Shown here in pieces: positions 1 to 44,763 of a stretch of DNA of 44,763 nucleotides. Position 1 is the stretch's first letter, and each line of letters begins with the position of its first letter. Location of the stretch: positions 1 to 44,763 of the forward strand of contig CANHKZ010000006.1 in the NCBI GenBank assembly GCA_947461425.1, in the 5' to 3' direction. Below the pieces are notes generated by a model. The model saw nothing but the letters and a program-made list of their open reading frames with translations. It was not told the origin of the DNA and did not search any database. Position numbers and translations under genes: made by a program. This DNA comes from Flavobacteriaceae bacterium. GTDB lineage: Bacteria > Bacteroidota > Bacteroidia > Flavobacteriales > Flavobacteriaceae.

Positions 1-98
1 GAGGTCAAGATGATTTTTAAATATTCTTTGACCAAGGCATAGGTTTTACCCGAACCGGCTGAGGCGTCGTAAATCGAAAAGGAGTGTCTTTGCATCAT
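1..98 (-). CDS. UvrD/RecB-like helicase, N-terminal fragment (runs off the window)
   Basis: Reverse complement from nt 98 reads MMQRHSFSIYDASAGSGKTYALVKEYLKIILT, with the Walker A motif ASAGSGKT typical of UvrD/AddA helicases. Confidence 0.8.
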   Translation of the reverse strand, partial: MMQRHSFSIYDASAGSGKTYALVKEYLKIILT

Positions 99-137
99 TT
101 GGGTTTATAACTTATTCGGGAACTGAAAACGAAAATC

Positions 138-215
138 CTAGCCCTGATTACAGCGGCATCCTTTTCTGCCGGGGTTCGGCAGGAAAGATATAGCGTAAAG
201 CAGGAATAGCTTCTC
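138..215 (+). ncRNA. Structured dispersed element, candidate Flavo-1-like RNA/repeat (copy 1)
   Basis: TAGCCCTGATTACAGCGGCATCC, then hairpin CTTTTCTGCCG-GGGTT-CGGCAGGAAAG (161-187), then ATATAGCGTAAAGCAGGAATAGCTTC. Shares 5' and 3' motifs with 33264-33409. Confidence 0.55.
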
Positions 216-238
216 GAAATTTTGGTTCGATTTAAAAT

Positions 239-271
239 TTGCTCGAATAAAGTTTAAAAGTAGTATTTTTG
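239..271 (+). promoter_or_regulatory. Bacteroidetes-type promoter for rbfA
   Basis: TTG (239-241) - 22 nt - TATTTTTG (264-271), matching the TTG/TAnnTTTG consensus just upstream of the ATG at 276. Confidence 0.5.
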
Positions 272-275
272 CGTC

Positions 276-668
276 ATGGAAACAAATAGACAGAAAAAAA
301 TAGGCGGCGTTATCCAAAAAGATTTGGTGGATATCCTGCAAGGTGAAGTGAGAAAAAATGGAATAAACAATTTGATTATTTCTGTATCCAAAGTGGCCGT
401 GACCTCCGATTTGTCTGTTGCCACAGTATATTTAAGTATTTTTCCGCAGGAGAAAGCCAAAGAAACTTTAGTGGCAATTAAATCTAACGCTACTTTAATT
501 AAGCATGATTTGTCGCAACGCGTGCGATTGCAATTGCGCAAAGTGCCTAATTTAGTTTTCTTTATTGACGATTCATTAGACTATATCGAAAAGATTGACA
601 AAGCATTATCCAACAGAGACAACCCTATTGAAAACAGAGATCTTTTAGAAAAACGCAGACACTCTTAG
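276..668 (+). CDS. rbfA: 30S ribosome-binding factor A
   Basis: RbfA-like size and sequence (METNRQKKIGGVIQKDLVDIL... RVRLQLRKVPNLVFFIDDSLDYIEKID). Confidence 0.93.
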   Translation: METNRQKKIGGVIQKDLVDILQGEVRKNGINNLIISVSKVAVTSDLSVATVYLSIFPQEKAKETLVAIKSNATLIKHDLSQRVRLQLRKVPNLVFFIDDSLDYIEKIDKALSNRDNPIENRDLLEKRRHS

Positions 669-669
669 C

Positions 670-1869
670 TTGAATTTTCCACTCTACATAGCCAAACGAT
701 ACAGTGTTAGCAATAGCAAAAACAATGCTATTAACATCATTAATCGTATTGCTAGTATGGGAATTATTATTGGCGCACTCGCACTATTTGTGGTACTGTC
801 TGTTTTTAGTGGCTTAAAAGACTTTAGTCTTTCATTTACTAATGCAATTGATCCCGATTTGAAACTCCACTCCACTCTGGGAAAATCGATTTTTATTAGT
901 CCAGAACAAGAGCGCCAAATCAAACAAACTGACGGACTCGTTTCGTATTCCAAAATTATTGAAGAACGAGTGCTTTTTACCTTCGACGGCAAACAAGAAG
1001 TAACTTATTTAAAAGGTGTTGACAGTTTGTTTACCAAAGTAAATCCAATTCAAAAAAATCTTTTTAACGGCCAATGGTTGATGCCCAATACCAATCAAGT
1101 AGTGGTGGGTTACGGTATTGCCCAGAAATTCTCGATGGGATTGTTGGACTTTAACCGTCCGCTACAAGTTTTTGTGCCAAAACCCGGAAAAGGCGCAATT
1201 GAAAATCCGGGTCAAGCCTTCAATCAGTCGGATTTATTGCCCATTGGGATTTATACCATCAATGAAGATTTGGATTCCAAATATGTTTTTGCAGATTTGG
1301 GTCTTGCCCAAGAATTGATGGAATACCAACCCAATCAAGTTTCGGGATTGGAAATCAAAATTCAGAAAGGAGCCAACGAAAAAGTCATTATTGAACAATT
1401 GCGAACCATTTTCAATAATTCCGTTACTGTAAAAAACAGAGCGCAACTGAACGAATCGCTTTATAAAATGCTGAATACCGAGAATATTGCGGTCTACTTG
1501 ATTTTTACTTTGGTGATTGTGGTGGCGCTTTTCAACTTAATTGGCGCGCTTATTATGATGATTTTAGACAAAAAAGGAAACCTAAAAACCTTGTTCAACT
1601 TGGGTGTCGAAATCAAAGATTTGCGAAAAATATTCTTGCTGCAAGGAACCTTGTTGAGTGTCTTTGGTGGTTGCATAGGACTCCTTTTAGGAATTGGAAT
1701 TATACTTCTTCAACAGCAATTTCAGTTAATTATGATTACGCCAACACTTGCCTATCCAGTAGTTTTTACCCTTGAAAATGTTTTGATTGTTCTAGGAACG
1801 ATTATTTCTCTTGGCTTTATTGCTTCCTTAATTGCGAGTAGCCGTGTGAGTAAAAAATTATTGGAATAA
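670..1869 (+). CDS. ABC transporter permease, FtsX/LolC-LolE-like
   Basis: MacB-like periplasmic region flanked by TM segments; N-terminus PLYIAKRYSVS typical of LolC/E; apparent TTG start right after rbfA. Confidence 0.85.
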   Translation: MNFPLYIAKRYSVSNSKNNAINIINRIASMGIIIGALALFVVLSVFSGLKDFSLSFTNAIDPDLKLHSTLGKSIFISPEQERQIKQTDGLVSYSKIIEERVLFTFDGKQEVTYLKGVDSLFTKVNPIQKNLFNGQWLMPNTNQVVVGYGIAQKFSMGLLDFNRPLQVFVPKPGKGAIENPGQAFNQSDLLPIGIYTINEDLDSKYVFADLGLAQELMEYQPNQVSGLEIKIQKGANEKVIIEQLRTIFNNSVTVKNRAQLNESLYKMLNTENIAVYLIFTLVIVVALFNLIGALIMMILDKKGNLKTLFNLGVEIKDLRKIFLLQGTLLSVFGGCIGLLLGIGIILLQQQFQLIMITPTLAYPVVFTLENVLIVLGTIISLGFIASLIASSRVSKKLLE

Positions 1870-1875
1870 GATTAT

Positions 1876-2886
1876 CTACACAAACTCATAACCCGCATAG
1901 ACCTCTTCAATTTCTTTCATTACATTAAACAATTCTTCTGCCTCATCAATAGTGACTAATTTTTGTTTGTAGTCTTTAAACGAATGAATGCCTTTGAAAT
2001 AGTTCGTATAATGCCGGCGCATTTCTACTATTCCCAAACGTTCTCCTTTCCATTCCATAGACCAAGTCAAGTGATTACGGGCCGCTTCCACTCTGTCTAT
2101 AAGAGTTGGTGATGGCAAATGTTCGCCCGTTTTAAAGTAATGTTTAATTTCGTTAAAAATCCAAGGATAACCAATGGCGGCGCGGCCAATCATAATCCCA
2201 TCAATACCGTATTCGTTTTTATAATGCAAGGCTTTTTCAGGGGAATCAATATCGCCGTTCCCAAAAATCGGCATGGTAATTCTAGGATTATTTTTCACAC
2301 GGGCAATGTGAGACCAATCGGAATGGCCTTTGTACATTTGAGCTCGTGTTCGCCCATGAATTGACAACGCTTGTACGCCAATGTCTTGTAAACGCTCTGC
2401 TACCTCATCAATATTAATTGAATTTTCGTCCCACCCCAAACGTGTCTTCACGGTAACCGGTAAATTGGTACTGTCAATTACAGCTTTGGTTAACCGAATC
2501 ATTAAATCCACGTCTTTCAAGACACCAGCACCAGCCCCTTTGCATACTACTTTTTTTACGGGACAACCAAAGTTGATGTCAATCAAATCAGGATGGACTG
2601 TCGAAACAATTTTAGATGACAATGCCATAGCTTCTTCATCTCCTCCAAAAATTTGGATACCAACAGGACGCTCGTAATCAAAAATATCCAATTTTTGACG
2701 GCTCTTGATCGCATCGCGAATTAACCCTTCTGAAGAAATAAATTCCGAATACATCATATCAGCGCCGTGCGTTTTACACAGTCTACGAAACGGCGGATCG
2801 CTCACGTCCTCCATAGGCGCGAGTAGTAAAGGAAAATCAGGTAATTCTATGTTGCCAATTTTAATCAAGGTCCTGTTTTTTGGCAA
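1876..2886 (-). CDS. dusB: tRNA-dihydrouridine synthase (DusB-like)
   Basis: PLLLAPMEDVSDPPFR, INFGCPVKKV and SIHGRTRAQMYKG motifs. Confidence 0.93.
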   Translation of the reverse strand: MPKNRTLIKIGNIELPDFPLLLAPMEDVSDPPFRRLCKTHGADMMYSEFISSEGLIRDAIKSRQKLDIFDYERPVGIQIFGGDEEAMALSSKIVSTVHPDLIDINFGCPVKKVVCKGAGAGVLKDVDLMIRLTKAVIDSTNLPVTVKTRLGWDENSINIDEVAERLQDIGVQALSIHGRTRAQMYKGHSDWSHIARVKNNPRITMPIFGNGDIDSPEKALHYKNEYGIDGIMIGRAAIGYPWIFNEIKHYFKTGEHLPSPTLIDRVEAARNHLTWSMEWKGERLGIVEMRRHYTNYFKGIHSFKDYKQKLVTIDEAEELFNVMKEIEEVYAGYEFV

Positions 2887-2947
2887 AGATAGAAAAATTA
2901 GATTTTAGATTTTTTTTTACATTTAAGTTTAAATAGTATTATTTTTT

Positions 2948-3010
2948 ACTTCTAAACCATTAAGATAGTAAGCCTTAATTTTCTTAATATCTTAATGGTT
3001 TGAAAGAAGT
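2948..3010. repeat. REP-like imperfect inverted repeat upstream of lepA
   Basis: ACTTCTAAACCATTAAGATA (2948-2967) versus TATCTTAATGGTTTGAAAGAAGT (2988-3010). Confidence 0.6.
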
Positions 3011-3029
3011 AGTTTCCAAAGTTTTACCT

Positions 3030-3037
3030 TATATTTG
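3030..3037 (+). promoter_or_regulatory. -7 box TATATTTG of a candidate lepA promoter
   Basis: Matches TAnnTTTG; no well-spaced -33 TTG seen. Confidence 0.35.
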
Positions 3038-3108
3038 CAGATTAATAGCAGGCTTAAATTGCTATTGTCCCGAAGTTTCGGGATTGAACTTGATATTGAA
3101 ATTGAATA

Positions 3109-4905
3109 ATGAAACACATACGTAATTTTTGCATTATTGCGCACATTGACCACGGGAAAAGTACGCTAGCTGACCGATTACTTGGGGCAACTCAAACTGT
3201 AACGGCTCGTGAAGAAAAAGCACAATTGCTGGACAATATGGACTTAGAACGTGAGCGTGGAATTACCATAAAAAGTCACGCTATTCAGATGGAGTACACT
3301 TACAAAGGTGAAGAGTACATCTTGAACTTGATTGACACACCTGGGCATGTTGATTTTTCTTATGAAGTTTCAAGAAGTATTGCTGCTTGCGAAGGCGCTT
3401 TATTGATTGTAGATGCAGCGCAAAGTATTCAGGCACAAACGATTTCAAATTTATATTTGGCTTTGGAAAACGACTTGGAAATTATTCCGGTGTTGAACAA
3501 AGTAGATTTACCAAGTGCCAACCCAGAAGAGGTTAGCGACGATATTATTGATTTATTAGGTTGCAAACTAGAAGATATTATTCATGCTTCGGGAAAAACT
3601 GGTTTTGGAGTCGAAAATATTTTAGCTGCCATTATCGAAAAAATTCCTGCGCCAAAAGGGAACAAAGACGAACCATTACAAGCGTTGATTTTTGACTCTC
3701 ATTATAATCCTTTTCGCGGAATTGAAGTTATTTTTCGTGTGATAAATGGCGAAATCAAAAAAGGGCAAAAAATTAAATTCATGGCTACTGGCAATGAATA
3801 TTTTGCTGATGAAATTGGTACTTTAAAGTTGAATCAAGTTCCAAAACAAGTAGTTTCGGCAGGAGATGTTGGGTATTTGATCTCAGGAATTAAAGAAGCC
3901 AAAGAAGTAAAAGTAGGAGACACTTTGACGGATGCCAAAGATCCAACCACAAATATGATTACGGGTTTTGAAGACGTAAAGCCAATGGTTTTTGCTGGAA
4001 TTTACCCTGTAGATACCGAGGATTATGAAGATTTACGTTCGTCTATGGAAAAACTACAATTGAACGATGCGTCCTTGGTTTTTGTAGCTGAAAGCTCGGC
4101 AGCTTTAGGATTTGGGTTCCGTTGTGGATTCTTAGGAATGTTGCATATGGAAATTATCCAAGAGCGTTTAGAACGGGAGTTTGACATGACGGTTATTACC
4201 ACGGTGCCTAACGTTTCGTATTTGGCTTACACCAAAAAAGATCCAGAAACACCCCTTATTGTGAACAATCCATCTGACTTACCGGAGCCGTCTAAATTAG
4301 ACCGAGTAGAAGAACCGTATATTAAAGCAACTATCATTACTAAAGCCGATTTCGTTGGAAACGTAATGAGTTTGTGTATTGAAAAACGCGGATTGATTAC
4401 CAACCAAACTTATTTGACTACCGAACGTGTGGAGTTGAATTTTGACATGCCTTTGGCCGAAATTGTATTTGATTTTTACGATCGTTTGAAAACGGTTTCT
4501 AAAGGATATGCGTCTTTTGATTATTCTCCTATTGGGATGCGAACCTCTAAATTGGTAAAATTAGATGTGCTTTTGAACGCTCAAACTGTGGATGCACTTT
4601 CCGCTCTAATTCACGAAGACAATGCGTATCATATTGGAAAAAAAATGACCGAAAAATTACGCGAATTAATTCCGAGACAGCAATTTGATATTCCAATTCA
4701 AGCGGCAATTGGGGCCAAAATTATTGCGCGTGAAACAATCAAAGCTTTACGTAAAGACGTTACCGCCAAATGTTATGGAGGTGATATTTCGCGTAAGCGT
4801 AAATTATTGGAAAAACAGAAAAAAGGGAAGAAACGTATGCGTCAAGTTGGAAACGTAGAGATTCCGCAAGAAGCCTTTATGGCGGTACTAAAACTGAACG
4901 ATTAA
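3109..4905 (+). CDS. lepA: Elongation factor 4 (LepA)
   Basis: [25 protein letters not shown]; GTPase motifs DTPGHVDF and NKVDLP; LepA C-terminal [30 protein letters not shown]. Confidence 0.97.
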
Positions 4906-5026
4906 TAATTTACGATATACGAAGTTAAAACTCAATAGCGAAAGTTGTTGGGTTTTGTGTTTTAATTTAGGAATCTATGCCTAAAAAACTTTGTACCTTT
5001 GCCCCTTTAAACTTTGCTACTCCATT

Positions 5027-6073
5027 ATGATTGAAGATAAAAACCAACAACTTACTAGCATTTCGCAATTAGGCGAATTTGGATTGATTGACCATTTGAC
5101 CAAAAACTTTGGTATTACACAGCCTTCTACTTTAAAAGGAATTGGAGACGATGCAGCAGTATTGGATTTTAAAGACAAAAAAGTAGTGGTTTCAACTGAT
5201 ATGCTTGTGGAAGGAGTGCATTTTGATTTGGCGTATATGCCTTTGAAGCATTTGGGCTACAAAGCAGTGGTTTCGAATGTATCGGACATCTGTGCGATGA
5301 ATGCTAAAGCGACACAAATAACCGTTTCTATTGCTGTTTCTAATCGTTTTCCACTAGAAGCTTTAGAAGAATTGTTTGAAGGAATCACTTTGGCTGCTAA
5401 TGAATACAAAGTGGATGTTATTGGTGGAGATACAACCTCATCGCAAAAAGGATTGATCCTTTCGATTACGGCTATTGGCGAAGCTGACGAAGCCGAATTG
5501 ACCTATAGAAACGGAGCCAAGTCTACTGATTTATTGGTAGTAACTGGAGATCTTGGAGCGGCCTATATGGGATTGCAAGTTTTGGAAAGAGAAAAACAAG
5601 TATTTTTGGTGAACCCCAATTCACAACCTGATTTGGATGCCTACACCTATTTAATTGAACGCCAATTAAAACCCGAAGCCCGAAAAGACGTGCGTACTTT
5701 ATTACACGCTTTGGAAATCAAACCTACCTCCATGATTGATATTTCTGATGGATTGTCGTCTGAGATTATACATTTGTGCAAACAATCCAAAGTAGGTTGT
5801 AACTTATACGAAGACAAATTGCCTTTAGATCCTCAGTTTATCAATGTGTGTGAAGAATTTGATATCGACAGCACAACGGTTGCGATTAATGGAGGCGAAG
5901 ATTACGAATTACTTTTCACCATTGCGATGGAAGATTTTGACAAAATAAAAGGCAATCCTAATTTCTCTATTATTGGTCACATGACGCAAGAAAGCGAAGG
6001 CATCCATTTGGTTACCCGTGCCAATACTAAAATTTCATTGAAAGCGAGAGGCTGGAATCCTATTGCAGAATAA
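5027..6073 (+). CDS. thiL: Thiamine-phosphate kinase
   Basis: GIGDDAAVL, STDMLVEGVHFDL, DVIGGDTTSS; start placed at ATG 5027, not the ORF-track TTG at 4991. Confidence 0.92.
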   Translation: MIEDKNQQLTSISQLGEFGLIDHLTKNFGITQPSTLKGIGDDAAVLDFKDKKVVVSTDMLVEGVHFDLAYMPLKHLGYKAVVSNVSDICAMNAKATQITVSIAVSNRFPLEALEELFEGITLAANEYKVDVIGGDTTSSQKGLILSITAIGEADEAELTYRNGAKSTDLLVVTGDLGAAYMGLQVLEREKQVFLVNPNSQPDLDAYTYLIERQLKPEARKDVRTLLHALEIKPTSMIDISDGLSSEIIHLCKQSKVGCNLYEDKLPLDPQFINVCEEFDIDSTTVAINGGEDYELLFTIAMEDFDKIKGNPNFSIIGHMTQESEGIHLVTRANTKISLKARGWNPIAE

Positions 6074-6154
6074 TTTTTCTTGTAAAAACCAACAATACTT
6101 ATAAGTTCAAATAAATTTTTTTTAATTTATACCATCATCCTAAATTTTTAAAAC

Positions 6155-6703
6155 ATGAAAAAAATTTTAATTGTATTTTTTACGTTGAGTGCTTCAATTA
6201 TTTTTGGTCAGGAAATCGCTAAAAAAAACACAAAAATACTTTCTGAAAGGAAACACGAAATTAAGATTGGAGCGATTAAGCTTTTAGCTGGGCCTATTTT
6301 TGAGGGCACTTATGAGTATATTTATTCAAAAGATTTTACATTTGGTTCTTCTATTTTGGTAGATTTTCAAAACGAAAATGTATGGGATGAAAATTTTTCT
6401 TTAACCCCTTTTGCCCGTTTTTATTTTCAAGAAAGTAAAGAATATGGAGCAAAAGGTTTTTTTGTTGAAGGTTTTGCAAAATTAGCACTTGGCAAAAATG
6501 AATTATATAGCGAAATTAATTCCAACTATGAATCCGAAAAATTTACTGCAGGAGCACTAGGGTTGTCTTTGGGTAAAAAATGGATAAATCATTCAGGATT
6601 CGTTTTCGAATCATTAATTGGCTTCGGAAGAAGTATTGGAAATACTAATAATTCACCTGATGTTTTTTTTAGGGGTGACCTAAGTATTGGCTATAGATTT
6701 TAA
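6155..6703 (+). CDS. Secreted, putative outer-membrane beta-barrel protein of unknown function
   Basis: N-terminal signal peptide (MKKILIVFFTLSASIIFGQ), alternating aromatic strands, terminal Phe (GDLSIGYRF). Confidence 0.6.
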   Translation: MKKILIVFFTLSASIIFGQEIAKKNTKILSERKHEIKIGAIKLLAGPIFEGTYEYIYSKDFTFGSSILVDFQNENVWDENFSLTPFARFYFQESKEYGAKGFFVEGFAKLALGKNELYSEINSNYESEKFTAGALGLSLGKKWINHSGFVFESLIGFGRSIGNTNNSPDVFFRGDLSIGYRF

Positions 6704-6706
6704 ATT

Positions 6707-6743
6707 AAAAAGTCCCAAACTCAATTGAATTTGGGACTTTTTT
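6707..6743. terminator. Bidirectional intrinsic terminator
   Basis: AAAAAGTCCCAAA ... TTTGGGACTTTTTT between convergent genes. Confidence 0.8.
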
Positions 6744-6774
6744 ATATCGTATTTCAACTATCTGAAATCGTACT

Positions 6775-8322
6775 TTAGTCGTTCATTTTCATCAACCAGT
6801 TTTTCATCGATACTTCATTTTCGATAATGTTTTTCAAGTCGGCAATGTTTACACGATCTTGTTTCATGCTATCTCTATGACGAATGGTAACCGTTTGGTC
6901 TTCGATAGTTTGATGATCAACAGTAATACAAAAAGGAGTTCCTAAGGCATCTTGTCTTCTATAACGTCTTCCAACCGCATCTTTTTCATCATAGGTTACA
7001 TTGAAATCCCATTTCAAATCGGCAATAATTTGGTGTGCAATTTCTGGTAATCCGTCTTTTTTAACCAATGGTAAAATCGCAGCTTTTGTTGGCGCTAAAA
7101 CTGATGGCAAACGCAACACAGTTCGTGTTGAACCATCTTCTAACGTTTCTTCTTTTAATGAAGTAGTAAAAACTGCCAAAAACATTCTGTCCAATCCAAC
7201 TGAAGTTTCTACCACATACGGTACATAATTTTGGTTCAATTCGGCATCAAAATACTGTAATTTTCTACCTGAAAATTGTTCGTGTGCTTTCAAATCGAAA
7301 TCAGTTCTTGAGTGAATTCCTTCTAATTCTTTGAATCCAAAAGGGAAATTAAACTCAATATCCGCAGCGGCATTAGCATAATGCGCTAATTTTTCGTGAT
7401 CGTGAAAACGGTAATTTTCTCTTCCTAAACCTAAAGACAAATGCCAGTTCAAACGAGCAGTTTTCCAATGTTCGTACCATTGCATTTCTTCGCCTGGACG
7501 TACAAAAAATTGCATTTCCATTTGTTCGAATTCACGCATACGGAAGATAAATTGTCTCGCTACTATTTCGTTTCTGAAGGCTTTCCCTGTTTGGGCAATT
7601 CCAAAAGGCACTTTCATTCGCCCTGATTTTTGAACGTTCAAAAAGTTAACAAAAATTCCCTGTGCTGTTTCTGGACGCAAGTACAAATCCATAGCTGTAT
7701 CCGCAGAAGCACCTAGTTTGGTTCCAAACATCAAATTGAATTGACGTACTTCAGTCCAATTTCTTGAACCTGATTCAGGACAGGCAATTTCCAACTCTTC
7801 GATTAAGGCTTTTACATCCGCTAAATCTTCATTACCTAAAGAGCGAGCCATTCTTTCTAGAATTTCTCTTTCCTTAGCTTTGTATTCCATCACACGGGCG
7901 TTGGTGGTTACAAACTCTTGTTGGTTAAACGCATCGCCAAAACGCACACGTGCTTTTTCAATTTCCTTGATGGCTTTTTGATTTAGCTTTTCAGCATAAT
8001 CTTCGATCAAAACATCGGCTCTATATCTTCTTTTCGAATCTTTATTGTCAATTAATGGATCGTTAAAAGCATCCACGTGACCTGAGGCTTTCCAAGTGGT
8101 TGGGTGCATCAAAATGGCTGCGTCCAAACCAACGATATTCTCATTCATCTGAACCATTGATTTCCACCAATATTCACGAATATTTTTCTTTAATTCTACT
8201 CCATTTTGTGCATAATCATATACCGCACTCAATCCATCGTATATTTCGCTTGACGGAAAAATAAATCCGTACTCTTTTGCATGCGAAACGACATTCTTAA
8301 ATAAATCTTCTTGTTTTGCCAT
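6775..8322 (-). CDS. glyS: Glycyl-tRNA synthetase (single-chain type)
   Basis: Class II aaRS; LYLRPETAQGIFVNF, GIAQTGKAFRNEI, VGLDRMFLAV. Confidence 0.95.
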   Translation of the reverse strand: MAKQEDLFKNVVSHAKEYGFIFPSSEIYDGLSAVYDYAQNGVELKKNIREYWWKSMVQMNENIVGLDAAILMHPTTWKASGHVDAFNDPLIDNKDSKRRYRADVLIEDYAEKLNQKAIKEIEKARVRFGDAFNQQEFVTTNARVMEYKAKEREILERMARSLGNEDLADVKALIEELEIACPESGSRNWTEVRQFNLMFGTKLGASADTAMDLYLRPETAQGIFVNFLNVQKSGRMKVPFGIAQTGKAFRNEIVARQFIFRMREFEQMEMQFFVRPGEEMQWYEHWKTARLNWHLSLGLGRENYRFHDHEKLAHYANAAADIEFNFPFGFKELEGIHSRTDFDLKAHEQFSGRKLQYFDAELNQNYVPYVVETSVGLDRMFLAVFTTSLKEETLEDGSTRTVLRLPSVLAPTKAAILPLVKKDGLPEIAHQIIADLKWDFNVTYDEKDAVGRRYRRQDALGTPFCITVDHQTIEDQTVTIRHRDSMKQDRVNIADLKNIIENEVSMKNWLMKMND

Positions 8323-8420
8323 AGTACTGCAAAAATATAAAAAGTGTCCTTAAAAAAAAGGAAATAGTGCAAGTTTGAATCATTGATTTTCTTATTTTTA
8401 TGTTTCCTAACCCAAATCGT

Positions 8421-9104
8421 ATGTTCAAAAGCCTCATTCAATTATTTTTTCCGCCATCGTGTGCAGGTTGCACAACCATTTTGATTGACAATGAAAATGT
8501 AATTTGCACCAAATGCCGACACGAAATTCCCCTAACGCAGCACCATTTGGATCCTGAAAACGAAGCATTCAAGAAATTTTATGGTCGAATTCCTGTCGAA
8601 CACGTTTCGGCTTTGTTCTATTTTCACAAAAAAGGGATTGTTCAAGAATTGATTCATAATTTAAAATACCGCGGACAAGAAGCTATAGGTGCTATTTTGG
8701 GAGAATGGTATGCGGAAGAATTGAAAAAAATTCCCGTTTTAAGCACAGTAGACGCGATTGTTCCCGTGCCTTTACATCCTAGAAAGTTGCGAGAGAGAGG
8801 CTACAATCAAGTTACTGAATTTGGCAATGCATTAGCGAAATCACTACATATTCCGGTTAATAACACGATTTTATTTCGGCAAGTGTATTCCAAAACGCAA
8901 TCCCAAAAAAATCGATTAGGAAGAACCGAAGGAATTGATGCTGCTTTTGATGTTTCTTTTACTGAAAGCGAGCATAATCAACATTTTCTTTTAATAGATG
9001 ATGTTATCACTACTGGCGCCACGCTAGAAGTTTGTGCTAAATCTCTACTAAAAATCCCTGGAACGAAAATTAGTATTGTTTGTATGGCAATGGCAGATTC
9101 CTAA
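8421..9104 (+). CDS. ComF family phosphoribosyltransferase
   Basis: Cys-rich N-terminus CAGCTT...CTKC, PVPLHPRKLRERGYNQ, PRTase motif LLIDDVITTGAT; alternative start at 8400. Confidence 0.92.
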   Translation: MFKSLIQLFFPPSCAGCTTILIDNENVICTKCRHEIPLTQHHLDPENEAFKKFYGRIPVEHVSALFYFHKKGIVQELIHNLKYRGQEAIGAILGEWYAEELKKIPVLSTVDAIVPVPLHPRKLRERGYNQVTEFGNALAKSLHIPVNNTILFRQVYSKTQSQKNRLGRTEGIDAAFDVSFTESEHNQHFLLIDDVITTGATLEVCAKSLLKIPGTKISIVCMAMADS

Positions 9105-9197
9105 AAAAATAAAATTATAACACAATTGCGTTTTCTATTCAAAGTTAAATGACTAATTTTGATTTCACTTATTAATTTTCACTTAAATAATTATACC

Positions 9198-9806
9198 ATG
9201 GCTTTTGAATTAGCACCATTACCTTACGCTTACGACGCGTTAGAACCGCACATTGATGCACGCACTATGGAAATTCACCATACAAAACACCATAATGCAT
9301 ATACTACTAACTTGAATGCGGCGATTGCCGGTACCGATTTAGAAGGAAAGACAATCGAAAATATTTTGATTAATTTAGACAAAACCAATGCTGCTGTTCG
9401 TAACAATGGTGGTGGGTTTTACAACCATAATTTATTTTGGACCGTGATGTCACCAAATGGGGGCGGTTTGCCAACAGGTGAATTATTAGAGGCTATTGAG
9501 GCGTCTTTTGGAAGTTTTGAAGAATTCAAAGCTAAATTTGCCAAAGCTGGCGCAACTCAATTTGGTTCAGGATGGGCTTGGTTGTGTGTTCATAAAGGCG
9601 GAAAATTAGACGTTTGCGGAACGCCTAATCAAGATAATCCTTTAATGCCAGAAGTGGGTTGCGGTGGAACTCCAATTCTTGGAATGGATGTTTGGGAACA
9701 CGCTTATTACTTGCACTACCAAAACAGAAGACCTGATTATATCGAAGCTTTCTTTAGTGTAATCAATTGGACAGAAGTAACAAGACGTTTTGTTTTAGAC
9801 AAATAA
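9198..9806 (+). CDS. sodA: Superoxide dismutase (Fe/Mn)
   Basis: [55 protein letters not shown]; start at ATG 9198. Confidence 0.96.
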
Positions 9807-9824
9807 AATTTTATATAAAAAACT

Positions 9825-9856
9825 AAAATCCGCTGAGAACCTCAGCGGATTTTTTT
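9825..9856 (+). terminator. Intrinsic terminator downstream of sodA
   Basis: AAAATCCGCTGAG-aac-CTCAGCGGATTTTTTT. Confidence 0.9.
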
Positions 9857-9883
9857 GTCTTAATTTCCTAATTTAAGTAAAAT

Positions 9884-9913
9884 AAAAGAGGAGGAATTGC
9901 TCCCTCCTCTTTT
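9884..9913 (-). terminator. Hairpin, probable purF terminator
   Basis: AAAAGAGGAGG ... CCTCCTCTTTT; minus-strand 3' side continues TTTTATTTTA. Confidence 0.6.
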
Positions 9914-10036
9914 GCCCCAAATCTACCATAAACTCAACCTTCTAATGTAAATGGTAATGTAAATATATAAGCCTGTTTTGTTCCATTCCATTTAATTAGA
10001 TGAACTCCTTAAATCTTCGTTAAACTGCAAATTTGA

Positions 10037-11935
10037 CTAATAGGCTCTTGCATCTTTTCCTTCGTAAAAATTCATAAAAGCACGGTTTACTACTCTGTTT
10101 CCTCCTGGTGTAGGGTAATCTCCGGTGAAATACCAATCCCCAAGATTTTTAGGACAAGCTATATGCAAATCTTCTACTGTTTGAAAAATGATTTTTACCT
10201 CGGCATTAATTTCTGGCGAACTCAACATTTCAGCAATTTTATCTGATATCTCTTCTGGAGTAAAGGGTGCGTAAATAGCTGTAACATAATTGACAACTTC
10301 AGCATCTTTGAAGTTTTCTTGCGCTTTACACTTGGTATACACATCGTCAACAATATGGTATAAATTACGCTCTTTTAATAATTCCAAAGCCGCTCTAAAA
10401 GCCACTAACCCTTCTAGTTTTGCCATGTCGATTCCGTAACAATCTGGATACCGAATTTGTGGTGCCGAAGATACAATTACAATTCGTTTTGGTTTTAAAC
10501 GGTCCATCATTTTGATAATACTCATTTTCAGTGTAGTACCACGAACAATACTATCATCAATAATAACCAAATTATCTGTGGGTTTGATTACACCATAAGT
10601 CACATCATATACATGCGCTACTAGATCGTCACGGCTACTATCTTCTGTAATAAACGTTCTTAGTTTAGCGTCTTTGATAGCTACTTTTTCTGTACGGATT
10701 TTAACCTTCAAAAGTTCTTGTAAAGTTTGCTCCGTTAGTGAACTTCTATTCTTTAAAATATAGTCGTTTTTTCTTTGGTTTAAAAAATCCTGTGCTTCTT
10801 CAACTAATCCATAGAAAGAAGTTTCGGCCGTATTTGGAATATAAGAAAACACCGTGTTATCAGTATCTTGATCAATAGCTTTTAAAACAGATGGCAAGAT
10901 TAATTTTCCTAGTGTTTTTCGCTCTTGGTAAATCTCGGCATCGCTACCTCTTGAGAAATAAATTCGTTCAAAAGAACATGCCTTTTTTTCTAAAGGTGTT
11001 ATAATTTGTTGCATAGAAATACCACCTCCTTTTTTTATAATCAACGCACTTCCAGGATCAATTTCCTGAACGCTTTCAAAAGGGACATTGAAAACAGTTT
11101 GAATTACAGGTCTCTCAGAAGCAACTACGACTATTTCGTCATCCTGATAAAAATAAGCGGGTCTAATTCCTGCTGGATCTCTAAAAACAAAAGCATCACC
11201 GTGGCCTAAAAGCCCTGCCATAGCATACCCTCCGTCTAAATTTTTAGAAGAACGATTTAATATTTTGGCAATATCTAAGCGGTCTGCAATTACCGGAGAG
11301 GCTTCTCGTTTATTTAAACCCATGTCTTTGCATTCTTGGTACAATTGCATTACTTCTTTGTCCAAGAAGTGACCAATTTTTTCCATAACCGTTACTGTAT
11401 CAGCCATTTCTTTTGGATGCTGTCCCAATTCAATTAAATTTTGAAATAATTCTTTAACATTCGTCATGTTAAAATTACCTGCCAAAATCAAATTTCGGTG
11501 CATCCAATTGCTTTGACGCAAGAAAGGGTGAACACTTTCTATACTGTTTTTTCCAAAAGTACCATACCGCACATGTCCCAAAAACAACTCTCCTAAATAC
11601 GGAATATTCTCTTTTTGCAAAGCTACGTTGTCAGCATATTCTGGATGGTTCGACATCTCCTCATTAATTCGTTCATTGATTTGAGCAAAAACATCCTGAA
11701 TAGGTTGTGAGGCGTTAGATCGTACTCGACTAATATAGCGCTGGCCTGGTGCTACATCAAACTTAATACTAGCAAAACCAGCTCCGTCTTGTCCACGGTT
11801 GTGCTGCTTTTCCATCAATAGGTACATTTTTTGTATTCCGTAAAAAGCGGTTCCGTATTTTTCTTTATAAAATTCAAGCGGTTTTAAAAGCCTTACTAAG
11901 GCTATTCCACATTCGTGTTGTAAAGCGTCGCTCAT
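10037..11935 (-). CDS. purF: Amidophosphoribosyltransferase, long form (632 aa)
   Basis: Ntn GATase start HECGIALVRL, QHNRGQDGAGFAS, PRPP motif LVIIDDSIVRGTT. Confidence 0.88.
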   Translation of the reverse strand: MSDALQHECGIALVRLLKPLEFYKEKYGTAFYGIQKMYLLMEKQHNRGQDGAGFASIKFDVAPGQRYISRVRSNASQPIQDVFAQINERINEEMSNHPEYADNVALQKENIPYLGELFLGHVRYGTFGKNSIESVHPFLRQSNWMHRNLILAGNFNMTNVKELFQNLIELGQHPKEMADTVTVMEKIGHFLDKEVMQLYQECKDMGLNKREASPVIADRLDIAKILNRSSKNLDGGYAMAGLLGHGDAFVFRDPAGIRPAYFYQDDEIVVVASERPVIQTVFNVPFESVQEIDPGSALIIKKGGGISMQQIITPLEKKACSFERIYFSRGSDAEIYQERKTLGKLILPSVLKAIDQDTDNTVFSYIPNTAETSFYGLVEEAQDFLNQRKNDYILKNRSSLTEQTLQELLKVKIRTEKVAIKDAKLRTFITEDSSRDDLVAHVYDVTYGVIKPTDNLVIIDDSIVRGTTLKMSIIKMMDRLKPKRIVIVSSAPQIRYPDCYGIDMAKLEGLVAFRAALELLKERNLYHIVDDVYTKCKAQENFKDAEVVNYVTAIYAPFTPEEISDKIAEMLSSPEINAEVKIIFQTVEDLHIACPKNLGDWYFTGDYPTPGGNRVVNRAFMNFYEGKDARAY

Positions 11936-11965
11936 TGTGTTCTTGTAATTGGTTGTGTCGTTATA

Positions 11966-11996
11966 TTAAAAAAATGCCCCGAAAATTTCGAGGCAT
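11966..11996 (-). terminator. Intrinsic terminator between the PfkB gene and purF
   Basis: ATGCCtCGAAA/TTTCGgGGCAT hairpin followed by T7 on the minus strand. Confidence 0.8.
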
Positions 11997-12002
11997 GAGT
12001 GA

Positions 12003-12926
12003 TTATAATTCGATATCAAATTGTGTCAAAGATTTGAATTGTTGTAATCTTGACACTACTTCTTTTTTATCTAAGTTAAGCATTCTTTCTGTTCCAAATT
12101 TCTCCACACAGAATGACGCTAAATTAGATCCGTAAATTACCGCATTTTTCATGTTAGCAAAAGATATATTTTCGCTTTGCGCAATAAATCCTGCGAATCC
12201 TCCTGCAAAAGTATCTCCAGCCCCGGTTGGGTCAAAAACTTCTTCTAAAGGCAATGCGGGTGCAAAAAACACTTCTTTTTTGTGAAATAAAAGCGCGCCG
12301 TGTTCTCCTTTTTTGATCACCACATATTTAGGCCCCATAGTATGAATTTTAGATGCTGCTTTTACCAAAGAGTATTCTCCTGACAATTGTCTTGCTTCTT
12401 CGTCGTTAATCGTAATTACGTCAATACGTTTCATTACCTCCAATAATTCTGGTAAAGCACAATCCATCCAAAAATTCATAGTGTCCAAAACTACTAATTT
12501 TGGTTTCACTTCCATTTGATCCAAAACACTGCTTTGCACCAATGGATGTAAGTTACCCAACATTACCACCTCAGCATCTTTAAAATTTTGAGGTACTTTG
12601 GGTTGGAAATCAGCCAAAACGTTTAGTTCGGTAGCCAAGGTATCTCTTGAATTCAAATCGTTGTGATACAAACCACTCCAAAAGAATGTTTTGCCTCCTT
12701 TTACCACTTCAATTCCTGAAATGTCAATATTTCGAGCGGTTAATAAATCCAAATATTCTTGAGGAAAATCGTCACCAACTACTGACACAATAGCCGATTG
12801 CAAATTAAAAAAAGAGGCTGAAAGACCAATATACGTTCCAGCACCCCCTAAAATTTTATCTGTTTTACCAAAAGGAGTTTCAATAGCGTCAAAAGCAACC
12901 GTTCCAACAATCAATAATTTGTTCAT
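12003..12926 (-). CDS. PfkB family carbohydrate/nucleoside kinase
   Basis: MNKLLIVGTVAFDAIETPFG...LGGAGTYIG; C-terminal DPTGAGDTFAGGFAGF; start set at ATG 12926. Confidence 0.92.
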   Translation of the reverse strand: MNKLLIVGTVAFDAIETPFGKTDKILGGAGTYIGLSASFFNLQSAIVSVVGDDFPQEYLDLLTARNIDISGIEVVKGGKTFFWSGLYHNDLNSRDTLATELNVLADFQPKVPQNFKDAEVVMLGNLHPLVQSSVLDQMEVKPKLVVLDTMNFWMDCALPELLEVMKRIDVITINDEEARQLSGEYSLVKAASKIHTMGPKYVVIKKGEHGALLFHKKEVFFAPALPLEEVFDPTGAGDTFAGGFAGFIAQSENISFANMKNAVIYGSNLASFCVEKFGTERMLNLDKKEVVSRLQQFKSLTQFDIEL

Positions 12927-13032
12927 TATTTTAGTTTCGAAATTAAGAAGCAAAGATAGTTTATAAGTTTTAGAGTTGCAAAGGTTCAAAGAAGCAAAGT
13001 GAAGAGAAATTTATATTTTATTAATTGTACTA

Positions 13033-13512
13033 TTACAACAACTTCTGGTCTTCTTTTTCGTAGTATTCGTCAACTGAAAGTTGTTTTTGAGAAGAAGCCA
13101 AAACCGCTAACGCGTCACAACGCTCATTTTGAGGATGGTTATTGTGTCCTTTGATCCATTTAAAATCGACTTGGTGTTTTTTGTAGATTACTAAAAAACG
13201 TTTCCATAAATCAGGATTTTTTTTCCCAGCAAAACCTTTTTTGTCCCACCCAAAAACCCATTTTTTATCAACTGAATCAACCACATATTTAGAATCGGAA
13301 ACCACGAGAACTTTAGTATTGGGGTTTTTAAGTTTCTCTAAACCCACAATGACTGCTAATAATTCCATTCTATTGTTAGTAGTATGTCTAAAACCTTCGT
13401 AAAATTCTTTTTTATAAGGTTTTCCCACCCATTCCATCACCACACCATAACCTCCAGGGCCCGGATTTCCTTTGGCAGCGCCATCGGTATAGATATGAAC
13501 TTGATGAGACAT
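13033..13512 (-). CDS. rnhA: Ribonuclease HI
   Basis: VHIYTDGAAKGNPGPGGYGVV; RMELLAVIVGLE; KGHNNHPQNERCDALA. Confidence 0.95.
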   Translation of the reverse strand: MSHQVHIYTDGAAKGNPGPGGYGVVMEWVGKPYKKEFYEGFRHTTNNRMELLAVIVGLEKLKNPNTKVLVVSDSKYVVDSVDKKWVFGWDKKGFAGKKNPDLWKRFLVIYKKHQVDFKWIKGHNNHPQNERCDALAVLASSQKQLSVDEYYEKEDQKLL

Positions 13513-13575
13513 TGTTGAGTTGATGAAGGTTATAAGTTTATGAGTTTATCGAGATAGTAGTGAGAATAATAGAAA

Positions 13576-14142
13576 TTATCCGTTAGTTAAGACCTCTTCA
13601 ATGACCTTTGGAAAATGAGCTTGTTCTAGTTCATGAATTTTAGCAGCAACTACTTCGGGAGTATCACTAATTAAAACAGCTATCTCTTTTTGAAAAATAA
13701 CGTTTCCTTCGTCATAATTTTCATTCACATAATGAATAGTTATTCCTGTTTTAGGTTCTTTATTTTCCACTACTGCTTGATGGACAAGCATTCCGTACAT
13801 TCCTTTTCCGCCGTATTTTGGTAATAAAGCAGGATGTATGTTAATTATTTTATCAGGATAAGAAGCCACTATCATTTCTGGAAATTTTAATAAAAACCCA
13901 GCTAACACGATCAAATCGGGATTTATAATTTTTATTTCTTGTAATACTTTTCCTGTTTCTAAATCGTTTTTGGAAAAAACTTGCGATGGAACTTGGTGCT
14001 TTTCAGCGCGTTGTATCACCTGAGCATCGGCTTTGTTAGTAAACACTGTTGTTACCATTGCGGTATTGGATGCTTTAAAATAGCGAATAATATTTTCGGC
14101 ATTTGTCCCTGATCCAGATGCAAAAATTACAATTTTTTTCAT
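13576..14142 (-). CDS. purN: Phosphoribosylglycinamide formyltransferase
   Basis: KKIVIFASGSGTNAENIIRYF; INIHPALLPKYGGKGMYG; TGITIHYVNENYDEG. Confidence 0.94.
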   Translation of the reverse strand: MKKIVIFASGSGTNAENIIRYFKASNTAMVTTVFTNKADAQVIQRAEKHQVPSQVFSKNDLETGKVLQEIKIINPDLIVLAGFLLKFPEMIVASYPDKIINIHPALLPKYGGKGMYGMLVHQAVVENKEPKTGITIHYVNENYDEGNVIFQKEIAVLISDTPEVVAAKIHELEQAHFPKVIEEVLTNG

Positions 14143-14257
14143 AGTAACAAGATGTTTGATTTGCAAAAAAAGGAATAATAAATGGAAAAAAATAGCAATC
14201 GTAAACCTTTATAAAATAAATTTCATATTTTCGTTGGCACATTTATTAACTAAATCG

Positions 14258-14286
14258 TTGATTTAAAATAAAGTTTTTTATTTTTG
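14258..14286 (+). promoter_or_regulatory. Bacteroidetes-type promoter for acpP
   Basis: TTG (14258-14260) - 18 nt - TATTTTTG (14279-14286), 30 nt before the ATG at 14316. Confidence 0.65.
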
Positions 14287-14315
14287 CCAACAAATTAAAT
14301 TTAAAATTAAAGACT

Positions 14316-14552
14316 ATGTCAGACATTGCATCAAGAGTAAAAGCGATTATCGTAGACAAATTAGGTGTTGACGAAAACGAAGTTGTAACAGAAGCTAGCT
14401 TCACAAATGATTTAGGAGCTGACTCCTTAGACACTGTAGAGCTTATCATGGAATTCGAAAAAGAATTTGATATTCAAATTCCAGACGATCAAGCAGAAAA
14501 CATCGCTACTGTAGGTCAAGCAATCTCTTATATTGAGGAAGCTAAAAAATAA
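14316..14552 (+). CDS. acpP: Acyl carrier protein
   Basis: 78 aa; phosphopantetheine site [15 protein letters not shown]. Confidence 0.97.
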
Positions 14553-14558
14553 TACTGA

Positions 14559-14598
14559 AACACCCGATACATTTTGTACTCGGGTGTTATTATTTTTC
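14559..14598 (+). terminator. Intrinsic terminator downstream of acpP
   Basis: AACACCCGA ... TCGGGTGTT followed by ATTATTTTT. Confidence 0.75.
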
Positions 14599-14651
14599 TT
14601 AAATTTATATTAGTGATTGAATTCAATCAAAAAAAACATAAATAATTCAGT

Positions 14652-14703
14652 ACCCACAGCTCTTTTGTAACAATAATACAAATTAGAAATCGTGGGTTTT
14701 GTT
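14652..14703 (+). promoter_or_regulatory. Two-tier stem-loop in the acpP-fabF gap
   Basis: Outer stem ACCCAC/GTGGGT (14652-14657/14692-14697), inner stem TTTGTA/TACAAA (14664-14669/14677-14682), then TTTTG. Confidence 0.4.
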
Positions 14704-14729
14704 TGTTTAAAGCTATAAATATACTGACT

Positions 14730-15983
14730 ATGGAATTACGTCGTGTTGTGGTTACAGGTTTAGGAGCACTTACACCTATTGGAAATACCGTTCAAGAATT
14801 TTGGGACGGACTCATCAACGGCGTTAGTGGTGCTGCGCCTATCACTTATTTTGATGCTTCAAAATTCAAAACACAATTTGCTTGCGAATTAAAAAACTTC
14901 AATGTTGAAGATTTTATAGAAAGGAAAGAAGCAAGAAAAATGGACCGATACGCACAATATGCGGTGGTTTCTTCAACAGAGGCAATGAATGATGCTAATT
15001 TTGATTTAGAAAAATTAGACAAAGATCGTGCTGGGGTTATCTGGGGATCAGGAATTGGCGGTTTGGAAACGTTTCAGATAGAAGTGTTGAATTTTGCCGC
15101 TGGTGATGGAACTCCAAAATTTAATCCGTTCTTTATCCCAAAAATGATTGGCGATATTGCTTGTGGACATATTTCAATTAAATACGGTTTAAGAGGGCCT
15201 AACTTCGGAACTGTGTCTGCTTGTGCTTCTTCAACTAATGCCATCATTGACGCCTTTAATTATATACGTTTAGGCCATGCAGATGTAATGATAACCGGTG
15301 GATCTGAAGCTGCAGTAACCATTGCAGGTATGGGGGGGTTTAACGCAATGCACGCCCTTTCTACCAGAAATGACGATCCGAAAACTGCATCGAGACCAAT
15401 GGACAAAGACCGTGACGGATTTGTACTTGGTGAAGGAGCTGGAGCGCTAATACTAGAAGAGTACGAACATGCAAAAGCTCGTGGTGCTAAAATCTATTGT
15501 GAAATTGGCGGTGGCGGAATGTCAGCTGACGCATATCATATTACGGCGCCACATCCAGAAGGGTTAGGCGCTAGAAATGTAATGTTGAACTGTTTAAGAG
15601 ATGCTGGTTTACAACCAACAGATGTTGACGGGGTAAACATGCATGGAACTTCAACTCCATTAGGAGATTTAGCGGAGTCGAAAGCAATTGAACAAGTATT
15701 TGGAGACCACGCATTTACAATGAACTTAAATTCTACGAAGTCAATGACGGGTCACTTATTAGGTGCTGCTGGAGCAGTTGAAACAATTTCGTCTATTCTA
15801 TCATTGAAATACGGGATAATTCCTCCAACAATTAACCATTTCACGAACGATGAAAACATCGATCAAAGATTAAACTTCACTTTTAACGTGGCTCAAAAAA
15901 GAGATGTAAAAGTATTAATGAGTAATACCTTTGGTTTTGGTGGACACAATGCTTGTGTATTGGTTAAAAAATTAGACATCTAA
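14730..15983 (+). CDS. fabF: Beta-ketoacyl-ACP synthase II
   Basis: MELRRVVVTGLGALTPIGN; active-site SACASSTNAI; HGTSTPLGD; GHLLGAAGAVE. Confidence 0.96.
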   Translation: MELRRVVVTGLGALTPIGNTVQEFWDGLINGVSGAAPITYFDASKFKTQFACELKNFNVEDFIERKEARKMDRYAQYAVVSSTEAMNDANFDLEKLDKDRAGVIWGSGIGGLETFQIEVLNFAAGDGTPKFNPFFIPKMIGDIACGHISIKYGLRGPNFGTVSACASSTNAIIDAFNYIRLGHADVMITGGSEAAVTIAGMGGFNAMHALSTRNDDPKTASRPMDKDRDGFVLGEGAGALILEEYEHAKARGAKIYCEIGGGGMSADAYHITAPHPEGLGARNVMLNCLRDAGLQPTDVDGVNMHGTSTPLGDLAESKAIEQVFGDHAFTMNLNSTKSMTGHLLGAAGAVETISSILSLKYGIIPPTINHFTNDENIDQRLNFTFNVAQKRDVKVLMSNTFGFGGHNACVLVKKLDI

Positions 15984-15992
15984 AAGAGTACT

Positions 15993-16733
15993 ATGCGTAG
16001 TATTAAAAAAATATTTTCAAAATCCCGTTCTCCAGAAGACGGGATTTTTTTTGGTGCTATCGAAAAAATTCTTGGTTTTGCTCCTAAGAATATCGATTTT
16101 TATAAAAAAGCATTTACACATCGGTCGTCTAATATTATCGATGAGGTTGGTAATCCTCTTAATTACGAACGATTGGAATTTCTTGGAGATGCTATGTTAA
16201 GCGCTGTCATTGCGGCACACCTTTTTGACAAAGCACCTACAGGAGACGAGGGGTATTTGACTAAAATGCGTTCCAAAATAGTGAGTAGAGATCATTTAAA
16301 CGAATTAGGAAAAGATCTTAATTTGGTTCAATTCGTGGAAAGTAAAGTTCCGGTACAACATTTTGGCGAGAATATCCACGGCAATATTTTTGAGTCTTTA
16401 GTAGGAGCCATCTATCTGGACAGGGGATATGATTTCTGTGAGAAATTCATTCAAAAAAGAGTCGTAGCACCCTATGTTGATATTACCCGATTGGAGGGAA
16501 AAGTAATAAGTTATAAAAGTTTAGTTATTGAATGGTGCCAAAAAGAAAAAAGACAATTTCATTTTGATATTTTTGAAGATAATGGTATCGATGGTGAAAG
16601 ACTATTTGGAGTTAAACTAAGTATTGACGAAAAAGTAGTTGCCAAAGCGCGCGCTACTTCTAAAAAGAAGGCAGAGGAAAAGGCCTCTCAAAGAGCGTAT
16701 TTTGCATTTCAAGAACAAATTGACAAAAAATAA
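15993..16733 (+). CDS. rnc: Ribonuclease III
   Basis: KKAFTHRSSN, NYERLEFLGDAMLSAVI, HGNIFESLVGAIYLD, C-terminal dsRBD KKKAEEKASQRAY. Confidence 0.94.
   Translation: MRSIKKIFSKSRSPEDGIFFGAIEKILGFAPKNIDFYKKAFTHRSSNIIDEVGNPLNYERLEFLGDAMLSAVIAAHLFDKAPTGDEGYLTKMRSKIVSRDHLNELGKDLNLVQFVESKVPVQHFGENIHGNIFESLVGAIYLDRGYDFCEKFIQKRVVAPYVDITRLEGKVISYKSLVIEWCQKEKRQFHFDIFEDNGIDGERLFGVKLSIDEKVVAKARATSKKKAEEKASQRAYFAFQEQIDKK
16020..16052 (+). terminator. Intrinsic-terminator-like hairpin inside the 5' end of rnc
   Basis: AAATCCCGT-tctccagaag-ACGGGATTT, perfect 9-bp stem (16020-16028/16039-16047), running into T8 (16045-16052). Confidence 0.65.
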
Positions 16734-16847
16734 AATAGTTTTTTATTAATCTACAACGTTTTCGTAAACAATTTAATAAAAACATCAAAGAATCCAAGCA
16801 CCAAGCTACATTAGAAATAGTATATTTACACCTCAATTTGCGATGTA

Positions 16848-17333
16848 ATGGCCCTACACAAATTAGATCTTGACGAGTTTAACGAAGTAGATTATTATCT
16901 GATTGCAATACATACATCATTGGAAGATTATCGATTAGCTTATTTTATAAATCAACACCTTCCCATAAATTTAAGTAAAAGCAAAGCAGAAATTCTCATC
17001 AGAATTAAATTAGGGGAGACTCAATTTTCAAGATTTCACTTTGATGATGAGGACAATTTAATTTCATGGAATCTAATTCAAAACAAGAATGAAGTTATTG
17101 GAAAAAAAGAGATCACAAACCAAGATTTATTTTCAAACAATTCCCAGGAAGTGGCCACAAAAGTGTTTTTACTCCCCGAATTAAAAAAAGTAGATTATTT
17201 TTTAAAAATTGAAAGTGATACAAATTTACAAATAACAGATATCATCAAAAAATTGAAAACAATTAAAAGTCTTACAACAGTATATGTTGTTGAGACTGAA
17301 ACCATAAAATCAAAAAATAATTTAATTTTTTAA
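16848..17333 (+). CDS. IPExxxVDY family protein (function unknown)
   Basis: Motif LPELKKVDYFLKIE; small protein between rnc and pyk. Confidence 0.75.
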   Translation: MALHKLDLDEFNEVDYYLIAIHTSLEDYRLAYFINQHLPINLSKSKAEILIRIKLGETQFSRFHFDDEDNLISWNLIQNKNEVIGKKEITNQDLFSNNSQEVATKVFLLPELKKVDYFLKIESDTNLQITDIIKKLKTIKSLTTVYVVETETIKSKNNLIF

Positions 17334-17338
17334 TAAAA

Positions 17339-18772
17339 ATGATTAATACCAACAAAAAAACAAAAATTGTAGCCACACTTGGACCTGCATGTAGTACAAG
17401 AGAAATCATCAAAGATATGATTGAGGCTGGAGTTAATGTATTTAGAATAAATTTTTCGCATGCTGACTATGAAGATGTTAAAGAGCGTATAAGTACTATT
17501 CGTAGTATCAATGAAGAGTTTGGTTACACAACAGCAATTTTAGCTGACTTACAAGGGCCTAAACTTCGTGTAGGGATTATGGAAGAAGGGGTAGTGGTTA
17601 ACGACGGTGATCTAATTACATTTACTACTGCCGAAGATATTATTGGAACTAAGGAAAGAGTTTTTATGAAATACAAAAACTTTCCAAACGATGTCAATCC
17701 AGGTGAAAGAATTTTGTTAGATGATGGAAAATTACTTTTTGAAATTGTCTCTACTGATAAAAAAACAGAGGTGGTTGCCAAAGTGATTCAAGGTGGTGAA
17801 TTGAAGTCTAAAAAAGGGGTTAATCTTCCGAATACCAAAATTTCACTACCAGCGATGACTGAAAAAGATATTGCTGATGCTATTTTTGCTATTGGTCAGC
17901 AAGTGGACTGGATTGCGCTTTCATTTGTGAAAAGACCACGAGATTTACAAGATCTTCAGGAATTAATTGCTGAACACTCTGAATTTAAAATTCCAATTAT
18001 TGCCAAAATCGAAATGCCAGAAGCATTAGAAAATATGGACAAAATTGTAGCCTATTGTGATGCTTTAATGGTGGCGCGTGGCGATTTAGGAGTGGAACTT
18101 CCCGCTCATGAGGTACCATTGGTGCAAAAAGAATTAATCGTAAGAGCTAAAACAGCCCGTATTCCTGTAATTGTTGCTACACAAATGATGGAAACGATGA
18201 TTACTAGTTTGACTCCCACACGTGCGGAAGTAAATGACGTAGCCAACTCAGTTATGGATGGTGCCGATGCGGTAATGCTTTCTGGGGAAACTGCAGCTGG
18301 AAATTATCCAGTTCAAGTAATCCAAAAAATGACTCAAATCATTGAAGCAGTTGAAGATTCTCCTCTTATTAAAGTTCCTCAAAATACACCACAGGTAAGA
18401 ACAAATCGTTTTGTCACTAAAACAATTTGTCAGCACGCTGCTCAAATGGCTAATGTGATCAAAGCAAAAGCAATTTGTACATTGACTAATAGTGGTTACA
18501 CCGCTTTCCAAATTTCATCTTGGAGACCTTCAGCACACATTTTGGTTTTTACATCCAACAAAAGAATATTAACGCAATTGAATCTGTTATGGGGAGTTAA
18601 ATCATTTTACTATTCTAAATCCGTAAGTACTGATGATACTGTAACCGATGTAAATGAAATTGCTAAACAAAAAGGGTTTGTTGAAAAAGGCGACTTCTTA
18701 ATCAACTTAGCTGCTATGCCTCTTACTGACAAAGGAATGGTAAACACATTACGAGTTTCTGAGGTAGAATAA
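17339..18772 (+). CDS. pyk: Pyruvate kinase
   Basis: KTKIVATLGPACS; IIAKIEMPEALENMD; MVARGDLGVE; ATQMMETMI. Confidence 0.97.
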   Translation: MINTNKKTKIVATLGPACSTREIIKDMIEAGVNVFRINFSHADYEDVKERISTIRSINEEFGYTTAILADLQGPKLRVGIMEEGVVVNDGDLITFTTAEDIIGTKERVFMKYKNFPNDVNPGERILLDDGKLLFEIVSTDKKTEVVAKVIQGGELKSKKGVNLPNTKISLPAMTEKDIADAIFAIGQQVDWIALSFVKRPRDLQDLQELIAEHSEFKIPIIAKIEMPEALENMDKIVAYCDALMVARGDLGVELPAHEVPLVQKELIVRAKTARIPVIVATQMMETMITSLTPTRAEVNDVANSVMDGADAVMLSGETAAGNYPVQVIQKMTQIIEAVEDSPLIKVPQNTPQVRTNRFVTKTICQHAAQMANVIKAKAICTLTNSGYTAFQISSWRPSAHILVFTSNKRILTQLNLLWGVKSFYYSKSVSTDDTVTDVNEIAKQKGFVEKGDFLINLAAMPLTDKGMVNTLRVSEVE

Positions 18773-18791
18773 CATACGTCTTAAATAGTCG

Positions 18792-18820
18792 AAAGAGTCC
18801 TTCAATAGAAGGACTCTTTT
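18792..18820 (+). terminator. Intrinsic terminator downstream of pyk
   Basis: AAAGAGTCCTTC-aata-GAAGGACTCTTTT. Confidence 0.88.
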
Positions 18821-18899
18821 AGTTTAAAAAATTTAAGAATATTTAAACATTTTCATATCAAAATAAATTTTACTTTTGAGAAACTAAATCTAATGTATT

Positions 18900-19661
18900 A
18901 TGAGTTCAAATTCAAAAAACCCGTTCTTAAACAATAAAGCGTTTACCTCAAGTAAAACAGAAGTTCATGAAGCAACTATAATTGGTCACGAACAAACGAT
19001 GACCATTGCCGGAACAATGAACAAAAGTTTAATTCTATTCTTACTATTAACTGCGGCTGCAATGATTACGTGGTGGATGGCTGCCAATGGACAAAGCCCT
19101 ATGGTTCCAATGATAGGCGGAGCAATAATGGGGCTTATTTTAGTTATAATTGCCACTTTCAAACCACAACTATCAGGCTATTTAGCTCCTGGTTATGCTA
19201 TTTTTGAAGGTTTATTCATCGGAGGGATTTCGGCGATTTTTGAAATCAAATATCCAGGAATTGTTACGCAAGCCGTAGGAGCTACTTTGGTAACTTTTGC
19301 TGTTTGCTTGGGGCTGTACCGTTTTAAAATTGTGCAAGTGACCGAGCGTTTTAAATCTATAGTTATCGCTTCTACTTTAGCAATAGGAACTTATTATATT
19401 ATCTCTTGGTTAATATCCTTATTCACTAGTTTTACTCCTGTTCACCATGGAAATTCTATGTGGAGTATCGGAATCAGTGTTTTTGTAATTGTGATAGCTG
19501 CCATGAATTTATTTTTGGACTTCGACCAAATTGAAGAAGGAACCAAAAGAAGAATGCCTAAATACATGGAATGGTATAGCGCTATGGGATTAATTATTAC
19601 CTTAGTTTGGTTGTACATCGAATTCTTACGTTTGCTTTCAAAATTAAATAGCAAGGACTAA
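18900..19661 (+). CDS. Bax inhibitor-1/YccA family membrane protein
   Basis: Seven hydrophobic segments; C-terminal LDFDQIEEGTKRRMPKYMEWYSAMGLIITLVWLYIEFLRLLSKL. Confidence 0.9.
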   Translation: MSSNSKNPFLNNKAFTSSKTEVHEATIIGHEQTMTIAGTMNKSLILFLLLTAAAMITWWMAANGQSPMVPMIGGAIMGLILVIIATFKPQLSGYLAPGYAIFEGLFIGGISAIFEIKYPGIVTQAVGATLVTFAVCLGLYRFKIVQVTERFKSIVIASTLAIGTYYIISWLISLFTSFTPVHHGNSMWSIGISVFVIVIAAMNLFLDFDQIEEGTKRRMPKYMEWYSAMGLIITLVWLYIEFLRLLSKLNSKD

Positions 19662-19677
19662 TTCCATTTTTTCAATA

Positions 19678-19719
19678 AAAAACCCAACCTCATTATGAAA
19701 TCAATAATGGGGTTTTTTT
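19678..19719. terminator. Intrinsic terminator between convergent genes
   Basis: AAAACCCaACCTCATTAT ... ATAATGGGGTTTTTTT. Confidence 0.75.
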
Positions 19720-19745
19720 ATAATGGCTGGAAAGTTGTTGCTATA

Positions 19746-20828
19746 TTAAAAAGCAAACTGCAATTGTACTACAACCGTTTTCTTTTGTTCTGTATTTAAA
19801 TTACTTAGTGAAATCCCTAGTAAACGAACCGAATCTTTCATTCGTTCTTGATACAACAACTCTTTTACATTTTCAATAATCAATGCTTTATCCGCGATAA
19901 AATAAGGAACCGTTTTACTCCTGGTTTGTTGCGTAAAATCGCTGTATTTGATTTTTAAAGTAACTGTTTTTCCTGCAATGTTGTATTTTTTTAGACGACG
20001 TTCAAGACTTGAAGCAATTTTTTCAAGTTGTTCTAACATAAAGATTTCCGAAGATAAATTGGCATCAAAAGTATGTTCTGCAGCAACTGATTTTGTGATT
20101 CGGTCAGGTTTCACTTCGCTAGTATGAATCCCACGAACGACTTGATAGTAAAATGCCCCAGATTTTCCAAAATGTTTTTCTAAAAAATCCAATGATTTAC
20201 TCTTTAATTCTAATCCGGTGAAAATTCCCAATTGGTACATTTTATCCGTTGTAACTTTGCCTACACCGTAAAATTTTCGAATAGGTAATTCCTCCAAAAA
20301 TAAAATGACATCATCCGGATTGACTGTTTTTTGGCCATTCGGCTTGTTGTAATCACTCGCAATTTTAGCGACAAATTTATTAACTGAAATTCCAGCTGAG
20401 GCGGTCAAGCCAACTTCATTTAAAATTCGCAAACGAATTTCTTGCGCCAATAAGGTGGCGCTTGGATTTCCTTTTTTATTCTGGGTAACATCTAAATACG
20501 CTTCATCTAGCGAAAGCGGTTCCACCAAATCAGTATAATCATTGAAAATGCTATGGATTTTTCTAGAAATTTCTTTGTACCTATCGAAACGAGGTTTTAC
20601 AAAAATAAGTTCCGGACAGTTTTTTTTAGCCAAAACACCACTAATAGCGCTACGAACGCCAAATTTTCTCGCCTCATAACTTGCTGCAGCCACAACACCT
20701 CTGTTTTCTGAACCACCAACGGCTATCGGTTTTCCTCGCAATTCAGGATTATCCATTTGCTCCACAGAAGCATAAAAAGCGTCCATGTCAATATGAATAA
20801 TTTTTCTATGAATAGTGATTTCAGACAT
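19746..20828 (-). CDS. dinB: DNA polymerase IV
   Basis: IIHIDMDAFYASVEQMDNPELRGKPIAVGG; SLDEAYLDVT; ASAGISVNKFVAKIASDYNKPNG. Confidence 0.95.
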   Translation of the reverse strand: MSEITIHRKIIHIDMDAFYASVEQMDNPELRGKPIAVGGSENRGVVAAASYEARKFGVRSAISGVLAKKNCPELIFVKPRFDRYKEISRKIHSIFNDYTDLVEPLSLDEAYLDVTQNKKGNPSATLLAQEIRLRILNEVGLTASAGISVNKFVAKIASDYNKPNGQKTVNPDDVILFLEELPIRKFYGVGKVTTDKMYQLGIFTGLELKSKSLDFLEKHFGKSGAFYYQVVRGIHTSEVKPDRITKSVAAEHTFDANLSSEIFMLEQLEKIASSLERRLKKYNIAGKTVTLKIKYSDFTQQTRSKTVPYFIADKALIIENVKELLYQERMKDSVRLLGISLSNLNTEQKKTVVVQLQFAF

Positions 20829-20895
20829 GAGGCAAATTTATACAAAAAGGTTTAGTCAAAAAAAACTAACTTTGAAGTCAAGAATAGCATTGAAC

Positions 20896-21363
20896 ATGAT
20901 AGAAATAGAACGGAAATTTTTAGTTGTTTCCAACGCATTTAAAAGCGATGCTTTGCGCAAAAGTCATATTGCTCAGGGTTATTTAAGCGCTGTGCCAGAA
21001 CGCACAGTACGTGTGCGCATAAAAGACGAAAAAGGTTTTCTTACAATTAAAGGAAAATCCAATAAAACAGGGCTATCGCGTTTTGAATGGGAAAAAGAAA
21101 TTTTAATTTCTGAGGCTAAAGAACTGTTATTACTATGCGAAAAAGGAGTAATTGAAAAAATTAGGTATGAAATACAAGTAGGCCAACATGTATTTGAGGT
21201 AGATGAATTTAGTGGGGAAAACGAAGGATTGCTAATTGCAGAAATCGAATTACAATCGGAATCTGAATATTTTGAAAAACCAAGTTGGCTAGGACAAGAA
21301 GTAACGCAAGATCATCGCTATTACAATTCGTATTTAAGCCAAAATCCTTTTAGTAGTTGGTAA
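20896..21363 (+). CDS. CYTH domain protein
   Basis: MIEIERKFLV (ExExK signature), RVRIKDEKGFLTIKG, EVDEFSGENEGLLIAEIEL. Confidence 0.92.
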   Translation: MIEIERKFLVVSNAFKSDALRKSHIAQGYLSAVPERTVRVRIKDEKGFLTIKGKSNKTGLSRFEWEKEILISEAKELLLLCEKGVIEKIRYEIQVGQHVFEVDEFSGENEGLLIAEIELQSESEYFEKPSWLGQEVTQDHRYYNSYLSQNPFSSW

Positions 21364-21364
21364 T

Positions 21365-21853
21365 TTAGTTTTCTATAATTTCAATTTTAACACGCAACAT
21401 TCCGCTTTTTTTATTGTCAGCAAGATCCATAAAAGCTCTTTTTGTTAAATCAATTTCTCTCGAACGGACAAAAGGACCTCTGTCTGTAATTTCTACAATA
21501 ACTGATCTACCATTAGCTTCATTTGTTACCTTAACTTTTGTGCCAAAAGGCAATTTTTTGTGTGCTGCAGTATAACTACTATTATTGAATTTTTTACCAC
21601 TAGTGGTTCTTCTTCCATTAAACTTATCTGCGTAGTAGGATGCAATAGCTGATTTTTTAAAAGCCTTTAGCTCAAGTGGCTTAACTGGAATACTATCAAT
21701 TGTAACAATGTCAGTTGCTACAGTTTTGCTTTTTTTAAGGGTGTCTTTTGCAATTTTTGCAATTATAGTTTTCTGTTTATTCAGAGTGTTGGTTTGACTC
21801 CAAGCCAAGCCAGCCGATAAAACAAAACACAACAGTATCAAACCTTTTTTCAT
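21365..21853 (-). CDS. Septal ring lytic transglycosylase RlpA-like (double-psi beta-barrel) protein
   Basis: ASYYADKFNGRRTTSGKKFNNSSYTAAHKKLPFGTKVKVTNEANGRSVIVEITDRGPF. Confidence 0.93.
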   Translation of the reverse strand: MKKGLILLCFVLSAGLAWSQTNTLNKQKTIIAKIAKDTLKKSKTVATDIVTIDSIPVKPLELKAFKKSAIASYYADKFNGRRTTSGKKFNNSSYTAAHKKLPFGTKVKVTNEANGRSVIVEITDRGPFVRSREIDLTKRAFMDLADNKKSGMLRVKIEIIEN

Positions 21854-21911
21854 GTTTGCAATTTTTAATTAGAAATTGGGATAAAAAAAGCCCTTTTCAG
21901 GACTTGAGTTT

Positions 21912-22334
21912 TTAGAACCATAGACTCCAGGGAATTCTACTCAGAATTAAAACCAAACCTATTCCGTAAAAAATAGCGATAGATTGGAATTTAGCTTCAT
22001 TAGTAGCTGCTTTTTTATGTTTAGACCAACCCATAGTAATTAATACTATAGCAATGATATTGATCAAAGGATGTTCTAAAGAAGTCAATCGGTAGGCTTC
22101 ATTCTTCATTTGTCCAAAAACAGCGGACCCAAGTGGTGATAAAAAATACAATACTAAACCAACCAACAATTGAATATGAGTTACTATTAAAGCAAATAAA
22201 GCAATTTTACGATCTTTAGCTGAGAATTCTTTGTGAGATGATTTCCCAATAAAGGAATTTACTACTGCTATTACTAAAAGTAAAATAGCTAAATAGGCCC
22301 AGCCAGAGTGAAATTTTTGAATGAAATTGTACAT
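21912..22334 (-). CDS. Four-TM membrane protein of unknown function
   Basis: MYNFIQKFHSGWAYLAILLLVIAVVNSFIG... hydrophobic segments; start placed at ATG 22334. Confidence 0.7.
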   Translation of the reverse strand: MYNFIQKFHSGWAYLAILLLVIAVVNSFIGKSSHKEFSAKDRKIALFALIVTHIQLLVGLVLYFLSPLGSAVFGQMKNEAYRLTSLEHPLINIIAIVLITMGWSKHKKAATNEAKFQSIAIFYGIGLVLILSRIPWSLWF

Positions 22335-22382
22335 ATTATTTATTTTATTGAATTTCAAATATAGTAAAAAAACGGTATAAAA

Positions 22383-22417
22383 AAAACGGCAACTCCTTTA
22401 AAAAAGAGTTGCCGTTT
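22383..22417 (-). terminator. Intrinsic terminator of the TonB receptor gene
   Basis: AACGGCAACTC ... GAGTTGCCGTT followed on the minus strand by T-rich sequence. Confidence 0.85.
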
Positions 22418-22433
22418 GTAAATTACTTTAAAA

Positions 22434-25400
22434 TTATTTTCCGAAAATATATCTTAATGTGAACTGTGCAGTCCATACATCAAATACACTTGCATTTTTT
22501 TGGAAAGTATTTCTTATTAAAGTTCTAGTACCATTAGCCTCTGTTTGAGTGGCTAATTGATAATATGGAACATCAGAAACAGTAGTTCTAAAATTCAAAG
22601 GGTTTGTAGTAGTAACTCTTTGAGAAATACCCCAATCTTTGTTCAATAAATTTCCGAAATTCAAGATATCAGCTCTGAATTGAAAGTTATTTTGTTTTCC
22701 TGCAATTTTAATATAAAAATCTTGAGTTACAGAAAAATCAACTCGGTGCAACATTGGTAAAACTCTTGCGTTACGATCTACATATTGTCCTCTTTTAGTT
22801 CTCAAATAAGAATCTTGATTAATAAACCCTTCAAATGCAGCTTGTTGGTCAGCTTCACTATAAATTGTTGATACCCCGTTGCTTACAACAGTCAATGGTT
22901 GAAAACGGATTTGATCCCCTTTCAAAGGCACGTATAATAAATCATTAAAATTGGCACCATCACCATTCATATCACCTCCATAAGAGAATGAAAAAGCTCC
23001 TGTTTGTTCACCAATATATCCTAAATTAAATGAAGTAGAACCTCCGTATTTATCACCATAGTTAATTTTGTATCCAAAAATACCAACTAAACGATTAGGT
23101 GTATTGTTGTTAGAGTCTGACAACATTAAATCATTGTTACCATTTACTGATCTTGCACCAGTCCATGATCCTGCAGCAATAGATCCTGCAGACATTAAGT
23201 CAGTTGCCTTAGATCTTGTATAAGCAACAGATCCCCAAAAACCATTAGAGTATGGATACTCAAGTTTAAAAGTAGTAGAGTAAAAATAACCCTCATTTGT
23301 GTTTTCTAAAACAACAGCACTTGATACATTGTCATTGATTCTGTTTCCAGGATCGGTTCTTGCATATCTTGGTCTGTTATCAGGACCAGAAAAAGTACCT
23401 ACTGGCTTTTCTAAGTTAGCATTGTAGTAATTAATTGCATTGATATTTTTACTATAAATTCCTTCAATCGTTCCAACTAATCCAAAAGGTAATTTCTTAT
23501 CAATTGCAAAGTTAGTTTTCCATGTTTGTGGAAATTTAAAATTTCTATCTGTTAAAGCTAATTCAATTGTAGATGGCAATGTAGCCACTGCAGGTGTAAA
23601 ATATTGTTGCGGATTTGGGGTAAATCCATAACCTCCTGCTGTTAAAGCAGTACCACTTGCATCTACAAAACCAGTTAAAACTCCGTTGTTACCAACAGCA
23701 TTTGATAAAAATACAGCTGGTGGACGTCCGGTGAAAATTCCTGTACCACCACGGAATTGTGTAGTAGTATCATCATAAAGATCGTAGTTAAATCCAAATC
23801 TTGGTTCGAACAAAATTTGAGTATCTGGCATATTCCCTGTATTGAATTTTTGACCGTTAGCAAATGTTAAAGTGTTTACTAATGGGTTCTCTAACGCAGT
23901 ATTTTCAAAAGATACAGCAGTAGCTCTAATACCAAATGTTAATCTTAATTTATCGGATGGCTTGTACTCATCTTGAGCATAAGCGTCAAATTTATTGTAC
24001 TTTAATACTTGCATTGGATCTACGTTTCCTGGCAAAGCAGAATATCTAAATTGAAAACGACCTGGTAGAAGTGTAGATGGAGCATTTCCATTTGCAGCAG
24101 ATTGAGATGCAGCCGCTTTAAAATCAGCAATAGAGTTAAATATATAAACTCCGTTAGACCCTGGGAAAAACAAGTTATTTGAAATAAAACGTTCAAAATT
24201 AGCTCCCAAAACTACTGTGTGCTTCCCTAAATTTCCAGTTACATTATTTGTAAAGTGTAAAGTAGAATAATCTAATTTATTAGCATTAGTAAAAGGATCT
24301 AACCCAAGTGAAACTAATGTTGGAGCAGTAGCTGATCCGTTTCTAATATCAATTGTTGGAAAAAGACCTCCACCTTGTAATCCTCTGTCTTCGTTTTGGT
24401 AGTCATATCCTGCAATGAAGTTATTACTCCATCTATTAGAAAGTTTACTATTCAATTCTAAAACAATTGACTGAGTGTTGTCATTTTGTAAATACCCACT
24501 GTTTTTGAAAGACATTGCTTCTGCACGAGAAGTTCTATTCCCCAAACCTAAAGAGTTAGAATTAGACATTAAAATATCTGAATACGAGTCATTTTGAACA
24601 TAACGCAATGACATCTTATGATTGTCATTAATATTCCAATCTAACCTTGCTAAAAACTTAGTAGATTTACTTACTGCATCAAAATTTTCCCATGGTCCAG
24701 TTTCATATTTGAAAGTATTTTTCATGAAATCAGACAAGTCTTGCATTTGAGCAAAAGTTGGCAAAGAAACTTGTGCTCCTCCGTTAGGAGATCCAGTAGA
24801 CGTCCATGTAGTAGCTGGTTGTGTTCTTTCAACTGTTTCAAAGTTAGCAAATATGAATAATTTATCTTTGATAATAGGAGCTCCAATTCTTGCTCCTACT
24901 ATGTTTTCGTCAAACTTCCCAGAAATAACTTTCACTGGTCCAGCATCTTGACCTAAATAGGTTTTACTGTTGCTTCTGAATGAGTTGTACACAGATCCTT
25001 CGATTTCATTTGTACCACTTCGTGTAACAGCATTAATTCCTGATCCTGTAAATCCAGACTGACGCACATCAAAAGGTGCAATATTTACTTGTAACTGATC
25101 GATCGCGTCTAAAGAAATCGCAGTTGTTCCTGTTCTTCCTCCAGCTTGAGCATCATTACCTAATCCAAATCCGTTATTAAAAACAGATCCGTCAATTGTA
25201 AAATTATTAAAACGAGAATCTTGCCCTCCAAAAGATCCATTACTTCCTGCATTCGCATTGTATTTAGTAATAGAATTGATTGAACGAGAACCAATAACTG
25301 GAACTGCATTCAACTGACGATTGTTGAACGTTTGTGATGCGCCAGTTTTCCCTTTTGAAAACAAACCGCTACCATTGTTTTTAGTAATTACTACTTCTTT

Positions 25401-25736
25401 CAAAGCGTTTACTTCTTCTGCTAAAACAAAATTAACATTCGCAGAGTTTCCTAGAGGCGCGTTAATTTCTGTAATTTCAGAAGTTTTGTAACTTGGGTAG
25501 GATACTTTAACAGTATACGGCCCACCTGGTCTTACTGAAGGAATACTATATCCTCCATTAACATTAGTTTCACCATAGTATTTTGTCCCAGTTGGTGTAT
25601 GAACCGCCTGTACAGTTACTCCTGGTAACTTTTCTCCTGAATTACTCTTAACAGTACCAGTTATAGATGAACTAGTAACCTGTGAATACCCAAAAATGGA
25701 GAAGAAAAAAACAATAATTAATGTAATTTTTTTCAT
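22434..25736 (-). CDS. TonB-dependent receptor, Oar-like, with N-terminal carboxypeptidase-regulatory-like domain
   Basis: SSSITGTVKSNSGEKLPGVTVQAVHTPTGTKY; plug region NNFTIDGSVFNNGFGLG...LDAIDQLQVNIAPFDVRQSGFTGSGINAVTRSGTNEIEGSVY; barrel ending FTLRYIFGK. Confidence 0.9.
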   Translation of the reverse strand: MKKITLIIVFFFSIFGYSQVTSSSITGTVKSNSGEKLPGVTVQAVHTPTGTKYYGETNVNGGYSIPSVRPGGPYTVKVSYPSYKTSEITEINAPLGNSANVNFVLAEEVNALKEVVITKNNGSGLFSKGKTGASQTFNNRQLNAVPVIGSRSINSITKYNANAGSNGSFGGQDSRFNNFTIDGSVFNNGFGLGNDAQAGGRTGTTAISLDAIDQLQVNIAPFDVRQSGFTGSGINAVTRSGTNEIEGSVYNSFRSNSKTYLGQDAGPVKVISGKFDENIVGARIGAPIIKDKLFIFANFETVERTQPATTWTSTGSPNGGAQVSLPTFAQMQDLSDFMKNTFKYETGPWENFDAVSKSTKFLARLDWNINDNHKMSLRYVQNDSYSDILMSNSNSLGLGNRTSRAEAMSFKNSGYLQNDNTQSIVLELNSKLSNRWSNNFIAGYDYQNEDRGLQGGGLFPTIDIRNGSATAPTLVSLGLDPFTNANKLDYSTLHFTNNVTGNLGKHTVVLGANFERFISNNLFFPGSNGVYIFNSIADFKAAASQSAANGNAPSTLLPGRFQFRYSALPGNVDPMQVLKYNKFDAYAQDEYKPSDKLRLTFGIRATAVSFENTALENPLVNTLTFANGQKFNTGNMPDTQILFEPRFGFNYDLYDDTTTQFRGGTGIFTGRPPAVFLSNAVGNNGVLTGFVDASGTALTAGGYGFTPNPQQYFTPAVATLPSTIELALTDRNFKFPQTWKTNFAIDKKLPFGLVGTIEGIYSKNINAINYYNANLEKPVGTFSGPDNRPRYARTDPGNRINDNVSSAVVLENTNEGYFYSTTFKLEYPYSNGFWGSVAYTRSKATDLMSAGSIAAGSWTGARSVNGNNDLMLSDSNNNTPNRLVGIFGYKINYGDKYGGSTSFNLGYIGEQTGAFSFSYGGDMNGDGANFNDLLYVPLKGDQIRFQPLTVVSNGVSTIYSEADQQAAFEGFINQDSYLRTKRGQYVDRNARVLPMLHRVDFSVTQDFYIKIAGKQNNFQFRADILNFGNLLNKDWGISQRVTTTNPLNFRTTVSDVPYYQLATQTEANGTRTLIRNTFQKNASVFDVWTAQFTLRYIFGK

Positions 25737-25800
25737 TTTAAGTTGTTTTAATTTATTTTAGTGTTTATTTTTTGGCAAAATTATAACAATTTTATCTTTA

Positions 25801-25819
25801 AACGTTAAGACAACGTTAA
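25801..25819. promoter_or_regulatory. Duplicated palindromic octamer upstream of the TonB receptor gene (possible operator)
   Basis: AACGTTAA at 25801-25808 and 25812-25819, 11-bp periodicity. Confidence 0.35.
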
Positions 25820-25941
25820 AAAAAATAAACAATTTCGTGTTTTTTTAAACAATTATTGATTTTAGTGCAATTGATGAGTACAAATTTTTCAGTTTTTTAT
25901 AACTTAAGCAGAAATAAGAAGATAGCATTCTGCTCTATAAC

Positions 25942-25969
25942 AAAAAAGCGATTGGAGGAATCCAATCGC
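25942..25969 (-). terminator. Intrinsic terminator downstream of pgi
   Basis: GCGATTGGA-ggaa-TCCAATCGC with A6/T6 flank on the minus-strand 3' side. Confidence 0.85.
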
Positions 25970-25993
25970 GTTTATAATGTAAAAAAATATAAT

Positions 25994-27637
25994 TTACTTG
26001 TTTTTTAAAAAATGGTTCAAAAGAAATGATGTAGAACTATCGTGATGATTAAGCGTTTTACTGTTGATTTCATCCAAAATGGAATTGGCCAACTGTTTCC
26101 CTAATTCTACTCCCCATTGGTCAAAACTAAAGATATTCCATATGATCCCTTGCACAAATATTTTATGCTCATACATCGCAATTAGAGAACCTAACGATTG
26201 GGGTGTTAATTTTTGAATTAACAAAGTATTAGTGGGTTTGTTTCCTTCAAATACTTTAAAAGGCAACAATGTCGCTGCTTTTTCCTTAGGCAAACCTTGT
26301 TTGTCAAATTCGGCTTGCACTTGGGCATGGGTTTTGCCATGCAATAAGGCTTCCGTTTGCGCAAAAAAGTTAGACATTAATTTGTCATGATGATTATCAT
26401 CTCCATATAAGGGCTTCACAAATCCAATAAAATCAGCCGGAATAACTTTTGTGCCTTGGTGAATCAATTGGAAAAAGGCGTGTTGCGAATTAGTTCCTGG
26501 TTCTCCCCAAATAATCGTTCCGGTTTGATAGTTGACAGGTTTGCCATCACGACCCACACTTTTACCATTACTTTCCATGGTTCCTTGTTGCAAATAAGGG
26601 GCTAGTTTTTGTAAATACTGTGTGTACGGAATCAACGCTTCGCTTTCAGCGCCAAAGAAATTATTGTACCAAACACTTAATAAAGCTAAGGTTACTGGAA
26701 TATTTTTATCAAAATCAGCAGTCTTAAAGTGCTCATCCATTTCATTGGCTCCGCCCAATAAAGCATTATAGTTTTCAAATCCTACTGCCAAACTAATCGA
26801 AAGACCTACTGCGCTCCATAATGAAAAACGACCTCCGACCCAGTCCCACATGGGAAAAACATTGTCTGGATTAATTCCAAACTCAGTTACTTTGTCTAAA
26901 TTAGTAGAAACCGCCACAAAATGTTGGGCTACATCTTCTTGATTAGCTGATTTCAAAAACCATTCTTTAATAGTTTCTGAGTTAGTTAAAGTCTCTTGTG
27001 TAGTAAACGTTTTAGAAACAATGACAAATAAAGTGGTTTCTGGATTTATTTTTTTAATAATTTCATTTACATGATCTCCATCTACGTTGGAAACAAAATG
27101 AATATTCAATTGATTTTTATAAAACTGTAAAGCCTCTACTGCCATAGCTGGACCTAGATCAGATCCTCCAATACCAATATTAACTATATCTGTAAAAGCT
27201 TTGTTTGTATATCCTTTTTGCTGACCCGATACTACTTTATTAGTAAAGGCTTTGATTTTATTCTTAACCGCATACACTTCCGGCATTACGTTTTGGCCAT
27301 CTACATTAATAACCTCAGATTCTTTGGCACGCAAAGCAGTATGCAAGACCGCTCTGTTTTCGGTTTGATTGATTATTTCTCCACCAAAATAAGAAGCGAT
27401 AGCCTCTTTTAATCCAACTTGATTAGCCAATTCCAACAACAAAGTCATTGTTTCTTGATTGATTCTATTCTTAGAATAATCCAAAAGAAAATCATTCCAT
27501 TTCAAATTGAATTTTTCAACGCGTGATGCATCTGCTTGAAATAATTCTTGCATGTTTGTCTTTGCTATTGCAGTATAATGTTGTTGCAATTTTGCCCAAG
27601 CAGCAGTTTGAGTTGGGTTGATTGTTTGTAAAGCCAT
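25994..27637 (-). CDS. pgi: Glucose-6-phosphate isomerase
   Basis: [36 protein letters not shown]; start at ATG 27637. Confidence 0.96.
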
Positions 27638-27736
27638 TGTGTTTGTAGTTGTTTTTATTTTCGAAGCAAAAATACTCAAATTAGTTTGAATTCAGTTGGG
27701 CACCTAATCCTATTCTTTTTTTGTTCAAAAATGGAT

Positions 27737-28960
27737 TTATAAATTGGCAACACTATCCAACTCTCTTTTAAGCGGTTCGATTTGTTTCAAGAAGCGGGTT
27801 TTAGAAGCTCCTAACATGGACTCGCCAGTAGGTAATTTTAAACGAAGTGCATCCACTTGAACGCCATTTTTCCAAAATCGATAACACACATGTGGTCCTG
27901 TTGCTAAACCTGTACTTCCCACCCTTCCTATTATTTGTCCTTGCGTAACATATTGACCTCGACGAACCAAAATTTTGGACATGTGTAAATATTGGGTCGA
28001 GAAAGTACCGTTATGTTTCACTTTTACAAAATTTCCATTTCCTGTTGTGTATCCTGTTTGTTCAACTATTCCTGCGGCAGTAGTTGTTATAGGTGTTCCA
28101 GTAGGTGCTGCATAATCTGTTCCTTTGTGCGCTTTCCAAATCCCTTGAACGGGATGCAATCTATTGGAACTATACCTAGAGGTAATTCTACTAAATTTGA
28201 TTGGGGTTTTCAAGAAGAAGTTTTTCAAGGTTTTCCCTTCATCATCATAGTATTCAAATTTTCCTGACGTTTTTGAGGCAAATGGGAAAGCGTACACAAT
28301 TTTACCTTTGTATTCAAAAAAAGCCGCTTCAAGACTGTCTACGCCATCGTAAATGGAATCGTTAATATACCTTTCGGTAAAAGTCAAAGCAAATCGATCG
28401 CCTTTTTTTAATTTAAAAAAGTCAATTGACCAGGCGTATATTTTTGTGATTTTACTCGCTAATGACCCTTCTACTTTGGCACTCTCTAATGTTTCAGAAA
28501 GAGAACTTTTTAAAACTCCGCCAATAGTTCTTCTTTTGATTGTAATGGGTTTTGTTTTTTTATACGCCACTACCGATGTGTCGCGTAGATCCACCACATA
28601 ATAATTTACTGCATCAGGCTGGTAAATAAAAACTTGTAATTTATTTTTTTTGTGTTTTGAACGAAGTAAAACATAGGGTTTATTGAAGCGCATAATTCGG
28701 ACATTAAAGCTGTCTTTTACTTTTTCAATAATATCATATACCTTTATTGTACCAATATTTTGCTTTTCGATGATACTTCCAAAAGTATCTCCTTTTTTAA
28801 TAGTGTCGTGAACCACATTGAATTCTGAATACACAAACCCAAATTCGCTTTTTTTAGTACTTTTTTGTTCCTGCAAATCAGCTGCATTCTCTTGTTTTTG
28901 AGTGCAGGAAAACAAGAGAATAACTAAAAATAAAGAAAAGTAGCAGGTGATTTTTTTCAT
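27737..28960 (-). CDS. M23 family metallopeptidase lipoprotein
   Basis: Lipobox LLFSC; LHPVQGIWKAHKGTDYAAPTGTPITTTAAG; VKHNGTFSTQYLHMSKI; GSTGLATGPHVCYRFW. Confidence 0.93.
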   Translation of the reverse strand: MKKITCYFSLFLVILLFSCTQKQENAADLQEQKSTKKSEFGFVYSEFNVVHDTIKKGDTFGSIIEKQNIGTIKVYDIIEKVKDSFNVRIMRFNKPYVLLRSKHKKNKLQVFIYQPDAVNYYVVDLRDTSVVAYKKTKPITIKRRTIGGVLKSSLSETLESAKVEGSLASKITKIYAWSIDFFKLKKGDRFALTFTERYINDSIYDGVDSLEAAFFEYKGKIVYAFPFASKTSGKFEYYDDEGKTLKNFFLKTPIKFSRITSRYSSNRLHPVQGIWKAHKGTDYAAPTGTPITTTAAGIVEQTGYTTGNGNFVKVKHNGTFSTQYLHMSKILVRRGQYVTQGQIIGRVGSTGLATGPHVCYRFWKNGVQVDALRLKLPTGESMLGASKTRFLKQIEPLKRELDSVANL

Positions 28961-28969
28961 TGTGATGTC

Positions 28970-29908
28970 CTATAGTTTTTCGGATTCACCCCAATTGGTC
29001 AATTCATCTGTTGACCATAATTCAGGAAAAAAGATTCTACGTTGGTATTTTGGATGCATGTATTTTTTCCAATCGCTGCCGCCAGTTGCTGCCCCATCTC
29101 CTATGCCACTATGATCAATATATTTCATTGCTACATTTAAATGTTGCATGACCCATGTAATATTTACAGTATGATCAAAATGACGCATAGCTTTAATTAA
29201 TTCCTGATTTTTTTGCTCATCCAAAGGGAGTTGTTGGAACTTTTGCCAAATATTAATGGTATTGTATTCTTGCATATGACTCAAAAAAACGTTTTTATAT
29301 TTTCGCTCAAATTCTTCTAAAAAAAATGATTTTTTTCCAGTGGTATAATTTTTTCCAGCCGCTTGCCAATACAAGTGATCAAAAGCAAATTCGTACGAAG
29401 TAGTTCTATCAATAGAATCTCTATAACGATAATCGATAAGGTTGATTAAATCTGTAGCACAAAATTCTATTAATCGGTATTGTGCGCTTTGAAAACCACT
29501 TGCAGGGGTTAGCGTATTTCTAAATTTCATGTATTGTTCCACTTCCATTCCATTTTCCATAATTTCAAAAGAAGTGGTAAGCATTTCAAAATAACGGGTA
29601 ATTCGTTCTAAACGTTCTGAAAAAAAAGAAGCACTACTATTTTCAGAGTACGAAATTTGACGCATTTCCCATAAAATCATTTTGAAAATCAATTCATTGA
29701 CTTGGTGGTACATAATAAATACCATTTCGTCTGGTAAAGTTGTTCGTTGTGTTTGTAAACTCAACAGAGCATCTGTTTGAATATAATCCCAATACGTAAT
29801 TGGTTTTGACCAAAACAATCCCTCTAACTGTGTTTCTGTTTTTTGATTGATTGCTTTAAATTTTAAATCTATTTGATTTAAAATAGTTTCATGTCTAGTA
29901 TTAGTCAT
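28970..29908 (-). CDS. Tryptophan 2,3-dioxygenase family protein (divergent)
   Basis: MVFIMYHQVNELIFKMILWEM; NTLTPASGFQSAQYRLIEF; HFDHTVNITW; GDGAATGGSDW. Confidence 0.82.
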   Translation of the reverse strand: MTNTRHETILNQIDLKFKAINQKTETQLEGLFWSKPITYWDYIQTDALLSLQTQRTTLPDEMVFIMYHQVNELIFKMILWEMRQISYSENSSASFFSERLERITRYFEMLTTSFEIMENGMEVEQYMKFRNTLTPASGFQSAQYRLIEFCATDLINLIDYRYRDSIDRTTSYEFAFDHLYWQAAGKNYTTGKKSFFLEEFERKYKNVFLSHMQEYNTINIWQKFQQLPLDEQKNQELIKAMRHFDHTVNITWVMQHLNVAMKYIDHSGIGDGAATGGSDWKKYMHPKYQRRIFFPELWSTDELTNWGESEKL

Positions 29909-30677
29909 TTTGTTTTACTTTGAATGGTTTTTTTAAACCTTTATATGCGTCTAAATCGGCTTTTATTGAGCCCACTGCTAAACTGGCTTGTATCCTAACT
30001 GGGATTCGATTTTCATCGTCAGAAATCCAAACCGTTACACTTTCCTCTTCTTTGAAAACTCTACCTGACTGAACTAAAGGTCTAAAAATCATAGTAGAAA
30101 CGATTCCAAATTTAGTTTTAACATCATCTCGACCAATAAATTTTAACCTAAACTTGGTTGTTTCATCATCAAAAAATAGATCAATTGCTACTGATTCGCC
30201 AGGTTTGATTTTATCTATATTAGGTAAATTTCGTAAATAATAGAACGCGGATAAAATATCTTGGGTTTTTTTTGGAATCGAAAATGTCTTTTCGGTTTTG
30301 TTTTTAAAGTCTTTTATGAAAACTTTATTACTAGACCAAATAAAGAATCCTTCTTGGTTTTTAGTGTAGCCTCCTTCATTGATTTGTCTTAGAAATTGAA
30401 TTGGGACAAACGTTTCTTTATCTATATAGCTTTCATATCTATCATCCACTTTAAAAAAAAATCGAGACAACCCTGTGGTATAGCCTTTGCCAATTAAGTG
30501 AAACCGGTTTTCAGAATTGATAGTAGCTTCTTTTACTTCTAACGTGGCGTATCCCGCATTAACAAAGCCATAATGAATTCGAAATTTAAACCATTCTCCA
30601 ACCCCAAAAGCAGTTTCATCTTGAGAATAAGCCGAAAAGGAAAGAAAGAGAAGAGCTAATAATTGGAATTTTTTCAT
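29901..30677 (-). CDS. DUF3108 domain-containing secreted protein
   Basis: Signal peptide MKKFQLLALLFLSFSAYSQ; FGVGEWFKFRIHYGFVNAGYATLEVKE; overlaps the downstream TDO ORF by 8 nt. Confidence 0.82.
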   Translation of the reverse strand: MKKFQLLALLFLSFSAYSQDETAFGVGEWFKFRIHYGFVNAGYATLEVKEATINSENRFHLIGKGYTTGLSRFFFKVDDRYESYIDKETFVPIQFLRQINEGGYTKNQEGFFIWSSNKVFIKDFKNKTEKTFSIPKKTQDILSAFYYLRNLPNIDKIKPGESVAIDLFFDDETTKFRLKFIGRDDVKTKFGIVSTMIFRPLVQSGRVFKEEESVTVWISDDENRIPVRIQASLAVGSIKADLDAYKGLKKPFKVKQND

Positions 30678-30736
30678 TGTATGGCATAAAAATATATTGA
30701 TTACAATATACCTATTATATACCAAAGGTATTAAAA

Positions 30737-30770
30737 CAAAAAAACCCAATCAAATAATGATTGGATTTTT
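30737..30770. terminator. Hairpin with A/T flanks, bidirectional terminator candidate
   Basis: AAAACCCAATCA-aataa-TGATTGGATTTTT. Confidence 0.6.
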
Positions 30771-31083
30771 GTGCTATTAACTAACCAAAAAACTATAAAT
30801 TATGAAATTTATATCAAAATTTGAAAGGAAACCACCCCTTTCATTTTTGTTTTACAAATTTAGGACAATCCAAAGGGTTTATTTTAAAAAAAACAGACTT
30901 TAACAAAAGATTTGCTATATATAAATTAGAAGACGCTTATTTTTTTACATAATAAAAAAATAACGACCTTTTTTAGTGATTAATCTAATTTATTTGAGTA
31001 TTTTTTTGAAAATAATTCTAAAATATATGTTAAAAATAAACTTTTTTTATCAAAAATACAATTGTGAAAAGTAAATTTTAACT

Positions 31084-33411
31084 TCAAAACCAAAATCCCA
31101 CACTGAACCAAGTGTATCCTTTGGTATGTTCTGGCGACCAAGAATATTTCACTTCAATAGGACCAATTATTGTTTCCAAACCATAGCCTAGAGCATAGCC
31201 TGAATATTTAGGTAATGAAATCCAATCTTTAGATAAAAACAAATTTTTATCAAGATTTGCAAAATTAGCCGAGAAATTAAGGTGATTTTTCTTGAAAAAT
31301 ACATAATCAATTGTTCCCGATACTTTGATAAAACTATTGGCTGCAAAACTTAAAAAATCATACCCGTAAAAAGGCTTGAAGTTGTTGATAGTATTGTAAC
31401 CATAGCCCCCCATAACAAAATTAAACAAAGGAATCCCTTCGTTTCCAATGGGCAAACCCGCATCTCCTTGAAATTTGAAAGTAAAGGAATTAGAAACTGG
31501 AAACGCTTTTGCAAAATCAGCTTTTAAAACTGAAAAAGGTTTGAAATCATTTTGAAAATCAGAAGCAAATAAAATCGCTTGAAAATCAGAGGAAAAAGAC
31601 CAGCCTCTTTTTGGAAAAAATTTGTTGTCAAAAGAATCGTATTTAATGTACCCAAAACTGCTCCAATAACTAAACTTGTCATTTATCGGATTTGCTATTG
31701 TTTTAGATGAAATTTGTAAATACTTTAATTCTATTCCCGCGCCAAATAAAAATCGTTGTGCAATACCTTTTTGTAAGTATGCCCTAGTAGTAAGATCTAA
31801 ATAATCAACATTGATTTGATTTACGCCGGTATCTAAAATCGATTTGGTGATATCTTGGGTGATATTCCTATTGAACTGACTCAATTGAGATTTAAATCCG
31901 TAACTAAAATTGAACCCATTATCTACATAATAATCTAGATTGTATCTGAAATTATCTCCTAATATAATATCTAGCGAAGCAAGATCATTTTTAAATAAAG
32001 TGTTTTTACGTGTAATGTTGACTAGAATGGCGCTTTTAAATAATTCATCGTAATGCAATCCTAATTTTAAATAGGTTTTTATTGGATTTTCTGATAATTC
32101 TAATTGCAATTGTTCTTCTAGCTCATTTTTTTTAAAAGAATAACTAATGGAACTGAAATTCTCTGTAGCTTGAATGGTATTAATCCCTGATTCTAAATGA
32201 CTATAAGTAATTTGTTTACCAGGTTTGAACCCTAACTTACCCAAAACATAATCATTAGTGAGCGTACTCAATTTACTGCTGTTAATTTGTGTGAATTTCA
32301 AACTATACAAAGAAATAGGCAATTTCGGTTTCTTAAAATAATTTTGATCATTAGCTAGAACTTTCAATTTTTCATAAACAGCAAAAGCCGCTTCTTCTCC
32401 TCGTTGAATAATTTCTTTTCCTCGATCAAATGAAAGCACTCCAAAGTTTTTAATATCAGGGGTAATATAAATATCGGTTCCTTTTATTTTATTTTTCATT
32501 TTTTCGATGGAGTGTAAATTGGTGATTTGAACCAAAATTTTTGTTGCATTTTTCAGCTGGGTTTTATCCCACAATCCGTCTTGGACATCAACCCCTATAA
32601 TTAAATCTGCTCCTAAATTTTTAACCTCATCAACGGGAAAATTATTAGCAACGCCTCCATCAATTAGTAATTGACCATCAATTTCAATCGGGGTAAATAA
32701 GGTTGGAAATGCAGCACTCGCTAACATGGCTTGTGCCAAATTACCTTTGTTGAGCAACACTTGTTGACCAGTTGCAATATTGGTTCCTATACAAATAAAA
32801 GGAGTGGGTAATTGATTGAAATCGTTTACCTGTCGCACATGTCGTGTAAGTCGACTTAATAAATTGAAGTTGTAAAGTCCTTTAGAAAGCGCTTGCGGAA
32901 TGCCTATTTTGAAATTACTAAAAGGTAGCGATATAGCATACGATTCATCATTTCGTTTTTCATAAAAACTCTTGGCTGACCTCGGAATGTAATCGTTTAG
33001 TAATTCATTAAAATTAGTTTTATGAAAAATAGAATCTATTTGACTAGCGTTATAACCTGAAGCATATAAACCGCCAACAACAGCACCCATACTAGTTCCT
33101 CCTATATAATCAATTTTTAAACCCGCCTCTTCAATTACCTTTAAAACCCCAATATGAGCAAATCCTTTGGCTCCTCCGCCACTTAATACCAACCCTATTT
33201 TAGGTCTTTTTTGCTCTTGGGCAAAAGTATTTTGAAAACTAGATAAGTACAGTGCCGCAAATAGCAAGCCCCAGATGGAAGTGGAAAGCGCCGAAAGAAC
33301 AAAGTCTATTTTTTCTTGAAAAAAAAGAGCGACAACGGTAGCTCCTTTTTTTTCCTTAGAAAAAAAGAATTTTGAAAGAGGACTTGGAACGGACAGCTGG
33401 GATAGGCTCAT
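31084..33411 (-). CDS. Patatin-like phospholipase with C-terminal Omp85/surface-antigen barrel (PlpD-like); N-terminal ~50 aa questionable
   Basis: LVLSGGGAKGFAHIGVLKV, GGTSMGAVVGG, DGGVANNFP; POTRA-like region and barrel ending YTWFSVGFWF. Confidence 0.88.
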   Translation of the reverse strand: MSLSQLSVPSPLSKFFFSKEKKGATVVALFFQEKIDFVLSALSTSIWGLLFAALYLSSFQNTFAQEQKRPKIGLVLSGGGAKGFAHIGVLKVIEEAGLKIDYIGGTSMGAVVGGLYASGYNASQIDSIFHKTNFNELLNDYIPRSAKSFYEKRNDESYAISLPFSNFKIGIPQALSKGLYNFNLLSRLTRHVRQVNDFNQLPTPFICIGTNIATGQQVLLNKGNLAQAMLASAAFPTLFTPIEIDGQLLIDGGVANNFPVDEVKNLGADLIIGVDVQDGLWDKTQLKNATKILVQITNLHSIEKMKNKIKGTDIYITPDIKNFGVLSFDRGKEIIQRGEEAAFAVYEKLKVLANDQNYFKKPKLPISLYSLKFTQINSSKLSTLTNDYVLGKLGFKPGKQITYSHLESGINTIQATENFSSISYSFKKNELEEQLQLELSENPIKTYLKLGLHYDELFKSAILVNITRKNTLFKNDLASLDIILGDNFRYNLDYYVDNGFNFSYGFKSQLSQFNRNITQDITKSILDTGVNQINVDYLDLTTRAYLQKGIAQRFLFGAGIELKYLQISSKTIANPINDKFSYWSSFGYIKYDSFDNKFFPKRGWSFSSDFQAILFASDFQNDFKPFSVLKADFAKAFPVSNSFTFKFQGDAGLPIGNEGIPLFNFVMGGYGYNTINNFKPFYGYDFLSFAANSFIKVSGTIDYVFFKKNHLNFSANFANLDKNLFLSKDWISLPKYSGYALGYGLETIIGPIEVKYSWSPEHTKGYTWFSVGFWF
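33264..33409 (+). ncRNA. Structured dispersed element, candidate Flavo-1-like RNA/repeat (copy 2), antisense to the patatin gene 5' end
   Basis: AGCCCCAGATGGAAGTGG (33267-33284), long A/T-rich hairpin with GAGC...GCTC core (about 33308-33366), GGAACGGACAGCTGGGATAGGCTC (to 33409). Confidence 0.55.
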
Positions 33412-33416
33412 AAAAA

Positions 33417-35210
33417 TTATTTGGTAATGTAAAAGTCGGTAATTTTTTTGGCTTTTGATAGCCCAACCACCTCAGAAATTTCTTTTTCGGTGGCTAACTT
33501 TAATCTTTTTACGCTTTTAAAGTGCTGAATTAAAGTCGTCATAGTTTTTTCTCCAATCCCCGGAATGGATTCTGTAGACGAATTAAGGGCGGCTTTGCTC
33601 CGTTTGTTCCGGTGATGGGTAATCCCAAAACGGTGCGCTTCATTACGCAATTGCTGAATAACTTTAAGCGTCTCAGACTTTTTATCCAGGTAGAGCGGGA
33701 TGGAATCGCCGGGATAAAAAAGTTCTTCCAAACGTTTTGCAATGCCGATAATCGTAATTTTTCCTCGCAAACCTAAGTCATCAATACTCTTTAAAGCCGA
33801 AGACAATTGTCCTTTTCCGCCGTCAATGATAATCAGCTGTGGCAAGGGTTGGTTTTCGTCCAAAAGGCGTTTGTATCTTCGATAGACCACCTCCTCCATA
33901 GAAGCAAAATCATTAGGCCCTTCGACTGTTTTTATATTGAAATGGCGGTAGTCTTTTTTACTTGGTTTTCCATCTTTGAAAACCACACAAGCCGAAACAG
34001 GATTTGTTCCCTGTATATTGGAGTTGTCAAAACATTCGATGTGTCGGGGTTCTAAAGGCAGGCGCAAATCTTTTTTCATTTGAGCCATAATTCGGTTCAC
34101 GTGACGATCTGGATCTACAATTTGCAATTGTTTTAATTGTTCGATTCGGTAGAACTTAGCGTTGCGAATGGACAAATCTAAAATGTGTTTTTTATCGCCC
34201 AATTGCGGCACGGTGATTTTAATGTTCTCCCCCAAATCAACTTCAAAAGGAACAATAATCTCTTTAGACAACAACTGAAACCGTTCTCGCAATTCAATGA
34301 TGGCCAATTCAAGTAATTCCTCGTCGGTTTCTTCTAATTTCTTTTTGATTTCCATCGTATGAGAACGAATAATCGAACCGTGAGAAATTTGTAAAAAGTT
34401 TATATAAGCTGCACTTTCATCTGAAACAATCGAAAACACATCAATGTTCGTAATTTTCGGATTGATAATCGTAGAACGCGATTGATAATTCTCGAGAATT
34501 TCTATTTTTTCTTTGATTTTTTGAGCTTCTTCAAAACGCATTTCTTGGGCTAATTCAACCATCAGGCGTTTGAAATCTTTCCTACTCTCTTTGAAATTTC
34601 CTTTTAGAATTTCGCGAATAGCATCGACTTGTTTTTGGTAGTTGGAAATGCTTTCGTATCCTTCGCAAGGTCCTTTGCAATTGCCAATATGATATTCTAA
34701 ACAGACTTTGAATTTTTTAGTTTCAATGTTATTAGCACTCAAATCATAATTACAAGTTCGCAACGGGTACAATTCTTTGATCAAGTCTAAAATGGTAGAT
34801 ACGGTCTTGAAACTAGTGTACGGTCCAAAATATTCTGAACCGTCTTTGACCATTCGCCGAGTGGAAAAAATACGTGAAAAAGGTTCTTTCTTAATACAGA
34901 GCCACGGATAACTCTTATCATCCCGCAACAAGACATTGTAGCGCGGTTGCAAGGTTTTGATTAAATTATTTTCCAATAAAAGCGCATCCGTTTCGGTAGG
35001 GACAACAATGTGTTTGATAGTCACAATTTTCTTGACCAAAACATTTGTTTTGGCTGTATCGTGAATTTTATTGAAATAAGACGAAACCCTTTTTTTTAGA
35101 TTTTTGGCTTTGCCTACATACAAAATTTTCCCTTCCTTATCATAGTATTGATAAACTCCCGGATTGTCCGGTAAGGTTTGTATTTGTAAAGCAATGCTTG
35201 GTGGCGTCAT
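33417..35210 (-). CDS. uvrC: Excinuclease ABC subunit C
   Basis: LPDNPGVYQYYDKEGKILYVGKAKNLKKRVSSYF; ECFDNSNIQGTNPVSACVVFKDGKPSKKDYRHF; IIDGGKGQL; HhH C-terminus; start at ATG 35210. Confidence 0.96.
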   Translation of the reverse strand: MTPPSIALQIQTLPDNPGVYQYYDKEGKILYVGKAKNLKKRVSSYFNKIHDTAKTNVLVKKIVTIKHIVVPTETDALLLENNLIKTLQPRYNVLLRDDKSYPWLCIKKEPFSRIFSTRRMVKDGSEYFGPYTSFKTVSTILDLIKELYPLRTCNYDLSANNIETKKFKVCLEYHIGNCKGPCEGYESISNYQKQVDAIREILKGNFKESRKDFKRLMVELAQEMRFEEAQKIKEKIEILENYQSRSTIINPKITNIDVFSIVSDESAAYINFLQISHGSIIRSHTMEIKKKLEETDEELLELAIIELRERFQLLSKEIIVPFEVDLGENIKITVPQLGDKKHILDLSIRNAKFYRIEQLKQLQIVDPDRHVNRIMAQMKKDLRLPLEPRHIECFDNSNIQGTNPVSACVVFKDGKPSKKDYRHFNIKTVEGPNDFASMEEVVYRRYKRLLDENQPLPQLIIIDGGKGQLSSALKSIDDLGLRGKITIIGIAKRLEELFYPGDSIPLYLDKKSETLKVIQQLRNEAHRFGITHHRNKRSKAALNSSTESIPGIGEKTMTTLIQHFKSVKRLKLATEKEISEVVGLSKAKKITDFYITK

Positions 35211-35326
35211 TTTTTGTTGGCTCGAATTAGTTTCAAATTTACGAATTCCATCTTTGCAAATCAAAATCAGTGACTTTCTTTTACAACGCAAAAATTAATA
35301 CTACTTTTATATTCTATTTTCTTGCA

Positions 35327-35890
35327 ATGACAAAAACCGAATTACGAACACAATACAAAGCACTTCGCAAAAATCTTTCAGAAGCCGAAATCGAAGAAAT
35401 GAGTTTGGCCATTGCCAATGGTGTGTTGTCACTTGATGTTTGGAACAAAACCTATTTTCATGTTTTCTTGCCCATTGAAGAACAAAAAGAAATTAATACA
35501 GAGTTTTTATTGCACTTGCTATCAGGCAAAGACAAAGAAATCGTGATTTCGAAATCCGATTTTACTACCCGAAAAATGACGCATTTTCTATTAACCGACA
35601 ATACAAAAATCAAGAAAAACGTATATAATATCCCCGAACCTGTGGACGGAATTGAAGTGCCTTCATCCAAAATTGAAGTGGTGTTTGTGCCGCTTTTGGC
35701 ATTTGACCTTGTAGGAAATCGCGTGGGTTACGGCAAAGGGTTTTACGATCAGTTTTTAGCAGAATGCCGCCCTGAAACAATCAAAATTGGTCTTTCTTTT
35801 TTTGAAGCCGAAAATTCAATTGCAGGTATTTTTGAAAAAGATGTTCGTTTGGATTTTTGCATCACCCCAAAAAAGTGCTATCCCTTTTAA
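35327..35890 (+). CDS. 5-formyltetrahydrofolate cyclo-ligase
   Basis: PEPVDGIEVPSSKIEVVFVPLLAFDLVGNRVGYGKGFYDQFL; start at ATG 35327. Confidence 0.93.
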   Translation: MTKTELRTQYKALRKNLSEAEIEEMSLAIANGVLSLDVWNKTYFHVFLPIEEQKEINTEFLLHLLSGKDKEIVISKSDFTTRKMTHFLLTDNTKIKKNVYNIPEPVDGIEVPSSKIEVVFVPLLAFDLVGNRVGYGKGFYDQFLAECRPETIKIGLSFFEAENSIAGIFEKDVRLDFCITPKKCYPF

Positions 35891-35951
35891 TTTCATCTTA
35901 AAAATTGGCATTTTTTCACTTACTTTACGGGTTCAATAATTTAGCATTTGT

Positions 35952-37943
35952 ATGAAATTTAATAAGAAGAAAATAGGAATTACTTTCGGGGTACTTTTGG
36001 TTTTATTCGTTGTTACTTTAAGTACTTTTTATTATTTCAGAGATGAAATTTTGAAAGTAACTTTAGAAAAAGTAGCACTAAAAATGGAGCGCGATTTCGA
36101 TAGTAAATTCACTATAAAAACAGCTTCTTTTGACGGAATTTCAGCTGTCAATCTTACTGATGTAGTATTGGCTCCCAAACATGCCGACACCTTGTTTCGC
36201 ATCCAAAAAATGAAAACTAGTATTAGTTTTTGGCATTTGCTCATCGGCGATTTACAATTGGGCACTTTGGAAATCCAAAACGGATTGATACAATTGACAA
36301 AAAAAGGTGCGATTCGCAATTTTGATGCCTTTCTAAAAAAGAACAAAACTCAAGAAGTTACGGATGAAAAAAGAGATTATGCGGCTTTAGCCAAACGAAT
36401 CATTTTTCGCTTGTTGAATTTAGTTCCATCGGATATGGACATTAAAAATTTGGTTTTCAAATTAGACGACAACGGGAAAAAAGCGACGATTGACATTAAG
36501 AAATTAGTTTTAGACGGAGGCGATTTAGAAAGCGTAATTCATGTTAAAACCAACACTTTTGCACAACGTTGGCGCATTGCCGGAGAAGCTGATCCAAGAG
36601 ATCGCACTGCCGATATTCAGTTTTTCAATATGGATGGCGGACCTATAAAAATTCCCTATTTTGATGAGCGATTCAACTTAATTGCCAGCTTTGATTCCAT
36701 TCGATTAAATGTAGAAAATATTGAAAGTGATGGCGATGAGTTTCATATTGATGGTTATACATCCATTGCTAATTTAAAAGTCAATCACCCTAAAATTGCT
36801 AGTAAGGATGTAGTAATTAGAAACGCGCGTTTTGATTACCGTTTGCTGCTTGGCGAGGATTTTATTTCTGTGGATAGCACTTCCTCTGTTCAATTGAACA
36901 AAATCAAACTACAACCTTATTTAGCTTACGAAACTGAATATGATACTATTTATAAAATGAACCTTCGTATTCCAAAAATGCAGGCACAAGATTTTATTGT
37001 TTCGCTTCCAGACGGACTGTTTTCTAATGTACAAGGCATGCTAGCGACTGGAAGTTTTGACTATACACTAGACTTTGTGTTTAATAAAAATAAGCCTGAA
37101 GCTATTGTATTTGACAGTAAATTAAACAAAGAAAATTTACGCATTTACCGTTTTGGTCAAGCCAATTTAGGTAAAATGAATGGCGAATTTGAGTACCGAG
37201 CCATCATCAAAAATGTGAGACAACGCCCTGTTTTTGTGGGGAGTTCGAATCCTGATTACACGCCGTTGAATCAAATTTCACCTTACTTAAAAAAATGTGT
37301 TTTGACCACCGAAGATCCTTCTTTCTTTAGGCATCGCGGATTTATTGCCGAGGCATTCAAACAATCAATTATCAAAAATATCAAGACTAAAAAATTCTCT
37401 CGTGGGGGTAGTACCATCAGCATGCAATTGATTAAAAACGTATTCTTAACCCGTGAGAAAACAGTGTCGCGAAAATTAGAAGAAATCCTGTTAGTTTACA
37501 TTTTGGAAAATAACCGAATTGTAAGCAAAGAGCGAATGCTTGAAGTCTATTTCAATATTATCGAATGGGGACCAAACGTATACGGAATTGGCGAAGCGAG
37601 TCGCTTTTATTTCCAAAAAAATCCTGCCGATTTGACTTTTAATGAATGTTTGTACTTAGCCACTATTATTCCCAGTCCTAAAAAATTCATGTATCAGTTT
37701 GACGATCAAGGAAACCTAAAAGGTTTTGCTTTAAAAAATCAACGGTATTTGAGTAATTTAATGTTGCGCCGTGGTATTTTAACTGTAAGCGATAGCATTA
37801 ATCCTTATGGCGTTTCGCTTTCAGGAAATGCGCGCGCGTTTTTAACGATCCGTAAAGCACAAGATACCACAGGAATCGCAGTGGATTCTATTCCGCCAAG
37901 AGAGGACTTTGATTTTGAATTTTTAAAAACCGATGAGGAATAA
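35952..37943 (+). CDS. GT51 transglycosylase domain protein with N-terminal AsmA-like region
   Basis: GT51 motifs TTEDPSFFRHRGF, RGGSTISMQLIKNVFL, RKLEEILLVYILE, KERMLEVYFNIIEWGPNVYGIGEAS located after ~430 aa of AsmA-like beta-rich sequence with N-terminal TM. Confidence 0.85.
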   Translation: MKFNKKKIGITFGVLLVLFVVTLSTFYYFRDEILKVTLEKVALKMERDFDSKFTIKTASFDGISAVNLTDVVLAPKHADTLFRIQKMKTSISFWHLLIGDLQLGTLEIQNGLIQLTKKGAIRNFDAFLKKNKTQEVTDEKRDYAALAKRIIFRLLNLVPSDMDIKNLVFKLDDNGKKATIDIKKLVLDGGDLESVIHVKTNTFAQRWRIAGEADPRDRTADIQFFNMDGGPIKIPYFDERFNLIASFDSIRLNVENIESDGDEFHIDGYTSIANLKVNHPKIASKDVVIRNARFDYRLLLGEDFISVDSTSSVQLNKIKLQPYLAYETEYDTIYKMNLRIPKMQAQDFIVSLPDGLFSNVQGMLATGSFDYTLDFVFNKNKPEAIVFDSKLNKENLRIYRFGQANLGKMNGEFEYRAIIKNVRQRPVFVGSSNPDYTPLNQISPYLKKCVLTTEDPSFFRHRGFIAEAFKQSIIKNIKTKKFSRGGSTISMQLIKNVFLTREKTVSRKLEEILLVYILENNRIVSKERMLEVYFNIIEWGPNVYGIGEASRFYFQKNPADLTFNECLYLATIIPSPKKFMYQFDDQGNLKGFALKNQRYLSNLMLRRGILTVSDSINPYGVSLSGNARAFLTIRKAQDTTGIAVDSIPPREDFDFEFLKTDEE

Positions 37944-37995
37944 ATACAATTTACGAGGGGCGATATACGATTTACGAAGTTTGAAAAAAATTAAT

Positions 37996-38030
37996 AAAGC
38001 TTCCAACGTATAGCATGTTGGAAGCTTTTT
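37996..38030. terminator. Bidirectional intrinsic terminator
   Basis: AAAGCTTCCAAC-gtatagcat-GTTGGAAGCTTTTT between convergent genes. Confidence 0.9.
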
Positions 38031-38033
38031 AAT

Positions 38034-39071
38034 TTATGGTGCTGGATCAGGAATAGTAGCCTGAACTGAATCAATCGCTTTCAACACTTCGTCTGAAAGT
38101 ATTATCTGAATCGTGTCGGTATTTTCTTTTAATTGTTCCATAGTGGTAGCACCAATAATGGTACTGGTTACATATGGTTGTTGTTCAATAAATGCCAACG
38201 CCAATTGCGTTAAAGTCAATCCGTTTTGTTGGGCAATTTCGTTATACAAACGTGTAGCTTCTGCCGATTGTGGACTGCTGTAGCGAGCCATTTGAGGGAA
38301 TAAGGCCAATCTAGAACTTGGATGTTGTTGCCCATTTAAAAACTTACCTGACAAAAGTCCGAAAGCCATTGGTGAATACGCTAATAAACCAACATTTTCG
38401 CGTAAGCAAACCTCAGCATTTCCTACTTCAAAAGAGCGATTCAATAAAGAGTAGGGATTTTGAACCGTTTTAATTTTAGGCAAATTGTGGTATTTGTGTT
38501 CTTCTAAAAAACGCATCAAACCCCATGGCGTTTCGTTAGACAATCCAATATGTTTGATTTTACCTTGTTGGACAAAACCGTCTAAAGTAGTCAACACTTG
38601 GTGAATATTATCTTCCCAAGCATCGTCTTGTTTTTTATAGCCGCGTTGCCCAAAAAAATTAGCTTTTCGTTCTGGCCAGTGCAATTGATAAATGTCTACG
38701 TAATCAGTTTGTAGACGTTGTAAACTTTGATCCAACGCATACTGAATACTCGCTGGCGAAAAATCAACTTTTTCACGCATATACCCAAAGGCAGGATTCG
38801 GACCTGCAATTTTTGTTGCCAAAACCACTTGGTCACGATTGCCCGTTTTTTTAAACCAAGTTCCAATAATGCGTTCAGTGCTTCCATAAGTTTCTTGACG
38901 TCCTGGCACCGAATACATTTCAGCCGTATCAAAAAAGTTAACCCCGTTTTCTAACGCATAATCCATTTGGGCATGACCCTCTGCTTCAGTATTTTGTTCC
39001 CCAAAAGTCATCGTGCCTAAACAAATTTTACTGACTTTGATGTCAGTGTCAGGGATAGAAGTATATTTCAT
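38034..39071 (-). CDS. Aldo/keto reductase (Tas-like)
   Basis: DTDIKVSKICLGTMTFGEQNTEAEGHAQMDYALENGVNFFDTAEMY; DYVDIYQLHWPER; IGLSNETPWG. Confidence 0.95.
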   Translation of the reverse strand: MKYTSIPDTDIKVSKICLGTMTFGEQNTEAEGHAQMDYALENGVNFFDTAEMYSVPGRQETYGSTERIIGTWFKKTGNRDQVVLATKIAGPNPAFGYMREKVDFSPASIQYALDQSLQRLQTDYVDIYQLHWPERKANFFGQRGYKKQDDAWEDNIHQVLTTLDGFVQQGKIKHIGLSNETPWGLMRFLEEHKYHNLPKIKTVQNPYSLLNRSFEVGNAEVCLRENVGLLAYSPMAFGLLSGKFLNGQQHPSSRLALFPQMARYSSPQSAEATRLYNEIAQQNGLTLTQLALAFIEQQPYVTSTIIGATTMEQLKENTDTIQIILSDEVLKAIDSVQATIPDPAP

Positions 39072-39189
39072 GTTATTTCATTATTTTTTTGGAAAAACAA
39101 ATATACAAAGGAATGGGAATTGCAATGGCAAAAGTAGGGTTCAAGTTTTAAAAAAAGTAGTAGTTGAAATTATAACGAAAATAGAAACA

Positions 39190-39218
39190 AAAAAAACCCA
39201 ACTAATGTTGGGCTTTTT
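39190..39218 (-). terminator. Intrinsic terminator of the OmpA-family gene
   Basis: AAAAAACCCAAC-taat-GTTGGGCTTTTTG. Confidence 0.8.
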
Positions 39219-39239
39219 GTAAAATAAATCTTTGAAACA

Positions 39240-40181
39240 CTAATTAATCTCATTCAACATTTCTGCGATGGCATCTAACCTTGGGGTTAAAATAATTTCA
39301 ATACGACGGTTTTTAGCTTTACCATCTGCAGTTTCATTACTCGCTAATGGTGAGAATTCACCTCTACCGGCAGCGGTCAAGTTTTGTTTGTTTATTTTTT
39401 TGTTTTCGCTCAAAATCCCTACAATCGAGGTCGCTCTTTTTGTGGATAAATCCCAGTTGTCAGTAATAGGTCCTGAAGCTGAAAAAGCATCATCATCTGT
39501 GTGACCTTCAATCAAAACGGCAATATCTGGATTGTCACCCAATACTTTACCTAATTCAACTACAGCTTTTTTTCCTTCTGAACTTACCAACCAACTTCCT
39601 GAATTGAACAACAATTTGTTTTCCATAGAAACGTAAACTTTTCCGTTTTTTTGTTCTACAGTCAAACCTTTACCTTCAAAACTATTTAGCGCTTTAGACA
39701 AGGTCTCTTTTAGTTTTTTCATGCTCGCTTCTTTCGCCGCAATCATGTCTTCTAGTTCTTGCAAACGTTGCGCATTTTTGCCTAACTTTTCTTGCTCTAA
39801 AGCTAACGCTTTCCCTTTTTCATCCAATTCATCCAACAATTCACGATTTTTCTTCATGTTGCTTTCTAAAGACTCATTGCTGTTTTTTTCTAAGGCCGCG
39901 TAAGATTCTTGCAATGCTTTGTATTTATCAACATTCGCTTCGTGCTCTGCTTTCAATTTGTTGTGATCTGATTTAAGTTTATCCAAGTCCGTTTTTAAAG
40001 CTGTACCGTCCAACTCTAATTGGTTTTTGGCTTTCGCCAAAGCTGCATTTTCGTCAGTAAGTGTTCTGTTTTCTTTCTTTAAATCGGTGTATTTACTTTC
40101 TAAATCAGTATATATTTTTTTTGACACACAAGAGGTACTCAACGCCAAAACTAACAATCCGATGGAAACTTTTTTTATCAT
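39240..40181 (-). CDS. OmpA-family lipoprotein with coiled-coil region
   Basis: Lipobox ALSTSC; heptad-rich coiled coil; IEGHTDDDAF...WDLSTKRATSIVGIL...AAGRGEFSPLASNETADGKAKNRRIEIILTP. Confidence 0.92.
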   Translation of the reverse strand: MIKKVSIGLLVLALSTSCVSKKIYTDLESKYTDLKKENRTLTDENAALAKAKNQLELDGTALKTDLDKLKSDHNKLKAEHEANVDKYKALQESYAALEKNSNESLESNMKKNRELLDELDEKGKALALEQEKLGKNAQRLQELEDMIAAKEASMKKLKETLSKALNSFEGKGLTVEQKNGKVYVSMENKLLFNSGSWLVSSEGKKAVVELGKVLGDNPDIAVLIEGHTDDDAFSASGPITDNWDLSTKRATSIVGILSENKKINKQNLTAAGRGEFSPLASNETADGKAKNRRIEIILTPRLDAIAEMLNEIN

Positions 40182-40280
40182 AATATATGGATTTGAATTT
40201 TTTTTAATTACAACTTTATTTTATCTTATTTATTGTGATCCTGCTCTTTCATAGCTTCCTAAGAAGTGGCATTTACAAAG

Positions 40281-41045
40281 CTACTCAATTTCTACCATAA
40301 TTGGGCAATGGTCCGAATGTTTGGCTTCAGGTAAAATCAAGGCGCGCTTGATTCGGTTTTTTAATGGCTCACTAACCAAGCAATAATCAATACGCCACCC
40401 TTTATTATTTAATCTCGCCGTTGGAAAACGCATCGTCCACCAGGTATAATTATCAGGTTCTTTGTTCAAGAAACGAAAACTATCTATGAAGCCGCTTTTC
40501 AAGAAATTGTCTAACCAAGTTCGCTCGGCAGGTAAGAAACCCGATACGTTTTTGTTGCGAATTGGATCGTGAATATCAATAGCTTCGTGGCAAATGTTAT
40601 AATCGCCACAGATAACCAAATTTGGAATCTCCTTTTTAAGGTCGTTAATATAGTTTTGGAAATCATCCATGTACATAAACTTATGATCCAAACGCTCCGA
40701 ATTAGTTCCAGAAGGCAGGTATAAACTCATTACTGATAGTTCGTCAAAATCGACACGTATGTTTCTGCCCTCAAAATCCATGTGTTCGATTCCGGTTCCA
40801 AAAACGATGTTGTTGGGTTTAATTTTAGATAAAATAGCCACTCCGCTATACCCTTTTTTTGTAGCCGAAAACCAATAATGATAAGGATAGCCAGATAATT
40901 CAATATCTAAAGTAGGCACTTGATCCGCTTGGGCTTTGATCTCTTGGAAACAAATAACATCGGGATTGGATTGCTGTAACCAGTCGAGCAAGCCTTTTGA
41001 AATGGCAGCCCGTATTCCGTTAACATTGTAGGAAATAATTTTCAT
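40281..41045 (-). CDS. Exodeoxyribonuclease III
   Basis: MKIISYNVNGIRAAISKGLLDWLQ; CFQEIKAQ; CGDYNICHEAIDIHDP; KHSDHCPIMVEIE. Confidence 0.95.
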   Translation of the reverse strand: MKIISYNVNGIRAAISKGLLDWLQQSNPDVICFQEIKAQADQVPTLDIELSGYPYHYWFSATKKGYSGVAILSKIKPNNIVFGTGIEHMDFEGRNIRVDFDELSVMSLYLPSGTNSERLDHKFMYMDDFQNYINDLKKEIPNLVICGDYNICHEAIDIHDPIRNKNVSGFLPAERTWLDNFLKSGFIDSFRFLNKEPDNYTWWTMRFPTARLNNKGWRIDYCLVSEPLKNRIKRALILPEAKHSDHCPIMVEIE

Positions 41046-41187
41046 TAAAAAATAGTATTTTATTGATGTCTTTCAAGACCTAATATTACTTCCAAATGTA
41101 ATGAAAAAGTAGAAGTTGATTCATAAAAAAGTCGGAAAATGGAGTTTTTTGTTATCTTTGTGACTTGCCTCAAATACAAAAAACACT

Positions 41188-42993
41188 ATGGGTTTAGTAA
41201 CTGCTAAAGAAGTTGCGAAAGCAATAAATGCTGATAAGTACGGATTCTTAGGTACTTTTTCGGGCTGGTTGCTGATGAAAGTGCTTAAAATTTCGGAGCT
41301 AAATAACGTATACGATAGAAACAAACATTTAAGTGAAGTTGCTTTTTTGAATGGTGTATTGGACGACTTACAAATTAAATTTGAAATCCCTGAAGAAGAT
41401 TTAAAACGCATCCCAAAAGAAGGGCCTTATATTACTATTTCAAATCATCCTCTTGGCGGGATTGATGGTGTTTTACTCCTTAAATTAATGCTCGAAAGGG
41501 AACCGAATTTTAAAATTATAGCCAACTTCCTGTTGCACCGCATAGAACCATTGAAAAAATACATTATGCCGGTAAATCCTTTTGAGAATCATAAGGATGC
41601 CAAATCCAGTGTGGTGGGAATCAAAGAAACATTACGCCATTTGAGTGATGGGAAGCCTCTTGGGATTTTTCCTGCTGGAGAAGTTTCTTCATACAAAGAT
41701 GGTAAATTGATGGTCGATAAACCTTGGGAAGAAGGCGCAATCAAAGTCATTCGTAAAGCCCAAGTTCCTGTTGTTCCGATTTATTTTCATGCCAAAAATA
41801 GCGGCTTGTTTTACATTCTTTCTAAAATTAGTGGCACATTGCGTACTGCTAAATTGCCTTCGGAAGTGTTCAGTCAAAAAAACCGCGTAATTAAAGTGCG
41901 TATTGGAAAACCCATTTCGGTTGCCGAACAAAATGAGTACGAAACCTTAGATGATTTCTCTGAATTTTTGAGAAAAAAAACCTATATGTTGGCTAATCCA
42001 TTCGAGAAAAAAAATAAATTCTTAAAAACGGTTAGTCTTAATTCTACAAAGAAAAATCAAAAAGAAATTGTAACACCTGCCAGTATAGAAAAAATGATTG
42101 CTGAAGTAGTTGCCTTACGTGCCAATGATGCTCGATTATTACAAAGCAAAAACTACGAAGTGTTTTTTACCAAAGCAGATCAAATTCCGAATGTTTTACA
42201 CGAACTAGGTCGGTTAAGAGAAATCACCTTTAGAGAAGTAGGCGAAGGAACAAATGAATCTATTGATTTAGACCAATACGATCAATATTACCATCATCTT
42301 TTTTTATGGGATGATGACGCAAAAAAAGTAGCTGGTGCCTACCGAATGGGATTGGGTAAAGAAATTTATCCAAAATACGGAATGAATGGCTTTTATCTGA
42401 ACAGCCTTTTTAGATTTGAACCCGAATTGCATGATATGATGAGTAAGTCCATCGAGATGGGTCGTGCCTTCATTATCAAAGAATACCAACAACGACCAAT
42501 GCCATTGTTCTTATTATGGCGTGGCATTATTCATACTACCCTACATTATCCAGAACATAAATTCTTGCTTGGTGGCGTAAGTATTAGTAACCAATTTTCG
42601 GATTTCTCCAAATCATTGATGATTGAATTCATGAAATCACATTATTACGATCCATACATTGCGCAGTACATTCACCCTAAAAAGGAGTACAAAGTGAAAT
42701 TGAAGGATGCCGACAAAGATTTTGTTTTCAATGAAACAGAAGCCGATTTAAACAAATTCGATAAAGTTATCGATGAATTAGAACCCGGAAGTTTGCGCTT
42801 ACCCGTTTTGATAAAAAAATACATCAAACAAAATGCGCGTTTGGTTGCGTTTAATGTTGATCCTTTGTTTAATGATGCTATCGATGGATTAATTTACCTA
42901 AGAATATCAGACATTCCTGAAAGCACTATGAAGCCTGTTATAGAAGAATACCAAGCTGAATTAGAACGGAAATCCAACGAGAAAGAAGAGTAA
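41188..42993 (+). CDS. Bifunctional acyltransferase, PlsC-like + GNAT/OlsB-like (OlsF-type)
   Basis: PlsC motif ISNHPLGGIDG (HxxxxD) and IFPAGEVSS; C-terminal RLREITFREVGEGTNESIDLDQYDQYYHHLFLWDDDAKKVAGAYRMG typical of OlsB/hemolysin-like GNAT. Confidence 0.88.
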   Translation: MGLVTAKEVAKAINADKYGFLGTFSGWLLMKVLKISELNNVYDRNKHLSEVAFLNGVLDDLQIKFEIPEEDLKRIPKEGPYITISNHPLGGIDGVLLLKLMLEREPNFKIIANFLLHRIEPLKKYIMPVNPFENHKDAKSSVVGIKETLRHLSDGKPLGIFPAGEVSSYKDGKLMVDKPWEEGAIKVIRKAQVPVVPIYFHAKNSGLFYILSKISGTLRTAKLPSEVFSQKNRVIKVRIGKPISVAEQNEYETLDDFSEFLRKKTYMLANPFEKKNKFLKTVSLNSTKKNQKEIVTPASIEKMIAEVVALRANDARLLQSKNYEVFFTKADQIPNVLHELGRLREITFREVGEGTNESIDLDQYDQYYHHLFLWDDDAKKVAGAYRMGLGKEIYPKYGMNGFYLNSLFRFEPELHDMMSKSIEMGRAFIIKEYQQRPMPLFLLWRGIIHTTLHYPEHKFLLGGVSISNQFSDFSKSLMIEFMKSHYYDPYIAQYIHPKKEYKVKLKDADKDFVFNETEADLNKFDKVIDELEPGSLRLPVLIKKYIKQNARLVAFNVDPLFNDAIDGLIYLRISDIPESTMKPVIEEYQAELERKSNEKEE

Positions 42994-43001
42994 ACCAATT
43001 T

Positions 43002-43039
43002 CAATAGCAATCGCAAAAATCAATAGCAATCGCAAAAAT
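43002..43039. repeat. Direct tandem repeat, 2 x 19 nt
   Basis: CAATAGCAATCGCAAAAAT repeated exactly twice. Confidence 0.9.
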
Positions 43040-43125
43040 CAAATTATGAATTTGCTTGGCTACTTTAGTTTATAAACTTTGCGCCCTTGTGTCCCCGCCT
43101 GCGGAAGTCAGGTTTGCGGCGAAAT

Positions 43126-43404
43126 CTAAAACCAATGCTTTTGACCCACTTGATAAATATGATAAAACTCTTCATCTGATTTTGTCAAATAAATAATTCC
43201 TTCGATCAATCCAATTAAACTAGCAAATCCGCAGGTAACAATCGTTAGTATTATTTGAACTATTCCGGCTTGAGTATAGCCTAATACAAATTTGTGAATT
43301 CCTAAAGAACCTACTAAAATTGCTAAAATACCTGAAACTAATTTTTTGTTTTCAGGTTTTGGAGTTACTTGGGTAGTAAAATCTCCGTTTGAAGTGTTTT
43401 CCAT
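43126..43404 (-). CDS. TM2 domain-containing protein
   Basis: KKLVSGILAILVGSLGIHKFVLGYTQAGIVQIILTIVTCG...GLIEGIIYLTKSDEEF. Confidence 0.9.
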   Translation of the reverse strand: MENTSNGDFTTQVTPKPENKKLVSGILAILVGSLGIHKFVLGYTQAGIVQIILTIVTCGFASLIGLIEGIIYLTKSDEEFYHIYQVGQKHWF

Positions 43405-43482
43405 AATTAAGATTTGGTTTTTATTAATGAAGTTAAAAATAATTAAAAATCACGATCAAAAAACAAAAACCAATAAAAAAAT

Positions 43483-43764
43483 CTAAAACCAATGCTTTTG
43501 ACCCACTTGATAAATATGATAAAACTCTTCATCTGATTTTGTCAAATAAATAATTCCTTCAATCAATCCAAATATTGAGGTTAACACTCCGCAACTACAA
43601 ATACTCAAAACTAGCCAGATTATACCCGTGCTAGTATACCCCAAATAAAATTTATGAATCCCAAATGGCGCCAATAAAATAGCAAACAGGCCACAGGCTA
43701 CTTTCTTATTATTCTGAAATTGAGGTGTTGGAGTATTCCAAGCTTCTTGTTTTATAGTTTCCAT
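43483..43764 (-). CDS. TM2 domain-containing protein (tandem paralog)
   Basis: KKVACGLFAILLAPFGIHKFYLGYTSTGIIWLVLSICSCG...; identical C-terminal 27 aa to the neighbour. Confidence 0.9.
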   Translation of the reverse strand: METIKQEAWNTPTPQFQNNKKVACGLFAILLAPFGIHKFYLGYTSTGIIWLVLSICSCGVLTSIFGLIEGIIYLTKSDEEFYHIYQVGQKHWF

Positions 43765-43779
43765 ACCAATAGTTTTTAA

Positions 43780-44724
43780 TTAAATGTAAAGTGCATTTAT
43801 TTTATCGACAATTACTTGTGCTAAACGTTCGTGACTTTCAAAAGTCCATCCCGCAATATGAGGTGTTAAAATAACATTTTTCGCGTTCAGTAGATACTGA
43901 AAAGCTTCAGGCGTAGTGGTATCTTGAAACAAGGTTTCAAAAGATAATTTCTCATATTCCAATACATCCAATCCAGCACCTAACACTTTGCCCGATTGTA
44001 AAGCCAAAACCAAATCAGCAGTGACAATATTTTTCCCGCGCGACGTATTGATGATCCAAATTGGCTTCGCAAATCCATTGATAAATACTGTATCGACCAT
44101 CTTATCCGTTTCAGGTGTCCAAGGAATATGCAAACTTACAAGCTCAACTTTCGCTTGAAATTCAGCAAAACTAACTTGTCTAGCATTTTCATCGCCCACA
44201 TTTTCCTGAAGATCGTAACACAAAACATCGACCTCAAAACCGCGTAGTTTTTTGGCGAAAGCCTTACCCATATTTCCGTAACCAATAATTCCAACGGTTT
44301 TCCCATTTAATTCATGACCGCGATTGCTTTCTCGGTTCCAATGACCTGCGCGAATTTCAGCATCGGCCTGATTCAAGTTATTGAACAACGACAAAATCAT
44401 ACCCAAACTGTGTTCCGCAACTGCATTCCGATTTCCTTCTGGAGCAGCAATCAGTGCAATATTTTTGGATTGGGCATACTCACAATCAATACTTTCCAAT
44501 CCCGCACCCACTCGAGCTATGAATTGCAAATTCGTGGCTTTGTCTAAAAAGCTTTGATCAATTTTGAATCGGCTGCGAATAACAATGCCTTGGTAGTTGT
44601 GGATTTTAGCTTCTATTTCGGCTTTAGAGGACGTAAAATCTTCGTGATTCACAAAACCAGCTTGTTCCAATTGATTCCAAAGCAAAGGATGGTTGCTGTC
44701 GATATGAAGAATGTGAACTGCCAT
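43780..44724 (-). CDS. D-2-hydroxyacid dehydrogenase (phosphoglycerate dehydrogenase-like)
   Basis: GKTVGIIGYGNMGKAFAKKLRGF; VSLHIPWTPETDKMV; WIINTSRGKNIV; LTPHIAGWT. Confidence 0.93.
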   Translation of the reverse strand: MAVHILHIDSNHPLLWNQLEQAGFVNHEDFTSSKAEIEAKIHNYQGIVIRSRFKIDQSFLDKATNLQFIARVGAGLESIDCEYAQSKNIALIAAPEGNRNAVAEHSLGMILSLFNNLNQADAEIRAGHWNRESNRGHELNGKTVGIIGYGNMGKAFAKKLRGFEVDVLCYDLQENVGDENARQVSFAEFQAKVELVSLHIPWTPETDKMVDTVFINGFAKPIWIINTSRGKNIVTADLVLALQSGKVLGAGLDVLEYEKLSFETLFQDTTTPEAFQYLLNAKNVILTPHIAGWTFESHERLAQVIVDKINALYI

Positions 44725-44763
44725 TACTAATTTCTGTTTTCTGATAACAAATTAACAAAAAAA

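Follow-up and report, generated by a model that had tools for sequence, protein, structure and literature searches.

How does a gene for an exported phospholipase come to have a structured repeat right after its start codon, and is that repeat read as protein, kept as nucleic acid, or both? The question is raised by a 44,763-nt stretch of DNA from a Flavobacteriaceae bacterium (GenBank assembly GCA_947461425.1, contig CANHKZ010000006.1; hereafter the window). Here, a patatin-like phospholipase ORF with a C-terminal Omp85_2 barrel (31084..33411, minus strand, 775 aa; Pfam) has its codons 2-48 antisense to a 143-nt long-loop repeat of Flavo-1 type (33267..33409, plus strand, the strand as in Rfam Flavo-1).

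The repeat and its relation to Flavo-1

The bounds of the element, 33267-33409, were fixed by alignment with other copies. It carries an apical palindrome (33301..33372), identified as a self-complementary match, which comprises an inner hairpin with a GAGC...GCTC core and the covarying helices 5 and 6. An Rfam cmscan matched Flavo-1 (RF01705) at 33263-33407 on the plus strand with 27.9 bits (E 5e-4), below the gathering score of 42 for that family, and long-element orthologs reached 29.3 and 38.2 bits, also under this score. All arm positions of the Flavo-1 consensus are nevertheless aligned in the window element, and the Flavo-1 pairing pattern is present. Our own model R1, built from 18 other copies in the same genome with the patatin copy excluded, retrieves the patatin copy with 29.6 bits (E 2.6e-4). 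Because its Rfam score lies below the gathering cut-off, we call the element Flavo-1-related, not Flavo-1.

An initial annotation, made from the letters of the window, had described the sequence at 33264-33411 accurately. It had also taken the element for the second of two copies. The element is a real repeat, with a second long copy, 76% identical, elsewhere in the assembly (C20:17438-17579), which also holds 20 Flavo-1 matches; the supposed first copy in the window, however, is a canonical short-loop Flavo-1 RNA in an intergenic position (136..211, plus strand; RF01705, 69 bits, E 3.3e-13). This canonical Flavo-1 is the relative within the window, where neither an exact nor a 3-mismatch search found a second copy. 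The further proposal that the element supplies the start codon of the patatin gene did not hold, since only the terminal G of the ATG (33409..33411, minus strand) overlaps it.

The patatin gene and the uvrC-patatin junction

Pfam matches in the patatin ORF are limited to PF01734 (Patatin, residues 74-262) and PF19143 (Omp85_2, residues 434-775), with no match to PF13018 (ESPR). The closest solved relative is PlpD (PDB 5fqu; E 6e-62, matching residues 68-352). Its upstream neighbour, uvrC (33417..35291, minus strand; Pfam), runs in the same direction, and the patatin ATG lies 5 nt behind the uvrC stop. Codons 49-65 (33217..33267, minus strand; LLFAALYLSSFQNTFAQ) encode the hydrophobic core and the end of a signal peptide, as judged by hydropathy, and align with the MKK...FSQ signal peptides of orthologs without the element. 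The sole alternative in-frame start before the mature protein is a TTG at codon 49 (33265..33267, minus strand), directly after the element. Elsewhere in the window, a 96-nt direct repeat, 98% identical (43122-43217 and 43479-43574), corresponds to the ends of two short adjacent ORFs on the minus strand, 92 and 93 aa long.

We compared this arrangement across orthologs, keeping 80 of 196 related stretches and adding 60 whole genomes, which gave 101 uvrC-patatin junctions once identical ones had been removed. The long element is present in 16 of these junctions, a form shortened in frame in nine, and a canonical Flavo-1 in seven, the last placed several codons further in and read in a different frame from the long element. 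Canonical scores at the patatin N-terminus include 81.8 bits (L103), 80.4 (L126), 76.8 (L051), 71.3 (L119), 67.9 (L109) and 44.8 (L115). No element was recognised in the remaining junctions; most of them begin directly with a short signal peptide of MKK type, and other inserts are present in a few. In most orthologs, with or without the element, the patatin ATG follows the uvrC stop by 3-16 nt, and the ATG therefore belongs to the gene. The F. hydatis-type group departs from this spacing, with ~380-600 nt between the uvrC stop and patatin.

Some junctions have features of their own. A uvrC-patatin gap of several hundred bases is seen in L026, L058, L063, L076, L035, L036, L041 and L042, and that of L035 opens with a small ORF resembling a signal peptide. 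In L102, L106 and L125, which lack the element, a different short repeat, of GCCTATTGCC type, encodes the signal peptide and gives AYCLLPIA. Repeats appear to be captured readily at the uvrC-patatin junction.

In all 32 junctions that bear an element, the frame is open from an ATG through the signal-peptide core to the mature protein, including the nine from which the hairpin has been deleted in frame. In every case the hydrophobic core follows the element, and positive residues outnumber negative ones ahead of the core. For four of the 16 long-element orthologs, the first ATG is the only in-frame start. Since the repeat immediately follows the start codon, it probably forms the translated leading part of the export signal, and the pattern of open frames suggests translation through the element into patatin. 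A separate sample of 200 genomes contained 24 in which the long extension is part of a frame of ~780-820 aa; the other copies in that sample, aside from a second captured gene described below, have short open frames or internal stops.

Selection on the element and conservation of its fold

Divergence was measured over 14 patatin copies of equal length (91 pairs). The mean pS of the element is 0.20, compared with 0.73 for uvrC and 0.74 for the patatin core, and its value is below those of the flanking genes in 91/91 pairs. Synonymous divergence jumps at the element edge, from 0.06 to 0.64 in the pair L060/L028 and from 0.00 to 0.44 in L026/L058, and the codons immediately after the element show normal divergence. 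With a pN of 0.19, the pN/pS ratio of the element is ~1 and the three codon positions vary alike, a pattern that is not of the protein-selection type and gives no sign of selection on the peptide itself. In the 5' arm of the shortened copies, pS is 0.50 and pN 0.33.

Base pairing has been retained in both coding and dispersed copies. Among the 14 coding copies, 97.1% of pair cells are kept and compensatory change is seen in 12/44 pairs (44 cells; 0/500 shuffles), the pairs being common to related species and the cells not independent events; helices 2-4 covary across these copies. Among 55 representatives of the dispersed copies, 93.7% of cells retain a 40-pair fold, and 31/40 pairs show compensatory change (0/500 shuffles). 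Folded as a single sequence, the window element did not give a significant result (z -1.35), and the mRNA fold of the window copy alone was no better than shuffled sequence (z -0.85). The low synonymous divergence, the pN/pS of ~1 and the compensatory changes together indicate that the sequence has been maintained for its nucleic-acid fold, not for its peptide, with its reading frame open.

Dispersed copies and the history of capture

A DNA search with the long-element consensus found matches in 43/61 Flavobacterium genomes; the highest number in any of the few genomes scored was 15. We extracted 78 distinct copies outside patatin, of which only one overlaps a predicted ORF of at least 120 aa (L202); the remainder lie between genes, in many cases immediately after the upstream gene. 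Most are ~70-83% alike to the consensus of the patatin copies, and the frame used in patatin is open in 22 of the 70 non-coding dispersed copies. The downstream gene has the same orientation as in patatin at 58 dispersed copies and the opposite one at 18, with orthologous copies kept in the count. With regard to mobility, junctions without the element exist, but inspection by eye revealed no target-site duplication, and several copies occupy the same loci across species.

The second long copy of the assembly (L002 1501-1643; G000:C20:17438-17579) lies before alaS and is divergent from an M23-type peptidase gene, and long copies precede alaS in at least nine other genomes. A transcribed structured 5' element without an Rfam match has been described upstream of alaS in F. 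psychrophilum (PMC9723704).

In a tree of 92 element copies, those at patatin form one clade (SH-aLRT 98) and the capture is therefore ancient. The clade includes one non-patatin copy (L137 1498-1639; G036:C1:689603-689741), which is intergenic and located ~13 kb from the element-less patatin of its genome. On the host tree, the long element is scattered, and L056/L060/L028 fall within an element-less clade that shares a different uvrC tail; this scatter could have arisen through several losses or through one local recombination. The short Flavo-1 copies at patatin appear to represent a separate capture because their offset and frame differ.

These results bear on what the initial annotation had made of the junction. 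Its suggestion that the repeat sits at the 5' end of patatin and reads as coding sequence is borne out by the open frame across element-bearing orthologs. Two findings that could have spoken against it did not: orthologs without a recognisable element lack the ~50-aa extension and generally have a short signal peptide of the MKK type, and copies of the segment occur throughout the genome. The idea of a recent oddity harming the gene finds no support, the capture being old, common to many species and open in frame in all of them. Overall, the earlier interpretation is partly supported.

Patatin is not the only gene involved. In three genomes (L251, L252 and L253; G068, G146 and G198, respectively), the long element lies behind the ATG of another secreted protein and ahead of its signal-peptide core, giving the N-terminus MSxFLLSIxSNCAKTFFSNDKKRASxVAFFxQEKIDFSHNWLSISIRA. 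Pfam matched only F5/8 type C in this protein, which we take to be glycosidase-like, and most of its orthologs lack the element. L278 and L279 may be diverged forms, and L281 a shortened form, of this second capture. G062 (M3-type peptidase) and G001 also have long open frames, but these were dropped as candidate captures because the likely starts lie after the element, and G198:C53 was rejected for a frame of only seven codons.

Interpretation and competing explanations

We consider it likely that an old Flavo-1-related repeat with a conserved fold forms codons 2-48 of patatin and is translated from the ATG, with a hairpin that may tune initiation. The comparison of copies points clearly to a single origin of those at patatin, an open frame, constraint at the nucleotide level and compensatory changes. 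According to this explanation, the structured repeat would have inserted in an ancestral Flavobacterium so as to separate the ATG of a Sec signal peptide from its hydrophobic core. Ribosomes would start at the ATG behind the uvrC stop and run through the hairpin, and the element-derived peptide may serve, or be tolerated, as a long positively charged n-region. The hairpin beside the start codon may in turn tune patatin initiation, perhaps by ribosomes finishing uvrC. A nearby uvrC stop would allow such coupling; the 380-600 nt that intervene in the F. hydatis-type group mean that it cannot be general. Flavobacterial initiation has been found to depend on features other than the Shine-Dalgarno sequence (PMC9723704).

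It is quite unlikely that the start has been misassigned, with the element an untranslated 5' leader and the real start a non-ATG codon such as the TTG at codon 49. A leader would suit the intergenic position of nearly all dispersed copies, often upstream of a co-oriented gene, and at two Flavo-1 copies in other genomes the frame happens to be open into the following gene, whose likely start comes after the copy; L024/L025 share with the window gene a TTG after the element. However, between the element and the mature protein, ATG, GTG and TTG are all absent in six of the 16 long-element orthologs, a start at the window TTG would leave the signal peptide without positive charge, and the frames remain open even after deletion of the hairpin. 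We also think it unlikely that the element is a neutral or selfish passenger that owes its low divergence to recent re-insertion, gene conversion or horizontal transfer and not to selection. The scatter on the host tree could be read in this way, including the three copies in the element-less clade, where local recombination is possible. Against such turnover, the patatin copies, with one exception, group in a clade separate from the dispersed copies, most dispersed copies are only ~70-83% alike to the patatin consensus, the codons right behind the element have diverged normally, and its base pairs change in compensatory fashion.

Production of a Flavo-1-type small RNA from the plus strand, acting as an antisense regulator of patatin, is very improbable. 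Rfam lists Flavo-1 as an sRNA on this strand, and at strand-neutral pairs read on the Flavo-1 strand, G-T mismatches exceed A-C mismatches by 28:8, or by 8:3 among non-redundant copies; as a means of assigning the strand, this G-U asymmetry proved weak and was set aside. The 58:18 bias of downstream genes, by contrast, favours the opposite strand (orthologous copies included), and in F. psychrophilum Flavo-1 matches occur on either strand of transcribed regions, and many matches lie outside such regions (PMC9723704). Returning to the translated and folded repeat, we tentatively suggest, as a possibility that we hold somewhat less readily than its alternative, that one stretch has two functions, as a cis-acting mRNA initiation element and as a translated n-region, and that the family has been recruited repeatedly, in long form and as canonical Flavo-1 at patatin and in long form at the secreted glycosidase-like gene.

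Few predicted bacterial RNA families are as common as Flavo-1, for which no function is known; a transcriptome study of F. psychrophilum gave no clear clue to it (PMC9723704). A Flavo-1 relative at a fixed site in many species, with its fold under measurable selection and its frame open, provides a concrete locus at which the function of that fold can be addressed. A non-coding repeat can also become part of an export signal, and the start codons of genes that have captured such elements may be mis-called.

Comparison with known systems

The long element shares with the Flavo-1 RNA family (RF01705; Weinberg et al., 2010, PMC2864571) two conserved outer arms, the outer stem and the internal-loop pattern, as well as a dispersed, chiefly intergenic distribution in Flavobacteria. 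It differs in its length of 142 nt rather than 76, in its conserved covarying inner hairpin and, for the copy in the patatin gene, in its position within a coding region. The papers found to name Flavo-1 are its founding list, a review table and a study that notes overlap with transcribed regions but no function, and we found no report of coding capture.

PlpD, a type Vd patatin autotransporter, likewise has a patatin domain followed by an Omp85-type barrel, and the match to its structure (residues 68-352 only) leaves out the element-derived N-terminal extension. The ESPR (PF13018) of type V autotransporters likewise extends the N-terminus of an outer-membrane or secreted protein ahead of an ordinary Sec signal peptide, but it has no sequence relation to the element-derived extension and is reported to be absent from type Vd proteins, the class of PlpD (PMC8151025).

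Closer parallels come from repeats within genes. The Rickettsia palindromic elements (RPEs) are hairpin-forming repeats of ~105-150 bp found in frame within protein genes (PMC2229807, PMC10969869), and the patatin element resembles them in all three respects. It also has the RPE- or MITE-like traits of non-coding copies elsewhere in the genome and an open in-frame reading into the host gene. RPEs belong to other organisms, have another sequence and occur within many genes, whereas the long element was found in only two gene families, always at the very start of an exported protein. At locus YPO1552, the small Yersinia palindromic repeat (YPAL/RU-2) supplies a portion of a signal peptide (Delihas review, PMC2229807); YPO1552 is a short putative protein in two species, while the patatin element belongs to a conserved phospholipase in many species and, unlike YPAL/RU-2, comes with evidence of hairpin conservation inside the coding region. 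In-frame palindromic repeats and a repeat-derived signal peptide have thus been reported, in Rickettsia and Yersinia respectively; to these our study adds evidence for a long subfamily with a covarying inner hairpin, for its capture, and for retention of its fold inside a coding region.
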